A DNA stretch of 64,000 nucleotides, from contig NZ_JAAZQK010000006.1 in assembly GCF_012275445.1 (NCBI RefSeq), forward strand, positions 186,001-250,000. Reading direction: 5' to 3'. A program made the position numbers and the translations under genes. Origin of the DNA: Rhizobacter sp. SG703 (lineage in GTDB: Bacteria; Pseudomonadota; Gammaproteobacteria; Burkholderiales; Burkholderiaceae_C). A model generated the notes under the pieces. That model was not told the origin of the DNA. It saw nothing but the letters and a program-made list of their open reading frames with translations, and did no database searches. This document shows, one piece after another, positions 1 through 64,000 of the stretch (the stretch's first letter is position 1; the number at the start of each line of letters is the position of its first letter).

Positions 1-86
1 AGGCGGCGCATGGCCACGGCCGGGCCTGCGGGCGCGGTCGGCAGCGGTTCGCTGAGGGCGTTCGGGGAGGAGACGGGGTCGGTCAC
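1..86 (-). CDS. hemX: HemX-type uroporphyrin-III C-methyltransferase-like protein, N-terminus only (partial)
   Basis: Only the first 28 codons are in the window; the gene runs off the left edge. It begins at a GTG at 84-86 whose last bases form a GTGA overlap with the hemD stop (83-85), a sign of translational coupling. The visible residues are a Pro/Ala/Ser-rich, soluble N-terminus, as in HemX proteins before their single membrane segment. The assignment rests mainly on position: hemC-hemD-hemX is the usual proteobacterial order. HemX is a membrane protein of uncertain role, often followed by hemY. Function cannot be tested from this fragment. Confidence 0.6.
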   Translation of the reverse strand, partial: MTDPVSSPNALSEPLPTAPAGPAVAMRR

Positions 87-871
87 GATGCGATCGATTG
101 TATGCAGGCCACCACTTCCGCGAGAGACGGCCGCGATTCGAGCACCTGCCCGAGGCCGAGCGTCCGCGCGCGCGCCGCGATCCGCGGGTGCGTGGCCAGC
201 GCACGGCCGGCGGCCCAGCCGGCCGACGGCGCCAGGGCTTCCAGGTGGTCGACCGCCTCGGAGCTGCTGAAGAACCACAGGTGCCGCGCCGGCCGGTCGA
301 GCGCGGCCTGCAGCAGCGCGCGGCCGGCGTCGTCAAGCCGCGGCGCGCTGCGGCCGTAGGCGCACACCAGAGATACGGCGGCGCCCTGCTCGCGCAGCCG
401 GTCGGCGATCCAGTCGCGGCCGCTGGTGCCGCGCACCACCAGCACGCGGCGGCCCGACCAGTCCTGCGCGCGCAGTTGCGCCCACAGCGCCTCGGAGTCG
501 AACTGCGGCGCATCGCCCCCCGGCGCCACCACCTGCGGCACGCCCAGCGCATGCAGCACGCGCGTCGTGCCCGGGCCCGGCGAGGCCGCCTGCAACCCAT
601 CCGGCCAGGCGCCGCCGGACGGGCGATGCGCGAAGAACTGCTCGGCCGCGTTCGGGCTCACGAACATCACGAGGCCGAAGCGGTCCAGCTCACGCCAGGC
701 GGCGTGCAGCTCGGCGGGATCGTCGACCGGCCGGATGTCGATCAGCGGCAGCGCCTGCGCATCGAGCCCGGCCGCGCGCAGCCCGTCGACCCATTCGCGC
801 GCCTGCGCCGCAGGCCGCGTGACCAGCACGCGCGGCGCGGCGTCGACGTCAACCGGCACCGAGGTAGGCAT
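83..871 (-). CDS. hemD: Uroporphyrinogen-III synthase
   Basis: Closes and rearranges hydroxymethylbilane to uroporphyrinogen III in cytosolic tetrapyrrole synthesis. The 262-residue product has the two-lobe HemD layout: the first lobe opens with VLVTRP (about residues 15-20) and contains SPNAAEQF; the second contains [10 protein letters not shown] and a late [11 protein letters not shown] segment. Sequence conservation is low in this family, so the hemC neighbour adds weight. I chose the ATG at 869-871, which overlaps the end of hemC by 23 bases; a longer frame upstream lies wholly inside hemC. It is overlapped by hemX at its stop. Probably one transcript with hemC. Confidence 0.9.
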
Positions 872-1802
872 CGGCACCCGCGGCACGCAGTTGCGCCGCG
901 GCAAGCTCGCCGAGCGCGCGCGCCGAGCGGTCGTCGGCCACCGTGGCGGCGGCCACCGTGTGCAGCAGCGGGCGAGCCGGATCGTCGACATGGCCGAGCG
1001 CGGCGCTGAGGCGCAGCTGCGCGCCGTCCCACACCGCGTGCGCCGCCAGCGGCATGCTGCAGCTGCCGCCCAGCGAGCGCGACACCGCGCGCTCCGCGTG
1101 CGCGCCCCACCACGTCGGCCGGTCGCTCAGTTGCGCCAGCGTGTCGCGCAGCGCCGGCTGGTCGCTGCGGATCTCGATGCCGAGCGCGCCCTGCCCGGCC
1201 GCCGGAATCATCTCGTCGACCGCGAACACCGAACGGATGCGCTGCGCGAGGCCCAGCCGCTTCAGCCCGGCCGCGGCCAGCACGATCGCGTCGTACTGGC
1301 CATCGTCGAGCTTGCGCAGCCGGGTGTCGAGGTTGCCGCGCAACGGCTCGATGCGCAGGTCGGGCCGGCTCGCGAGCAGTTGCGACACCCGCCGCAGGCT
1401 GGACGTGCCGACGCAGGCGCCCTGCGGCAGCTCGGCCAGCGTCGCGAAGCGGTTGGAGACGAAGGCATCGCGCGGGTCCTCGCGCTCCAGCACCGCGGCC
1501 AGCTCGAAGCCGTCCGGCAGGTCCATCGGCACGTCTTTCAGCGAATGCACCGCGAGGTGTGCACGGCCGTCTTCGAGCGCCGCTTCGAGTTCCTTGACGA
1601 ACAGGCCCTTGCCACCGACCTTCGACAGCGTGCGGTCGAGGATCTGGTCGCCGCGGGTCGTCATGCCCAGCAGTTCGACGCGCAGCCCGAAGCGTTGTTG
1701 CAGCAGGTCGCGCACATGTTCGGCCTGCCAGAGGGCGAGGCGACTTTCGCGGGTGGCGATGACGAGGGGGTCGGGCAAGGCCGATGACTGCAGCGAAGAC
1801 AT
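849..1802 (-). CDS. hemC: Porphobilinogen deaminase (hydroxymethylbilane synthase)
   Basis: Polymerises four porphobilinogens into hydroxymethylbilane. The 317-residue product matches the usual family length. Visible landmarks are the N-terminal [37 protein letters not shown] and the cofactor-attachment loop [11 protein letters not shown], where Cys248 should carry the dipyrromethane. The start is the ATG at 1800-1802; a TTG two codons upstream is also open but less likely. It is the first gene of a leftward hemC-hemD-hemX unit and is divergent from ppc across about 117 bases, which must hold both promoters. Confidence 0.97.
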
Positions 1803-1919
1803 CGGCAAATGCTATCAGGCCCGCCTCTTGCCTCGCGGTATGGCTGATCCCCGCGGCTGCGCTGATACCATCGCGGTTCGTAACCAAGTTACAGCCTCGA
1901 CGAGGCCCTGAGGACAAAG

Positions 1920-4793
1920 ATGCCACGCGCCACACCTGCCCCCAAGCCCGCCGTCCGCCAGCCCGCTTCCTCCACCGGAGCGCGCAAGCCCGCGTCGAAA
2001 GCGACGCCCAAGGTCACCGCCAGGAGCGCGGCCGAGGCTGCCGACAAGAACCGCCCGCTGGTCGACGACATCCGGCTGCTCGGCCGCATCCTCGGCGACG
2101 TGATCCGCGAGCAGGAAGGCCAGGGCGCGTTCGACCTGATCGAGCGCATCCGGCAACTGTCGGTGGCGTACCGGCTGAAGCGCGACGCGCAGGCCGGCAA
2201 GACCTTCGACCGGCTGCTGAAGAGCCTGAGCGGCGACCAGACGGTCAGCGTGATCCGCGCCTTCAGCTACTTCTCGCACCTGGCCAACATCGCCGAAGAC
2301 CGCCACCACGTGCGCCGGCGCGAGCACCACGAGCGCCAGGGCCACCTGCAGGAAGGCTCGCTCGCGATGAGCTTCGAGCGGCTGGCCGAGGCCGACGTGC
2401 GGGCCGCCGACATCGCCGGCGTGCTGCAGCGCGCCTTCATCTCGCCGGTGCTGACGGCCCACCCGACCGAGGTGCAGCGCAAGAGCATCCTCGACGCCGA
2501 GCGCGCCATTGCCGAGCTGGTGGGGCAGCGCGACGAACTGCGCAGCGCGCGCGAGCTGGCCGACAATGAGGCGCTGCTGCGCGCCCGCGTCACGCAGCTG
2601 TGGCAGACGCGCATGCTGCGCTACACCAAGCTGACGGTGGCCGACGAGATCGAGAATGCGCTCAGCTACTACCAGGCGACCTTCCTGCGCCAGATCCCGA
2701 AGCTCTACCAGGAGATCGAGGAAGCGCTGCCCGGCCATCCGGTCGCGCCGTTCTTCCGCATGGGCAACTGGATCGGCGGCGACCGCGACGGCAACCCGAA
2801 CGTCAGCGCCGAGACGCTGCAGATGGCGCTGCGCCGGCAGAGCGAGACGGTGCTGCGTTTCTACCTGACCGAGGTGCACGAGCTGGGGGCCGAGCTGTCG
2901 ATCTCGGCCACGCTCGCACCGGTGACGCCCGCGATGCAGGCGCTGGCCGGGCGCTCGCCCGACCACAGCGCGCACCGCGAGGACGAGCCGTACCGCCGCG
3001 CGCTGATCGGCATGTATGCGCGGCTGGCCGCGACGCTGCAGGCCTTCACCGGCACCGAGGCGCTGCGCCATGCGGTGGCGCCGCAGGACCCGTACCGGCG
3101 CAGCGACGATTTCCTCGCCGACCTGCAGGTGATCGAGGCCTCGCTGCGCTCGCACCATGCCGACGCATTGATCGCGCCGCGGCTGCGCCCGCTGATGCGC
3201 GCGGTGCAGGTGTTCGGCTTCCACCTCGCCACCGTCGACCTGCGCCAGAGCTCGGACAAGCACGAGGCGGTGGTCGCCGAGCTGCTGAAGACCGCGAAGA
3301 TCGAGGCCGACTACAGCGCACTGGACGAGCCGGCGCGCCGCACGCTGCTGGTGACGCTGCTGAACGATGCGCGCCCGCTGCGCGTGCATGGCGCGGCGTA
3401 TTCGGAGCACAGCGTCGGCGAGCTGGCGATCTTCGAGGCGGCGCTGAAGATGCTCGACCGCTACGGCCGCGAGGCGCTGCGCCACTACATCATTTCGCAC
3501 ACCGAAGACGTCAGCGACCTGCTGGAGGTGTTGCTGCTGCAGAAGGAAACCGGGCTGATGACCGGTACGCTGGACGACGGCGCCGTCTGCCAGCTGATCG
3601 TCTCGCCGCTGTTCGAGACCATCGGCGACCTGCGCAACGCCGAGCCGATCATGCGCGACTACTACGCGCTGCCCGGCATCGCCGACCTGATCAAGCGGTC
3701 GGGCCGGGAGCAGGACGTGATGCTCGGCTACAGCGACAGCAACAAGGACGGCGGCTCGTTCACCAGCAACTGGGAGCTGTACCGCACCGAGATCGCGCTG
3801 GTGGCGTTGTTCGCATCGCTGGGCGAAGCGCACGGTATCACGCTGCGCCTGTTCCACGGCCGCGGCGGCACGGTGGGGCGTGGCGGCGGCCCGAGCTACC
3901 AGGCGATCCTGGCGCAACCGCCCGGCACGGTGAACGGCCAGATCCGGCTGACCGAGCAGGGCGAGGTGATCTCGTCGAAGTACGCGCACCCGGAGATCGG
4001 CCGGCGCAACCTCGAGACGCTGGTGGCCGCGACGCTCGAGGCCACGCTGCTGCACCCGACCAAGAGCGCACCGAAGAGCTTCCTGGACGCGGCCGCGGCG
4101 ATCAGCGAGGCCAGCATGGCCGCCTACCGCAAGCTGGTCTACGAGACCCCGGGCTTCACCGACTACTTCTTCTCGGCCACGCCGATCCGCGAGATCGCCG
4201 AGCTGAACATCGGCTCGCGCCCCGCTTCGCGCAAGGCCACGCGGGCGATCGAGGACCTGCGCGCGATCCCGTGGAGCTTCAGCTGGGGCCAGTGCCGCGT
4301 CGCGCTGCCCGGCTGGTGCGGCTTCGGCTCGGCGATCGAGGCCTTCCTCGGCAAGGCGCCGAAAGAGCGCAAGGAGCGGCTGGTGCTGCTGCAGCGCATG
4401 CACAAGCAGTGGCCGTTCTTCCGCACGCTGCTGTCGAACCTGGACATGGTGCTGGCCAAGAGCGACCTGGGCATCGCCGAGCGCTATGTCGACCTGGTCG
4501 AGGACCGCAAGCTGGGCAAGAAGATCTTCGGGCTGATCCAGGCCGAATGGCAGCGCACCAGCGACGCGGTGTCGCTGATCACCGGCGAGAAGCAGCGGCT
4601 CGCGTCGAACCCGTCGCTCGCGCGCTCGATCGAGCACCGCTTCCCGTACCTCGACCCGCTGAACCACCTGCAGGTCGAGCTGATGCGGCGCTACCGCCAG
4701 CGCCGCGAAGGCGATCCGGCGAACGAGCGGGTGCAGCGCGGGATCCACATCTCGATCAACGGGGTGGCAGCGGGGTTGCGCAACACCGGGTGA
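1920..4793 (+). CDS. ppc: Phosphoenolpyruvate carboxylase
   Basis: Carboxylates PEP to oxaloacetate, the anaplerotic feed to the citric acid cycle. The 957-residue protein is full length. The catalytic segments are intact: [13 protein letters not shown] with the catalytic His near residue 181, [21 protein letters not shown] and the glycine loop [16 protein letters not shown]; it ends in the typical NTG. The first 45 residues are a Pro/Ala/Lys-rich extension not found in the E. coli enzyme, so a slightly later start is possible. The ATG at 1920 has a GAGGACAA ribosome site. Divergent from hemC and convergent with the glutaminase gene, only 3 bases away. Confidence 0.98.
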
Positions 4794-4796
4794 GCG

Positions 4797-5717
4797 TCAG
4801 AACAGCGACTGCCCGATCAGCGACGTGAAGCGCTCCAGCGCGAAGCTGCCGGCGAGCGAATTGCCGGTGTGTTCCAGCCTCGGCGACCAGACGCACACGC
4901 CGAGCGTGCGCGGGATGTGCGCGACGATGCCGCCGCCGACGCCGCTCTTCGCCGGGATGCCGACGCGGTAGGCGAAATCGCCGGCCGCGTCGTAGGTGCC
5001 GCAGGTCAGCATCAGCGCCGACAGCCGCTTCGCCGAGCTCGCGTCCAGTACCTGCTCGCCACCGACCGGGCTCACGCCGCCGTTCGCGAGAAAGCCCACC
5101 GCCCGCGCCAGGTCGACGCAGTTCATGCGGATCGCGCAGTGCCGGCAGTAGGCCTCGATGACCGCGTCGACCGGGTTCTTCAGGTTGCCGAAGCTGTGCA
5201 TGAAGTGCCCCATCGCGCGGTTGCGCGACCCGGTGGCCAGCTCCGACCTCGCGACCGCGTCGTCGTACTGCAGGCCGGCATTGCCCGACAGCCGCCGCAA
5301 GAACTCCACCAGCGCCATTTCGGGCTGCACGAAGCGCGTGCTGAGCACGTCGGTCACGACCAGCGCGCCGGCGTTCAGGAACGGGTTGCGCGGCTTGCCC
5401 TGCTCGGTCTCGAGCTGCACCAGCGAGTTGAACGCGGTGCCCGACGGCTCGCGGCCCACCCGCTCCCACAGCGCGTCGCCGACCAGCTGGAACGCGAGCG
5501 TCAGCGAGAACAGTTTCGAGACCGACTGGATGGAGAAATCCTCGCGCGCATCGCCGACGGTGTAGAGCCGGCCGTCGAGCATGCTGACCGCCATGCCGAA
5601 GCGCTGCAGCGGCACCTTGGCCAGTTCGGGGATGTAACTCGCGACGCGGCCCTGCCCGAGCAGCGGCTGCGCTTCGTCGTGGATGCGGTCGAGCACCGCC
5701 TGCATGTCGATGGCCAT
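4797..5717 (-). CDS. glsA: Glutaminase (serine-dependent beta-lactamase-like family)
   Basis: Hydrolyses glutamine to glutamate and ammonia in the cytosol. About 306 residues, the normal length. The fold's catalytic Ser-x-x-Lys is visible as QSVSK (S65, K68 from the chosen start), followed by NPFLNAGALV and the RNRAMGHFM segment typical of glutaminases. I chose the ATG at 5715-5717; a frame extending to 5741 would run into the start of the divergent kinase gene. Only 14 bases separate this start from the ATG at 5732, so at least one promoter must lie inside the opposite gene. A later ATG at 5705 is possible. Confidence 0.95.
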   Translation of the reverse strand: MAIDMQAVLDRIHDEAQPLLGQGRVASYIPELAKVPLQRFGMAVSMLDGRLYTVGDAREDFSIQSVSKLFSLTLAFQLVGDALWERVGREPSGTAFNSLVQLETEQGKPRNPFLNAGALVVTDVLSTRFVQPEMALVEFLRRLSGNAGLQYDDAVARSELATGSRNRAMGHFMHSFGNLKNPVDAVIEAYCRHCAIRMNCVDLARAVGFLANGGVSPVGGEQVLDASSAKRLSALMLTCGTYDAAGDFAYRVGIPAKSGVGGGIVAHIPRTLGVCVWSPRLEHTGNSLAGSFALERFTSLIGQSLF

Positions 5718-5731
5718 CCGATAATTGGGCC

Positions 5732-7033
5732 ATGACTGCACCCTCGCCGCACACCGATCCCCGCGGATTTCTTCGCGCGCTGTACGACGCCGCGGTCGCG
5801 CGGGCCTTGCCGGCGCGGACGATGGCGGCCTTCCTGCCGCCGCCGCCGCGTGGGCGCACGCTGGTGCTCGGCGCCGGCAAGGCAGGCGGCGCGATGGCGG
5901 CCGCGCTCGACGCGCTGTGGCCGGCCGGTGCGCCGCTGTCGGGGCTGGTGGTCACCCGCTACGACCACGTGCCGCCCGGCTACCGCGCGAAACCGGGCCG
6001 CATCGAGGTCGTCGAGGCGGCGCATCCGGTGCCCGATGCGGCCGGCCAGCAGGCCGCACGGCGCATCGCCGCGCTGACCCAGGGTCTGACGGCCGACGAC
6101 CTGGTGCTGTGCGTGGTGTCCGGCGGCGGCTCGGCGCTGCTGGCGCTGCCGGCCGACGGCGTCACGCTGGACGAGAAGCAGGCGATCAACAAGGCGCTGC
6201 TGAAGAGCGGCGCGGCGATCGACGAGATGAACTGCGTGCGCAAGCACCTGTCGGCGATCAAGGGCGGCCGGCTCGCGGCGATGTGCGCGCCGGCCCGGGT
6301 GCTGTCGCTGCTGATCTCCGACGTGCCGGGCGATTCGCCCGAGGTGATCGCGAGCGGCCCGACCGTGCCCGACGCAACCACCTGCGCCGATGCGCTGGCC
6401 GTCCTCGCGCGCTACCGCATCGAGGTGTCGGCGGCGGTGCGCGCCGGGCTGGAAAGCGGTGCGTTCGAGACGCCGAAGCCGGGCGATGCGCGCTTCGCCG
6501 GGCACGAGGTCCGGATGATCGCGACGCCACAGCAGTCGCTGGAGGCCGCCGCCGCGCTCGCCCGGTCCGCGGGCCTCGAGGCGCACATCCTCGGCGACGA
6601 GATCGAAGGCGAATCGCGCGAGGTCGGCAAGGTGCATGCGGCGCTCGCGCGGCAGGTCGCGCGGCGCGGGCAGCCGTTCGCGACGCCGTGCGTGATCCTG
6701 TCGGGCGGCGAGACGACCGTGACGGTCGCGGCCAAGGGCGGCCGCGGCGGACGGGCCACCGAATTCCTGCTGGGTTGCGCGATCGCGTTGCAGCGAGAAC
6801 CGGGCGTGTTCGTGCTGGCGGCCGACACCGATGGCATCGACGGCGTCGAGGACAACGCCGGCGCGATCGTCACGCCCGACACGCTGGCGCGCGCGATCGC
6901 GCAGGGCCTGAGCGCCCGGGATTGCCTGGACCGCAACGACGCCTACAACTTCTTCGCGCCGCTCGGCGACCTGGTGGTGCCGGGGCCGACGTTCACCAAC
7001 GTCAACGACTTCCGGGCGATGCTGGTGACATGA
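5732..7033 (+). CDS. gckA: Glycerate 2-kinase / MOFRL-family protein (GckA/TtuD)
   Basis: Phosphorylates D-glycerate to 2-phosphoglycerate; older annotations call the family hydroxypyruvate reductase TtuD. The 433-residue product has the N-terminal DUF4147 half, with GAGKAGGAMA, CVVSGGGSALL and LSLLISDVPGDSPEVIASGPTV, and the C-terminal MOFRL half, with ILSGGETTVTV, GRATEFLLG and DTDGIDG. No glyoxylate carboligase or tartronate semialdehyde reductase is adjacent, so the pathway is not fixed by context. It is divergent from glsA and convergent with the ferritin-like gene; the gap between stops is filled by a palindromic repeat. Confidence 0.92.
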   Translation: MTAPSPHTDPRGFLRALYDAAVARALPARTMAAFLPPPPRGRTLVLGAGKAGGAMAAALDALWPAGAPLSGLVVTRYDHVPPGYRAKPGRIEVVEAAHPVPDAAGQQAARRIAALTQGLTADDLVLCVVSGGGSALLALPADGVTLDEKQAINKALLKSGAAIDEMNCVRKHLSAIKGGRLAAMCAPARVLSLLISDVPGDSPEVIASGPTVPDATTCADALAVLARYRIEVSAAVRAGLESGAFETPKPGDARFAGHEVRMIATPQQSLEAAAALARSAGLEAHILGDEIEGESREVGKVHAALARQVARRGQPFATPCVILSGGETTVTVAAKGGRGGRATEFLLGCAIALQREPGVFVLAADTDGIDGVEDNAGAIVTPDTLARAIAQGLSARDCLDRNDAYNFFAPLGDLVVPGPTFTNVNDFRAMLVT

Positions 7034-7035
7034 CA

Positions 7036-7078
7036 GGATGCGGGCCGGCTTGGGCGGCCCAGCGCTCGGCCCGCCTCA
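7036..7078 (-). repeat. Palindromic intergenic repeat, family B copy 1 (contains a TGA stop)
   Basis: A 43-base element with outer arms GCGGGCCG (7040-7047) and CGGCCCGC (7067-7074) that can form a stem-loop. It fills the space between the convergent gckA and ferritin-like genes, and its right end supplies the TGA stop (7076-7078) of the ferritin-like gene. A second copy lies at 53124-53168 and differs by a two-base insertion and a few substitutions, also ending in a gene's TGA. No T-run follows on either strand, so a classical terminator is not shown. Confidence 0.7.
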
Positions 7079-7636
7079 CTGCTCGAGCAGGTCCTTCATC
7101 TCGTCGGCGTGTTCCTCTTCGTCGCTGAGGATGCCCTCCAGCATGCGGCGCGTCGTCGGGTCCTTGTCGCCGATCAGCGCGATCATCTGGCGGTAGGCCT
7201 CGACCGCGACGCGTTCGGCCACCAGGTTGGCGCGGATCATCGCCTTCAGGTCCGACGAATCGTCGTACTGCGCATGGCTGCGGTCGAGCAGCGTGTTCGG
7301 CGCGAAGTCCGGTTCGCCGCCGAGCTGCACGATGCGCTCGGCGATCAGGTCGCCATGCGCCGCCTCTTCGTTCGCATGCACCATGAACTCGGCCGCGATC
7401 GCCGGCGACGACAGGCCGTGCGCGGTGAAGTGGTGGCGCTTGTAGCGCAGCACGCAGACCAGCTCGGTGGCCAACGCGTCGTTCAGCAGCTTCACGATGT
7501 CGTCGCGCCACGGCCCGTAGCTCGGCGTCACGGCGCCGTCCTCGGCGCGCGTGCGGGCGGCTTCCAGCGCCGTTTCGTCCAGGCGCAGCGACTTGCCGTC
7601 GCGCGCGTTCTTGTCGTTGTCGACTTTCTGAAGCAT
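7076..7636 (-). CDS. Ferritin-like domain protein (bacterioferritin-related)
   Basis: A 186-residue four-helix-bundle protein of the ferritin-like superfamily, likely storing or oxidising iron. The metal-ligand pattern is visible: LATELVCVLRYKRHHF, the ANEEAAHGD motif (E-x2-H), LVAERVAVEAY and the late SDEEEHADE. This is the bacterioferritin-like diiron arrangement rather than Dps. An ATG at 7642 sits directly against GGAG with no spacing, whereas the ATG at 7634-7636 has GGAG eight bases upstream, so I prefer the latter. Its stop codon is part of a palindromic repeat. It is a single gene, downstream of nothing obviously co-transcribed. Confidence 0.85.
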   Translation of the reverse strand: MLQKVDNDKNARDGKSLRLDETALEAARTRAEDGAVTPSYGPWRDDIVKLLNDALATELVCVLRYKRHHFTAHGLSSPAIAAEFMVHANEEAAHGDLIAERIVQLGGEPDFAPNTLLDRSHAQYDDSSDLKAMIRANLVAERVAVEAYRQMIALIGDKDPTTRRMLEGILSDEEEHADEMKDLLEQ

Positions 7637-7766
7637 GGCCATCTCCGTTCGGGGTCAGGTGGGGATGCCTTCACTGTAGGAAGCATCGACCCCGGCCGAC
7701 ATCGGAAGGCAGCGGCCCCGGCTGTAGGACTCTGCGCCGCGTGCCCGCGTGGGGGTCGTGCCGGCG

Positions 7767-8555
7767 TCAGCGCTGCAGCAGCTGCGCCACCACCGCCACC
7801 GCGATCACCTGCGGCTCCTTGCCGGCGATGCCGGGCACGCCGATCGGGCAGGTCAGCCGCGCCAGCGCCTCGGGCGGCACGCCGCGTTCCTCGAGGCGAT
7901 GCACGAAGCGCGCGCGCTTGGTACGGCTGCCGATCAGGCCGAGGAACGCGAAATCGCCGCGGCGCAGGATGGCCTCGGTGATGCGCAGGTCGAGGTCGTG
8001 GCTGTGGGTCAGCACCAGGTAGTGCGCGCCGGCCGGCGCCTGCGCGACCTCGGCCTCCACCGGCTCGACGCACACCCGCTCGATGTGCGCCGGCAGCGCC
8101 TGCGCCGGGAATTCGCTTTCGCGTTCGTCGACCCATTGCACGCGGCAGTCGATGCCGGACAGCAGCGCGACGATCGCCCGGCCGACGTGACCGGCGCCGT
8201 ACAGCTGCAGGAAGAAGCGCGGCTCGCGCGCGGGCCAGGCCGCGAGGACCGCGTCGCCGAGGCGCTGCGTGCGCAGCGTCAGGCTCCCGCCGCAGCATTG
8301 CCCGAGCGACGGGCCGAGCGCGTAGGGGATGTCATGCGAAGCCGTGTCGCCGGCATCCAGCCACTGCCGCGCCTGCGCGATCGCCGTCAACTCCAGGTGG
8401 CCGCCGCCGATGGTGCCGAGCACCGCGTCGCGCGTCACCAGCATGTGGGTGCCGGACTCGCGCGGCACCGAGCCGCGGTGCGCCAGCACCTGCACGTCCA
8501 TCGCCGGCACGCCGGCGTCGAGCAGAGCACGCGCGGTGTCGCGCAGCGCGGTCAT
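7767..8555 (-). CDS. xdhC: Xanthine dehydrogenase accessory protein XdhC
   Basis: XdhC binds molybdenum cofactor, helps sulfurate it and inserts it into XdhB. The 262-residue protein has the N-terminal XdhC/CoxI segment (SVPRESGTHMLV, GTIGGGHLE, QCCGGSLTL) and a C-terminal Rossmann-like XdhC_C domain beginning LYGAGHVGRAI, with VLTHSHDLDL and LGLIGSRTKR. I chose the ATG at 8553-8555 over a TTG two codons upstream. It belongs to the xdh genes but is separated from xdhB by a GNAT gene, and a repeat of 16-base units lies just before it. Confidence 0.94.
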   Translation of the reverse strand: MTALRDTARALLDAGVPAMDVQVLAHRGSVPRESGTHMLVTRDAVLGTIGGGHLELTAIAQARQWLDAGDTASHDIPYALGPSLGQCCGGSLTLRTQRLGDAVLAAWPAREPRFFLQLYGAGHVGRAIVALLSGIDCRVQWVDERESEFPAQALPAHIERVCVEPVEAEVAQAPAGAHYLVLTHSHDLDLRITEAILRRGDFAFLGLIGSRTKRARFVHRLEERGVPPEALARLTCPIGVPGIAGKEPQVIAVAVVAQLLQR

Positions 8556-8589
8556 CGGCAACGGCCCTGTGCGAGCAAGGCTTCGACTG

Positions 8590-8626
8590 GCTCAGCGCGA
8601 ACGGGCGTTTGCTCAGCGCGAACGGG
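8590..8626. repeat. Direct repeat of two 16-base units between the GNAT gene and xdhC
   Basis: The unit GCTCAGCGCGAACGGG occurs at 8590-8605 and 8611-8626, a 21-base period. The first unit is preceded by CTTCGACTG, so the block resembles a degenerate copy of the dispersed element at 34563-34628 and 54652-54675. It fills the short gap between the GNAT stop and the xdhC start. Confidence 0.65.
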
Positions 8627-8634
8627 CTGCGACT

Positions 8635-9900
8635 TCAGCCCGCCAGCACCGGCAGCGAGGTGTTGACCACCGTGCCCACCAGCTCGTAAACCGCCTCGTG
8701 CGTCAGCACGCCGGCCAGCACCAGCTTGGGCCGGCGCAGCAGCGGCTTGACCCGCGCGAGCAGCCCGCGCCAGCCGCGGTGCAGCCCGACGCGCAGCCGG
8801 TTGCGCAACGTGTCGCGCAGGATCAGCAGCGAGGTCTCCTCGCGCACCTCGGTCGCGAACTGGCGCTTGTACTCCGACACGCCGATGCCGAAGTTCAGCG
8901 TCTGCGGCCGCCGGTGCGCGATCAGGTCCTCGATCAGCCGGTACAGCAGCACGGTGCCGGGACTGAACTTCGACAGCTCGGCGTCGTGGCCGATGTCGGC
9001 GTAATGGAACACCCCGCGGCCCTGGTAGCCCAGCACGAAGGCGAGCGCCCGGCCGCCGCTGCGCAGCACGTAGCTGCGCAGCAGCCCGCGGCGCGCCAGG
9101 TCGGCCAGCCGCACGGCGATGTCGTCGCGCTCGATGCCCAGCGGGCCGATCGCCTGGTGCTGCCAGGTGCGCTTCGCGATGTGCTGCGCCTGCCGCACGA
9201 ACTCGGCGACCTGCTCCTCGGCATCGACCCGCACCAGCTCCAACCCCGGCATCTGCTCTTCGAGCACCCGCACCTGGCGGCGCAGGTTGTAGCGTTTCTT
9301 GCTGCCGAAGCGCGCCAGGTAGGCGTCGAAGCTGTCGGGCAGCGCGATCGTGTACAGCGGGCGCCTGCCATGCTCGCTGTACAGCAGCGAGCCGCCGCGC
9401 TGGCGCAGTTGCGCCTCCCAGCCGGCCCAGGCGCTGCAGCCGGCGGGGATGCCCTTCAGGAACAGCGCGTCCAGGTCGGGGCGCTCGCGCCACAGCCGTT
9501 CGACCACGTCGGCCAGCGCCTGCGGCCGGCCGGCCACCAGCGGCGCCCCGCCCAGCAGGTGCGCGGCGCGCAGCTTCAGCGACGCGAAGGTCCAGCGGCC
9601 GAGCGAGAACGCGAGCGGGTAGCGCTGCACGTCCATCGGCACCACGCCGACCTCGGCGCCATCGGCCGCCGGCAGCACGCCCAGCAGCAGGTCGTCGGCC
9701 GGGCGCGTCGCGACCAGGTGGTTCCACCACTCCGGCGACTGGTAGATGCGGTAGACATGCCCGCTGTCGCTGAGCAGGCCGTCCCAGCCCTGCATCAGCT
9801 GGCGGTCGGTGGCGGCGGCCCGCGAGAACACCACCGGCGAAGCGGGCAGCGTGGCAACGGGGGCGAAGGCTGAAGCGGAAGCTGACGAAGGGGCGCTCAT
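8635..9900 (-). CDS. GNAT / FemAB-type acyltransferase of the BioF2 (CelD-like) family
   Basis: About 421 residues with two acyltransferase-like lobes. Residues about 180-330 match the BioF2 pattern, with FGSKKRYNLRRQVRVLEE, a mid-domain GRALAFVLGYQGRGVFHY and the late LLYRLIEDLI...FGIGVSEYKRQFATE segment. Relatives act in exopolysaccharide or lipid modification, or have unknown substrates. It has no clear purine role, yet it sits between xdhB and xdhC on the same strand. The start is the ATG at 9898-9900. The 209 bases upstream carry a hairpin and tandem decamers, so it may have its own promoter. Confidence 0.8.
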   Translation of the reverse strand: MSAPSSASASAFAPVATLPASPVVFSRAAATDRQLMQGWDGLLSDSGHVYRIYQSPEWWNHLVATRPADDLLLGVLPAADGAEVGVVPMDVQRYPLAFSLGRWTFASLKLRAAHLLGGAPLVAGRPQALADVVERLWRERPDLDALFLKGIPAGCSAWAGWEAQLRQRGGSLLYSEHGRRPLYTIALPDSFDAYLARFGSKKRYNLRRQVRVLEEQMPGLELVRVDAEEQVAEFVRQAQHIAKRTWQHQAIGPLGIERDDIAVRLADLARRGLLRSYVLRSGGRALAFVLGYQGRGVFHYADIGHDAELSKFSPGTVLLYRLIEDLIAHRRPQTLNFGIGVSEYKRQFATEVREETSLLILRDTLRNRLRVGLHRGWRGLLARVKPLLRRPKLVLAGVLTHEAVYELVGTVVNTSLPVLAG

Positions 9901-10015
9901 GAAGACGGCTGGAGCTCGCGGAGGATCGACCGGACAACGGCGCCCGGTGCGGGCGCCTGCGAATCGACCTGAAGGATATCGACGGCAGCGCCGCAGCCGT
10001 CTCCCTCGCCCCGGG

Positions 10016-10042
10016 GGTTCGTGCGTGAATACCGCACGAACC
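10016..10042. repeat. Inverted repeat between xdhB and the GNAT gene
   Basis: GGTTCGTGCG at 10016-10025 and its exact complement at 10033-10042 flank a 7-base loop. On the xdh transcript this is a 10-bp stem in the 209-base gap after xdhB. No T-run follows, so it may be an mRNA-stabilising hairpin or a binding site rather than a terminator. Three tandem decamers (consensus TTGCGTTCGC) lie at 10074-10103, directly beside the xdhB stop. Confidence 0.6.
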
Positions 10043-10109
10043 GGGGCCCTCTTGCGCTGTTTCACCGGCCACGTTGCGTTCGCTTGCGTCCGCTTGCATT
10101 CGGTCGCTG

Positions 10110-12488
10110 TCAGACGGCTGCGCGCACCGCACCGATCGCGTCGAGGATCGCTTCCGGCGTCGCCGGCGCGCGCAGCGGCGGGTCGACCCGGTGCCCGCCG
10201 ACCGCCGACACCGCATCGCGGATCGCGAAGAACACCGAGAACGGCAGCAGCAGCGGCGGCTCGCCGACCGCCTTGCTGCGGTGGATGCTGTCCTCGACGT
10301 TCTCCGCGTCGAAGAGCCGCACGTTGAAGACCGCCGGGCAGTCGTTCGCGGTCGGGATCTTGTAGGTGCTCGGCGCATGCGTCGCGAGTGCGCCGGTCTG
10401 CGGGTGCCACACCAGCTCTTCGCTGGTCAGCCAGCCCATGCCCTGGATGAACGCGCCCTCGACCTGGCCGATGTCGACCGCCGGGTTCAGCGAGCGGCCG
10501 GCGTCGTGCAGCAGGTCGGCGCGCAGCAGCTTCCATTCGCCGGTCAGCGTGTCCACCACCACCTCGCTGACCGCGGCGCCGTACGCGAAGTAGAAGAACG
10601 GCCGGCCGGTCAGCGTCGCGGCATCCCAGTGCAGGCCGGGCGTCGCGTAGAAGCCGTCGGACCACAGCTGCACGCGCGCCAGGTAGGCCTGCATCACCAG
10701 TTCGGCGAAGCCGATGCGCCCGGCCGGGCCGGTCACCTCGTCGTTCGCGAAGCGCAGCTCGCCGGCGCGGCAGGCCAGCCGCTGCGCCGCCACGTCGGCC
10801 AGCCGCTCGCGGATCTGCCGCGCGGCGTCCTGCGCCGCCTTGCCGTTCAGGTCGCTGCCGGTCGACGCGGCGGTGGCCGAGGTGTTGACGACCTTGTGCG
10901 TGTCGGTCGCGCTGACGCGCACCCGCTCGAAGCCGACACCCAGCTCGTGCGCCACCACCTGGGCCACCTTGGTGTTCAGCCCCTGGCCCATCTCGGTGCC
11001 GCCGTGGTTCACCAGGATCGAGCCGTCGGCGTACACGTGCACCAGCGCGCCGGCCTGGTTCAGGTGCTTCACGTTGAACGAGATGCCGAACTTGACCGGC
11101 GTGAACGCGATGCCGCGCTGCAGCACCGGGTTCACGCGGTTGAAGGCGGCCACCGCATCGCGGCGCGCACGGTAGTCGCTGTCGGCTTCCAGCTGCGCGC
11201 ACAGCTCGTGCAGGATGTTGTCGTCGACCGACTGGCCGTAGGGCGTGGTCCGCTGGGTGTCGGTGCCGTAGAAGTTGGCGCGCCGCACGTCCAGCGCGTC
11301 CTTGCCGAGCGCGCGCGCGACGCTGTCGAGGATGTTCTCGATCGCGATCGCGCCCTGCGGCCCGCCGAAGCCGCGGAATGCGGTGTTGCTCTGCGTGTTG
11401 GTCTTGCCGCAATAGCCGTGCACCGCGACATCGGGCAGCCAGTAGGCGTTGTCGAAGTGGCACAGCGCGCGCGTCATCACCGGGCCCGACAGGTCGGCCG
11501 AATGGCCGGCGCGCGACACCATCGTGACCTCGCTGCCGAGGAGGCGGCCGTCGTCGTCGTAGCCGGCCTCGTACTCGATCCAGAAGCAGTGGCGCCGGCC
11601 GGTGATCAGGAAATCGTCGTCGCGGTCGACGCGCAGCTTCACCGGCCGGCGCAGCTTCTGCGCCGCCACCGCGGCCACGCAGGCGAACAGCGCCGACTGC
11701 GATTCCTTGCCGCCGAAGCCGCCGCCCATGCGCCGGCATTCGACCTGCACATGGTGCGCGCTCAGCCGCAGCGCCTGCGCCACCAGGTGCTGCATCTCGC
11801 TCGGGTGCTGCGTCGAGCAGTGCAGCAGCAGCCCGCGGTCCTCCTTCGGGATCGCGTAGCTGATCTGGCCTTCGAGGTAGAACTGCTCCTGGCCGCCGAC
11901 CTCCAGCGTGCCGCGCAGGCGGTGCGGCGCCGCATCGATCGCAGCCCGCGCGCCGCCGTCGCGGGTGCTGCGCACCAGGTGCATCGGCGGCAGCACGTAG
12001 GCGCCGGCCGCGTGCGCCGCCTGCGGCGTCAGGATCGGCGGCAGCGGCTCGACCTGCAGCACCGCCTTCGCGCGGGCCGCGGCGCGGCGCGCCGCGTCGC
12101 GCGTCAGCGCGATCACCGCGAACACCGGCTGGCCGACGTAGCGCAGTTCGCCGTCGGCCAGGATCGGGTCGTCGTGCAGGATCGGCCCGCAGTCGTTCGC
12201 GCCGGGGATGTCGGCCGCGGTCAGCACCGCGACGACGCCGGGCTGCGCGCGCAACGCCGCGAGGTCGATGCCCAGCAGGCGCCCATGCGCCACCGGCGAC
12301 AGCCCGAGCGCCGCATGCAGCGTGCCGGCGAGCTCCGGCAGGTCGTCGATGTAGGCCGCTTCGCCGGCGACGTGCAGGTGCGCCGATTCGTGCGGCCGGC
12401 TGATGCCGACGCGCGCGCCCTCGCGCAGCGCGATCGCTTCGGCCTCGGGACCGGCCGCCTGCAGGAACGGATCGAGGGGCTTGTTCAT
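10110..12488 (-). CDS. xdhB: Xanthine dehydrogenase molybdopterin-binding (large) subunit
   Basis: Catalytic subunit that hydroxylates hypoxanthine to xanthine and xanthine to urate. The 792-residue protein shows GGGFGGKESQ, the conserved TAFRGFGGPQG loop, the Moco-binding GGTEMGQG and, near the C-terminus, AVGEPPLLLPFS carrying the expected catalytic Glu. Its ATG (12486-12488) overlaps the xdhA TGA as ATGA. It forms a heterotetramer with XdhA in the cytosol and needs XdhC for sulfurated cofactor. The length is normal for two-gene bacterial XDH. Confidence 0.97.
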   Translation of the reverse strand: MNKPLDPFLQAAGPEAEAIALREGARVGISRPHESAHLHVAGEAAYIDDLPELAGTLHAALGLSPVAHGRLLGIDLAALRAQPGVVAVLTAADIPGANDCGPILHDDPILADGELRYVGQPVFAVIALTRDAARRAAARAKAVLQVEPLPPILTPQAAHAAGAYVLPPMHLVRSTRDGGARAAIDAAPHRLRGTLEVGGQEQFYLEGQISYAIPKEDRGLLLHCSTQHPSEMQHLVAQALRLSAHHVQVECRRMGGGFGGKESQSALFACVAAVAAQKLRRPVKLRVDRDDDFLITGRRHCFWIEYEAGYDDDGRLLGSEVTMVSRAGHSADLSGPVMTRALCHFDNAYWLPDVAVHGYCGKTNTQSNTAFRGFGGPQGAIAIENILDSVARALGKDALDVRRANFYGTDTQRTTPYGQSVDDNILHELCAQLEADSDYRARRDAVAAFNRVNPVLQRGIAFTPVKFGISFNVKHLNQAGALVHVYADGSILVNHGGTEMGQGLNTKVAQVVAHELGVGFERVRVSATDTHKVVNTSATAASTGSDLNGKAAQDAARQIRERLADVAAQRLACRAGELRFANDEVTGPAGRIGFAELVMQAYLARVQLWSDGFYATPGLHWDAATLTGRPFFYFAYGAAVSEVVVDTLTGEWKLLRADLLHDAGRSLNPAVDIGQVEGAFIQGMGWLTSEELVWHPQTGALATHAPSTYKIPTANDCPAVFNVRLFDAENVEDSIHRSKAVGEPPLLLPFSVFFAIRDAVSAVGGHRVDPPLRAPATPEAILDAIGAVRAAV

Positions 12489-14035
12489 GCAGTGATGCTC
12501 CAGGCCCGCGTCGCCTCGGCCGGCAGCGGGTCGGCCGCGCGCGTCTCCAGCCAGAAACGCCGCAGCAGGTTCTGCGCGACCTGCAGCCGGTACGCCGCGC
12601 TCGCGCGCATGTCGGTCAGCGGCGTGAAGTCGTTCGCCAGCGCCGCCTGCGCGGCCTGCAGCGCCTGCTCGTCCCAGGCCCGGCCCTGCAGCGCCGCCTC
12701 GGCCTGCACGGCGCGCTTGACGATCGCCGCCATGCCGCCGAACGCCAGCCGCACCTGCGCGACCGTGCCGTCGGCCGCCAGTCCGATCGACAGCCCGGCG
12801 CACACCGCCGAGATGTCGCAGTCGTAGCGCTTGCTGATCTTGTAGGCGCGGATCTGCCGCTGCGCCGCCGCCAGCGGCACGATGATCTCCTGCACGAACT
12901 CGCCAGGCTGCAGCTGGTTCTTCATGTAGTCGACGTAGAACGCGGCGAGCGGCACGCGCCGCGCCTTCGCGCCGCGGCGCAGCACCAGCTCGGCGTCGAG
13001 CGCCAGCAGCACCGGCGCCGAGTCGCCGATCGGCGAGCCGTTGGCCACGTTGCCGCCCATCGTGCCGGCATGCCGGATCGGCGGCGACGCGAAGCGCAAC
13101 CACACCTCGGTCAGCGCCGGCATGCGCCGGGCCAGCGCCGACCAGGCGTCTTCGAGCGATGCGCCGGCGCCGATGTGCAGGTGGCCGTCGCGTTCGTCGA
13201 TGCGCTTCAGCTCGGCCACGTCGCCCAGGTAGATGATCTCGCCGAGGTCGCGGAACTGCTTGTTGACCCACAGCCCGACGTCGGTCGCACCGGCCAGCAG
13301 CGTCGCCTTCGGGCGCTGCTCGCGCAGCGTCGCCAGCGCCTCCAGCGCGCGCGGCGCGAACCAGTCGTCGACGCGCGGGCCGCCATCGCGCTGCCGGTTG
13401 AAGCCGGCGTAGTGCAGGCCGGCGTGGTTGAGCCCGTCCTTGCCGCTGGCCAGCGCCTGCAGCGCGGCGACCGCCGGCGCGGTGTCGAGCGCGACCGGCG
13501 GCAGCTGGAACATGCGCTCGCCGGCGTCGAGGATCGGCCGGTAGCCGGTGCAGCGGCACAGGTTGCCCGACAACGCGTCGGCCAGCTGCTGGCGCGTCGG
13601 CACCTGGCCGCAGGCGCGGTGGCCTTCGTAGCCCGCCCACAGCGACATCACGAAGCCCGGCGTGCAGAAGCCGCATTGCGAGCCGTGGCACTCGACCATC
13701 GCCTGCTGCACCGGGTGCAGCGCGCCGCCGGCCTGGTCCTTCAGGTCTTCGACCGTGAACAGCGCCTTGCCGGCCAGCGTCGGCAGGAACTGGAGGCAGG
13801 CGTTGACGGTGCGCAACGCGAGGCCGCCGACGCGCTGCGACGGCGGGGTTTGCTCATTCGCGAGTTCGCCCACCACCACCGTGCAGGCCCCGCAGTCGCC
13901 CTCGTTGCAGCCCTCCTTGGTGCCTGTGCAGCGCGCGTCCTCGCGCAGCCAGTCGAGCACCGAGCGGGTCGGATGGACGCCGCCGACCTCGACGACCTGG
14001 CCGCGGTGGAAGAAGCGGATGGCTTGAGTGGTCAT
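12485..14035 (-). CDS. xdhA: Xanthine dehydrogenase iron-sulfur/FAD (small) subunit
   Basis: Carries electrons from the Mo centre to NAD+. The 516-residue protein has a plant-type 2Fe-2S domain (GCNEGDCGAC, C43, C48, C51, with C80), a second 2Fe-2S helical domain (CGFCTPG at 121-127 and CRCTGYRPI at 160-168), an FAD-binding domain at about 200-375 (LLAGATDVGLWV, GGNVANGSPIGD) and the C-terminal flavoprotein domain. The start is the ATG at 14033-14035. It heads the leftward xdh unit and is divergent from guaD over 135 bases; no regulator gene of purine catabolism is adjacent. Confidence 0.97.
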   Translation of the reverse strand: MTTQAIRFFHRGQVVEVGGVHPTRSVLDWLREDARCTGTKEGCNEGDCGACTVVVGELANEQTPPSQRVGGLALRTVNACLQFLPTLAGKALFTVEDLKDQAGGALHPVQQAMVECHGSQCGFCTPGFVMSLWAGYEGHRACGQVPTRQQLADALSGNLCRCTGYRPILDAGERMFQLPPVALDTAPAVAALQALASGKDGLNHAGLHYAGFNRQRDGGPRVDDWFAPRALEALATLREQRPKATLLAGATDVGLWVNKQFRDLGEIIYLGDVAELKRIDERDGHLHIGAGASLEDAWSALARRMPALTEVWLRFASPPIRHAGTMGGNVANGSPIGDSAPVLLALDAELVLRRGAKARRVPLAAFYVDYMKNQLQPGEFVQEIIVPLAAAQRQIRAYKISKRYDCDISAVCAGLSIGLAADGTVAQVRLAFGGMAAIVKRAVQAEAALQGRAWDEQALQAAQAALANDFTPLTDMRASAAYRLQVAQNLLRRFWLETRAADPLPAEATRAWSITA

Positions 14036-14170
14036 GGCACACCGGGAGTTGCAGCACAAGCATAGGACAGACCGGGCCAGGGTAAACCTTGCCCGCGGTC
14101 GGGATACGATGGCGCCCGACCCCCGTGGCATTGCAATTCGTGGGCCCAGCCGCAGCCCGAGGACCACCGA

Positions 14171-15469
14171 ATGACACCCCGCCGCATCGCGCTGCGTGCC
14201 GACCTGCTCGACTTCACCGCCGCACCCGACTGGGGCGACACCGGGTCGCCGGCGGTGCGCTTCCGCCCGGACCACTGGCTGCTGGTCGAAGACGGCCGCA
14301 TCGCCGGCGCGCAGCCCGACACGCCGGACGCCGGCTGGCAGCGCCACGACCACCGCGGCCGGCTGCTGATGCCGGGCTTCATCGACACCCATGTGCACAG
14401 CCCGCAGCTCGACGTGATCGCGAGCTACGGCACCGCGCTGCTCGACTGGCTCGACACCTACACCTTCCCGGCCGAACGCCGCTATGCCGACGAGTCCGAG
14501 GCCGAGCGCGGCGCGGCGCGCTTCCTCGACGCGCTGCTGGCGCACGGCACCACCAGCGCGGTGGTGTTCCCGACGGTGCACCGGGTCAGCGCCGACCGGC
14601 TGCTGGCCGGTGCACAGGCGCGCGGCATGCGGCTGATCGCCGGCAAGGTGCTGATGGACCGCCATGCGCCGGACGGGCTGCGCGACGACGTCGAGCAGGC
14701 CGAGCGCGACTGCGTCGAGTTGATCGAGCGCTGGCACGGCCGCGACCGGCTGGCCTATGCGGTGACGGTGCGCTTCGCGCCGACCAGCACGCCGGCCCAG
14801 CTCGCGATGGCCGGCCGGCTGTGCGCCGCGTACCCCGGCGTCTACATGCAGACGCACGTGGCCGAGAACCGCGACGAGGTGCTGTGGGTCGCCGAGCTGT
14901 TCCCCGAGGCGCGCAGCTACCTCGACGTCTACGCCCGCGCCGGGCTGCTGAACGCACGCAGCGTGCTGGCTCACGGCATCTGGCTGGACGACGCCGACCG
15001 CGCGGCCATCCACGCGGCCGGGGCGCAGATCGCGCACAGCCCGTCGTCGAACCTGTTCCTCGGCAGCGGGCTGTTCGGCTGGCGCGCGGCCGAAGCCGCC
15101 GGCTGCGCGGTGAGCCTGGCGACCGATGTCGGCGGCGGCACCAGCCTGTGCCTGCTGCGCGCCGCGAGCGACGCCTACCGGGTGCAGGCGATGGCCGGCG
15201 AGCGGCTGACGGCCTGGAAGGCCTTGCATGCGGCGACGCGGGGCGCGGCCCACGCGCTCGGGCTGGCCGACGAGATCGGCTCGCTGGAGGCGGGGCGGGT
15301 CGCCGACCTGTGCCTCTGGGACTGGGCCGCCGGGCCGGTGGCCGAGCGCCGGATGGAGGTGGCGCGAGGCTTGCATGAGAAGGTGTTTGCGTGGATGACG
15401 CTGGCGGACGAGCGGAATCTGGTGGCAACGTGGGTCAACGGTGTGGAGCGCTATGGGCAAACAGTCTGA
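14171..15469 (+). CDS. guaD: Guanine deaminase
   Basis: Converts guanine to xanthine, the substrate of the divergent xanthine dehydrogenase. The 432-residue amidohydrolase has the zinc-ligand motif PGFIDTHVHSPQ near residue 75, FPTVHR, MQTHVAENRDEV, LAHGIW, SPSSNLFLGSGLF and ATDVGGGTS, all in the guanine deaminase pattern. The 135-base divergent region with xdhA presumably carries shared control; a TACGAT at 14105-14110 is the only weak -10-like element I see. The gene's end overlaps the ABC transporter ATPase gene by 17 bases if that starts at 15453. Confidence 0.96.
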   Translation: MTPRRIALRADLLDFTAAPDWGDTGSPAVRFRPDHWLLVEDGRIAGAQPDTPDAGWQRHDHRGRLLMPGFIDTHVHSPQLDVIASYGTALLDWLDTYTFPAERRYADESEAERGAARFLDALLAHGTTSAVVFPTVHRVSADRLLAGAQARGMRLIAGKVLMDRHAPDGLRDDVEQAERDCVELIERWHGRDRLAYAVTVRFAPTSTPAQLAMAGRLCAAYPGVYMQTHVAENRDEVLWVAELFPEARSYLDVYARAGLLNARSVLAHGIWLDDADRAAIHAAGAQIAHSPSSNLFLGSGLFGWRAAEAAGCAVSLATDVGGGTSLCLLRAASDAYRVQAMAGERLTAWKALHAATRGAAHALGLADEIGSLEAGRVADLCLWDWAAGPVAERRMEVARGLHEKVFAWMTLADERNLVATWVNGVERYGQTV

Positions 15470-17111
15470 CCAAGCAGCACAAGCAGAGCGCAGTGCCCAG
15501 CAAGCAACGCCCCGGGATCCGGCTTTGCTGGGCCCAGGGGTGGCGCCCCTCGGGGGCAGGAGCGAAGCGACTGGGGGGCTCCGTCTGGAACTCACCGACA
15601 TCAGCAAGCAATACCCCGCCGTCAAGGCGAACGACCGGGTCAACCTGCGCGTCAAGCCCGGCGAGATCCATGCCGTGCTCGGCGAGAACGGCGCCGGCAA
15701 GTCGACGATGATGAAGATGATCTACGGCGCGGTCCGTCCCGATGCCGGCGTGATCCGCTGGAACGGCCAGCCGGTCGAGGTCCGCAACCCGCAGGAGGCG
15801 CGGGCGCTGGGCATCAGCATGGTGTTCCAGCACTTCAGCCTGTTCGACACGCTGACCGCGGCCGAGAACGTCTGGCTCGGCCTCGACAAGTCGCTGTCGC
15901 TCGCCGCGGTGACGCAGCGCATCGCCGAGGTCGCCCGCGTCTACGGCCTCGACGTCGACCCGCTGCGCCCGGTGCACACGCTGTCGGTCGGCGAGCGCCA
16001 GCGCGTCGAGATCGTGCGCGCGCTGATGACGAACCCACGGCTGCTGATCCTCGACGAGCCGACCTCGGTGCTGACGCCGCAGGCGGTCGAGACGCTCTTC
16101 ATCACGCTGCGCCAGCTCGCCGCCGAGGGCTGCAGCATCCTCTACATCAGCCACAAGCTCGACGAGATCCGCGCGCTGTGCCACCACTGCACCGTGCTGC
16201 GCGGCGGCCGCGTCACCGGCGAGGTCGACCCGACGCAGCAGACCAATGCCAGCCTGTCGCGCCTGATGATCGGTGCCGAGCCGCCGCAGCTGCAGCACGT
16301 GCAGGCGCGGCTCGGCGACGTCGCGCTGTCGGTGCGCGAGCTGGCGCTGCCCCGGCGCGACCAGTTCGGCGTCGACCTGCAGGGCATCAGCTTCGACGTG
16401 CGCTGCGGCGAGATCGTCGGCATCGCCGGCGTCTCCGGCAACGGCCAGCAGGAGCTGATGGCCGCGCTGTCCGGCGAAGACCCGCGGGCCGCGCCCGACA
16501 GCATCGTGCTGTTCGACCGGCCGGTGGGCCGCCAGTCGCCGCGCCGGCGCCGCGCGCAGGGGCTGAACTTCGTGCCCGAGGAGCGGCTCGGCCGCGGCGC
16601 GGTGCCGTCGCTGTCGCTCGCGCAGAACACGCTGCTGACGCGCACCGCCGCGGTCACCGCGCAGGGCTGGATCCGCAGCACCGAGGTCGCCGCGCTCGCG
16701 AACCGGCTGATCCAGCGCTTCAACGTGAAGGCCGGCGGCCCCGACGCGCCGGCCAAGAGCCTGTCGGGCGGCAACCTGCAGAAGTTCATCGTCGGCCGCG
16801 AGATCGATGCGGCGCCGCGGCTGCTGATCGTCTCGCAGCCGACCTGGGGCGTCGACGTCGGCGCGGCCGCGCAGATCCGCGCCGAGCTGCTGAAGCTGCG
16901 CGACGACGGCGGCGCGGTGCTGGTGGTCAGCGAAGAGCTCGACGAGCTGTTCGAGATCTGCGACCGGCTGGTCGTGATCGCGCAGGGCCGGGTGTCGCCG
17001 TCGATCGCGACCGCGCAGGCCACCGCCCCGCAGATCGGCGAATGGATGAGCGGGCTGTGGAGCCCGCGCGGCGCCGCGTTCCACCCGGAGGCGACGCATG
17101 CTGAAACTTGA
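15453..17111 (+). CDS. BMP-type ABC transporter ATPase, nucleoside/purine uptake
   Basis: Energises an importer of the YufO/NupA (BmpA-NupABC) class, which moves nucleosides or purines; automatic names often say simple sugar. About 552 residues with two ABC domains: Walker A GENGAGKST (77-85), signature LSVGERQRVE, Walker B LLILDEPTS; the second half has IAGVSGNGQQEL, LSGGNLQKF and LLIVSQPTWGVDVG, the degenerate site typical of this class. The ATG at 15453 overlaps guaD. Residues about 27-43 are encoded by a GC-rich repeat-like block, so the real start is uncertain. It is followed by two permeases and a lipoprotein. Confidence 0.93.
   Translation: MGKQSDQAAQAERSAQQATPRDPALLGPGVAPLGGRSEATGGLRLELTDISKQYPAVKANDRVNLRVKPGEIHAVLGENGAGKSTMMKMIYGAVRPDAGVIRWNGQPVEVRNPQEARALGISMVFQHFSLFDTLTAAENVWLGLDKSLSLAAVTQRIAEVARVYGLDVDPLRPVHTLSVGERQRVEIVRALMTNPRLLILDEPTSVLTPQAVETLFITLRQLAAEGCSILYISHKLDEIRALCHHCTVLRGGRVTGEVDPTQQTNASLSRLMIGAEPPQLQHVQARLGDVALSVRELALPRRDQFGVDLQGISFDVRCGEIVGIAGVSGNGQQELMAALSGEDPRAAPDSIVLFDRPVGRQSPRRRRAQGLNFVPEERLGRGAVPSLSLAQNTLLTRTAAVTAQGWIRSTEVAALANRLIQRFNVKAGGPDAPAKSLSGGNLQKFIVGREIDAAPRLLIVSQPTWGVDVGAAAQIRAELLKLRDDGGAVLVVSEELDELFEICDRLVVIAQGRVSPSIATAQATAPQIGEWMSGLWSPRGAAFHPEATHAET
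15531..15580. repeat. GC-rich repeat-like block inside the ABC ATPase N-terminus
   Basis: Contains a hairpin (AGGGG / CCCCT with a five-base loop around 15536-15550), then CGGGGGCAGGAGCGAAGCGA. From memory this resembles dispersed intergenic repeats of Burkholderiales genomes. Here it is read in frame, encoding a Pro/Gly-rich stretch that ABC ATPases of this family do not normally have before their first beta strand. It could be an insertion that extended the reading frame. Confidence 0.4.
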
Positions 17112-18228
17112 GCCGCGCCCGGCGCCGAGCCGGGTCATGTCGATCGCCTCGCCGCTGCTGGCGCTGGCGATCACGGTGCTGATCGGCGTCGTGCTGTTCC
17201 TGCTGCTCGGCAAGGACCCGCTGCGCGGGCTGCAGGTGTTCTTCGTCGAGCCGCTGAAGAGCGCGCAGGCGCTGTCGGAGCTGGCGGTGAAGGCGGTGCC
17301 GCTGCTGCTGATCGCGCTCGGCCTGGCGGTGTGCTTCCGCTCCAACGTCTGGAACATCGGCGCCGAAGGGCAGTTCGTGCTCGGCGCGATCGCGGCCGGC
17401 GGCGTCGCGATGCTGGCCGAGCCCGCGGGATCCGGCATCGGTCGCTGGATCGTCGTGCCGATCCTGCTGGCCGGCGTGCTCGGCGGCATGGCCTGGGCCG
17501 CGATCGTCGCGCTGCTGCGCGACCGCTTCAACGCCAACGAGATCCTGGTCAGCCTGATGCTCGTCTACGTGGCCGACCAGGTGCTCGGCTACCTGGTCTA
17601 CGGCCCGTGGAAGGACCCCGACGGCTACAACTTCCCGCAGACCATCACCTTCCTCGCGTCGACGAAGATCCCGCGCCTGTTCGACGGCCTGCGCGTCAAC
17701 ATCGGCCTGCCGATCGCGCTGCTGGCGGTGGCCGGGTTCTGGGCCTTCCTGTTCCGCACCTATGCCGGCTTCCAGCTGCAGGTCGGCGGGCTCGCGCCGG
17801 CGGCGGCGCGCTATGCCGGCTTCTCGTCGCGGCGCGCGCTGTGGACGGCGCTGCTGCTGTCGGGCGGCATGGCCGGACTGGCCGGCGGGCTGGAAGCCGC
17901 CGGCCCGCTCGGCCAGCTGACGCCGCACGTGCCGGCGGGCTACGGCTTCGCGGCCATCATCGTCGCGTTCGTCGGCCGGCTGCACCCGGTGGGCATCGTG
18001 TTCTCGGCGATCCTGATGAGCATGTTCTACATCGGCGGCGAGCTGGCGCAGTCGCGCCTCGGGCTGCCCAAATCGCTGACCGGCGTGTTCCAGGGGCTGC
18101 TGCTGTTCACGCTGCTCGCCTGCGACACGCTGATCCACTACCGCCTGCGCTGGAAGCCGGCGCACGTGCCGGCCGAAGCGCCGCCCGCCGGCACCAACCA
18201 GCCGGCCGCGGCCGAAGGACAAGCCTGA
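17098..18228 (+). CDS. BMP-type ABC transporter permease 1
   Basis: A 376-residue inner-membrane permease of the BPD_transp_2 family, like YufP/NupB. It is strongly hydrophobic, with an N-terminal membrane segment (ALAITVLIGVVLFLLL) and about nine to ten further segments; conserved GLAVCFRSNVWNIGAEGQF and NANEILVSLMLVYVADQ mark the nucleoside-uptake subgroup. Its ATG overlaps the ATPase stop, and its stop overlaps the next permease start as TGATG. The C-terminal tail is a short Pro/Ala-rich cytosolic stretch. The two permeases should form a heterodimer. Confidence 0.93.
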   Translation: MLKLEPRPAPSRVMSIASPLLALAITVLIGVVLFLLLGKDPLRGLQVFFVEPLKSAQALSELAVKAVPLLLIALGLAVCFRSNVWNIGAEGQFVLGAIAAGGVAMLAEPAGSGIGRWIVVPILLAGVLGGMAWAAIVALLRDRFNANEILVSLMLVYVADQVLGYLVYGPWKDPDGYNFPQTITFLASTKIPRLFDGLRVNIGLPIALLAVAGFWAFLFRTYAGFQLQVGGLAPAAARYAGFSSRRALWTALLLSGGMAGLAGGLEAAGPLGQLTPHVPAGYGFAAIIVAFVGRLHPVGIVFSAILMSMFYIGGELAQSRLGLPKSLTGVFQGLLLFTLLACDTLIHYRLRWKPAHVPAEAPPAGTNQPAAAEGQA

Positions 18229-19148
18229 TGGACGCCATCGCCCTGCTGATCGCCGCGACGCTGAGTTCCGGCACCGTGCTCGCGCTGGCCGCGCTCGGGC
18301 TGCTGATCAACGAACGCGCCGGCATCGTCAACCTCGGTGCCGAAGGGATGATGCTGATCGCCGCGATCGCCGGCTTCGCGACCGCGGTGCACACCGGCAG
18401 CGACTGGCTGGCGTTCGCCGCCGGCGCCGGCGCCGGCGCGCTGCTGGCCGCGACCTTCGGCGTGCTGGTGATCTGGCTCAACACCAACCAGTACGCGACC
18501 GGGCTGGCGCTCAGCCTGTTCGGCAGCGGCTTCTCGGCCTTCGTCGGCATCAACTACGTGCAGGCGAAGCTGAGCGAGCGGCCGCACTTCCAGCTGCCGT
18601 GGCTGGCCGACATCCCGCTGCTCGGCCCGGCGCTGTTCCGCCAGCACCCGATGGTGTATGCGGCCATCGCGCTGACCGCCGGCCTCGCGTGGTTCCTGTA
18701 CCGCTCGCGCGCCGGACTGGTGCTGCGCGCGGTCGGCGAATCGCCCGAATCGGCGCATGCGCTCGGCTACCCGGTGCGCCGCATCCGCCTCGCCGCGGTG
18801 CTGGCCGGCGGTGCGCTGTGCGGGCTGTCGGGCGCGTACATCTCGGTGGTCTACACGCCGCTGTGGGTCGAAGGGATGATCGCCGGCAAGGGCTGGATCG
18901 CGCTGGCGCTGACCACCTTCGCGACCTGGCGACCGGCACGCGTCTTGCTCGGCGCCTACCTGTTCGGCGGCGTCACGATGCTGCAGTTCTACCTGCAGGG
19001 CGAAGGCGTGCAGGTGTCGGCGCAGTTGCTGACGATGCTGCCCTACCTGTCGACCATCGTCGTGCTGGTGCTGATCTCGCGCAATGCCGGCTGGATCCGC
19101 GTCAACATGCCGGCGTCGCTCGGCAAGCCCTTCTTCCCCGGCAGCTAG
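18228..19148 (+). CDS. BMP-type ABC transporter permease 2
   Basis: A 306-residue membrane permease, like YufQ/NupC, partner of the preceding permease. It shows GLLINERAGIVNLGAEGMM near the N-terminus, the family's signature pore helix, then TNQYATGLALSLFGSGFSAF and GKGWIALALTTFATWRP. The longer open frame upstream is a shadow of the first permease; the ATG at 18228 gives the natural start and overlaps the previous TGA. A 35-base gap separates it from the binding-protein gene. Confidence 0.94.
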   Translation: MDAIALLIAATLSSGTVLALAALGLLINERAGIVNLGAEGMMLIAAIAGFATAVHTGSDWLAFAAGAGAGALLAATFGVLVIWLNTNQYATGLALSLFGSGFSAFVGINYVQAKLSERPHFQLPWLADIPLLGPALFRQHPMVYAAIALTAGLAWFLYRSRAGLVLRAVGESPESAHALGYPVRRIRLAAVLAGGALCGLSGAYISVVYTPLWVEGMIAGKGWIALALTTFATWRPARVLLGAYLFGGVTMLQFYLQGEGVQVSAQLLTMLPYLSTIVVLVLISRNAGWIRVNMPASLGKPFFPGS

Positions 19149-19183
19149 CTGATAAATTCCCGCGTTCCTCACCTGGAGTAGAC

Positions 19184-20347
19184 ATGACCTCAATCTCGAA
19201 ACGTGCCCTGCTGAAGCTCGCAGGGTGGAGCACGCTGGCGGCCGGCACCGCGCTGGTGGGCTGCGGCAAGAAGGAAGAGGCGCCCGCGCCGGCGCCGGCG
19301 CCGGTGGCCGCCGCATCGGCTGCCGCACCGAAGCCCGAGCCGCTGAAGATCGCGTTCGCGTACGTCGGCCCGGTCGGCGACGGCGGCTGGACCTTCGCGC
19401 ACGACAACGCCCGCAAGGCGCTCGAGAAGCAGTTCGGCGACCGGATCGCGACCAGCTTCGTCGAGAAGGTGCCCGAGGCGGCCGATGCCGAGCGCGTGTT
19501 CCGCGACATGGCCGGCCAGGGCAACAAGCTGATCTTCGGCACCACCTTCGGCTACATGGAGCCGATGCTGAAGGTCGCGGCGGACCTGAAGGACGTCAAG
19601 TTCGAGCATGCCACCGGCTTCAAGCAGGCCGAGAACATGCGCACCTACGACAGCCGCACCTATGAAGGCGCGTACATGGCCGGCGTGATCGCCGGCGGCA
19701 TGACCAAGACCAACACGCTGGGCGTCGTCGGCTCGATCCCGATTCCGGAAGTCATCCGCAACATCAACAGCTTCACGCTCGGTGCGCAGTCGGTGAACCC
19801 GAAGATCAAGACCAAGGTGGTCTGGGTCAACGAATGGTTCAACCCGCCGAAGGAGACCGAGGCCGCGCAATCGCTGATCAACGGCGGCGCCGACGTGCTG
19901 ATGCAGAACACCGATTCGAGCGCGGTGCTGCAGACCGCCGAGAAGGCCGGCAAGTACGCGTTCGGCTGGGACAGCGACATGACCGCCTACGGCCCGAAGG
20001 CCCACCTGGCCTCGAGCATCATCAACTGGGCGCCGTACTACATCAAGGCGACGCAGGATGCGCTGGACGGCAAGTGGACCGGCAACAGCGCGTCGTGGTG
20101 GGGCGTCAAGGAAGGCGCGATCGACCTGGTGTCGATCTCCGACAAGGTGCCGGCCGAGCTGAAGGAGAAGGTCGAGAAGGTGAAGGCCGGCCTGAAGGAC
20201 GGCAGCTTCACGATCTGGAAGGGCCCGATCGCCGGCAACGACGGCAAGGACGTGCTGAAGAAGGACGAGGTCGCCGACGACAAGTTCATGAGCGGCATCA
20301 AGTTCTTCGTGAAGGGCGTCGAAGGCAAGGTCCCGGGAGGCAAGTAA
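19184..20347 (+). CDS. BMP-family substrate-binding lipoprotein
   Basis: Periplasmic binding protein of the Bmp/PnrA family, which bind nucleosides or purines for the adjacent transporter. The 387-residue precursor has a lipoprotein signal ending in the lipobox LVGC (Cys27), then an Ala/Pro-rich tether (about 31-52) and the Bmp domain starting KIAFAYVGPVGDGGW. Conserved FGTTFGYMEP, YDSRTYEGAYMAGVIAG, VVWVNEWFNPPKE and FGWDSDMTAYGP follow. GGAG lies seven bases before the ATG. Context (guanine deaminase, adenine deaminase, xanthine dehydrogenase) favours purine bases or nucleosides as ligand. Confidence 0.93.
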   Translation: MTSISKRALLKLAGWSTLAAGTALVGCGKKEEAPAPAPAPVAAASAAAPKPEPLKIAFAYVGPVGDGGWTFAHDNARKALEKQFGDRIATSFVEKVPEAADAERVFRDMAGQGNKLIFGTTFGYMEPMLKVAADLKDVKFEHATGFKQAENMRTYDSRTYEGAYMAGVIAGGMTKTNTLGVVGSIPIPEVIRNINSFTLGAQSVNPKIKTKVVWVNEWFNPPKETEAAQSLINGGADVLMQNTDSSAVLQTAEKAGKYAFGWDSDMTAYGPKAHLASSIINWAPYYIKATQDALDGKWTGNSASWWGVKEGAIDLVSISDKVPAELKEKVEKVKAGLKDGSFTIWKGPIAGNDGKDVLKKDEVADDKFMSGIKFFVKGVEGKVPGGK

Positions 20348-20350
20348 GCC

Positions 20351-22362
<2,012 letters not shown>

Positions 22363-22374
22363 AGCCTCCAGATT

Positions 22375-22545
22375 TCAAGCTTGCAGTTTCCAGCGTGACC
22401 CCGTGATGGCAGCCCGCCACACCGTCTCGGACTCCCGGCCATCCAGCCCCTCGACCACGAACTCCGGGTCGGCCGCGATATCGGCAGCAGGCGGCACGGG
22501 TCTTTCGCCCAGAACGGTGTGCCCGCTCGCGACCAAGAACAACAT
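22375..22545 (-). CDS. Small hypothetical protein (56 aa) or gene remnant
   Basis: The 303-base gap 22363-22665 has visibly lower GC than its surroundings. On the minus strand an ATG at 22543-22545, with AAGG about eight bases upstream, opens a 56-residue frame that starts MLFLVASGHTVLGERP and ends GSRWKLQA before a TGA. The composition is protein-like (acidic, no long repeats). A second minus frame just upstream (containing HEHDFRRFTHFIEIGMAG) is also protein-like and would join it after a frameshift, so this could be a decayed gene. No family recognised. Confidence 0.35.
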   Translation of the reverse strand: MLFLVASGHTVLGERPVPPAADIAADPEFVVEGLDGRESETVWRAAITGSRWKLQA

Positions 22546-22665
22546 ACACGCCTTCGCGCCCTTTCAATCCATTGATTCCTGCCATGCCGATCTCAATGAA
22601 GTGCGTGAATCGCCGGAAATCGTGTTCGTGCATCAAAGCAACAGGGACATGCAGAGGCTTGCGTT

Positions 22666-25600
22666 TCACTCCCGCCACATGCGCCCAGCCCAATCCGAGA
22701 AGGTCTTCAAGCGCTGCGCCTCGGCCCCATGGTTGCGCGCCGACATCACGCTCCAGGTGATGTACTGCTCGCCGGTCCAGTCGACCCAGCCGCCGACCAG
22801 GTGCGGCTGCCCCTTCGCGTTCAGCGGCAGCGGCGTTCGCTTCGGATCCAGGCAGAAGCGGAAGCCCGACTTGATCTCCGGCTCGCTGCCGAACAACGCG
22901 TTCGGATCACACCTGCGCCACTGCTCGTAGGTGGTGTTCGCATACAGCGCGTTGTAGAGCGAGATCGAGCTGTTGACGAACATCAGGTGCAGCCCCGGCG
23001 TCACCGCGTCGAGCTGGCGGAAGCGCGATTTCTCCCAGTCGTCCGGCCCGCGGTCGACCACCTCGCCGACCCCCAGCTTGTGGATCGCGAGCGACGCGCG
23101 GCTCTGGTGGCCCTTGTTGCGGAACAGGTCGGTCGGCGCGGCCGGGTCCGGCTGGTTGAACGGCAGGTCGGTGTTGGCCAGTTGCGCAAGCTTCGTGCGG
23201 ACCTGGAAGTAGCGCGCCAGGTGCGAGGCCGACACCGCCGCCGGCGCCTTCGCGGTCATCAGGTCGTCGACCACCGCGGTCGTGAAGCCCATGTGGTACG
23301 GCCAGTCCATCGGCCCTTCGGACGCCCCCGGCCAACCCGGGTTCACCGTCATCTGCAGCTGGTACCACTGGTTCGTTCGGTAGAACGACACCAGCCGCGG
23401 CTCCCAAGAGAAGTAGTTCTCGCGCCCGTTGGCCGGCGCGAACAGCATGTGCGGCGCCATGTAGAACACGCTCGGCCAGCTGAATGGCCAGCCGCGCTTC
23501 TCGCCGATGCCGACCCACTGCCCGTTGGCGCCGCGCGAGCCGTGCAACCAGTCCTGCCGCCCTTCGAGGCCGTAGGTGTGGGCGAGCTCCCACTGTTTGA
23601 CACCCATCCAGCGGATCGCGCCGAACAGCGCGCGCTCGATGAAGGCCTCCTTCGTGAACGCCGCCGGCAGGTTGGCCGCGCTCGCGGTCTGTGCCGACAT
23701 CAGCGCCTGCAGCTTCCTGCCGCCCACTTCGCCGCCATACGGCTTCGACGGGTCGCCCGAAACGCGCGAGCCGCGGCCACCGCCGGCGAAGTCGATCGTC
23801 TTGCCGCCGACATCGTTGAGCCACGCCTGCGCACGCTCGCGCAGCTCGGGCGTCAGGTGGCTCCAGTCGCCATAGACGCCGTTCGGGTTCTGGTTGGCCT
23901 TCAGGAAGTCGCTGACGCGCTTGACGACCTTGATCGGGTTCGAGCCGTCGTCGCCCTGGGTCTCGAACAGGCCCTGCGCCTGGCCGGCCTCGGGCGCCCA
24001 GATGTCGAGCGGGCTCTCGATCGGCAGCCAGGCGCTCCAGTCCGGCAGCTGCAGCGGGATCGGCATCTCGCGGGTGTTCAGCACCTTGCCGGGACTGGGA
24101 TCCATCGCGGCATCGAGCTCGGCCTGCGTCACCGCGGCGGTGCTGGTCGCGGCCTTGCCGGTGAAGACGTTGACGAAGGACTTCGCATCCGGCAGCACCG
24201 CATCGAGGCCCGCGCCGGCCGCCCATTCGATGGTCGGTTTCGCATCCAGGCCCGGGCCCGGCTGGTACGGCGGATTCCACGGCGTGGCCTGCGCGACGTG
24301 CGGCACCTTGGCGTACAGCGCGGCACGCAGGTACGCGGCGATCTGCTTGCCTTGTGTTTCGCTCAGGCCATGGAAGCGCGAGCGCTGCACGATCGAGTTG
24401 TTCGAGAAGTTGAAGTACTGCAGGTCGCGGCCGTCGCTCGCATGGCACGACGAGCAGGCCGCGCGGATCTTCGCGTTGACGACCGGCGACTTCAGCAGCA
24501 GGTTCTGCGCATTCCACAAGGCCTTGCCCTGGTCGGCATCGGCGGTCCAGGTGCGGCCCGCTTCCTTCTCGGACTGGATGTCGGCCCACTGGCGCGGTTG
24601 CGCGGCCGTCAGGTTCCTGCCGGCGGCGTCCTGGACCTGCACATCGAGGATGCGGAAGCCGTTGGAACTGCCGTCGGTACCATTGAAGCGGAACTCGATG
24701 CGGTTGGTGGCCGGCAGCGCGACGAGGCGGGCCCGCGCGGTCGCATCCAGCGGCACGCGGAAGCGGATGGTCAGCAGCCCGCCATTGACGCCGCCATGCG
24801 CGCGCTCGACTTCGTCGAGCTGCACCGCGCCGTCGCTGATGTCGATCCACGGCGCGGTGCCGCCGTTCGCTCCGCCGACGACGCGTAGGCTGCCGGCGAT
24901 CTTCGTCAGCGGCTTGGCCAGCGCCTCGAACTCCGGCGAGTTGTAGAAGCCGCAGCGGTGGCAGCGCACCACCAGCTGGCTCGCGGTGCCGAGGGCCGAC
25001 GCGTCGAGCGCGAGCTGCGCCGGCACGACCGTGGGCGCATCGGGCGCGCCGGCGCCGAGCACTTCGAGCGGCAGCGTCAGCGTGGGGACAGGCGACGGAG
25101 CGGGTCCGGGTGCGGGTGCCGGTGAAGGCGCCGGAGCGGGCGACGGCGCGGGGCTCGGGGCCGGCGCGGGACTCGGCGCGGGCGCGGGCGACGGTGCAGG
25201 AGAAGGCGCAGGCGCCGGGCTCGGGGCCGGGGCCGGGGCCGGGGCCGGAGAAGGAGCCGGCGCGGGGGCCGGTGCCGGGGCCTGCGCATCGGTCGCCAGC
25301 AACTGCCAGCGCTGGTTGTCGTTGTTGCCGCAGTCCCACTGCTGGATGCGTCCGCCGGCGACGGTGCTGAAGTCCTTCACGTCCAGGCACTTGCCGGTGT
25401 GCTTCGCCGCAATGCGAAGGCTGTCGCCGACCGGCATCACGCTGAAGCGCTGGTTGGCGCCGCCGCCGTAGCTCCACTGCTGGATCAGCGCGCCGTTGGC
25501 GGTCGAGATGTCGCTGACGTCCAGCCCGCGGCCGCTGTTGACGTTGACGAACGCATAGCTGCCGTCGTCGGCCGCGCGCACTTCGAAGCGCTGGCTCGCC

Positions 25601-26325
25601 GACGCGCTGCAGGCGGCCTGCAGCGTCTTCGCGCCGTCGGCGGCGGAACTTCCTTCGATGTCGAGGCACAGCTTCGATTGCAGTCCGCGCAGCGTGTACT
25701 GGCCGATCGCGAGCGCACCGCGCGCACTGCCGCTGCGCGGGAACAGCAGGAACTGCTGGGTCGCATCGGCCGTGCTGCAACCGGCCTGCTGCAGCTGCGC
25801 GCCGTCGGCGGTCGAGCGGTCGGCGATCGTCACGCACTTGCCGCTGGCCGCGCTGACGAAGCGGAAGCGGTTGCCCTGGGCGCGCCACGGGCGGAAGCGC
25901 TGCGCGTTGGTGTCGTTGTTGGTCCATTGGTGGAGGGCCGCGCCGTCGGCGCCCGAGCTGCCGGACAGGTCGAACACCTGGCTCGTGCCGGCGTTCACCA
26001 GCTTGACGTTGCCGCCGGCCTGGGTCGTCACATCGAAGGCCTGCGTCAGCGCATCGCCGCAGGTGGCCTGCTGGATGCGACCGCCATCGGGCGTCGACGG
26101 CACGGCATCGACGCACTTGCCGCTCTGTGCGTTGACGAGCACGTAGCGGCCGGGCGCGAGCGTCACTGCCGCATCGGCGACGGCCTCGGCCGTTTCACGG
26201 TTCAGCGCCGCATCGGGTGCCGGCCCCGCCGACGGATTGCCGCCGCCGCAGGCGGCCAGCAACATGGAGACGGCCAATGCGGCCGCGGTGGGCGTGGCGT
26301 GCAGCGTCGAATGAATGGGGCGCAT
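22666..26325 (-). CDS. Secreted lipoprotein with ricin-type lectin repeats and a cytochrome c motif
   Basis: A 1219-residue protein of unusual architecture. Residues 1-26 form a lipoprotein signal (LLAAC, Cys26). About 55-365 hold repeated ricin B-type (RICIN/CBM13) units, each with a GKCVD/GKCLD-like start and a Q-x-W-like end. About 347-412 are a Pro/Ala/Ser linker. A beta-rich region follows, with a CHRC pair. A single haem c site, C624-S-S-C627-H628, comes next, then about 590 residues I cannot assign. It probably binds a glycan or polymer at the cell surface and does redox chemistry. It lies 178 bases downstream of the PHB hydrolase genes on the same strand; membership in that unit is uncertain. 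Confidence 0.75.
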   Translation of the reverse strand: MRPIHSTLHATPTAAALAVSMLLAACGGGNPSAGPAPDAALNRETAEAVADAAVTLAPGRYVLVNAQSGKCVDAVPSTPDGGRIQQATCGDALTQAFDVTTQAGGNVKLVNAGTSQVFDLSGSSGADGAALHQWTNNDTNAQRFRPWRAQGNRFRFVSAASGKCVTIADRSTADGAQLQQAGCSTADATQQFLLFPRSGSARGALAIGQYTLRGLQSKLCLDIEGSSAADGAKTLQAACSASASQRFEVRAADDGSYAFVNVNSGRGLDVSDISTANGALIQQWSYGGGANQRFSVMPVGDSLRIAAKHTGKCLDVKDFSTVAGGRIQQWDCGNNDNQRWQLLATDAQAPAPAPAPAPSPAPAPAPAPSPAPAPSPAPSPAPAPSPAPAPSPAPSPAPAPSPAPAPGPAPSPVPTLTLPLEVLGAGAPDAPTVVPAQLALDASALGTASQLVVRCHRCGFYNSPEFEALAKPLTKIAGSLRVVGGANGGTAPWIDISDGAVQLDEVERAHGGVNGGLLTIRFRVPLDATARARLVALPATNRIEFRFNGTDGSSNGFRILDVQVQDAAGRNLTAAQPRQWADIQSEKEAGRTWTADADQGKALWNAQNLLLKSPVVNAKIRAACSSCHASDGRDLQYFNFSNNSIVQRSRFHGLSETQGKQIAAYLRAALYAKVPHVAQATPWNPPYQPGPGLDAKPTIEWAAGAGLDAVLPDAKSFVNVFTGKAATSTAAVTQAELDAAMDPSPGKVLNTREMPIPLQLPDWSAWLPIESPLDIWAPEAGQAQGLFETQGDDGSNPIKVVKRVSDFLKANQNPNGVYGDWSHLTPELRERAQAWLNDVGGKTIDFAGGGRGSRVSGDPSKPYGGEVGGRKLQALMSAQTASAANLPAAFTKEAFIERALFGAIRWMGVKQWELAHTYGLEGRQDWLHGSRGANGQWVGIGEKRGWPFSWPSVFYMAPHMLFAPANGRENYFSWEPRLVSFYRTNQWYQLQMTVNPGWPGASEGPMDWPYHMGFTTAVVDDLMTAKAPAAVSASHLARYFQVRTKLAQLANTDLPFNQPDPAAPTDLFRNKGHQSRASLAIHKLGVGEVVDRGPDDWEKSRFRQLDAVTPGLHLMFVNSSISLYNALYANTTYEQWRRCDPNALFGSEPEIKSGFRFCLDPKRTPLPLNAKGQPHLVGGWVDWTGEQYITWSVMSARNHGAEAQRLKTFSDWAGRMWRE
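25088..25285. repeat. Imperfect hexanucleotide repeat encoding the Pro/Ala linker
   Basis: About 200 bases of imperfect GC-rich repeats (unit near GGCGCCGGAGCG on the plus strand) that encode PAPAPSPAPAP-type sequence in the ricin/cytochrome lipoprotein. It separates the lectin half from the haem half. Such tracts are prone to length change by slippage in multiples of six. Confidence 0.75.
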
Positions 26326-26470
26326 GGATGTCCGTCTCCGATTCTTTTTGCAACGGCGGATCAACGGATCCGACGCGCGAGTGAAACCGGTTCCATTCTT
26401 TCGCGCCGCCGTCCCGGCAGGCATCGCAATTGGAAAGCGTGTGAAAGCAGGCGTAAGACCTTGGCCTCGC

Positions 26471-26505
26471 AGCCCGGCTGCCGATCCCGGATCGGCAGCC
26501 GGGCT
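26471..26505 (-). repeat. Perfect 17-bp inverted repeat at an alpha/beta hydrolase stop codon (family A)
   Basis: Arms 26471-26487 and 26489-26505 are exact complements around a single central base. The right arm, read on the minus strand, begins AGCCCGG and the hydrolase TAG stop (26504-26506) overlaps it. The same TAGCCCGG junction ends two other genes (36051 and 37833). No T-run follows on the minus strand, so it is better called an intercistronic palindromic element than a proven terminator. Confidence 0.75.
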
Positions 26506-27346
26506 ACGGCGCCATCAGGAACCGCTCCACCACCGTCAACTGCTCCGGCACGTTCAATGCCGGCGCATGCCCGCAGCCCGGCACCGTCACCACCTGCGCA
26601 CGCGGCCCGCGCTGGCGCATCTGCTCGGCGACCTCCGGCAGCAGCAGGTCCGAGTTCTCGCCGCGCAAGCACAGCACGGGCAAGCTCAGCGTGTCCCACG
26701 CGTCCCACAGCCCGTAGTCGTCGTCGTGGTGGGTGAACTGCATCACCATCGCCGGGTCGTAGTGCGGCGTCACGCGGCCGTCGGGCAGGCGGCGTGTCGA
26801 GGTCTCGGCCAGGCGCCGCCACTGGCCGTCGCTCAGCCAGCCATAGGGTTGGTAGATCTTGCGGAAATACTGCTCCAGCTCGCTCACCGTCTCGAACGCC
26901 GCCGGCCGGCCCGCATAGCCGCGGATGCGCGCGAGCGCCGCCTCGGCCAGCTCCGGCCCGTTGTCGTTCAGCACCAGCTTGCGGATGCGGCCGCGCAACG
27001 GGCCCGCCGCGGCCCGCGTGCCGATCGCGCCGCCCATCGATGTGCCCAGCCAATGGAACTCGTGCAGCCCGAGCTGGTCGACCAGCGCGACTGCCTGCTG
27101 CACATAGAACGCCAGGCAGTACTCGCGTTCCGGATCGCGGCTCCATTCGCTCAAGCCGCGGCCCAGCGTGTCCGGGCAGATCACCCGGAAATGCGGCGAC
27201 AGGTGCGCCGCCACCTCGTCCATGTCGCGGCAGGTGCGCGCGAGGCCGTGCCACGCGATCACCGTCTCGGCCCGGCCCGCGCCCCACTCGGTGTAGTGCA
27301 GCTCGCGGCCTTCGCAGGCCAGGTAGTGCGACGTGAACGAGACCAC
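26504..27346 (-). CDS. Alpha/beta hydrolase
   Basis: A 280-residue cytosolic alpha/beta hydrolase. It shows WHGLART (oxyanion region), the nucleophile elbow GTSMGG (Ser103), a helical lid after residue 130, LCLRGENSDLL for the acid and GCGHAP for the catalytic His. It starts at a GTG (27344-27346), 18 bases after the 3HB-oligomer hydrolase gene, so the two are probably co-transcribed. By context it could hydrolyse 3-hydroxybutyrate dimers or a related ester; sequence alone does not fix a substrate. Its TAG stop lies in a palindromic repeat. Confidence 0.85.
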   Translation of the reverse strand: MVSFTSHYLACEGRELHYTEWGAGRAETVIAWHGLARTCRDMDEVAAHLSPHFRVICPDTLGRGLSEWSRDPEREYCLAFYVQQAVALVDQLGLHEFHWLGTSMGGAIGTRAAAGPLRGRIRKLVLNDNGPELAEAALARIRGYAGRPAAFETVSELEQYFRKIYQPYGWLSDGQWRRLAETSTRRLPDGRVTPHYDPAMVMQFTHHDDDYGLWDAWDTLSLPVLCLRGENSDLLLPEVAEQMRQRGPRAQVVTVPGCGHAPALNVPEQLTVVERFLMAP

Positions 27347-27364
27347 GGCTCTTCGGCTTGAGCG

Positions 27365-29560
27365 TCAGTTCGGGATCGCGATCGACGTGCCGGCGAAGCC
27401 GATCTGGTCGGCCACCAGCGGCGCGGCGCTGAGCGCCGGCACGTTGGCCGCGGTGATCGCCGGCGCCGCGCCCGGCAGCCCGCCTCGCGGCGTCGCACGC
27501 ACCACCTGGCTCGGCGGCAGCGCGGCGCCGGTCTTCAGGTGCGCATACATCGCGTCCATCGCCCGGTTGAAGTACACATGCAGCGGCACGAAGCGGGTGT
27601 CGAAGCCGCTCAGCGACAGGAAGCCGTCGAAGTGCTGCGCGTTCGTCACCTCGATGTAGCCCAGCTTGCTCGCCGCCTCCACCGTCTTGTTGAACGCCAC
27701 ATAGGCCCGCGCGTTGTTGTTGACCGGCACCAGCGCATCGCTGCGGCCGGCCACCACCAGCACCGGCTTCGCGCGCAGGTTGCCGTTGACCAGAACCTCG
27801 GCCATGCCGGCCTGCACCGCGGCGGCCTGCGCGGCGGTCGGGCGTGTCGAACTGGCGGTGGCCGTCAGCGCCGCGCCGGTCTCGTCGACGCCGGTCACCA
27901 GCGCGCGCTGGCACAGCGCGTTGTCGAGCCCGAAATCCTGCACGCCGGTCGACACCGACACCGCGGCCGCCCACTGCTTCGCGCCGCCGACGGAATCGTT
28001 GTAGACCACGCTGGCCGGCGAGCCGTTGGCGGTGCCGTTGCCGATCGCGAAGCTCTGCGCCTTGCTCGCCGCCAGCGCCGCGATCGGGTTGCCGCTCGCA
28101 TCCACCTGCGCGAAGCTGGTGCCGCAGACGTTGTCGAGCACCGAGAAGCGGCCATACATCACCGGGTACATCGCCGACAGGATCGGCCCGTTGCCGAGCG
28201 CGTAGTGCGCGTTGTGCATCGTGTCGTTGTCGGTCGTCCAGCCGTAGGCGCGCAGCTTGTTCAGCGCGTCCAGCGACTGCGCCGCGGTGTCGGCGCCGGT
28301 CACCAGGCCCTTCGCCGCGAGCCCGGTACAGCGGGCGGTGGCGCGCGCCGTCTGCGCCGTCAACCCGATGTAGTTGAAGAACGAGGTCTCGGTCAGCGCC
28401 GCCTCCGCCGCCAGCGCGGCACAGGGCTGGTAGAGGTTGCCGAAGGTCGTGAAGTCGCCCAGCGTCTTGCCATACGCCACCACCGCCGCCCCGCCGAACT
28501 GGATGCCGTAGCCGCTGCGCGTCGGCATCTCGGTCACCGGCTCGCCGGCCACCACGCCGTCGATCAGGCCGGTGCTGTCGGCCTCGGCCGCGCGGATCAC
28601 CGCGGCACCGCCGTTCGACACCGAACCGGCGATCACGACGGTGTTGGCGGCCGTGAACGGCACCGGCGCCGCCGCGTTGCCATAGCGGTCGTTCAGCGCA
28701 TACAGCGCATACGCGGCCGCGGCCAGCGTGTCGTTGCCCCAGTCCTTCTCCGGGTTCAGCTGCGAGTGCACCTGCTTCAGCGCGAGCCGGTTCGGGGTCA
28801 GCGCGTTGTAGGTCGCGCGTGCGGCATCGCTCACCGCAGCCGCGAAGAAGCTCAGCGCGCCGGCCGCAGCGCGCGTCGCGCGCGTGCCGTCGATGCGGTT
28901 CACCGTGTCGTCGGTCAGGTCGTACAGGCCCATGCCCTTGCCGGCGTCGGTCAGCGCGACCGCGCAGCCGTGCTTGAGACCCCACTCGGCCGAGGTGGCG
29001 ATGGCGCCGTACACGCCGCGCGAGCCCGACGACGGGCCCAGCACGAGACACGGCGCGCTCTGGTTGAAGCTGTCGGGGATCTGCACCGCGATCGCGACCC
29101 GCTTGGTGCCGGCCGCGTTGTCGAGCACCGCGACGTACTCGCGGCCGGGCACCAGGCCTTCGCTCGTCGTCACGCTGCCGGCCGCATCGACGTTCGGGCC
29201 GTACAGCGTGCCGTAGCCGCCGGCGGCCGTCACGTCGACCAGCCCGCGGTAGTTGCTGAACAGCGCGTTGCGGCGCAGTTCGGCGGCCGTCGGGTTCAAC
29301 GGGTCGGCATACGCAGGCGCGGCCGCGGCCAGCCCGGTCTTGCCGAGGCCGCCGGTCAGCAGGTCCTGCGTGGCCGCGGTGCTGCCGCTGCCGGCGGTGG
29401 TGGCCGGGTAGGTGGTCACCGTGAGCTGGCTGACGTTCGCCGGCAGCGCGTTGACCGGCAGCGGCGTGTCGTCGTCGCTGCCGCAGCCGGCCAGCGCGAG
29501 CGTCGCCAGGCCGAGTGCGGTGAACGTGAACGAGGTGGGCGAACGGAGTCTGGACGTCAT
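27365..29560 (-). CDS. D-(-)-3-hydroxybutyrate oligomer hydrolase
   Basis: Hydrolyses 3HB oligomers released from poly-3-hydroxybutyrate to monomers (EC 3.1.1.22). The 731-residue precursor has a lipoprotein-like signal (LALAGC, Cys26) and long family blocks: YRGLVDVTAAGGYGTLYGPNV, VLGPSSGSRGVYGAI and the nucleophile motif SVSNGG (Ser about 315), then LVVAGRSDALVPVNNNARAY and the late NAQHFDGF carrying the likely His. Its ATG (29558-29560) overlaps the upstream permease TGA as ATGA, tying it to the LIV-type transporter. The lipobox suggests an envelope location, although some relatives are cytosolic or secreted. Confidence 0.93.
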   Translation of the reverse strand: MTSRLRSPTSFTFTALGLATLALAGCGSDDDTPLPVNALPANVSQLTVTTYPATTAGSGSTAATQDLLTGGLGKTGLAAAAPAYADPLNPTAAELRRNALFSNYRGLVDVTAAGGYGTLYGPNVDAAGSVTTSEGLVPGREYVAVLDNAAGTKRVAIAVQIPDSFNQSAPCLVLGPSSGSRGVYGAIATSAEWGLKHGCAVALTDAGKGMGLYDLTDDTVNRIDGTRATRAAAGALSFFAAAVSDAARATYNALTPNRLALKQVHSQLNPEKDWGNDTLAAAAYALYALNDRYGNAAAPVPFTAANTVVIAGSVSNGGAAVIRAAEADSTGLIDGVVAGEPVTEMPTRSGYGIQFGGAAVVAYGKTLGDFTTFGNLYQPCAALAAEAALTETSFFNYIGLTAQTARATARCTGLAAKGLVTGADTAAQSLDALNKLRAYGWTTDNDTMHNAHYALGNGPILSAMYPVMYGRFSVLDNVCGTSFAQVDASGNPIAALAASKAQSFAIGNGTANGSPASVVYNDSVGGAKQWAAAVSVSTGVQDFGLDNALCQRALVTGVDETGAALTATASSTRPTAAQAAAVQAGMAEVLVNGNLRAKPVLVVAGRSDALVPVNNNARAYVAFNKTVEAASKLGYIEVTNAQHFDGFLSLSGFDTRFVPLHVYFNRAMDAMYAHLKTGAALPPSQVVRATPRGGLPGAAPAITAANVPALSAAPLVADQIGFAGTSIAIPN

Positions 29561-30615
29561 GGTGTCTCCTTCTGTTGTGGGACGGGCTGCCTCGACCGCC
29601 GCGCGCGCAGCCGTCCCACGATCCCGTTCGGGAAGTGGTAGACCGACAGCACGAAGAGGACGCCGAGCCACAGCAGCCAGCGCTCGGGCGAGATCAGGGT
29701 CGACAGCAGCGGCACGCCGCCGACCAGCGGCGCGGCCAGCGCCATCAGGTTCTGCAGCTGGCTCTGCGCCAGCACGAACAGCAGGCTGCCGACGACGGCG
29801 CCGTACACCGTGCCCATGCCGCCGATCACGACGATCAGCAGCACGTCGAGCATGATCTCGAAGCTCAGCGAGGTGTCCGGCCCGTTGTAGCGCAGCCAGA
29901 GCGCGAGCAGGCAGCCGGCCAACGTCGCGAACAGCGCCGACAGCACGTTCGACAGCGTGCGGTACACCACCGTGCGGTAGCCGATGGCCTCGGCGCGGAA
30001 GTCGTTCTCGCGGATCGCCTGCAGCACGCGGCCGAACGGCGAGTTGACGATGCGCAGCATCGCGAGCACCAGCGCGGTGGCACAGGCGAACAACAGGTAG
30101 TACGCAACCCGGCGGTCGCTCAAGGCCTCGGGCAGCCGGAAGCTCAGCCCGTCTTCGCCGCCGGTCCAGTCCGACAACTGCGACGCGAGCGTCAGGAAGG
30201 CCGAGGCCACCGCCAGCGTGATCATCGCGAAGAAGATCGCCTTCACGCGCAGGCTGAACAACCCGATCAGCAGCGACAGCAGCAGCGAGACCGCGAGCGC
30301 CGCCGCGACGCCCACCGCCAGCGCGAGCCAGCCCGGACCGAGCCGCGTGCTGGCGATCGCGATGCCGTAGGCGCCGATGCCGAAGAACATCGTGTGCGCG
30401 AAGCTGACGATGCCGGCGTAGCCGAGCAGCAGGTCGAAGCTCGCGACCAGCACGATGAAGACCATCACCTTGGCCGCGACGTTCATCGCCTGCGTGCCGG
30501 GGAACACGAACGGCGTCAGCGCGAGGCCGAGCAGCACCGCGACCAGCACCAATGCGAGCGCGCGGCTGCGCGGCAGGTCATGCGACAGCAGGCGATCGAC
30601 GAGGCGGGCGATCAT
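29557..30615 (-). CDS. LIV-type ABC transporter permease (LivM-like)
   Basis: A 352-residue inner-membrane permease of the branched-chain amino acid type. It has about ten hydrophobic segments and the conserved SFDLLLGYAGIVSFAHTMFFGIGAY block near residue 60, EAIGYRTVVYRTLSNVLSA, and GGMGTVYGAVVGSLLF. It follows the LivH-like gene after seven bases and overlaps the 3HB-oligomer hydrolase start. LIV-type systems also import amides, urea, aromatic acids and other carboxylates, so the name does not fix the substrate; the neighbours point to 3-hydroxybutyrate or its oligomers. Confidence 0.92.
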   Translation of the reverse strand: MIARLVDRLLSHDLPRSRALALVLVAVLLGLALTPFVFPGTQAMNVAAKVMVFIVLVASFDLLLGYAGIVSFAHTMFFGIGAYGIAIASTRLGPGWLALAVGVAAALAVSLLLSLLIGLFSLRVKAIFFAMITLAVASAFLTLASQLSDWTGGEDGLSFRLPEALSDRRVAYYLLFACATALVLAMLRIVNSPFGRVLQAIRENDFRAEAIGYRTVVYRTLSNVLSALFATLAGCLLALWLRYNGPDTSLSFEIMLDVLLIVVIGGMGTVYGAVVGSLLFVLAQSQLQNLMALAAPLVGGVPLLSTLISPERWLLWLGVLFVLSVYHFPNGIVGRLRARRSRQPVPQQKETP

Positions 30616-30622
30616 CGGGAAC

Positions 30623-31614
30623 TCACCGGGTGGTCACAGCATAGAGCCCGCGCGGACGCCACAGCAGCACCGCGACCATCAGCCCGATGTTCGAGAACAG
30701 CGCGACCTTCGGCCACAGGAAGCCGGTGTAGTTGGCGAGCAGCCCGACCAGCAGCGCGCCGACGAAGCAGCCGAGCGTCGAGCCGAGCCCGCCGATGATG
30801 ATCACGATGAAGATCAGCACGTTCAGCTGCGCGCCGATCTGCGGCACCACGCCCTGCTGGTACAGCGCCCACAGCGCGCCGCCGAGGCCGGCCAGCGCCG
30901 AGCCGGCGACGAACACGCCGACGAACAGCGTGCGCACCGGGTAGCCGAGGCTCTCGACCATCTCGCGGTCCTGCACGCCGGCGCGCACCAGCAGGCCGAG
31001 CCGCGTGCGGTTCAGCGTGTAAAGCATCGCGGCCAGCATGACCGCGCCGAGCCCGGTGGCGAGCAGCCGGAATTTCTCGACCGACGCATCGCCGAGCGCC
31101 AGCACGCCGCGCAGCGCCTGCGGCAGCGACAGTGGGACCAGCGCCGGGCCCCAGATCGCCTTGATCAGTTCTTCGCCGATGATCATGCCGCCCATCGTGA
31201 TCAGGATCTGCTTCAGGTGCTGGCCGTAGACCGGTCGCACCAGCACGCGCTCGAAGGCCCAGCCGAGCGCGGCGGCCAGCGCCATCGCGGCGAGCATCGC
31301 CGGGAACAGCGCGGCCAGGTTGAGCCACAGGCTGTCGGCGCCGGTCCAGTCGGCCAGCCCGCCGAGCACGCTGGTCGCGATGAAGGCGCCGAACGCGATG
31401 AACACACCGTGGCCGAAGTTCAGCACGTCCATCAGCCCGAACACCAGCGTCAGGCCGGACGCGACGATGAAGACGATCATCCCCATCGCAAGGCCGGCGA
31501 CGGTCAGCGTCAGCCAGGTCGACGACGAGCCGACCAGCGGCCACGCGGCGAGCGCGAGCAGCGGCACCAGCGCGATCGGCAGCAGGTCGAATGACGCGCG
31601 GGGCAACGTGGCGC

Positions 31615-31618
<4 letters not shown>
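30623..31618 (-). CDS. LIV-type ABC transporter permease (LivH-like)
   Basis: A 331-residue membrane permease, partner of the LivM-like protein. It shows FGLMDVLNFGHGVFIAFGAF, QILITMGGMIIGEELIKAIWG and IIIGGLGSTLGCFVGALLVG, the LivH signatures. The first 30 residues form a hydrophobic segment. Its ATG (31616-31618) overlaps the LivF stop as ATGA. The longer frame upstream is a shadow of the ATPase gene. Confidence 0.92.
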
Positions 31619-32339
<721 letters not shown>

Positions 32340-32343
<4 letters not shown>

Positions 32344-33083
32344 GCCGCGAGCCCCAGGTAGGCCTGCTGCACGATCGGCGAGGCGATGACGATGCCGGGC
32401 TCGCCGTCGGCGACGAGCTGGCCGTTGTGCAGCACGACGATGCGGTCGGCCAGTTCGCGCACCACGTCCATCTTGTGCTCGACCAGCAGGATCGCGCAGT
32501 CGCGCCGGGCCTTCAGCGCGCGGATCAGGTCCAGCACCACCGGTACCTCGTCGGCGCTCATGCCGGCTGTCGGCTCGTCGAACATGAAGACCTGCGGTTC
32601 GAGCGCCATCAGCATCGCGACCTCCAGCTTGCGCTGGTCGCCATGCGGCAAGTTGCCGGCGAGCCGGTCGGCCTGGCCGGCCAGGCGCACCTGCTCGAGC
32701 AAGGCCTGCGTGCGGTCGAGCGCATCGCGGCGGTCGCACCACACCGACCACAGGTTCAGCCCGAAGCGCGCGCGAGACTGCACGACCAGCCGCACGTTCT
32801 CGCGCACCGGCAAGCCAGGAAACAGCTGCGTCAGCTGGAAGGCCCGGCCGATGCCGCGGTGCGTGCGCGCCGCCGGGCCTTCGGCGGTGATGTCGACGCC
32901 GTGCAGCCGCACGCGGCCGGACGTCGCGCGCAACTGGCCGGAGATCAGGTTGAACCAGGTCGTCTTGCCGGCACCGTTCGGGCCGACGATGGCCGTCAGC
33001 GTGCCGGCTTCGAACGCGCAGCTGACGCGGTCGATCGCGACGTGGCCGCCGAAGCGGATGGTGAGATCGTCGGTTTCAAGCAT
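32340..33083 (-). CDS. LIV-type ABC transporter ATPase (LivG-like)
   Basis: A 247-residue ATPase pairing with the LivF-like protein. Walker A GPNGAGKTT, a LivG-type GIGRAFQLTQLFPGLPVRENV segment, a degenerate signature LPHGDQRKLEVAML, Walker B VFMFDEPTAGMSADE and the H-loop LLVEHKMDVV are visible. It begins 12 bases after the PHB depolymerase stop, so the depolymerase and the transporter are very probably on one mRNA. That spacing is the strongest local evidence linking transport to polymer degradation. Confidence 0.94.
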
Positions 33084-33095
33084 CGGGGACGACGG

Positions 33096-34532
33096 TCAAG
33101 AGCAGGTCCCGATCACGTAGAAGTTCGTGCCGGTCATCTTCAGCGTCGTCGTGACGAACAGGTTCCACAGCCCCATGTTCTGGTTCGACCCGTTGGCCAG
33201 CGCATAGCCGCCCACCACATGCGCCCGGTTCGCCGCGACGTGGGCATAGTTGCTCGCGGTGGTGCAGGTGGCCGCCGGCGGCGCGCCGGTGGTGGTGCCG
33301 GTGGCCGGGGCGGACGACGGCCCTTCGGCACCGCCGGCGTCGACCGCCTTCACCGTCCACGCGTAGGTGGTGCCGGCGGCGAGCCCGGTGTCGGTGTAGC
33401 TGGTGCCGGCCACCAGGCTCGCGTTGACCTGGTTGCCGCCGCGGTACACGTTGTAGCCGCTCGCACCGGCCACGCCGCCCCAGCTGATCACCATGCTGCT
33501 GGCGGTCGCGCCCGAGGTGCCGACGCCAGTGGGCGCCGGCAGCCCCGAAGGCGCCGAGCCGCTGGCCAGCGTCGTCATCATCGCGCGCACCGCGGCCATC
33601 TGCGGGCCGGATTTCTTCGCGTAGTTCGCGTTGTCGTAGCCCCACCAGTCCCAGCAGCTGTTGGTGGCCTGCGTGCTGGTCTGCGGGTACAGCACGACGA
33701 TGCCGTTGGTGTCGGCCCAGCGGTTGTAGCCGGTGTTGCGCACGTATTGCTGGCCGACCAGCGCGGTGTTCTGCTGGCAGCCGTGGAACACCACGTGCAG
33801 CTTGCACACCGCGCCCGCGCTGCAGCTTTGCGGCACATAGACCCAGCCGGTGGCGGCCATGCCGTGGCCGGAGACGAACGCGCCCTGGTCGAACTCGGTG
33901 AAGGTGCCCGACAGCGTGCCGTTGTTGCGCGCGTTCAGCTGGCCGTGCAGCTGCTTCAGGATCTCGCCGGCGAGGTCGAAATCGCAGTCGTTGATGTACG
34001 GCGACGCGGTGCTGCCGCAGCTGCTGCCGTAGTCGTCGGTGATCATCGCGTGGCCCGACGCGATCGTGTTCTTGTAGACGATGTTCGCGGCCGGGACGAA
34101 GCCCTGGTAGTAGGTCTTCAGGTCGTTCATCACCGCGGGCTTCACGGTGTTGTCCGAGGTGCCGGAGTAGAGGTAGACCTTCGACGTGGCGAGGTTCGCG
34201 ACCGGGTCGATCAGGCCGCTCGTCGCCCAGCTGTTGGTGGTACTGGCGAGACCGCTGACCGGGATCGTGCTGGCGTGCGTCATGCAGCGGCCGGTCGCGT
34301 TGACGATCGATCCTTCGGCACAGTAGTACGGCCCGCCGGCCACGATGCCGGCGCCGCGCTTGAAGGTGGCCGAGTACGCGACGTGCATCTGCACCGCCAT
34401 GAAGCCACCGGACGACAGGCCGGACACGCTGACCTCGGCGGGGTCGATCTGCAGCTGAGGGAGCGGAGTGGCCTGAGTGGGTGACGCTGCCGCGGTGATG
34501 CTTGCAAGAACCCAACGAAAGATGCTTTTCAT
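33096..34532 (-). CDS. Extracellular poly(3-hydroxybutyrate) depolymerase
   Basis: Breaks PHB outside the cell into oligomers and monomers. The 478-residue precursor has a signal peptide (about 1-21), a catalytic domain with the lipase box GLSSGG very near the N-terminus (Ser40), as in type 2 catalytic domains, then LHVVFHGCQQN and the C-W-D-W-W-G-Y segment, a fibronectin type III linker (about 325-410) and a short C-terminal domain that may bind polymer (about 415-478). AGGAGAC lies before the ATG at 34530-34532. It sits between the binding-protein gene and livG-like gene of a LIV-type transporter. Confidence 0.92.
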   Translation of the reverse strand: MKSIFRWVLASITAAASPTQATPLPQLQIDPAEVSVSGLSSGGFMAVQMHVAYSATFKRGAGIVAGGPYYCAEGSIVNATGRCMTHASTIPVSGLASTTNSWATSGLIDPVANLATSKVYLYSGTSDNTVKPAVMNDLKTYYQGFVPAANIVYKNTIASGHAMITDDYGSSCGSTASPYINDCDFDLAGEILKQLHGQLNARNNGTLSGTFTEFDQGAFVSGHGMAATGWVYVPQSCSAGAVCKLHVVFHGCQQNTALVGQQYVRNTGYNRWADTNGIVVLYPQTSTQATNSCWDWWGYDNANYAKKSGPQMAAVRAMMTTLASGSAPSGLPAPTGVGTSGATASSMVISWGGVAGASGYNVYRGGNQVNASLVAGTSYTDTGLAAGTTYAWTVKAVDAGGAEGPSSAPATGTTTGAPPAATCTTASNYAHVAANRAHVVGGYALANGSNQNMGLWNLFVTTTLKMTGTNFYVIGTCS

Positions 34533-34562
34533 TTGTCCTGTCTCCTTGTATTGCTTGCATTG

Positions 34563-34628
34563 CCGTTCACCCTGAGCCTGTCGAAGGACGGGCTCAGGGA
34601 AGGGCTTCGACAAGCTCAGCCCGAACGG
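34563..34628. repeat. Imperfect 24-bp inverted repeat (dispersed element, family C)
   Basis: Left arm 34563-34586 and right arm 34605-34628 are complementary except at four positions, with an 18-base loop. Arm core is CTGAGC(C/T)TGTCGAAG. A single arm of the same element occurs at 54652-54675 and a degenerate double at 8590-8626. It lies in the 114-base gap between the binding-protein gene and the PHB depolymerase gene and could form a stable mRNA hairpin there. Similar elements are common in Burkholderiales, from memory. Confidence 0.75.
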
Positions 34629-34646
34629 ACGAAGCGAGGCATCGGC

Positions 34647-35852
34647 TCAACGCTTGTTGCGGATCGGCACGTTCATCTCGTCGGGCCTGATCTCGCGCAC
34701 CAGCTCCGGCACGCCCCACGCGAATGCCGGGTCGGCCTTGATGCGGAAGTGGTACATGCTCTGCATCGCCTGGTGGTCCTCCTTGCGGAACACCATGCGG
34801 CCCTTCGGCGTCTCGAAGGCCATGCCTTCCATCGCGGCGATGAGCTTGTCGGTGGCGGTCGCGCCCTGCGTCTTCTTCAGCGCCTCGACGACCGCGATCG
34901 CCGCGCTCATGCCGCCGGCGGTGAAGAAGTCCGGCGGCGCCTTGAACTGCTTGTAGTGGTTCGCGACCAGCCATTCGTTGACCGGGTTCTTCGGGATGCC
35001 GAAGTAGTAGTACGTCGCGCCTTCCATGCCGGGGAAGTTCCTGTACGCGGCCATCGCGGGCAGGATGTTGCCGCCGGTCGCGATCTCGATGCCGTGGCGC
35101 TTCAGGTCCAGGTCGGCGATCTTGAACGGGTTGCCGGCACCGGCCCACAGGATCCAGATGATCTTGCGGCCGGGCTGATCCTTCAGCTTGTCGATCAGCC
35201 GCTGCGCGCCGGCGGTGAAATCGGTGGTGCTGGTCGGCAGGTACTCGCCGTCGATCAGCTTCGCCTTCTTGATCGACTCCTTGAAGGCCTTCACGCCGTC
35301 GCGGCCGAATGCATAGTCCTGCGCCAGCGTCGTGATCGTGACGCCGGGCTTGTCGAGCGCCACCGCATTGGCGATCGCATCCTGCGAGCTGTTGCGGCCG
35401 GTGCGGAAGATGTAGCGGTTCCACTTGTCGCCGGTGATCGAATCGGCGACCGCCGGCTCGACCAGCAGCACCTTCCTGTATTCCTCGGCCACCGGCAGCA
35501 GCGCGAGCGCGACGCCCGACGACGACGGGCCGACCGCGATGTCGGCATGGTCGTCGCCATAGGCCGCGGCGAGCTGGCTCTTGCCGATGTCGGGCTTGCC
35601 TTGGTCGTCGCGTTCGATCACCACGAGCTTGCGGCCGGCCACCGTCATCGTGCCGCCGGTCGCGTAGTCGAGCCCCATCATGAAGCCGGTCTGCGTCTGC
35701 TTGCCGTAGGCCTCCAGCGCGCCGGTCTTGCTGTAGACGTGGGCGATGCGGATGTCCTGGGCCTGCGCCGGCGCGCCGGTGCCGGCGAAGCCAAGGCCGG
35801 CCACGGCCAAGCAGGCCAGCAGCGCCATCGGGCGCTGTCGGGTCGCGGTCAT
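34647..35852 (-). CDS. LIV-type periplasmic substrate-binding protein
   Basis: A 401-residue precursor of the Peripla_BP_6 family with a cleavable signal peptide (about 1-31, ending APAQAQ) and the mature start DIRIAHVYSKTGALEAYGKQ. Conserved GLDYATGG, VIERDDQGKPD, VGPSSSGVALA and TTLAQDYAFGRDG follow. It is the binding component for the LIV-type transporter encoded downstream, with the PHB depolymerase gene between. The ATG (35850-35852) has AGGAGA upstream and is preceded by a consensus sigma-54 promoter at 35901-35915. The ligand is unknown; 3-hydroxybutyrate or short oligomers is my inference. Confidence 0.9.
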   Translation of the reverse strand: MTATRQRPMALLACLAVAGLGFAGTGAPAQAQDIRIAHVYSKTGALEAYGKQTQTGFMMGLDYATGGTMTVAGRKLVVIERDDQGKPDIGKSQLAAAYGDDHADIAVGPSSSGVALALLPVAEEYRKVLLVEPAVADSITGDKWNRYIFRTGRNSSQDAIANAVALDKPGVTITTLAQDYAFGRDGVKAFKESIKKAKLIDGEYLPTSTTDFTAGAQRLIDKLKDQPGRKIIWILWAGAGNPFKIADLDLKRHGIEIATGGNILPAMAAYRNFPGMEGATYYYFGIPKNPVNEWLVANHYKQFKAPPDFFTAGGMSAAIAVVEALKKTQGATATDKLIAAMEGMAFETPKGRMVFRKEDHQAMQSMYHFRIKADPAFAWGVPELVREIRPDEMNVPIRNKR

Positions 35853-35900
35853 GCTGTCTCCTGTTTTATTGGAATGGTGATGCGCGTGCCCCCGTACAGC

Positions 35901-35915
35901 GCAAGCGACGTGCCA
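35901..35915 (-). promoter_or_regulatory. Consensus sigma-54 (-24/-12) promoter
   Basis: The minus strand reads TGGCACG-TCGC-TTGC, an exact match to the consensus TGGCACG-N4-TTGC, with the required ten bases between GG and GC. Transcription would start near 35890, giving a leader of about 40 bases to the binding-protein ATG at 35852. A sigma-54 activator gene lies upstream on the same strand (37833-39299). Confidence 0.85.
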
Positions 35916-35971
35916 GTCGTGGGCGAGGCGTTCAAGCCGTTGATCGGCAAGGACTTTGCGTTGCGGGCCTC

Positions 35972-36013
35972 GGGTTGTCCCCAAGGGCGGCTTGTTCAGC
36001 GGGCAGACAACCC
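35972..36013. promoter_or_regulatory. Candidate activator-binding inverted repeat upstream of the sigma-54 promoter
   Basis: GGGTTGTC (35972-35979) and GACAACCC (36006-36013) are exact complements, about 34 bases centre to centre, with a related GGCTTGTT between them near 35988. The block lies about 80-125 bases before the predicted start, a usual place for enhancer sites of sigma-54 activators. No experimental support is possible here. Confidence 0.45.
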
Positions 36014-36019
36014 AAGTGT

Positions 36020-36053
36020 CCGGATTCCAACCACGTGCCTGGATTCCGGGCTA
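36020..36053 (-). repeat. Palindromic element at the lytic transglycosylase stop (family A)
   Basis: Arms CCGGATTCC (36020-36028) and GGATTCCGG (36041-36049) pair with one mismatch. On the minus strand the gene's TAG stop (36051-36053) leads straight into TAGCCCGG, the junction also seen at 26504 and 37833. Confidence 0.6.
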
Positions 36054-36950
36054 CAGGCGGCGCATCAGGGCGAGTTGCGGCGACGGGTCGGTGACCGTGG
36101 TGTCGAACGGGTGCGTCAGCATGCGCGACGACTTCAGGATGCGGCTGACGTAGCCCAGTGTCTCGGCATACGGCGGCACGCCGCGGTAGCGGTTCACCGC
36201 GCCTTCGCCGGCGTTGTAGGCGGCGGCCACCAGCGTCACGTCGCCGCGGTAGTAGGCGAGCAGCCAGCGGATGTACGCGAGCCCGCCGCGGATGTTCTGC
36301 GCCGGGTCGAACGGCCGCTTCACGTTGAAGCGGGCCGCGGTCTCCGGGATCAGTTGCATCAGGCCCTGCGCGTTCTTCGGCGACTGCGCGACCACGTCGA
36401 AATTCGACTCGACCTGGATGAACGCGAGTGCGAGCTGCGGGTCGACGCGGTACTCCGGCGCGATGGTCTTCACCAGGTCGACGATGTACTTCGGGCCGTT
36501 GCTGCGCAGCTCGGCGGCAGGCGCCGCGACGGCGGGCGTGGCCTGCACCGCGGCCGCCACCACCGGCGCGGGCGGGCGCATGCAATCGGGCAGGTCGGGG
36601 CCGGGCTGGCCGACGCGCTCCAGCATGCGCACCGCCTGCGGCAGGCCCTGCTCGGCGGCGGCGTGGAAGAAGAACGACGCGGTCGCGTCGTTGCGCTCGA
36701 TGCCGCGGCCGTTGGCGTACATCCACGCGAGGTTGTATTGCGATTCGGCATCGCCCTGGCGCGCGGCCTGGCAGTAGAGCTGCGCGGCGCGCGCCGGATC
36801 GCGCGGCACGCCTTCGCCGTTCTCGTAGGCGATGGCCTCCTCGCGCGCCAGGCGGACCAGCAGGTCATCCGACGCGGGCGCCTCGGCCTGCGCCCTCGCC
36901 GTGCCGACGAGGCCACAGAGCAGAAACAGCAGGAGGACGGGCAGGCGCAT
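36051..36950 (-). CDS. Secreted lytic transglycosylase with Sel1-like repeats
   Basis: A 299-residue periplasmic protein that probably cleaves peptidoglycan glycan strands. Signal peptide 1-20 (ending TARA), Sel1-like repeats at about 36-115 (AYENGEGVPRDPARAAQLY, WMYANGRGIERNDATA), a short Pro/Ala linker and a C-terminal SLT domain: ESNFD (catalytic Glu181), NAQGLMQLIPETAARF, DPAQNIRGGLAYI and AAYNAGEGAV. It lies between the sigma-54 activator region and the PHB/LIV operon on the same strand but ends 135 bases before the sigma-54 promoter, so it is likely separate. Its TAG stop is inside a palindromic element. Confidence 0.93.
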   Translation of the reverse strand: MRLPVLLLFLLCGLVGTARAQAEAPASDDLLVRLAREEAIAYENGEGVPRDPARAAQLYCQAARQGDAESQYNLAWMYANGRGIERNDATASFFFHAAAEQGLPQAVRMLERVGQPGPDLPDCMRPPAPVVAAAVQATPAVAAPAAELRSNGPKYIVDLVKTIAPEYRVDPQLALAFIQVESNFDVVAQSPKNAQGLMQLIPETAARFNVKRPFDPAQNIRGGLAYIRWLLAYYRGDVTLVAAAYNAGEGAVNRYRGVPPYAETLGYVSRILKSSRMLTHPFDTTVTDPSPQLALMRRL

Positions 36951-37041
36951 CGGTCGGGCGAGAGAGGGCGGAGCCGAAACTTAACGGCCCCGCTGCCTGC
37001 CCACAACCGCCCAGCCGAGGGGGTCGTGCCGCTGGGTTACG

Positions 37042-37704
37042 TCATCTGACGGTGTAGCCGCGACCGTCCATGCAGGCGGCCACCGCGCGCTGGAAGACGG
37101 AGGCATCGGCCATCGCCGCCGGCTGCGTGGTCGCCCAGCGGTTGCACTCCTGGCGGTCGGCTTCGGTCTGCGCCGGGCTCTGGCCGTTGCGCGGGTAGAG
37201 GATCGGGTCCGGTTCGGGTTTCGGCGGCGGCGGGGGTGGCGTGGGCTGTGCCACGTCGGCCCCGGGCGGCGGCTCGACGACGGCGTAGCCGCCCGGCGCG
37301 GTGGCGTAGTAGGCGCCATTCGCGTAGTAGTACGGCGCACCGCCGATGTAGAGCGTGGTGTAGGCCGGCGGCAGCAGCGGCACGACGATGCCGATCGGCG
37401 GCGCGATCACGACGTAGCGCGGGCCGTACGGGCGGAACCAGACGCCGCCCTGGTAGAAGTAGCTGCCGCCGCGGAACCCGATGCTGATGCTGCCGCCCGG
37501 CAGCGCCGCCGCGACGTAGCCGCGCGACGGGTAGTAGTGGTCGTGGTGGTAGCGGTTGTCGAACTGCCAGTGCGGGGAGCGGTAGCCGGGTGCCGGGCCC
37601 GGCCGGCCCGGGCCGCCGTGGCCATGGCGCTCCTGGGCCAGCGCGCCCACCGACATGCAAGCCAGCACGAGGCCGGCGGTCACAAGCTTCTGCAGCGTCT
37701 TCAT
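37042..37704 (-). CDS. Small secreted Tyr/Pro/Gly-rich protein (DUF6515-like)
   Basis: A 220-residue exported protein. Signal peptide 1-23 (ending ALAQ), then a His/Gly/Pro-rich stretch, a Tyr/Phe-rich beta region (SYFYQGGVWFRPYGPRYVVI, GAPYYYANGAYYAT), a Pro-rich linker with PPPPPP and a C-terminal conserved segment with two Cys (ECNRWA, ACMDGRGY). It resembles DUF6515-type proteins of unknown role. AAGGAGG precedes the ATG at 37702-37704. It is downstream of the sigma-54 activator gene, separated by a repeat. Confidence 0.8.
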   Translation of the reverse strand: MKTLQKLVTAGLVLACMSVGALAQERHGHGGPGRPGPAPGYRSPHWQFDNRYHHDHYYPSRGYVAAALPGGSISIGFRGGSYFYQGGVWFRPYGPRYVVIAPPIGIVVPLLPPAYTTLYIGGAPYYYANGAYYATAPGGYAVVEPPPGADVAQPTPPPPPPKPEPDPILYPRNGQSPAQTEADRQECNRWATTQPAAMADASVFQRAVAACMDGRGYTVR

Positions 37705-37777
37705 CGCGAGGTCCTCCTTGGACGTGTCCATCGTCGGATGTGCCCGTGTCGCACGGGTTGCCCGCATGCAAAGATTC

Positions 37778-37832
37778 GTAGCCCGGATGCCCATCCGGGA
37801 TGTGGCGGACGAATCCCGGATTGGCGTCCGGG

Positions 37833-37836
<4 letters not shown>
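37778..37836 (-). repeat. Double-hairpin palindromic element at the sigma-54 activator stop (family A)
   Basis: Outer arms GTAGCCCGGA (37778-37787) and TCCGGGCTAC (37827-37836) are exact complements. Inside are two smaller stems, CCCGGATG/CATCCGGG (37782-37799) and CCCGGA/TCCGGG. On the minus strand the activator gene's TAG (37833-37835) is the TAG of TAGCCCGG. This is the fullest copy of the family in the window. Confidence 0.8.
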
Positions 37837-39299
<1,463 letters not shown>

Positions 39300-39388
39300 G
39301 CGGACACTGTAGCGAGCACGCCGCGCCGCGCACTCAGGGTTTGTCGCGTGGCAGGCATCGATTTCAACGTTCTGCTCGCTGACCCCTT

Positions 39389-39403
39389 GTAATTATGAAT
39401 TAC
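39389..39403. promoter_or_regulatory. Candidate GntR-regulator operator (perfect palindrome)
   Basis: GTAATT-ATG-AATTAC is a perfect 6-bp palindrome with a three-base centre, in a short AT-rich island between the divergent sigma-54 activator and GntR genes. It overlaps the most -10-like sequence before the GntR gene. FadR/FCD-class GntR regulators bind short palindromes of this kind; the malonate repressor MdcY of Acinetobacter is reported to bind ATTGTATACAAT. Confidence 0.6.
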
Positions 39404-39458
39404 TGGATTTAGAGTGAACCGAACTGCCACACCGTGGCGGCCCACCGGTGAGCCCCTG

Positions 39459-40163
39459 ATGGTCGATCCGACACCCCTGCGTCCGGCATCGCTTCACGAA
39501 GAAGTGGCCGCTCGCCTGCGTCACATGGTGTTCGAACGCCAGCTGGTGCCCGGGCAGTGGATCGACGAGCTCGCACTGGCCCACGACTGGAAGATCAGCC
39601 GCACGCCGCTGCGCGAGGCGCTGAAGGTGCTGGCGGCCGAGGGGCTGGTCGAACTGGTGCCGCGCCAGGGCTGCAAGGTGACCGAGCTGTCGGAAGACGA
39701 TGCCGACGAGCTGTTCCCGGTGATGGCGCTGCTCGAAGGCCGCTGCGCGTTCGAGGCGGTGCGCAAGGCGACGCCGGCCGACATCAAGCTGCTGCAGCGC
39801 CTGCATGCCGCGCTCGAGAAACACGCGGCGGCGCACAACATCGACGGCTACTACCGCGCGAACCACGACTTCCACAGCACGGTGCAGGCGCTGGCCGCCA
39901 ACCGCTGGCTCGACCGCGCCACCACCGACCTGCGCCGCTTCGTGCGGCTGCTGCGCGGGCGCCAGCTGAACCGGCCGGGGCGCATCGAGGAATCGATCGG
40001 CGAGCACCGCCGGCTGATCGACGCGATCGAGCAGCGCGACGCCGCCCGCGCCGAGCAGCTGATGCACGACCACCTGATGGCGCAACTCGCGGCGCTGAAG
40101 GCGCTGCGCGCCGACGAGGCCTCCCGGGAGGCCTTCCTCGATCCGGGACAACACCATGCTTGA
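39459..40163 (+). CDS. GntR-family (FCD domain) transcriptional regulator, likely malonate regulator
   Basis: A 234-residue regulator with an N-terminal winged helix (ASLHEEVAARLRHMVF, WKISRTPLREALKVLAAEGLVELVPRQGCKV) and an all-helical FCD effector domain (about 90-220; metal ligands suggested by NHDFHS and EHRRLIDAI). The ATG at 39459 has GGTGAG upstream; a GTG at 39414 in the same frame is the alternative. It overlaps the malonyl-CoA decarboxylase gene by eight bases, the same pairing as matR-matA. It probably represses the following operon through the palindrome at 39389-39403. Confidence 0.92.
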   Translation: MVDPTPLRPASLHEEVAARLRHMVFERQLVPGQWIDELALAHDWKISRTPLREALKVLAAEGLVELVPRQGCKVTELSEDDADELFPVMALLEGRCAFEAVRKATPADIKLLQRLHAALEKHAAAHNIDGYYRANHDFHSTVQALAANRWLDRATTDLRRFVRLLRGRQLNRPGRIEESIGEHRRLIDAIEQRDAARAEQLMHDHLMAQLAALKALRADEASREAFLDPGQHHA

Positions 40164-41463
40164 GAGCCTGAAGAACGCCGCGCGCCGCGCCGGCAACGAC
40201 CGCGCATTGCGCAGCCTGATGCTCGACTGCCGCCGCCTGCTCTCCGAACGCGGCGAGGCCAACAGCGTGGCGATCGCACGCGGCCTGGTCGCGCGCTTCA
40301 GCAACCTGCCCGACGACCAGCAGGCCGGCTTCTTCGAGCGGCTGTCGCGCGATTTCAGCCCCGACCCGAAGGCAGTGCTGGCGGTGGCGCAGGCCTATGC
40401 CGACGAGCCGTCGGCCGACAACCTGATCCGCCTGACCCACCTGGCCGAGCCGCCGCGCCAGGAGCTGCTGCGCCGCATCAACCGCACGCCGGGCGGCACC
40501 GCGCACATCGTCGCGATGCGGCGCAAGCTGCTGGCCCGCGTGAAGGCGCAGCCGGAGCTGCGCGCGCTGGAGGCCGATTTCCTGCACCTGCTGTCGTCGT
40601 GGTTCAACCCCGGCTTCCTGCAGATGCAGAAGGTCGACTGGGGCTCGCCCGCGCAGTTGCTGGAGCAGATCATCCACCACGAGGCGGTGCACGAGATCGA
40701 CGGCTGGGACGACCTGCGCCGCCGGCTGCAGCCGGATCGCCGCTGCTTCGCATTCTTCCACCCGCAGCTGCCCGACGAGCCGCTGATCTTCGTCGAGGTG
40801 GCGCTGCTGCCGGAGATGCCGGGTGCGATCGCGCCGCTGATCGACAAGAACTCGCAGCCGCTGCCGCCCGACCAGTTCAAGGTGGCGGCGTTCTACTCGA
40901 TCAGCAATTGCCAGCCGGGGCTGAAGGGGGTGTCGCTCGGCAACTTCCTGATCAAGCGCGTGGCCGAGCAGCTCAAGCGCGAGCTGCCGCAGCTGAAGAC
41001 CTTCTGCACGCTGTCGCCGATCCCCGGCTTCGCGACCTGGCTGGTGCGCCGCGACGACCTGGCCGCACTGCCCGGCCTGAAGCGCGGCGAGGCCGAGCGG
41101 CTGGCGCAGGCGCGCGAACTGCTCGACGAAGCCAGCGGGGGCGACCTGGCAGCGCTCGCCACCGCGGCCACGCTGGACGGCCTGGCCGAGGCCGAACGCG
41201 AGGCGCTGGCCCGCCTGTGCGCCGCCTACCTGGTGCACGTGTCGACCACGCCGGGCGGCGATGCGGTGGCCCGATTCCACCTCGACAACGGCGCACGGCT
41301 CGAACGGCTCAATCCTTCGGGTAACCTGTCGCGCAAAGGACTCAAGCAATCGTTCGGGATGATGGTCAACTACCTCTACGACCTGCAGAAGGTCGAGACC
41401 AGCCACGAGAAATTCACGCAGGGCGACGTGGCGCATTCGCGCGCCGTGGCCGCCCTGCTGTAG
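40156..41463 (+). CDS. matA: Malonyl-CoA decarboxylase
   Basis: Decarboxylates malonyl-CoA to acetyl-CoA in the cytosol. The 435-residue protein has the helical N-terminal domain and the GNAT-like catalytic domain: LLSSWFNPGFLQMQKVDW, HHEAVHEIDGWDDLRRRL, FHPQLPDEPLIFVEVAL, FYSISNCQPGLKGVSLGNFLIK and TLSPIPGF, all signatures of this family. Its start overlaps the GntR gene. Together with the synthetase at 43370 it forms malonate to malonyl-CoA to acetyl-CoA. A 7-bp stem hairpin lies shortly after its stop. Confidence 0.96.
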   Translation: MLESLKNAARRAGNDRALRSLMLDCRRLLSERGEANSVAIARGLVARFSNLPDDQQAGFFERLSRDFSPDPKAVLAVAQAYADEPSADNLIRLTHLAEPPRQELLRRINRTPGGTAHIVAMRRKLLARVKAQPELRALEADFLHLLSSWFNPGFLQMQKVDWGSPAQLLEQIIHHEAVHEIDGWDDLRRRLQPDRRCFAFFHPQLPDEPLIFVEVALLPEMPGAIAPLIDKNSQPLPPDQFKVAAFYSISNCQPGLKGVSLGNFLIKRVAEQLKRELPQLKTFCTLSPIPGFATWLVRRDDLAALPGLKRGEAERLAQARELLDEASGGDLAALATAATLDGLAEAEREALARLCAAYLVHVSTTPGGDAVARFHLDNGARLERLNPSGNLSRKGLKQSFGMMVNYLYDLQKVETSHEKFTQGDVAHSRAVAALL

Positions 41464-41485
41464 GAAGCCACGAGCTTCTGACCCT

Positions 41486-41500
41486 GGGCCGCTGCGGCCC
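41486..41500 (+). repeat. Short perfect hairpin after the malonyl-CoA decarboxylase gene
   Basis: GGGCCGC (41486-41492) and GCGGCCC (41494-41500) around one base, in the 70-base gap before the Bug-protein gene. No T-run follows. It may reduce read-through or protect the upstream message. Confidence 0.5.
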
Positions 41501-41533
41501 GCCTTGCTTCACATTCAACGACCGGGAGACAAC

Positions 41534-42535
41534 ATGAGCTTCGAATCACGACGCGCGCCGACACGACGAGATGTTCTTCGCACCGGCGCCGCCGCGGCGG
41601 CCACGCTGGCCGTGCCGTTCGCCGGCGCGCAGGGCGCCTGGCCGAACAAGCCGGTCACGGTCATCGTTCCCTTCCCCGCCGGCGGCGGCACCGACGCATT
41701 CGCGCGCCCGCTGTTCGGCCTGATGAGCAAGAACGCCGGCAAGCAGTTCCTGATCGACAACAAGGGCGGCGCGGGCGGCAACGTCGGCGCCACCGTCGCG
41801 TCGCATGCGGCGGGCGACGGCTACACCTTCTTCATGGGCGCGGTGCACCACACGATCGCGCCGTCGATGTACCCGAAGCTCGACTACAACATCGAGACCG
41901 ACTTCATCCCGGTGGGCCTGATCTCCAGCGTGCCGCAGGTGATCGTGGTCAACCCGCAGCGCGTGCCGGTCACCGACCTGAAGGGCCTGCTGGAGTACGC
42001 ACGCAAGAACCCCGGCAAGCTGAACTACGGCTCGGCCGGCAACGGCACCTCGCACCACCTGGCCGGCGAGTTGTTCAAGCTGCAGACCAAGACCTTCATC
42101 ACGCACATCCCGTACCGCGGCGCGGGCCCGGCATTGCAGGACCTGATCGCCGGCCAGGTCGACATGATGTTCGACGGCCTCGGGTCGTCGGCCAACCACA
42201 TCAAGGGCGGTCGCATCAAGGCGCTGGCGGTCGCGTCGGAACGGCGTGCACCGGGCTTTGCCGACGTGCCGACCTCGACCGAAGCGGGCCTGCCGACCTA
42301 CCAGGTCGCGACCTGGTACGGCCTGTGGGCGCCGAAGAACACGCCGAAGGAAATCGTCGAGGCGATGCGCGCCGAGATGAAGAAGGCGCTGACCTCGGAC
42401 GAGCTGGTGAAGGCCTGGAACGGCCTCGGCGCCGAGACGCCCAACCTGTACGGCGACGCCTTCGGCAAGTTCGTCAACGGCGAGATCAAGCGCTGGGCCG
42501 ACGTCGTCAAGGCCTCCGGTGCCAAACTCGACTGA
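41534..42535 (+). CDS. Bug-family (tripartite tricarboxylate) periplasmic substrate-binding protein
   Basis: A 333-residue exported binding protein. The N-terminus carries a twin-arginine-like TRRDVLRTG followed by a hydrophobic stretch and AQGAWP. The mature part has the Bug pattern: VTVIVPFPAGGGTDAFARP, KGGAGGNVGATVASHAAGDGYT, YGSAGNGTSHHLAGE, YRGAGPALQDLIAGQVDMMFD and an AP-rich end. GGGAGA precedes the ATG. The TctA/TctB membrane partners are absent from the window. Position in the malonate cluster suggests malonate or a related dicarboxylate as ligand. Confidence 0.92.
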   Translation: MSFESRRAPTRRDVLRTGAAAAATLAVPFAGAQGAWPNKPVTVIVPFPAGGGTDAFARPLFGLMSKNAGKQFLIDNKGGAGGNVGATVASHAAGDGYTFFMGAVHHTIAPSMYPKLDYNIETDFIPVGLISSVPQVIVVNPQRVPVTDLKGLLEYARKNPGKLNYGSAGNGTSHHLAGELFKLQTKTFITHIPYRGAGPALQDLIAGQVDMMFDGLGSSANHIKGGRIKALAVASERRAPGFADVPTSTEAGLPTYQVATWYGLWAPKNTPKEIVEAMRAEMKKALTSDELVKAWNGLGAETPNLYGDAFGKFVNGEIKRWADVVKASGAKLD

Positions 42536-43334
42536 CGAGGCGCGCGTGCCCGGTTCCATCACGCTGAGCCATGACGAACCCGGCATCGCCCGGGTCGCCA
42601 TCGCGAACCCCGGCAAGCACAACGCGATCGACATCGCGATGTGGCAGGCGCTGCGCGACGTGTTCGTGCGGCTGCAGGCGCAGGACGCTGCGGATGCGCC
42701 GCATGCGGTGATCGTCTGCGGCGCCGACGGCCAGTTCGCATCCGGTGGCGACATCGGCGAGTTCGCGCAGTTCCGCTTCGACGAGCAGCGGCTGCACGAT
42801 TTCCACGAGCACACCGTCGCGCCGGCGCTGCAGGCGCTGCTCGACTGCGACATTCCGGTGATCGCGCAGATCGAGGGCGCGTGCGTCGGCGGCGGGCTGG
42901 AGATCGCGGCCTGCTGCGACATCCGCATCGCCGGCATGGGCAGCCGCTTCGGCGCGCCGATCGCGAAGCTCGGTTTCCCGATGGCGCCCGGCGAGCTGCA
43001 ACTGCTGGCGCGCGTGGTGCCGGCGCCGACGTTGCGCGAGATGCTGCTCGAAGCGCGCCTCGTCGACGCGACGCTCGCGCTGCAGCGCGGCCTGGTGCAT
43101 GCGGTGGTGGCCGACGAGCAGGTCGCGACGCACGCGCTGCAGCGCGCCCGCGCGCTCGCGGCGCTGTCGCCGCAGGCCGCGCGCATCAACAAGCGCACGC
43201 TGCGCCAGCTGGCCGCCGGCGGGCCGAGCGCCGACGAGCGCCGCGCGCACTACGGCTATGCCGACAGCCCCCAACACCGTGAAGGCATCCAGGCCTTCAT
43301 CGAGAAGCGACCGCCGCATTTCCAGCGCGGCTAG
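42519..43334 (+). CDS. Enoyl-CoA hydratase/isomerase (crotonase) family protein
   Basis: A 271-residue crotonase with KHNAIDIAMW, the oxyanion segment DGQFASGGDIGEF and GACVGGGLEIAACCDIRIA, PIAKLGFPMAPGE and a C-terminal QHREGIQAFIEKRPPHF. The position usually taken by the first catalytic Glu is occupied in PGELQLL, so hydratase activity is plausible. The first GTG (42519) overlaps the Bug gene by 17 bases and has AAGG six bases upstream; a GTG at 42546 is the alternative. Its role in malonate metabolism is unclear. Confidence 0.85.
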   Translation: MPNSTDEARVPGSITLSHDEPGIARVAIANPGKHNAIDIAMWQALRDVFVRLQAQDAADAPHAVIVCGADGQFASGGDIGEFAQFRFDEQRLHDFHEHTVAPALQALLDCDIPVIAQIEGACVGGGLEIAACCDIRIAGMGSRFGAPIAKLGFPMAPGELQLLARVVPAPTLREMLLEARLVDATLALQRGLVHAVVADEQVATHALQRARALAALSPQAARINKRTLRQLAAGGPSADERRAHYGYADSPQHREGIQAFIEKRPPHFQRG

Positions 43335-43369
43335 GGCTTGCTGACAAGAGATATCCCCGAGGAGGTTCG

Positions 43370-44938
43370 ATGCGTAGTGCCACACCTGCTGCCGATGGCG
43401 GCCAACACAATCTGTTCGCCGCGTTGCGCGCGGCCTTTCCCGCCGACCTCGACGCGACCGCGATCGAGGTGGCCGACGGCGATGCGCCGCTGAGCTACTC
43501 GTGGCGCGACCTCGACCGCGCGACCGCGATGCTCGCGAACCTGCTCGACTCGCTGGACCTGCCGGCCGGCAGCCGCATCGCGGTGCAGACCGAGAAGTCG
43601 GTCGAGGCGCTGATGCTGTACCTCGCGGTGCTACGCGCCGGCTTCGTCTACCTGCCGCTCAACACCGCCTACCAGGCGGCCGAGATCGAGTACTTCATCG
43701 GCAATGCCGAACCGGCGGTGGTGGTGTGCGCGCCGAAGCACTTCGGCTGGGTCAGCAAGCTGGCGTTCAAGGCCGGCACGCGCCATGTGTTCACGCTCGG
43801 CGACGACCGCAGCGGCAGCCTGCTGGAGCGGGCCTCGCACCAGGGCGACCGGCACGAGCCCGCGCTGCGCGGCGCCGACGACCTGGCGGCCATCCTGTAC
43901 ACCAGCGGCACCACAGGGCGCAGCAAGGGCGCGATGCTGACGCACGGCAACATGCTGAGCAATGCGCGCACGCTGAAGGCGTACTGGGGCTGGCAGCCCG
44001 GCGACGTGCTGGTGCATGCGCTGCCGATCTTCCATGTGCACGGCCTGTTCGTCGCGATCCACGGTGCACTGCTGAACGGCAGCAAGATGATCTGGCTGGC
44101 GAAGTTCGACCCGAAGCGGGTGCTGGCCGCGCTGCCGCACGCGACGGTGTTCATGGGCGTGCCGACGCTCTACGTGCGGCTGCTGGCCGAGCCGGGGCTC
44201 ACGCGGGCCGCCTGCTCGGGCATGCGCCTCTTCGTCGCCGGCTCGGCGCCGCTGCTGCCGGAGACTTTCAACGCCTGGCGCGAGCGCACCGGGCAGGCCA
44301 TCCTCGAGCGCTACGGCATGAGCGAGACGGTGATGCTGACGTCCAACCCGTACGACCCGGCCGACGGCGAGCGCCGCGCCGGCACGGTGGGCTTCCCGCT
44401 GCCCGGCGTGCAGCTGCGGGTGCGCGACGAGCAGGGCCGCGAATGCCCGCGCGGCGAGATCGGCGGCATCGAGGTGAAGGGCCCGAACGTGTTCGCCGGC
44501 TACTGGCGCATGCCCGAGAAGACGAAGGAAGAATTCACCGACGACGGCTGGTTCAAGACCGGCGACGTCGGCCGCATCGACGAGCGCGGCTACGTCTGCA
44601 TCGTCGGGCGCAGCAAGGATCTGATCATCAGCGGCGGCTACAACGTCTACCCGGCCGAGATCGAGGGCTACATCAACGACATGCCGGGCGTGGCCGAGAG
44701 TGCGGTGGTCGGCGTGCCGCACCCCGACTTCGGCGAGGCGGTGGTCGCGGTGGTGGTGCCTCAAGCCGGTGCTCAGCTCGACGGCGCGGCGATCGCCGCG
44801 GCGCTGAAGTCGCAGATCGCGAACTTCAAGGTGCCGAAGCTGGTCGAGCTGGTGCAGGAATTGCCTCGCAACACGATGGGCAAGGTGCAGAAGAACCTGC
44901 TGCGCGAACGGCACAAGGGCTTGTTCGCCGCCGGCTGA
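43370..44938 (+). CDS. matB: Malonyl-CoA synthetase (acyl-AMP ligase family)
   Basis: Activates malonate with ATP and CoA to malonyl-CoA. The 522-residue ANL enzyme has the P-loop YTSGTTGRSKG (about residue 177), LPIFHVHGLFVA, YGMSETVMLTSNPY, GWFKTGDVG, GRSKDLIISGGYNVYPAEIE and the terminal PRNTMGKVQKNLLR with the catalytic Lys. YGMSETVM and LPIFHVHGLFVA are typical of MatB rather than of long-chain ligases. GAGGAGG lies before the ATG. It is the last gene of the malonate module. Confidence 0.92.
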   Translation: MRSATPAADGGQHNLFAALRAAFPADLDATAIEVADGDAPLSYSWRDLDRATAMLANLLDSLDLPAGSRIAVQTEKSVEALMLYLAVLRAGFVYLPLNTAYQAAEIEYFIGNAEPAVVVCAPKHFGWVSKLAFKAGTRHVFTLGDDRSGSLLERASHQGDRHEPALRGADDLAAILYTSGTTGRSKGAMLTHGNMLSNARTLKAYWGWQPGDVLVHALPIFHVHGLFVAIHGALLNGSKMIWLAKFDPKRVLAALPHATVFMGVPTLYVRLLAEPGLTRAACSGMRLFVAGSAPLLPETFNAWRERTGQAILERYGMSETVMLTSNPYDPADGERRAGTVGFPLPGVQLRVRDEQGRECPRGEIGGIEVKGPNVFAGYWRMPEKTKEEFTDDGWFKTGDVGRIDERGYVCIVGRSKDLIISGGYNVYPAEIEGYINDMPGVAESAVVGVPHPDFGEAVVAVVVPQAGAQLDGAAIAAALKSQIANFKVPKLVELVQELPRNTMGKVQKNLLRERHKGLFAAG

Positions 44939-45124
44939 CTGGTGGCGCGAACGGCGTAAGCAGATGCGTCGCGTGTGAGGGCGCGCAACGCGACTGACAC
45001 GCTGCGGCACCCTGGCGGGCGCGAATGGTCGCTTACCTACCCGGTCCTACGGGGAACGGGGGTTTCAGCACCGGTGGCAGGGCGCTTGCAGGGTTCTGCG
45101 TTCACGCTCACCGGGAACGCTGTC

Positions 45125-45970
45125 ATGTCCTCCTCGATCCTTGCCCGCACTGCCCTCGTTGCCGCCCTGGCGATGACCGCATTCGCCGCCCATGCGAACG
45201 ACAACCCGGCCACCGGCAAGCTGTTGTTCGAGGACACGATGAACCAGACCGGCCTGTCGTTCACCGGCAACTGCACCAGCTGCCACACCAACGTGCAGAA
45301 CCGCCGGGCCGAGATCTATTTCAAGACCGGCGGCGGCTCGCGCGACCCGTTCGCCGCGATCGATGCCGAGACCGCGCTGAACCGCATCGGCTATGCGCTG
45401 AACAACGTCAGCGCGATGAAGCAGTTCCAGGTGCTGGAAGCGGAGCAGCTGACCGACCTCGCCGCCTTCATCGCCGACACGCCGAAGACCAGCGACACCG
45501 CGCTGAGCTTCTCGGCCAGCGCGGTCAACACGCCGACGGTGTCGCAGAACCTCGACCTGCGCAACGGCGTGACCTTCGGTCAGGTCACGGTGGACAGCGT
45601 CGCGATCGGCGGCACCGGCGCGGCGCGCTTCACGCTGAAGAGCGACACCTGCACCGCGCAGAAGCTGGCCGCCTCGGCCACCTGCCGGGCCACCATTTCG
45701 TTCAGCGCGGCCGACACCGCGGGCTACAGTGCAACGCTGACCCTGACGATGCACCAGGGCAGCTCCACCACCAAGTTCACGCGAACCGTCGCGCTCGACG
45801 GCGCGGTCGGCGTGGTGACGCCGCCGCCGAGCGGGGGCAATGGCGGCGGCGGCAGTGGTGGTAGCAGCAACAGCGATGAAGGCGGCGGCGCGCTCGGCTT
45901 CGGCTGGCTCGGTGGTCTCGCGCTCGCGACGGCCTTGCTGCGGCGCCGGCAAGGGCGCGCGACGCGCTGA
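45125..45970 (+). CDS. Secreted cytochrome c-like protein with GlyGly-CTERM sorting tail
   Basis: A 281-residue exported protein: signal peptide 1-24 (ending HANA-type), a small cytochrome c domain with one haem site C50-T-S-C53-H54, a beta-sandwich choice-of-anchor-like domain (about 115-225), then a Gly/Ser-rich linker, a hydrophobic segment (GFGWLGGLALATALL) and RRRQGR. That tripartite end is the GlyGly-CTERM form, which in other proteobacteria is processed by rhombosortase. The ATG at 45125 gives the signal peptide; an in-frame GTG at 44975 would put 50 extra residues before it and is unlikely. Confidence 0.82.
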   Translation: MSSSILARTALVAALAMTAFAAHANDNPATGKLLFEDTMNQTGLSFTGNCTSCHTNVQNRRAEIYFKTGGGSRDPFAAIDAETALNRIGYALNNVSAMKQFQVLEAEQLTDLAAFIADTPKTSDTALSFSASAVNTPTVSQNLDLRNGVTFGQVTVDSVAIGGTGAARFTLKSDTCTAQKLAASATCRATISFSAADTAGYSATLTLTMHQGSSTTKFTRTVALDGAVGVVTPPPSGGNGGGGSGGSSNSDEGGGALGFGWLGGLALATALLRRRQGRATR

Positions 45971-46034
45971 AGCCGTTGCGCGACGAGAGTCCGCATTGAC
46001 CTGTGGCAGATCGACACGACCACGATTTCAGGCG

Positions 46035-46064
46035 TTGACCCTGCGAAATCCCGATTCCTAGACT
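46035..46064 (+). promoter_or_regulatory. Sigma-70-type promoter before the RHS remnant
   Basis: TTGACC (46035-46040) and TAGACT (46059-46064) are separated by 18 bases, close to the -35/-10 consensus and rare in this GC-rich window. It lies 33 bases before the ATG at 46098, which also has GGGAG upstream. Confidence 0.6.
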
Positions 46065-46097
46065 GGCGGTCCTTCTGGATTCGACAGGGAGTCGACG

Positions 46098-46612
46098 ATG
46101 AAACAGCAGCACACGCTCAGCGGTTTCCTGACCGCAGCGGCCCTGGTGGTTGCTCAGGTCACGCGGCCGGGCGGTATGTACAGAGCGACCCGCTCGGCCT
46201 GGCGGGAGGTAGTCCGTCGACATACACCTATGTCGATGGCAATCCGCTGAGCTTCGTCGACCCGAACGGCCTCGATCCTTGGAGCAACAGCATGTGCCTG
46301 CCAACCCATGTCCACATTGAGCAAAGGACCGGAAACGACAAGGACGGGCCCACGTGGGGCGCTGCCGGACTGCTCACCAACGAGTCTCCGGAGTCGCCCG
46401 TCCTGATGACATTTCCCGCGAACTCGTTTCCCGACGTGAGCTATGGCAGCCCGGGCATCGTCGACGGCACCTGCTTCGGCAGGCACGGTCCACGCGCGCA
46501 CGGCTTTCCGAGTGTCGGAAGTCGTGGCCCCGGTATCGTCCTGGCATCGCTTCGGTCAACGCCAGCCTCTCAGCACACTGGGAAACGCAGATGGCTGCAC
46601 TCGGTCGATTGA
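46098..46612 (+). pseudogene. RHS-repeat protein remnant: signal-like start joined out of frame to an RHS core end and variable tail
   Basis: The ATG at 46098 opens a signal-like N-terminus (MKQQHTLSGFLTAAALVVAQ), but that frame ends after about 50 codons. From 46172, another frame reads the RHS-associated core end: RYVQSDPLGLAGGSPSTYTY, then VDGNPLSFVDPNGLD, followed by about 115 residues with no recognisable family, to a TGA at 46610. In intact RHS proteins PNGLD marks the border between the shell and the C-terminal toxin domain. I infer that the long repeat part was deleted. Promoter and ribosome site remain. Confidence 0.65.
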
Positions 46613-46935
46613 TCGAGACGTGCCAGCGCGACGCGATGGCTCTCTCCGTCACGCTGTTGGACACCACGAACCTGGAGGCGCTGGAAGGCCATGCTGCATC
46701 GCTCGAGCTGGCCATGGGGCGATGTCCCGAAGACCTCCTCCCGATGGTCCCGCTCCGTCACGTCCCCCGGCTGTGCTCGGTCAGTTCCTTTGAAGATGCG
46801 CATCCCGAGCGTGACCCCGCACCTGAACTCCGAGAACGCGTCGCTCGACTCGAACGCTCACCCCGGTTGATGGCCGGTGATCGCGGCCAAGCCTGCGTGG
46901 CCTCGTATGCGCGCGCGCTTCAAGAGCGTCGCTGA
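46591..46935 (+). CDS. Hypothetical protein overlapping the RHS remnant
   Basis: A 114-residue frame from ATG 46591 (GGGA six bases upstream) that overlaps the last 22 bases of the RHS tail frame. It reads MAALGRLIETCQRDAMALSV and continues as a charged, helix-rich protein with three Cys and no signal. Its place directly after an RHS variable tail is where an immunity gene usually sits, but I recognise no family. The frame also stays open far upstream, so it could instead be the continuation of the tail after a frameshift. Confidence 0.35.
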   Translation: MAALGRLIETCQRDAMALSVTLLDTTNLEALEGHAASLELAMGRCPEDLLPMVPLRHVPRLCSVSSFEDAHPERDPAPELRERVARLERSPRLMAGDRGQACVASYARALQERR

Positions 46936-46996
46936 CGCTCGGCAAGACGTCAGTCAGCGGCATGGCTGTGAGGAGATCTCGCGGAGTGATGGGAAA

Positions 46997-47593
46997 ATGA
47001 TCCGTCGAAGCGCACTGGCTGGCTTGGCGCTGTGCCTCATCGGCATGGCACTGGGCTTGTGCGCGCCCCTCTTCAATCACACCCCGTCGACACCCCAGCT
47101 GCCAACCGCCGAGCCTGATGACCGCCTTGCCCTGTTGCGCAGCCGGGCGGCGGCCGGCGACAACAAGGCTCGCATGGATCTGTCCGTGCTGCTTGGCGAT
47201 TCCGGAGAGGGAAGGCTGCACCTCGCAAGGGTCGCGGCCGATGGCCATCCACCGGCAATCGTTGCAATGGCACTCGGTGAGATCAACGGGGGCACAGGTG
47301 CGTCGACGGCGACTCGCCCTCGCCTGGAGGCGTTGGCGATGAAGGGCTACTATCCGGCCATCCTGCTGCCCACGTCATGCCTCGCAAACGGGCATTGCGG
47401 ACCTGCAGCGCATGCAGAAGCCGGCATGTGGTCCCTGGTTTCGCACCGACTGGTTGATGCCGGAAAGCTCCAATCCAACCTGCTGACAGACTACGAAGCC
47501 GCGCTTCGACAGCAGCTCGACGCTTCGCAAGCCGAAGCATCCTCTCGCCGCGCCGCCAGCATTGCCGCAAAGATCGAGCAGGTCTCGTCATGA
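46997..47593 (+). CDS. Hypothetical membrane-anchored or exported protein
   Basis: A 198-residue protein with an N-terminal hydrophobic anchor (about 6-27, after MIRRSALAG), then a soluble helical domain that looks weakly Sel1/TPR-like (ALLRSRAAAGDNKARMDLSV, LHLARVAADGHPPAIVAMAL) and two or three Cys. The ATG at 46997 has GGGAAA just upstream; an in-frame ATG at 46877 would bury the anchor. Its stop overlaps the next gene's start as ATGA. The GC content is lower than in flanking genes. It may belong to the RHS locus, as an immunity or accessory protein, but that is only positional. Confidence 0.6.
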   Translation: MIRRSALAGLALCLIGMALGLCAPLFNHTPSTPQLPTAEPDDRLALLRSRAAAGDNKARMDLSVLLGDSGEGRLHLARVAADGHPPAIVAMALGEINGGTGASTATRPRLEALAMKGYYPAILLPTSCLANGHCGPAAHAEAGMWSLVSHRLVDAGKLQSNLLTDYEAALRQQLDASQAEASSRRAASIAAKIEQVSS

Positions 47594-47823
47594 CACCAAG
47601 CACCAGTTCTGGCGATGTGGACCTCAACAGCGCCTGCCCGCGCTGCCGGCAGCCGTTCCGCTGCGGCGTCGGCGATGCCACCCCATGCGCCTGCAGCACG
47701 CTGCAGCTGACCGATGAACTGCACGCCCGGCTCGCCGCGCGCTACGACAGCTGCCTGTGCATCGCCTGCCTCGTCGAACTCTCGACGATGGCGCCACCCG
47801 ACCTCGACCCGCCGGCCCCATGA
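47590..47823 (+). CDS. Cysteine-rich CWC family protein
   Basis: A 77-residue protein matching the Cys_rich_CWC family: CPRCRQPFRCG (16-26), then PCACSTLQLTDELHARLAARY and CLCIACLVEL. Eight Cys are spaced as metal-binding pairs; the family's CWC triplet is CAC here. It is small, cytosolic and of unknown function. The ATG overlaps the previous TGA. It is convergent with the PEP-CTERM gene at 47866. Confidence 0.88.
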   Translation: MTPSTSSGDVDLNSACPRCRQPFRCGVGDATPCACSTLQLTDELHARLAARYDSCLCIACLVELSTMAPPDLDPPAP

Positions 47824-47865
47824 ACAGCGCGTGCCGTGGCGACACGGCCCGCGCGCTTGATTCCG

Positions 47866-48498
47866 TCAGGCCCGTCGCCTCGCAAACGCCAACCCGGCCA
47901 AGCCGACGAGCATCAATGCCGCTGTCGCGGGCTCCGGCACCGGGCTGACGGACAGGCTGGTGACCTGGGCGGACAACACCGTCGACGTGTGGAAGATGTC
48001 CTGGATCGAGAAGTAGCCTTGCGTCCAACCACCCGACAGCCAGCTGTTGGTCGGCAACGCGCTGCCCGAGAACGATGTGTCCGGCCCGCGCAGGTCGAGG
48101 TAGTAGGACACCCCCAAGGTCATCTGCAGGAACGAGACGCTGTCCGTCGTCGGCCCCGTCCACGTCGTGTTGTCGATGACCTCGATGGCCCGGAATCCCT
48201 TCGAAACGTCGGGAGACCCCGACGGGAACTGCAGACGGGTGTCGCCCGTGCGGGCGGTGTAGAAGTAGTCGGTGCCCGACTCGCCCTGGAGGTACCGTGG
48301 ATCGACCGGCTGGCTCGTGAAGCTCGCCGGATCGCGGTCGAAGACATAGTGGCCGCTGATGACGCTGCCCACCGGCGCGTAGCCTGCCGTGTCGAGCCAC
48401 ACCGTGGCAGTGAAATCCAGCGCCACCTGCTCGGCGCGGACGCTGGCCGGAAGCAACGCGACGATGGCGATCGAGGTGCAAAGCGCTTTCAACGACAT
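47866..48498 (-). CDS. PEP-CTERM sorting-domain exported protein, copy 2
   Basis: A 210-residue exported protein with a signal peptide (1-22, ending RAEQ-type), a beta-rich middle (HYVFDRDPASFTSQPVDPRY, LQFPSGSPDVSKGF) and a C-terminal PEP-CTERM: VPEPATAALMLVGLAGLAFARRR. This tail is recognised by exosortase (EpsH-type) for anchoring or release, often in exopolysaccharide producers. It is a tandem paralogue of the next upstream gene, sharing most of the same blocks. GGAGGG lies before the ATG at 48496-48498, which overlaps the paralogue's end. Confidence 0.88.
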   Translation of the reverse strand: MSLKALCTSIAIVALLPASVRAEQVALDFTATVWLDTAGYAPVGSVISGHYVFDRDPASFTSQPVDPRYLQGESGTDYFYTARTGDTRLQFPSGSPDVSKGFRAIEVIDNTTWTGPTTDSVSFLQMTLGVSYYLDLRGPDTSFSGSALPTNSWLSGGWTQGYFSIQDIFHTSTVLSAQVTSLSVSPVPEPATAALMLVGLAGLAFARRRA

Positions 48499-49163
48499 GG
48501 GACCCCCTCCAGAAGAGTGTTGTTCGGCACGGCCCGCCGCCTTGCCAGCCACAGGCCGGCAACGCCTGCCAGCATCAGGATCGCTGTCGCCGGCTCCGGC
48601 ACCGGGCTGACGGACAGGCGGGTCACCACGGCAGACAGCACCGTTGAACCGTGGAACGCGTCGTGCATCGTGAAGTACCCCTCGGTCCAGCCGCTCGACA
48701 GCCAGCCATTGGCGGGAAACGCCGTTCCGATGAACGAGGTGTCGGGGCCGAACAGCGCCAGCTCATAGGTCACGCCGTTGGTCTTCTGCATGAATGAGAT
48801 GCCGTCCACCACCGTGCCGTCCGACCATCTCCAGTTGTCGTAGACCGCGACGCTGCGGCCCCCGCGCGCGAGGTCGGGCGAGCCCGACGGGAACTGCAGC
48901 CAGTTCTCGCTCGCGGGGTCGATGTAGAGATGGTCGGTGCCGGCCGTCGCGTCGAGAAACCGCGGATCGATCGGCTGGCTCGTGAAGCTCGCGGGATCGC
49001 GGTCGAAGACGTAATGGCCGGTGATGACGCTGTCGACAGGCGCATGACCCGCGGCGTCGAGCCGGACGGTGGCCGCGAAATCCACGGCCGTCTGCTCGGC
49101 GCGGACCCCCGCCGGAAGCAACACGCAGACCACCACGGCCGTGCAAAGGGCCTTCAGTGACAT
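48489..49163 (-). CDS. PEP-CTERM sorting-domain exported protein, copy 1
   Basis: A 224-residue paralogue of the downstream protein, with the same opening MSLKALCT and the same blocks HYVFDRDPASFTSQPIDPRF and LQFPSGSPDLARGG. Its PEP-CTERM tail reads VPEPATAILMLAGVAGLWLARRR, but here 14 residues follow the Arg cluster, where such proteins normally stop, and the gene runs 10 bases into the next one. This suggests a tandem duplication in which the first copy lost its stop. GGAGG precedes the ATG at 49161-49163. Exosortase genes are not in the window. Confidence 0.88.
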   Translation of the reverse strand: MSLKALCTAVVVCVLLPAGVRAEQTAVDFAATVRLDAAGHAPVDSVITGHYVFDRDPASFTSQPIDPRFLDATAGTDHLYIDPASENWLQFPSGSPDLARGGRSVAVYDNWRWSDGTVVDGISFMQKTNGVTYELALFGPDTSFIGTAFPANGWLSSGWTEGYFTMHDAFHGSTVLSAVVTRLSVSPVPEPATAILMLAGVAGLWLARRRAVPNNTLLEGVPCR

Positions 49164-49242
49164 CGAACACCTCCCCGACATTGTTGGTCGGCGCAGTGTA
49201 GGGAGCCCTGCGCCGGCTGTCGAGATCGAGGCGGCCACCCAA

Positions 49243-49275
49243 GAAAAAGGCCGGCAGGGACCACCCTGCCGGCCT
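49243..49275 (-). terminator. Rho-independent terminator after the MFS transporter gene
   Basis: A perfect 12-bp stem (arms 49248-49259 and 49264-49275, loop of four) is followed on the minus strand by TTTTTCTT. It lies 25 bases past the stop of the MFS gene and before the PEP-CTERM pair. Confidence 0.9.
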
Positions 49276-49300
49276 CGCCTGGTTCAATTTGCGCGCGCGA

Positions 49301-50980
49301 TCAATCGCTCGCGTAGATGTCCACGTCCTTGGTCTCCTTCACGAACAGCATCCCCACCACGAAGGTGATCGATGCGAACACGATCGGGTACCACAGGCCG
49401 TTGTACATGTTGCCGGTCTGCGCGACGATCGCGAGCCCGGTGGCCGGCAGCAGCCCGCCGAACCAGCCGTTGCCGATGTGGTACGGCAGGCTCATCGAGG
49501 TGTAGCGGATGCGCGTCGGGAACATCTCGACCAGCATCGCGGCGATCGGGCCGTAGACCATCGTCACGTAGATCACCAGCAACGTCAGGATCGCCACCAG
49601 AGTCCACCACTGGCCGCTCATGAACGAGATCGGCTTGGCCTTCGCCGGGTAGCCGTGCTCCTTCAGCGCCGCCGACACCTCCTTCTTGAACGCCGCGTCC
49701 TTGGCCTTGGCTTCGTCGGCCGGCAGGCCCTTCGACGCGAAGGATTCGATCGTCTTGTCGCCGATCGTGATCTTCGCCGGGCCGGTGCCGGCCACGTTCT
49801 CGTAGCTCACCGAGCCGGCCGCCAGCACCTGCTTGGCGATGTCGCACGAGCTGGTGAACTTGGCGACGCCGGTCGGGTTGAACTGGAACGAGCACTCCGA
49901 CGGGTCGGCCGTCACCGTGACGCGGGCGCTCTTCTGGGCCGCCGCGAGTTCGGGGTTGGCCGTCTCGGTCAGCGCCTTGAACAGCGGGAAGTAGGTCAGC
50001 GCCGCGATCAGGCAGCCGGCCATGATGATCGGCTTGCGGCCGATCTTGTCCGACAGCGAACCGAAGACGATGAAGAACGGCGTGCCGATCAGCAGCGCGG
50101 CCGCGATCAGCACGTTGGCCGTCGCCCCGTCGACCTTCAGCGCGCCGGTCAGGAAGAACAGCGCATAGAACTGGCCGGTGTACCAGACCACCGCCTGGCC
50201 CATCGTCAGCCCGACCAGCGCCAGGATCACGATCTTCAGGTTCTTCCACTGGCCGAACGACTCGGTCAGCGGCGCCTTCGAGGTCTTGCCCTCTTCCTTC
50301 ATCTTCTTGAAGGCCGGCGACTCGTTCATCGACAGGCGGATCCAGACGCTGACGGCCAGCAGCAGGATCGAGACCAGGAACGGAATGCGCCAGCCCCAGT
50401 CGGCGAAGGCCTCTTCACCGATCCAGGTGCGCGTGCCCAGGATCACCAGCAGCGACAGGAACAGCCCGAGCGTCGCGGTGGTCTGGATCCACGAGGTGAA
50501 TGCACCGCGCTTGCCGTGCGGCGCGTGCTCGGCCACGTAGGTGGCGGCACCGCCGTACTCGCCGCCGAGCGCCAGGCCCTGCAGCAGCCGCAGGCCGATC
50601 AGGATCACCGGCGCGGCAACGCCGATCGAGGAATAGGCCGGCAGCACGCCGACGATGAAAGTCGACAAGCCCATGATCAGGATCGTCACCAGGAAGGTGT
50701 ATTTGCGCCCGATCATGTCGCCCAGCCGCCCGAACACCAGCGCGCCGAACGGCCGCACGATGAAGCCGGCGGCGAACGCCAGCAGCGAGAAGATGACCTG
50801 CGAGGCCGGGTCGAGGTTCGAGAAGAACTGCTTGCCGATGATGGCCGCGAGCGTGCCGTACAGGTAGAAGTCGTACCACTCGAACACGGTGCCGAGGCTG
50901 GACGCGAAGATGACCTTGCGCTCCTCCGCCGTCATGGGCGCCGCGGGATTGCGTGCCGGTTTGGCCACTGCAGTTGCCAT
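49301..50980 (-). CDS. MFS (metabolite:proton symporter, ProP/KgtP-like) transporter with a large insert
   Basis: A 559-residue inner-membrane carrier of the MHS family, which import organic acids or betaines with protons. FEWYDFYLYGTLA in TM1, GRLGDMIGRKYTF between TM2 and TM3, GLRLLQGLALGGEYGGA and GSLSDKIGRKPII are family motifs. About 110 residues (roughly 340-452) with two Cys interrupt the usual 430-residue plan between late membrane segments and are probably periplasmic. AGGAG lies before the ATG. It stands alone, with its own terminator; substrate unknown. Confidence 0.92.
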   Translation of the reverse strand: MATAVAKPARNPAAPMTAEERKVIFASSLGTVFEWYDFYLYGTLAAIIGKQFFSNLDPASQVIFSLLAFAAGFIVRPFGALVFGRLGDMIGRKYTFLVTILIMGLSTFIVGVLPAYSSIGVAAPVILIGLRLLQGLALGGEYGGAATYVAEHAPHGKRGAFTSWIQTTATLGLFLSLLVILGTRTWIGEEAFADWGWRIPFLVSILLLAVSVWIRLSMNESPAFKKMKEEGKTSKAPLTESFGQWKNLKIVILALVGLTMGQAVVWYTGQFYALFFLTGALKVDGATANVLIAAALLIGTPFFIVFGSLSDKIGRKPIIMAGCLIAALTYFPLFKALTETANPELAAAQKSARVTVTADPSECSFQFNPTGVAKFTSSCDIAKQVLAAGSVSYENVAGTGPAKITIGDKTIESFASKGLPADEAKAKDAAFKKEVSAALKEHGYPAKAKPISFMSGQWWTLVAILTLLVIYVTMVYGPIAAMLVEMFPTRIRYTSMSLPYHIGNGWFGGLLPATGLAIVAQTGNMYNGLWYPIVFASITFVVGMLFVKETKDVDIYASD

Positions 50981-51145
50981 TGGAATGTCTCCTTGTCGTC
51001 AGACTCCCTGCCGAACGGCGGGGCGTGCCGCATCTTCCCGACGCCCTCTGACCCATCCCTGACACCAAGCTGAACGCCGGCTGACAACTTCAGTGACAAC
51101 CCTGACGAATCGTTTCTCATTGCGGGAAACGAGGGATGTCCCGAC

Positions 51146-51790
51146 CTAGGGCTTACGCTGAATTCCTGACGGCTGCCGCGCCGCGACGTCCCACGCCGGC
51201 CCGTCGAACCACGGATCGCCGGCGAGGTAGCCCTGCAGCAGCTCCAGCCCGTCCAGCCCCCAGAACAGCCGACCGTCGACCTCGACGGTCGGCACGCCGA
51301 AGAGGCCGAGCGCCGCGGCCCGCGCGGTGGCGGCCTTCAGCGCCGCCTTGACCTCGTCGCCCTGCGGATCGAGCCCCGGCTGCAGCCGCTGCGCGAGCTC
51401 GCCCAGCCGCTGCGGGTCGTTCGCATCGGCGCCGCCGCGCCACACGTGGTGCATCAACTGCTCGCAGACCCAGCGGTTCGGCGTGTCGAACGGGCCGCGG
51501 CAGGCCAGCCCGAGCCGCAGCAGTGCCAGCGGGTTGAACGGATGCTGAGCCGGCAATTGCATCGGGATGCCGTGCCGGTGCGCGAGCCACGCGACCTGCC
51601 GGTAGGTCCAGTCGCGTTTCGGGCCGATCTCGGCGGGGCCCTTCTGCCCCCAGTGCGCCAGCAGCCCGGCGAACAGCACCGGTTGGTAGACCACCTCGAC
51701 ACCGTGCCCCTGCAGCACCTGCGGCAGGCGCTCGAACGCGAGGTACGCGTACGGTGAGATCACGTCGAACCAGAACCGCAGCTGCTTCAT
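51146..51790 (-). CDS. 2-hydroxychromene-2-carboxylate isomerase-like DsbA-family protein
   Basis: A 214-residue thioredoxin-fold protein of the HCCA isomerase / kappa-GST group. It shows FWFDVISPYAYLAFERL (the active Ser in SPY), LLAHWGQKGPAEIGPKR and the C-terminal GLFGVPTVEVDGRLFWG. In naphthalene pathways the enzyme isomerises hydroxychromene carboxylate, but isolated copies are mostly general GSH-dependent proteins. The ATG overlaps the DUF1289 stop as ATGA, so it is co-translated with it. Confidence 0.9.
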   Translation of the reverse strand: MKQLRFWFDVISPYAYLAFERLPQVLQGHGVEVVYQPVLFAGLLAHWGQKGPAEIGPKRDWTYRQVAWLAHRHGIPMQLPAQHPFNPLALLRLGLACRGPFDTPNRWVCEQLMHHVWRGGADANDPQRLGELAQRLQPGLDPQGDEVKAALKAATARAAALGLFGVPTVEVDGRLFWGLDGLELLQGYLAGDPWFDGPAWDVAARQPSGIQRKP

Positions 51791-51993
51791 CGCGATCGCT
51801 CCCCATCGACGGCGGACGCCTGCGCCTTGCGCAGGTCGATCGCCTGCCAGACCTGCCGCTTGCCGTCGTCGTCCAGCGTCGACCAGGCCGCGATCTCGTC
51901 GATCGTGCGCCAGCAGCCGCTGCACAGCCCGCTGGCCGCGTCCATCCGGCAGACGTTCACGCAGGGGCTCGGGACGGCGGCCGCGTCGTTCAT
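51787..51993 (-). CDS. DUF1289 small Cys-rich protein
   Basis: A 68-residue protein with SPCVNVCRMDAASGLCSGCWRT, the four-Cys DUF1289 signature, followed by IAAWSTLDDDGKRQVW. The family probably binds a metal or Fe-S cluster; its role is unknown. Its ATG shares a base with the upstream thioredoxin-like stop (TGATG), and its stop overlaps the isomerase start. The three genes form a tight unit. Confidence 0.9.
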   Translation of the reverse strand: MNDAAAVPSPCVNVCRMDAASGLCSGCWRTIDEIAAWSTLDDDGKRQVWQAIDLRKAQASAVDGERSR

Positions 51994-52511
51994 CAGGTCA
52001 GCACCAGTTCGGCGATGTCGTCCCACAGCGACGCATCGATGCGCCCGCGCACCTGCTTCACCTCGCGGTGCTGCTTGTCGAGGATGAACGACGTCGGGGT
52101 CTGCGCCATCGCGCCGAAATCGTCGCGGTGGGTCGCATCGGCGCGCCACAGCATCGGGAACTGCTGCTTCATCGGCACGACGCGGTTCAGGATCGCGTCG
52201 TACTCGCGCACCGCCGACAGGCTGCGGTCGAGGCTCACGGCCACCAGCTGAAACGGCTTGTCGCGCCAGGCTTCGTAGTTCGCGCGCAGCTCGGGCATCT
52301 TGTCGCGGCACACCGGGCAGTCGGTCGACCAGAAGAACACCAGCAGCGCCTTGCCGAGGTCCTGCGACGATTCGTAGCGCCGGCCCTCCAGCGTGTTGCC
52401 GGCCACGGCATGGACCGGCGCCGGCGCGGCGCGCAGCGGCAGCGCGGTGCCGAGCGCGGCCAGCGTGGTGGCCGACAGGAAGGAACGGCGATCGATGATG
52501 CGAGACGTCAT
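51993..52511 (-). CDS. TlpA/ResA-like thioredoxin-fold exported protein
   Basis: A 172-residue peroxiredoxin/TlpA-like protein. Twin-arginine-like RRSFLSATT signal at 8-28, then FFWSTDCPVCRDKMPEL with the redox pair C65-P-V-C68, VAVSLDRSLSAV and TPTSFILDKQHREV with the cis-Pro. It probably acts in the periplasm reducing or protecting disulfides or c-type haem ligands. The ATG at 52509-52511 is chosen for the signal peptide. Confidence 0.9.
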   Translation of the reverse strand: MTSRIIDRRSFLSATTLAALGTALPLRAAPAPVHAVAGNTLEGRRYESSQDLGKALLVFFWSTDCPVCRDKMPELRANYEAWRDKPFQLVAVSLDRSLSAVREYDAILNRVVPMKQQFPMLWRADATHRDDFGAMAQTPTSFILDKQHREVKQVRGRIDASLWDDIAELVLT

Positions 52512-52564
52512 GGCGCGGCCTGCGGAAGTGGAGTTGTCGCTTGGTCGCGCGGGCCGGTGGAGCA

Positions 52565-53080
52565 TTACGCCGCCGGTGCGGCCGGCGTGACGTGTGCAAC
52601 GTCTTGCGTGACGTCGGCCACCGGCGCCTGCGTCAACCCCTGCAGCTCGGCCGGGCTCAGCCGGAACACGCCTTTCGGATGCCCGGCCGCCGCCCAGATC
52701 TCGTCGAAGCGCAGCAGTTCGCGGTCGATCAGCGTCACCGGCGTGTTCGCATGCCCCACCGGCGACACGCCGCCAATCGTGAAGCCGGTGCGCGCCTTGA
52801 CGAAATCGGCATCGGCACGGCCCAGCGCGCCGGCCAGCGCCGCCACTTTCTTCTCGTCGACGCGGCGGTCGCCCGAGGTCACGACCAGCACCGCGACGTC
52901 GTCGGCCCGGCGCCGGAAGATCACGCTCTTCGCGATCTGGCCGAGCTGCACGCCCAGCGCATCGGCCGCCTCCTGTGCGGTGCGGGCGTTCACCTGCAGC
53001 AGGATCGGCGCATGCGGGTGGCCGAGCGTGCCCAGCACCGCGCTGACGTGGCGGAAGCCGTCGGGCAGGTCCTGCATCAT
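52565..53080 (-). CDS. YbaK/EbsC-type aminoacyl-tRNA deacylase-like protein
   Basis: A 171-residue member of the YbaK/ProX family, which hydrolyse mischarged tRNAs. It has QIAKSVIFRR with the conserved Lys, VLVVTSGDRRVDEKKVA, FTIGGVSPVGH and LLRFDEIWAAAGHPKGVF. The last 20 residues are an Ala/Val-rich tail. It begins with two adjacent ATG codons (53078-53080 and 53075-53077). It lies between the HMG-CoA lyase gene and the thioredoxin-like gene on the same strand. Confidence 0.9.
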   Translation of the reverse strand: MMQDLPDGFRHVSAVLGTLGHPHAPILLQVNARTAQEAADALGVQLGQIAKSVIFRRRADDVAVLVVTSGDRRVDEKKVAALAGALGRADADFVKARTGFTIGGVSPVGHANTPVTLIDRELLRFDEIWAAAGHPKGVFRLSPAELQGLTQAPVADVTQDVAHVTPAAPAA

Positions 53081-53123
53081 GACGACCCCTCGCTCGATGG
53101 GTACATCGATCGATCCCCCGAGG

Positions 53124-53168
53124 GGATGCGGGCCGGCTTGGGAGCGGCCCGGCGCTCGGCCCGCTTCA
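53124..53168 (-). repeat. Palindromic intergenic repeat, family B copy 2 (contains a TGA stop)
   Basis: A 45-base near copy of 7036-7078, with outer arms GCGGGCCG (53128-53135) and CGGCCCGC (53157-53164). Its right end supplies the TGA stop (53166-53168) of the HMG-CoA lyase gene, just as copy 1 does for the ferritin-like gene. Confidence 0.7.
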
Positions 53169-54089
53169 TGCCTTCGCCTCCGCCGCGGCCGCCCGCTTCG
53201 CCAGCAGGGCCTTGCCGGCGCGCGACACCGGCGCGCGCCCCAGCACCTGCGAGATGTAGTTGCCGGCGTCGACCAGCGCATCGAGGTCGATCCCGGTGTC
53301 GATGCCCAGCCCGTCCAGCATGAACAGCACGTCTTCGGTCGCGACGTTGCCGGTCGCGCCCTTCGCATACGGGCAGCCGCCCAGCCCGGCCGCGCTGGCG
53401 TCGAAGGTGTGCACGCCCATCTCGAGGCTCGCGTAGATGTTGGCCAGCGCCTGGCCGTAGGTGTCGTGGAAATGCCCGCTCACCTCCACCAGCGGGTAGT
53501 GGCGCAGCGCGCGTTCCAGCGCGGCCTGTGCCCGCTTCGGCGTGCCGACCCCGATGGTGTCGGCCACGCCGCAGTGGTCGACGCCGATGCCGCGCATCAG
53601 CCGCACGACGCGCTCGACCTCGTCGGGGCTGACCTCGCCCTGGTACGGGCAGCCGAGCGCGCACGAGATGGCGCCGCGCACCTTGATGCCGTTCGCGTGC
53701 GCTGCGTCGACCACCGGGCGGAAGCGCTCGATGCTCTCTTCGATGCTGCAGTTGATGTTGCGCTGGCTGAAGGCCTCGCTGGCGGCGCCGAACACGACGA
53801 TCTCGTCGGGCTTCGTCGCGAGCGCCGCCTCGAAGCCGCGCAGGTTCGGCGTCAGCACCGAGTAGCGCACGCCGGGTTGGCGCCGCAGGCCGGCCATCAC
53901 CTCGGCGTTGTCGGCCATCTGCGGCACCCACTTGGGGCTCACGAAGCTGGTGACCTCGATCTCGCGCAGCCCGGCCGCCTGCAGCCGGTGCACCAGCTCG
54001 ATCTTGTGCGCGGCGGCTACCTGCTTCGCTTCGTTCTGCAATCCATCGCGTGGACTGACGTCGACCAGCGTGACGTGGGTTGGAATCAT
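53166..54089 (-). CDS. liuE: Hydroxymethylglutaryl-CoA lyase
   Basis: Splits HMG-CoA to acetyl-CoA and acetoacetate, the last step of leucine degradation. The 307-residue TIM-barrel enzyme shows VSPRDGLQNE, EVTSFVSPKWVPQMAD, ISCALGCPYQGEV, HFHDTYGQALANI (metal His pair) and GLGGCPYAKGATGNVATED with the catalytic Cys. It belongs with the carboxylase and hydratase genes upstream, although a small rightward gene interrupts the strand. Also called mvaB/yngG. Its TGA is part of a palindromic repeat. Confidence 0.95.
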   Translation of the reverse strand: MIPTHVTLVDVSPRDGLQNEAKQVAAAHKIELVHRLQAAGLREIEVTSFVSPKWVPQMADNAEVMAGLRRQPGVRYSVLTPNLRGFEAALATKPDEIVVFGAASEAFSQRNINCSIEESIERFRPVVDAAHANGIKVRGAISCALGCPYQGEVSPDEVERVVRLMRGIGVDHCGVADTIGVGTPKRAQAALERALRHYPLVEVSGHFHDTYGQALANIYASLEMGVHTFDASAAGLGGCPYAKGATGNVATEDVLFMLDGLGIDTGIDLDALVDAGNYISQVLGRAPVSRAGKALLAKRAAAAEAKA

Positions 54090-54194
54090 GACTTATGTCT
54101 CGATTGGAAGAACCGCGTGCGGCAACCCCCTTTGTCCGGGGATGGCGAGCCGTGCGGGGTCTGTCGAAGATACCCGAACTGACTGGAGCACGTC

Positions 54195-54629
54195 GTGTCC
54201 ACACCCACCGAACTGCGCATCGCGACCCGAATCCACTTCGGCCTGAAGCAATGGCTCGGTGAAGGCATCGACGTCGAGGCGATGCTGCGGCAGCCCGACG
54301 AAGCGCGCGAGATCCTGTTCGTGTGCCAGGCGTCCGGCAACGCCGACCTGCAATCGCTGGCGCGGCAGTGGCTGGCAGCGAGCGGGGAGCGCAAGAAGGC
54401 GTCCCGGCCGCGCCCCGCGCAGCCGGCAGAACAGAAAACTGCGCCAAAGACCCCGCAGAAGCCCGCCGCGACGCGCGCTTCTGCCAAGCAGGACCTGGCC
54501 TGGGCCCGCGACACCAGCGGCTTCGGCGTCACCCAACCGGCCGAGTTGTCGCCGCCGGAGCCGGACACCACCGGCGCCCGTTGGCACAAGCCGTCGAGCT
54601 GGCTGCGCATCGGATCTGGCCGCCACTGA
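54195..54629 (+). CDS. Hypothetical protein, basic Pro/Ala-rich middle
   Basis: A 144-residue protein starting at a GTG (54195) with GGAG upstream. Residues 1-65 look like a folded helical domain (ELRIATRIHFGLKQWLGEGI, ILFVCQASGNADLQSLARQW); 66-100 are a Lys/Pro/Ala-rich linker; the rest holds DTSGFGVTQPAELSPPEP and a Trp pair. It reads right, against the surrounding leucine-degradation genes. No family recognised; frame quality and a plausible ribosome site make it likely real. Confidence 0.65.
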   Translation: MSTPTELRIATRIHFGLKQWLGEGIDVEAMLRQPDEAREILFVCQASGNADLQSLARQWLAASGERKKASRPRPAQPAEQKTAPKTPQKPAATRASAKQDLAWARDTSGFGVTQPAELSPPEPDTTGARWHKPSSWLRIGSGRH

Positions 54630-54651
54630 ACGTCGGCCTGCAAACACTCCC

Positions 54652-54675
54652 CCGTTCGGGCTGAGCCTGTCGAAG
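54652..54675. repeat. Single arm of dispersed element, family C
   Basis: Twenty-four bases matching one arm of the inverted repeat at 34563-34628, core CTGAGCCTGTCGAAG at 54661-54675. It lies between the convergent hypothetical gene and the carboxylase gene. Confidence 0.7.
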
Positions 54676-54699
54676 CCCATCGCACACAAGCCGTTCAGG

Positions 54700-56694
<1,995 letters not shown>

Positions 56695-56710
56695 GTTGTC
56701 GTCTCCGGAA

Positions 56711-57865
56711 TCAGGGCGTCCACACCACGTCGTTGTCGACCGCGTACAGCTTGCAGGGCTCGCCCTTGCGCTGGCAGAAGCCCAGGGCACGGCCGAGGGC
56801 CCAGTCGCCGCTGGCGGTGCCGGCTGCACCTTTGGGACCGACGGCATAGGCGCGCGGCAGCTTCGAGGCGAGGAACTTGCGGTAGTGGCCTTCGCGCGTC
56901 GCGGCATTGACCGGCACCTTGTCGACCTCGTCGACGGCGGCGAACCCCGACGCCGGCGGGCGCGCGATCGTGCCCGGCTTGTCGAAGCCCAGCTTCGCCA
57001 GGAAGGCCTCGGCATACGGCACCCAGTGGTCCATGTCGAAGCCGACCGCGCCGTGGCCGTTCTGGCCGGCCGCCGCCAGCGTGTGGAACTCGGCCTGGCC
57101 GCCGCCGGCGGTCCAGGCCTCGTGCCAGCGGCGCGGCACATCCGGCCCCCAGTAGAGGTCGTTCTCCCAGTAGAGCCACAGCATCGGTGCCGTCGCGCTG
57201 CGCGCCTGGTCCTTCCACAGCAGCTCGATCTGCTGCGGGCTGCAGGGGTTGCGCGGGCGGCCGTCCGGATCGCCACCGCTGCCGCCCGAGAAGTTGATCG
57301 CACCCACCAGGCCGGGCGGGTGCCGCGACACGGTGGCGACCGCCGTCAGGCCGCCCGCCGACTGGCCCATCACGAGCCAGCGCGAGGTGTCGACGTAGGG
57401 CAGCGTCTTCGCGAAGGCCAGCGTAGCCATCACCTGGTCGGCCACCGCGACGGCCATCGGCCCGGGCCGCCGCGACTGGCAGGTGCCGGTGTCCTCCGGG
57501 TCGAAATCGCCATAGGTGTCGGCGTAGCCCACGCGCGTCGGCAGCAGCACCGCGAAGCCCTTGCCGACGAGGTAGCGCGACAGCCACTCGTAGCGCTGGC
57601 GGCCTTGCGCCGATCGCTTCTCGGCCGTCGCGCGGCCGTGGTTCATGATGACGAGCGGAAACGGCCCGTCGCCTGCCGGGCGGAAGATCATCACCGGGAT
57701 CTGCCGCGTCTGCTGCTTGCCGTACAGGTCGGTCACGGTGACGCCGATGAACTGCGTCTCCTCGCGCAAGTCCTTCAGCACGGCCGCCTCGTCCGAGGCC
57801 TGCGCACCGGCACGAGCCGCCGACAGGCCCAGCCACAGCGCAACGATGAACCAGCGCACGGTCAT
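56711..57865 (-). CDS. Exported alpha/beta hydrolase (dienelactone hydrolase-like)
   Basis: A 384-residue protein with a signal peptide (1-22), an oxyanion strand LVIMNHGR, the nucleophile GQSAGG (Ser169), LWLYWENDLYWGP and a late GQNGHGAVG that may hold the His. Two Cys pairs suggest disulfides in the periplasm. The substrate is unknown; it has no evident role in leucine breakdown. Its ATG (57863-57865) overlaps the DUF4126 stop as ATGA, so it is firmly embedded in the liu unit. Confidence 0.85.
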   Translation of the reverse strand: MTVRWFIVALWLGLSAARAGAQASDEAAVLKDLREETQFIGVTVTDLYGKQQTRQIPVMIFRPAGDGPFPLVIMNHGRATAEKRSAQGRQRYEWLSRYLVGKGFAVLLPTRVGYADTYGDFDPEDTGTCQSRRPGPMAVAVADQVMATLAFAKTLPYVDTSRWLVMGQSAGGLTAVATVSRHPPGLVGAINFSGGSGGDPDGRPRNPCSPQQIELLWKDQARSATAPMLWLYWENDLYWGPDVPRRWHEAWTAGGGQAEFHTLAAAGQNGHGAVGFDMDHWVPYAEAFLAKLGFDKPGTIARPPASGFAAVDEVDKVPVNAATREGHYRKFLASKLPRAYAVGPKGAAGTASGDWALGRALGFCQRKGEPCKLYAVDNDVVWTP

Positions 57866-58488
57866 GAACCCTCCCCGGCAGCACCGGCGGTGCCGCGCGT
57901 CATTGAAGAAAAGCGGCGCACCAGCTGCCGCAGGAACTTCGCCAGCACCCACACCAGCGCCGCCGACACCGCGAGCGCGAGCACCAGGAACGCCGCCAAC
58001 ACCAGTGGATGCGTCCACGACAGCCACAGCACCGCCGGCACCAGGCCATCGCCGAGCAGCGACAAGCCGATATTCGAGAACGGTTCGGGCGAGGTGTTGA
58101 CCGCCGCGCGCGTGGTGGCTTTCGCGACGTGGCTGCTGGCCGCCAGCCCGCCGCCCAGCACCGCGGCGATGCCGGCCCAGGTCGCCTGGTCGGCGCCGAA
58201 CACCGCAGCGGCGAGCGCCGCACCGGCCGGAATGCGCAGCACCGTGTGCAGCACGTCCCACAGGCTGTCGACGCCGGGGACCTTGTCGGCGAAGAACTCG
58301 ACGCCCAGCATCAGCCCGCTCGCACCCAGCATCAGCGGGTGCTGCAGCAGGCGCAGCCCGTGCGGCAGATCGACCCAGCCAAGGGCCCCGGCGGCGCCGG
58401 TCAGGAACAGCACCGCGTACAGGCGCAGCCCGCTGGCCCAGCCGAGCGCGGCGGCGATCGCGAGCAGTTGCGGCGTGTCGAGGTTCAT
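57862..58488 (-). CDS. DUF4126 membrane protein
   Basis: A 208-residue membrane protein with about five to six hydrophobic segments. LAIAAALGWASGLRLYAVLFLTGAAG, FFADKVPGVDSLWDVLHTVLRIPAGA and ASSHVAKATTRAAVNTSPEPFSN are DUF4126 signatures. Function unknown. It lies seven bases after the liuC stop and overlaps the next hydrolase gene, so it is translated with them. Confidence 0.9.
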   Translation of the reverse strand: MNLDTPQLLAIAAALGWASGLRLYAVLFLTGAAGALGWVDLPHGLRLLQHPLMLGASGLMLGVEFFADKVPGVDSLWDVLHTVLRIPAGAALAAAVFGADQATWAGIAAVLGGGLAASSHVAKATTRAAVNTSPEPFSNIGLSLLGDGLVPAVLWLSWTHPLVLAAFLVLALAVSAALVWVLAKFLRQLVRRFSSMTRGTAGAAGEGS

Positions 58489-58495
58489 GGCGGGG

Positions 58496-59287
58496 TCAAC
58501 CCGGCTCCAGCCACGACGGCTTGCGCTTGCCGAGGAACGCCTGCACGCCGTCACGGCCTTCGTCGCTCGCGCGGATGTCGGCGATGCGGCGCGCGGTGTC
58601 CTCGCGCAGCGCCGCGGTGATCGGCTGGCCGGCGATGTCCTGCACCAGCCGCTTGCAGGCGCGTGCCGCCATCGGGCCGTTGGCGACCAGTGCGGCGACG
58701 ATCTCATCGACCTTGGCATCCAGCGCGTCGGCCGTGCAGACCTCGTGCACGAAGCCGAGCGCATGCGCCTGCGTGGCCGTGAAGCGCTCGGCTGTGACCA
58801 TGTAGCGCCGCGAAGCCTGCTCGCCCATCGCGCGGATCACGTACGGGCTGATGGTGCCGGGCAGCAGGCCCAGCTTGGCCTCGCTGAGGCAGAAGCCCGC
58901 AGCCTCCGACGCCACCAGCACGTCGCACACCGCGGCCAGCCCGACGCCGCCGGCATAGCAATCGCCGTGGATGCGGCCGACCACCGGCACCGGGCAGCTG
59001 TAGAGGGTCCACAGCATGTCCGCCAGCGCCTGCGCGTCGGCGCGGTTCTGCTCCCAGCTGTAGTCGGCCATCGCGCGCATCCACGCCAGGTCGGCGCCGG
59101 CGCAGAAGGCCTTGCCTTGGCCGCCGAGCACGATTGCGCGCAATTGGGTGTCGGCACCGAGTTGCGTGAAGGTCTCGCGCAATTCGGCGATCACCGCCTC
59201 GTTGAAGGCGTTGCGCACGTCGGGGCGGTTCAACCACACCGTGGCCACATGGGACGACGGGCGACGGATGTCGAGGGAGGCACTCAT
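58496..59287 (-). CDS. liuC: Methylglutaconyl-CoA hydratase / enoyl-CoA hydratase
   Basis: Hydrates 3-methylglutaconyl-CoA to HMG-CoA, between the carboxylase and the lyase. The 263-residue crotonase has NRPDVRNAFN, the CoA/oxyanion loop GKAFCAGADLAWM, GDCYAGGVGLAAVCD and SEAKLGLLPGTISPYV; ADLAWM and GTISPYV are typical of the LiuC/AUH branch. The ATG at 59285-59287 is chosen; a longer frame upstream is unlikely. A small hairpin lies 26-48 bases upstream of the start. Confidence 0.92.
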   Translation of the reverse strand: MSASLDIRRPSSHVATVWLNRPDVRNAFNEAVIAELRETFTQLGADTQLRAIVLGGQGKAFCAGADLAWMRAMADYSWEQNRADAQALADMLWTLYSCPVPVVGRIHGDCYAGGVGLAAVCDVLVASEAAGFCLSEAKLGLLPGTISPYVIRAMGEQASRRYMVTAERFTATQAHALGFVHEVCTADALDAKVDEIVAALVANGPMAARACKRLVQDIAGQPITAALREDTARRIADIRASDEGRDGVQAFLGKRKPSWLEPG

Positions 59288-59312
59288 TTCGCCGCTCCCA
59301 CACATCCCGCAG

Positions 59313-59335
59313 CCGGCTGCCATCCCGGCAGCCGG
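59313..59335. repeat. Small inverted repeat before liuC
   Basis: CCGGCTGCC (59313-59321) and GGCAGCCGG (59327-59335) are exact complements around five bases. The GGCTGCC/GGCAGCC core is shared with the family A palindrome at 26471-26505. It lies between the DUF4410 gene and liuC. Confidence 0.6.
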
Positions 59336-59345
59336 GTTTCAACGC

Positions 59346-59981
59346 TCAGCGCTGGGCGGTTGCCGCTGGTACCGGGGCGAGAGCCGCCGGAGAAGCGGTC
59401 GCAGGCGAGGCCTCGTCCACCGGCTTGACCGCGACGACCAGCTTCTCCAATTCCGCAACCGTCATCTCGGAGAACTTGTCGTAGAGCCAGTTCATGCGCA
59501 GGGCTTCCTGGCCGCCGCCCAGGCCGCCGAAGGCGTAGCTCGCCTCCACCTTGAAGCTGGCGACCGGCTTGCCGGTGGGGTCCAGCAGGCGGACCGTGCC
59601 ATTCACATGGTCGTTGCCCGCCATGAAGCCGAGCAGGACGGCGGCGACCGACGAGCGCACCCGGATGTCGGTCACGGTGATCTCGACCTGGTGCGTCGCC
59701 GTCGGCCCGATGAGGCTCTTGTCCTCCAGGCGGCGCCGCATGTTCGCCGCCAGCTCGTCCCGGTTGAACTGGCGATTGTCTTCCTGCTGCTTGGTCGCCT
59801 CGGGCGACAGGCGCGCCACCACCTTCACCACACCCGGCACGCGTGCCGTCGTGGCAGCCTGCTGCTGCGGCTGCGCATCGTCGCGCTTGATCGTTCCTGC
59901 GCAGCCGGCCAGCATTGCCACCACCATGCCCGCGAACGCCATCCGCCATGCGCCCGAAGCGCACTTGTTCCACTCTTGCAT
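59346..59981 (-). CDS. DUF4410 lipoprotein
   Basis: A 211-residue lipoprotein (lipobox MLAGC, Cys near 27) with a conserved core NRQFNRDELAANMRRRLEDK, HQVEITVTDIRVRSSVAAVLLGFMAGNDHV and VRLLDPTGKPVASFKVEASYA, the DUF4410 pattern. The C-terminus is Ala/Pro-rich. GGAGG precedes the ATG at 59979-59981. Function unknown, probably envelope. It sits between liuB and liuC on the same strand. Confidence 0.85.
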   Translation of the reverse strand: MQEWNKCASGAWRMAFAGMVVAMLAGCAGTIKRDDAQPQQQAATTARVPGVVKVVARLSPEATKQQEDNRQFNRDELAANMRRRLEDKSLIGPTATHQVEITVTDIRVRSSVAAVLLGFMAGNDHVNGTVRLLDPTGKPVASFKVEASYAFGGLGGGQEALRMNWLYDKFSEMTVAELEKLVVAVKPVDEASPATASPAALAPVPAATAQR

Positions 59982-60113
59982 CTCCAACCTCCGTGTTATT
60001 GAGCCGCGGATGGTAGGGACAGTTGGTGACGGCAAGCCGCGCATCCCCAATGAGAGGGAAACGATGCGTGCAAAACTGCGCGTGGTTTTGACATTCGCCC
60101 ATCGCAGCCTCCG

Positions 60114-61721
<1,608 letters not shown>

Positions 61722-61843
61722 GGAGTCTCCTGGGCGCGCGGTCGGCGCGCGCCGCGCTGGGCGAAGTCTAGGCCCGCCAGCATACGCAGCCACGGGCCGC
61801 ATCGGCGGCCACGGAGGTTGCAAATCGTGCCAGACTTGCCGGC

Positions 61844-62887
61844 ATGCCTCGCACCCCATCCTCGCCGCCGGCCCCGCTGCGCGGCAACCGCACCGCCGCC
61901 ACGCCGATGGCCTTCGTCCGCGCTGTGGCGCTGGCCTACGAGCGCTACGGCGCCGATCCGCGCGGGGCCTTGCAGCAGGCACAAATCACGCCAGCCGAAT
62001 TGCGGCGCAGCGAGGCCCGTGTCACCGCCGCGCAGATGGAAGCCCTGTGCGCCTTCGCGATGCAGGAGCTGGATGACGAGGCGCTCGGCTGGTTCTCGCG
62101 CAGGCTGCCCTGGGGCAGCTACGGCATGCTGTGCCGGGCCTCGATCACGTCGCCGACGCTCGGCGTCGCGCTGAAGCGCTGGTGCCGGCACCACCGGCTG
62201 CTGACCGACGACCTGCTGCTGCAGCTGACGGTCGACGGCCCGCTGGCCACCATCACGCTCGAAGAGAACCGCCGCTTCGGCGCGCTGCGCGAGTTCTGCC
62301 TCGTCACCAGCCTGCGCTACCTGCACGGCTTTGCGTGCTGGGCGGTCGATTCGCGGATCGCGCTGCGCGACGCGCGCTTCCCGTTCGCCGCGCCGCCGCA
62401 CCGCGACGTGTACCCGGTGCTGTTCCCCGGCGCGGTGCAGTTCGACGCGGCGCAGGCCGGCTTCAGTTTCGATGCGCAGGACCTGGCGATGCCGCTGCGG
62501 CGCGACGAGCGCGCGCTGCAGTCGATGCTGCAGCGCGCGCTGCCGCTGACGGTGCTGCCCTACCGGCGCGACCGGCTGCTGGCGCGGCGGGTGCGCGAGC
62601 TGCTGCGGCAGGACGCCGCGCGGCTGGGCACCGCCGACGCGCTGGCGCAGGCGTTGAACCTGTCTGTGCGCAGCCTGCACCGCCAGCTCAAGGACGAAGG
62701 CGTCGGCCTGCAGGCGCTGAAGGACGAGGTGCGGCGAGACCAGGCCTGCGAGCTGCTGCTGCGCACCGACCGCCCGGTCAAGCAGGTGGCGCAGGCGGTC
62801 GGCTTCGACAACGACAAGAGCTTCGCGCGGGCGTTCAGGCAGTGGACCGGGAAATCGCCGAACGCGTTCCGACGGGGCGACGCGTAG
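61844..62887 (+). CDS. AraC-family transcriptional regulator
   Basis: A 347-residue regulator with an N-terminal Arabinose_bd-type sensing domain (about 20-210; [41 protein letters not shown]) and a C-terminal AraC double helix-turn-helix (about 240-340; [51 protein letters not shown]). Divergent from liuB over 122 bases, so it probably controls leucine/isovalerate degradation in place of the MerR-type LiuR of other bacteria. The ligand is unknown. Confidence 0.92.
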
Positions 62888-62917
62888 CGCCAGAGCGCTG
62901 TCGCGCCGCCCCTCGGT

Positions 62918-64000
62918 TCAAGGCAGCACCGCCGTCGCGGTGGCCTGCTGGATGCGCAGGTCCGCATCGCGCTGCAACAGGAAGCGCTGCGCCACCAGCC
63001 GGTTCGCCGCGGCCGTCACCGCGGCCACGTAGCCGGCCTGGTTGCCGTACAGCGACTCGAGCGACGGCCGCGCATCGCCGGCTGCGAGCCGGGCCGCCTC
63101 GGTCGCGTGGAACGGCAGGTAGCTGCCGGTCAGGCTCGTCAGGTCGACGACGCCCGGCGTGGCCACGTAGTTGAACTCGATGCTGGTGCCCAGTGGCGCC
63201 TGCACCTCGACGCCGCGGATGCCGGCGGTCGGCATGCCGGTGGCCGCATCGACCTTCGGCACCAGGATCGCGTAGTCGGTGCCGGCCAGCGGCGGCAGTT
63301 GCGTCGCGATGCCGCTCTCGTCCTGCGGCACGTACTGCGGCCCGAAGTCGAGCACGCGGTAGCCGTTGAACCAGCCGCGGTAGCTGAAGTCGGGCACCGC
63401 GGTGGTCACGCCGCCCACCGGCCAGCTCACGCCCTTGATCGCCGGGAACACCAGCTGGTCGGGCCGCACCAGCGTGCCGGCGGCGATCGACGGCACCTGG
63501 CTCGGCGGCGGCGCGGTGTCGCGCACCACCCAGTCTTCCAGCGCGATGAACAACGCACGGAAGGTGTCGGTGTGGTGCGCCACCGTGCCGCGCGGGTAGA
63601 CGCTGTTGGTCGGCGCGTACAGGATGCTCGACGTGCCGCCGGCGCCGCCGTGCTGCGTCGCGGCGTAGTAGTAGATGCGCGCGTTGTCCGGCTGCGCCAG
63701 GTCGGCAAAACCCCAGGCGTCGGTCAGCACCGGCGAGCCCTGCAGCTGCCAGAACTCGGTGCCCGACAGGCCGAGGAAGAACTTCGGGCAGGTGTTGCTC
63801 GCGGCGCAGCGCGTCATCACGCCGCCGCGGCGGCCGGTGAGCGGGTCGACGTAGTCCTTGTCCAGCGCACGCGGCGCGGTCTGCCCGAACGCGGTGTGGT
63901 CGGTGCGGATCGCGCCGCCGCCGCCCGGCACCGCGAAGCGCGTGTTGATGTTGGTCTGGCGCGCGGCCACGTGCGCATAGAGGCCGTCGAACACCTTGCT
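62918..64000 (-). CDS. Alpha/beta hydrolase domain protein (secreted, C-terminal part; partial)
   Basis: Only the last 360 residues are in the window; the frame is open through the right edge. Visible blocks include RCAASNTCPKFFLGLSGTEF, ARIYYYAATQHGG, YPRGTVAHHTDTFRALFIALEDWV and the C-terminal SLTGSYLPFHATEAARLAAG, as in the large alpha/beta hydrolase domain family (Abhydrolase_10-like) of exported proteins. The FLGLSGTEFW and TQHGG segments could hold late active-site residues, but the nucleophile lies upstream. Substrate unknown. It is convergent with the AraC gene. Confidence 0.75.
   Translation of the reverse strand, partial: SKVFDGLYAHVAARQTNINTRFAVPGGGGAIRTDHTAFGQTAPRALDKDYVDPLTGRRGGVMTRCAASNTCPKFFLGLSGTEFWQLQGSPVLTDAWGFADLAQPDNARIYYYAATQHGGAGGTSSILYAPTNSVYPRGTVAHHTDTFRALFIALEDWVVRDTAPPPSQVPSIAAGTLVRPDQLVFPAIKGVSWPVGGVTTAVPDFSYRGWFNGYRVLDFGPQYVPQDESGIATQLPPLAGTDYAILVPKVDAATGMPTAGIRGVEVQAPLGTSIEFNYVATPGVVDLTSLTGSYLPFHATEAARLAAGDARPSLESLYGNQAGYVAAVTAAANRLVAQRFLLQRDADLRIQQATATAVLP

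What the first reader, a model, noticed from the sequence alone, without database searches (positions are those of the whole stretch)
26504..35852. LIV-type ABC importer interleaved with PHB depolymerase and 3HB-oligomer hydrolase genes: a candidate 3-hydroxybutyrate (oligomer) uptake system
Seen: the order is binding protein, PHB depolymerase, LivG, LivF, LivH, LivM, 3HB-oligomer hydrolase, alpha/beta hydrolase, all leftward. The depolymerase stop is 12 bases from livG; four junctions are ATGA overlaps, including livM to the oligomer hydrolase. Known: the depolymerase makes 3HB oligomers outside the cell, and the oligomer hydrolase makes monomers. Inference: the transporter imports 3HB or its short oligomers rather than branched-chain amino acids, making a complete degrade-import-hydrolyse module. 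I know of no characterised LIV-type importer for this substrate.
Basis: partly seen in the sequence, partly recalled or inferred. Interest (0 to 1): 0.85.

Follow-up and report, generated by a model that had tools for sequence, protein, structure and literature searches.

The report
Importer paired with bioplastic-digesting enzymes
Many soil and water bacteria keep genes for digesting the natural polyester PHB inside the same gene cluster as an importer normally labelled an amino-acid transporter, which suggests that this importer really takes up the polyester's breakdown products; the substrate still has to be measured.

Summary
The gene order is real: binding protein, secreted type-2 PHB depolymerase, LivG, LivF, LivH, LivM, 3HB-oligomer hydrolase (predicted lipoprotein), alpha/beta hydrolase, all on the minus strand (one detail is wrong: three ATGA overlaps, not four). 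It is not a chance neighbourhood. In 200 genomes of the same family, 33 of 43 that hold both the binding protein and a 3HB-oligomer hydrolase have them within 10 kb, and 28 of 31 that hold both it and a type-2 depolymerase have them within 3 kb. On a transporter tree the depolymerase and oligomer-hydrolase states change at least 10 and 11 times. The linked alpha/beta hydrolase has a paralogue in this genome beside 3HB dehydrogenase. Distant homologues of the linked sigma-54 regulator adjoin TRAP transporters with 3HB dehydrogenase or CoA-transferase, and the window's only strict sigma-54 promoter match lies 47 nt before the binding-protein gene. Best reading: a sigma-54-controlled LIV-type importer of PHB hydrolysis products, (R)-3HB and probably short oligomers. 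Monomer versus oligomer is unresolved, and 64 of 109 genomes lack both PHB genes at the cluster. No ligand measured.

The parts
37833..39299 (-). sigma-54-dependent activator (AAA+, Fis-type HTH, weak PAS_4), probable regulator of the cluster
   Evidence: Pfam Sigma54_activat 228.6 bits, HTH_8 over cut-off, PAS_4 21.8 against 23.1; a homologue on the importer's strand in 60 of 80 named loci; distant homologues beside TRAP transporters, CoA-transferase and BdhA
36051..36950 (-). SLT-domain lytic transglycosylase with Sel1 repeats between regulator and binding protein; kept in few relatives, probably not part of the uptake function
   Evidence: Pfam SLT, Sel1; seen in 4 of 80 named loci, L056, L086, L097, L112, and in L036
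35900..35915 (-). sigma-54 (-24/-12) promoter match TGGCACGTCGCTTGCG, 47 nt before the binding-protein ATG
   Evidence: only strict match in the window; strict motif in 49 of 77 orthologous upstream regions against 4 of 5474 tiles
34647..35852 (-). LIV-type solute-binding protein (401 aa, signal peptide by eye), homologue of RPA4397 (PDB 3n0x)
   Evidence: PF13458 167 bits; 3n0x E 5.9e-176; Foldseek top hit 3n0x at 68% identity
34533..34646 (-). intergenic region with a REP-like palindrome between binding protein and depolymerase
   Evidence: fold z -2.2; 4 of 200 shuffles fold at least as well
33096..34532 (-). secreted type-2 short-chain PHA (PHB) depolymerase with fibronectin III domain
   Evidence: NF050059 403.5 bits over cut-off 280; PHB depolymerase 2d80 E 1.8e-70 with S, D and H of the triad aligned (triad positions and source organism recalled); signal peptide by eye
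32340..33083 (-). LivG-type ATPase
   Evidence: PF00005; NCBIfam UrtD/LivG best but below equivalog cut-offs
31615..32343 (-). LivF-type ATPase
   Evidence: PF00005; NCBIfam UrtE/LivF best but below cut-offs
30623..31618 (-). LivH-type permease
   Evidence: PF02653 112 bits
29557..30615 (-). LivM-type permease
   Evidence: PF02653 123 bits
27365..29560 (-). 3HB-oligomer hydrolase (3HBOH), predicted lipoprotein
   Evidence: PF10605 929 bits; N-terminus ...LALAGC reads as a lipobox; lipobox-like motif in 27 of 30 cluster copies
26504..27346 (-). alpha/beta hydrolase without an apparent signal peptide (by eye), paralogue (40%) of the hydrolase next to bdhA; candidate intracellular 3HB-oligomer hydrolase
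   Evidence: PF00561 73.9 bits; homologue seen after LivM in 61 of 71 complete loci

Best explanation
The cluster is a PHB-hydrolysate uptake system. A secreted depolymerase cuts PHB outside the cell; a lipoprotein 3HB-oligomer hydrolase trims soluble oligomers outside the cytoplasm; the LIV-type binding protein captures (R)-3-hydroxybutyrate and probably its short oligomers; LivHM/LivGF pump them in; the cytoplasmic alpha/beta hydrolase splits remaining dimers or oligomers; BdhA, coded elsewhere, oxidises 3HB. Transcription from before the binding protein is driven by sigma-54 and the linked activator. Shown by sequence: gene order, families, conserved adjacency, promoter motif. Inferred: substrate, compartments, catalytic roles, regulation.
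For: Adjacency: 33 of 43 (3HBOH, within 10 kb) and 28 of 31 (PhaZ, within 3 kb) family genomes holding both partners, against about 0.6% per pair by chance for a 30-kb span in a 4.8-Mb genome. In G000 the single 3HBOH match (E<=1e-30) and the single type-2 depolymerase match (E<=1e-50) both lie here, although the binding-protein search finds 14 matches genome-wide, this one included. Repeated change: at least 10 (PhaZ, 72 rows) and 11 (3HBOH, 70 rows) changes on a transporter tree; the window's 3HBOH is 95% and 72% like two aligned cluster copies but 47-53% like the other 16 (18 of 30 cluster copies aligned). In two Ramlibacter loci (L073, L080) a COesterase with LAAC near its N-terminus occupies the 3HBOH slot. 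Alpha/beta hydrolase after LivM in 61 of 71 complete loci; its 40% paralogue is divergent from this genome's BdhA, and that paralogue's relatives (56-65%) sit beside a BdhA over its cut-off in 4 of 4 genomes tried; C. necator PhaY2 (H16_A1335) is named a 3HB-oligomer hydrolase in a passage of PMC3430594, and I infer it is this protein. Regulator: of 4 distant homologues (47-52% by tblastn), three adjoin a TRAP transporter, one of these with a CoA-transferase and one with BdhA and a chemoreceptor; P. aeruginosa uses a sigma-54 activator, PA2005, for 3HB (passages and reference in PMC13390443). Binding protein: the best ligand-bound structures after 3n0x/3nnd are titled as complexes with hydroxybenzoic acids (4ey3, 4evq).
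Against: No ligand measured. 64 of 109 family genomes with the binding protein have neither PHB gene at the cluster; in the phylum sample only 3 of 20 loci have PhaZ and 3 of 20 have 3HBOH, none of them outside the order. Genome-level co-occurrence is only modest (Fisher p 0.002 for 3HBOH, 0.06 for PhaZ). Loss of the LivJ E226 position is not discriminating: 0 of 9 other LIV-type paralogues examined (of 13) keep Glu there, one has Asp. Seven Cupriavidus/Ralstonia loci have 3HBOH (six of them also an AMP-ligase) but no such hydrolase in the 6.1-6.3 kb held after LivM; L066 and L076 show none either. The fourth regulator homologue (L149) adjoins an AMP-ligase, not 3HB genes. Ligase, MaoC and CoA-transferase neighbours would also fit other short acids.
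Confidence: 0.78

Rival explanations
1. The importer carries only monomeric (R)-3HB (and perhaps acetoacetate); all oligomers are cut outside by the depolymerase and the lipoprotein 3HBOH, and the cytoplasmic hydrolase does something else. (A sub-case of the best explanation; the confidences overlap.)
Against: The hydrolase without an apparent signal peptide is the commonest esterase companion, 61 of 71 loci, and is kept in 27 loci with neither PhaZ nor 3HBOH; its paralogue sits beside bdhA.
Confidence: 0.4
2. A general importer for short hydroxy, keto or branched carboxylic acids from esters (other polyesters, cutin, hydroxyvalerate), onto which PHB enzymes were bolted in some lineages. (Overlaps with the best explanation where 3HB is one of its substrates.)
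For: 64 of 109 family genomes have no PHB gene at the cluster; acyl-CoA ligase, enoyl-CoA hydratase and MaoC neighbours in distant loci; COesterase instead of 3HBOH in L073/L080.
Against: Among the 71 complete loci 24 carry a type-2 PHA depolymerase and 30 of 69 scored a 3HBOH; the hydrolase paralogue and three of four regulator homologues' settings point to 3HB or related acids.
Confidence: 0.3
3. An ordinary branched-chain amino-acid importer that happens to share an operon with PHB genes.
For: Family-level resemblance only: Pfam Peripla_BP_6, and the LivJ/LivK fold among many others.
Against: Conserved adjacency with many changes; scores far below the Liv models' cut-offs (47 against 477 bits for the binding protein); recalled LivJ ligand position E226 not acidic in 19 of 19 family members, though this is weak.
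Confidence: 0.06

Closest known systems
LIV-type / HAAT ABC importers for non-amino-acid substrates (R. palustris aromatic-acid binding proteins RPA0668, RPA0985; UrtABCDE for urea)
   Same: Same fold and five-part architecture; nearest ligand-bound structures by fold search; PMC3223731 (passages and section 8 part 1 seen) says that very few of 22 COG0683 targets whose ligands did not match the annotation shifted with Leu, Ile, Val or short amides
   Different: Esterase and PHB genes here instead; the homologue RPA4397 has a structure (3n0x), but the name RPA4397 does not occur in that paper's main text nor in the paper library; its supplements were not seen
P. aeruginosa PA2005 / sigma-54 control of (R)-3HB metabolism
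   Same: Sigma-54 activator linked to 3HB genes; one distant homologue of the window's regulator sits by BdhA
   Different: Orthology with PA2005 not tested (PMC4806590 not held); here the promoter match precedes an ABC importer
Cupriavidus necator PhaY1/PhaY2 3HB-oligomer hydrolases
   Same: 3HBOH next to this importer in Cupriavidus loci; the bdhA-linked paralogue of the cluster hydrolase is probably PhaY2
   Different: Identity with PhaY1/PhaY2 is inferred from family and context, not from their sequences
PETase / MHETase / terephthalate uptake of Ideonella sakaiensis (analogy)
   Same: Secreted polymer hydrolase, second esterase, dedicated uptake; the 3HBOH model's best Foldseek hit is MHETase (E 3.7e-6, TM 0.29)
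   Different: Weak structural match, different polymer and transporter; analogy only; the PET pathway details are recalled

Membership tests
LIV-type (HAAT) ABC importer | type I binding protein, two BPD_transp_2 permeases, two ABC ATPases | tested here: met
   same set after the binding protein in 20 of 20 phylum loci read with flanks (of 24 matches)
Branched-chain amino-acid importer LivJ/K-LivHMGF | scores over NCBIfam Liv subfamily/equivalog cut-offs | tested here: not met
   binding protein 47.3 vs 477; LivH 68.1 vs 379; LivM 72.4 vs 366; LivG 186.1 vs 362; LivF 166.2 vs 441
Branched-chain amino-acid importer LivJ/K-LivHMGF | acidic residue for the ligand amino group (LivJ E226, recalled) | tested here: inconclusive
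   not acidic in 19 of 19 (alignment: I/L; alignment: G/V), but Glu also absent in 9 of 9 other LIV paralogues examined (one Asp; 9 of 13 paralogue matches)
Branched-chain amino-acid importer LivJ/K-LivHMGF | binds Leu/Ile/Val | not testable with these tools
   needs purified protein
Extracellular type-2 scl-PHA depolymerase | type-2 catalytic domain over cut-off, S-D-H triad, secretion signal | tested here: met
   403.5 vs 280 bits; triad aligned with 2d80 (residue roles recalled); signal peptide read by eye
3HB-oligomer hydrolase (PF10605) | full-length family match | tested here: met
   929 bits, profile 2-688 of 688
PhaY2-type intracellular 3HB-oligomer hydrolase | sequence kinship and bdhA neighbourhood | tested here: inconclusive
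   cluster hydrolase is 40% like the bdhA-linked one of this genome; the latter's relatives are bdhA-linked in 4 of 4 other genomes; the H16_A1335 sequence itself was not compared
PhaY2-type intracellular 3HB-oligomer hydrolase | hydrolyses 3HB dimer or trimer | not testable with these tools
   enzyme assay needed
Sigma-54 activator of 3HB genes (PA2005-like) | sigma-54 activation domain plus -24/-12 promoter at the supposed target | tested here: met
   228.6 bits; strict promoter motif 49 of 77 vs 4 of 5474 tiles
Sigma-54 activator of 3HB genes (PA2005-like) | orthology to PA2005 and response to 3HB | not tested
   PA2005 sequence not compared

The most novel reading that the evidence does not exclude
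A widespread, sigma-54-controlled class of ABC importer dedicated to 3-hydroxybutyrate oligomers: cells import ester-linked dimers or trimers and finish hydrolysis in the cytoplasm, as with maltodextrins or oligopeptides, with depolymerases and surface hydrolases plugged in and out of fixed slots. It would be the first ABC importer for polyester oligomers that I know of, already represented by a crystal structure (3n0x) for which I found no assigned ligand.
Probability: 0.42. Interest if true: 0.78.

Novelty: new variant of a known kind. Interest (0 to 1): 0.64.

Why it matters
PHB depolymerases are much studied, but how hydrolysis products enter Gram-negative degraders is, as far as my searches showed (open-licence papers only), little characterised. 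The finding would re-label a clade of 'branched-chain amino acid' importers present in 109 of 200 genomes sampled from one family, give a testable ligand class for a crystal structure, and supply an uptake module for engineering bioplastic degradation.

Tried and rejected
Failed first tries: searches stopped on a wrong LivH coordinate and were rerun. Rejected: reading the loss of LivJ E226 as strong evidence (the control removes it). Rejected: strict completeness of the module (bdhA is elsewhere). Led nowhere: paper searches for 3n0x/3nnd (five irrelevant hits), RPA4397 (none), and combinations of PHB depolymerase, ABC transporter, 3HB uptake, oligomer hydrolase and TRAP (two returned no paper): no listed title or abstract start described a LIV-type importer for 3HB. 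One search matched 299 papers of which 30 were listed. Of these lists I searched terms in PMC13030448 (no occurrence), PMC12542648 (passages, nothing relevant) and PMC3430594 (one passage). PMC4806590 (PA2005) is not held. The class-level regulator search found 5 of 274 genomes at E<=1e-110, two of them the window's own and a family member; I took flanks of the 4 matches in the other 3. The first sigma-54 scoring (71 of 77 upstream regions against 37 of 70 control windows, 7 of 77 loci having no control) was too lax and was replaced by the strict motif. The binding-protein model (pLDDT 77) added nothing to 3n0x; type-1 depolymerases were not searched for in the genomes.

Rows dropped: 9 of 80 named loci without a complete transporter; 4 of 24 phylum matches not fetched with flanks (own genome, G333, G365, second copy in G335); 3 of 80 loci with under 250 nt upstream; in the typed list four second binding-protein copies (G520, G458, G565, G563) and second 3HBOH fragments (G423, G495) were left out, which does not change genome counts; one of the 46 depolymerase genomes (G569) is below the family cut-off. 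Two of 71 loci (L090, L104) were not scored for 3HBOH.
Full report
WHAT IS THERE. On the minus strand, in transcription order: sigma-54 activator (39299-37833), SLT lytic transglycosylase (36950-36051), solute-binding protein (35852-34647), secreted type-2 PHB depolymerase with an fn3 domain (34532-33096), LivG, LivF, LivH, LivM (33083-29557), 3HB-oligomer hydrolase (29560-27365) and an alpha/beta hydrolase (27346-26504). Gaps are 114, 12, -4, -4, 7, -4 and 18 bases from binding protein to last hydrolase, so there are three ATGA overlaps, not four. The depolymerase matches NCBIfam type 2 at 403.5 bits (cut-off 280) and the solved PHB depolymerase 2d80 at E 1.8e-70, with Ser, Asp and His of its triad aligned (triad positions recalled). 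The oligomer hydrolase matches PF10605 over its whole length (929 bits). Its N-terminus reads as a lipoprotein signal, and 27 of 30 cluster homologues carry a lipobox-like motif.

IS IT MORE THAN CHANCE. In 200 genomes drawn from the same family, the binding protein occurs in 109, 3HBOH in 60 and the type-2 depolymerase in 46, one of them below the family cut-off. Of 43 genomes with binding protein and 3HBOH, 33 have them within 10 kb; of 31 with binding protein and depolymerase, 28 have them within 3 kb. The chance for one pair within 15 kb either side is about 0.6%. At the cluster 16 genomes have both, 17 only 3HBOH, 12 only PhaZ, 64 neither. As genome-level co-occurrence the link is modest (Fisher p 0.002 and 0.06): the striking part is position, not co-presence. 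In the window's genome the only match for each enzyme, at the thresholds used, lies in this cluster, while the binding-protein search finds 14 matches genome-wide, this one included.

HOW THE CLUSTER VARIES. 71 of 80 had a complete binding protein-G-F-H-M set. Of these, 24 of 71 have PhaZ between binding protein and LivG; 30 of 69 scored have 3HBOH within 4 kb after LivM; 61 of 71 show the alpha/beta hydrolase. The other ten are seven Cupriavidus/Ralstonia loci (6.1-6.3 kb held after LivM), L066 (6.4 kb), L076 (4.3 kb) and L090 (cut off). On a tree of the transporter proteins (quick method, LG+G4) PhaZ presence changes at least 10 times over 72 rows and 3HBOH presence at least 11 times over 70; gains and losses cannot be told apart. 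The occupants differ in lineage: the window's 3HBOH is 95% and 72% identical to two cluster homologues and 47-53% to the other 16 aligned, 18 of 30 being aligned, and its PhaZ is closer to those of Acidovorax and Variovorax (66-73% in the best tblastn segment) than to that of L112, a nearer transporter relative (54%). In two Ramlibacter loci a COesterase with LAAC near the N-terminus stands in the 3HBOH slot. Other companions, found as blastp clusters with one member each tested against Pfam: a second binding protein between 3HBOH and the hydrolase in nine Acidovorax loci, a chemoreceptor between regulator and binding protein in six loci, an AMP-ligase between LivM and 3HBOH in six Cupriavidus/Ralstonia loci. 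In the phylum-wide sample the binding protein is in 23 of 398 genomes; in all 20 loci read with flanks (of 24 matches) LivG-F-H-M follow it. The regulator precedes it on the same strand in 10 of 20, the hydrolase follows LivM in 8, PhaZ is present in 3 and 3HBOH in 3. So the usual core is importer plus regulator and hydrolase; the PHB enzymes look like plug-ins.

LINKS TO 3HB BEYOND THE PHB ENZYMES. (a) Hydrolase: a 40% paralogue in the same genome lies divergently beside the only 3HB dehydrogenase that passes the TIGR01963 cut-off. Relatives of that paralogue (56-65% identical) lie next to a BdhA over the cut-off in 4 of 4 genomes tried: those of L098 (C. necator), L108 (C. pinatubonensis), L129 (V. 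paradoxus) and L096 (A. delafieldii). PMC3430594 (passage seen) lists PhaY2, H16_A1335, as a 3HB-oligomer hydrolase; that H16_A1334 is a 3HB dehydrogenase is recalled, and the identity with PhaY2 is inferred. (b) Regulator: four distant homologues (47-52% by tblastn) were read. L146 has TRAP DctP, DctQ and DctM and a FadX-like CoA-transferase (below that model's cut-off); L147 has TRAP DctP and DctM, a chemoreceptor and BdhA (352 bits, cut-off 307); L148 has TRAP DctP and DctM; L149 has an AMP-ligase and none of these. P. aeruginosa controls 3HB use by a sigma-54 activator, PA2005 (passages and reference in PMC13390443; the original paper is not held). (c) Promoter: a strict -24/-12 motif lies 47 nt before the binding-protein ATG, the only one in the window on either strand. 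The same motif is in 49 of 77 orthologous upstream regions but 4 of 5474 tiles elsewhere in the loci; of the 28 without it, 13 also show no regulator gene in the stretch held and 15 do.

THE BINDING PROTEIN. It matches PDB 3n0x/3nnd from R. palustris; 3n0x is titled as RPA4397 and called a branched-chain amino-acid transporter. The ligand survey of R. palustris binding proteins (PMC3223731: passages, and part 1 of section 8) does not contain the name RPA4397 in its main text, and the paper library does not contain it at all; supplements were not seen. The next structures by fold include proteins titled as complexes with hydroxybenzoic acids (4ey3, 4evq); urea-, amide- and leucine-binding proteins follow lower in the list. 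The recalled amino-group residue of LivJ (E226) is not acidic in 19 of 19 family members, but Glu is also missing in 9 of 9 other LIV-type binding proteins of this genome that I aligned (9 of 13; one has Asp), so this only separates it from LivJ/LivK. NCBIfam Liv models score far below their cut-offs. My model of the protein is moderate (pLDDT 77) and adds nothing to the crystal structure.

MECHANISM AND RIVALS. Best reading: depolymerase outside, lipoprotein hydrolase at the envelope, importer, cytoplasmic hydrolase, then BdhA. That a hydrolase without an apparent signal peptide is the commonest esterase companion, even without PHB enzymes (27 of 71 loci), favours import of dimers or short oligomers. 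CoA-transferase (L044, L045) and ligase neighbours in other lineages favour free acid. I give about 0.78 to 'importer of PHB/3HB hydrolysis products' and about 0.42 to 'oligomers are the main cargo'; the monomer and general-acid rivals overlap with the former. An ordinary leucine importer is unlikely (0.06).

KNOWN OR NEW. LIV-type importers for non-amino-acid substrates are known, so this is a new variant of a known kind. I found no description of one for 3HB or its oligomers in the searches, which cover only open-licence papers and of which I saw listings and a few passages. The 3HBOH model (pLDDT 78.5) resembles MHETase weakly (E 3.7e-6, TM 0.29); I use that only as an analogy with PET degradation.

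Noticed in passing
34533-34646: REP-like palindrome (CTTCGACAGGCTCAGG and partner) between binding-protein and depolymerase genes; folds better than most shuffles (z -2.2); could set different expression of the two sides.
   Followed up: partly
22666-26424 (-): Predicted 1252-aa protein downstream of the cluster with ricin-type beta-trefoil lectin domains (RicinB_lectin_2 182 bits), a Pro-rich linker, a lipobox and a CxxCH motif (the last three read by eye); function unknown.
   Followed up: partly
L094, L096, L101, L103, L110, L118, L122, L124, L132 between 3HBOH and the alpha/beta hydrolase: A second, different type I binding protein inside the cluster of nine Acidovorax loci (L103 tested); perhaps a second ligand size or class for the same permease.
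   Followed up: partly
L057, L060, L061, L065, L068, L072 between regulator and binding protein: Chemoreceptor gene (L065: sCache_2 + MCP signal) in the cluster of Roseateles-like bacteria; possible chemotaxis to PHB hydrolysis products.
   Followed up: partly
L085, L093, L116 downstream of the alpha/beta hydrolase: A second LIV-type importer (LivG about 40% identical, own binding protein) follows the first one.
   Followed up: no
L092, L098, L100, L105, L109, L126: Cupriavidus/Ralstonia clusters carry an AMP-binding acyl-CoA ligase between LivM and 3HBOH (L092 tested) and no alpha/beta hydrolase in the sequence held; suggests a route through 3HB-CoA.
   Followed up: partly
L056 (Rhizobacter sp. 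Root1238): The 97% regulator copy lies on G850:C34, about 10.4 kb from the binding-protein gene if C34 is the contig of L056, against 2 kb in the window; other genes lie in between.
   Followed up: partly
L146-L148: Homologues of the regulator adjoin TRAP transporters, with CoA-transferase in L146 and BdhA plus chemoreceptor in L147: a likely second, TRAP-type 3HB uptake system.
   Followed up: partly
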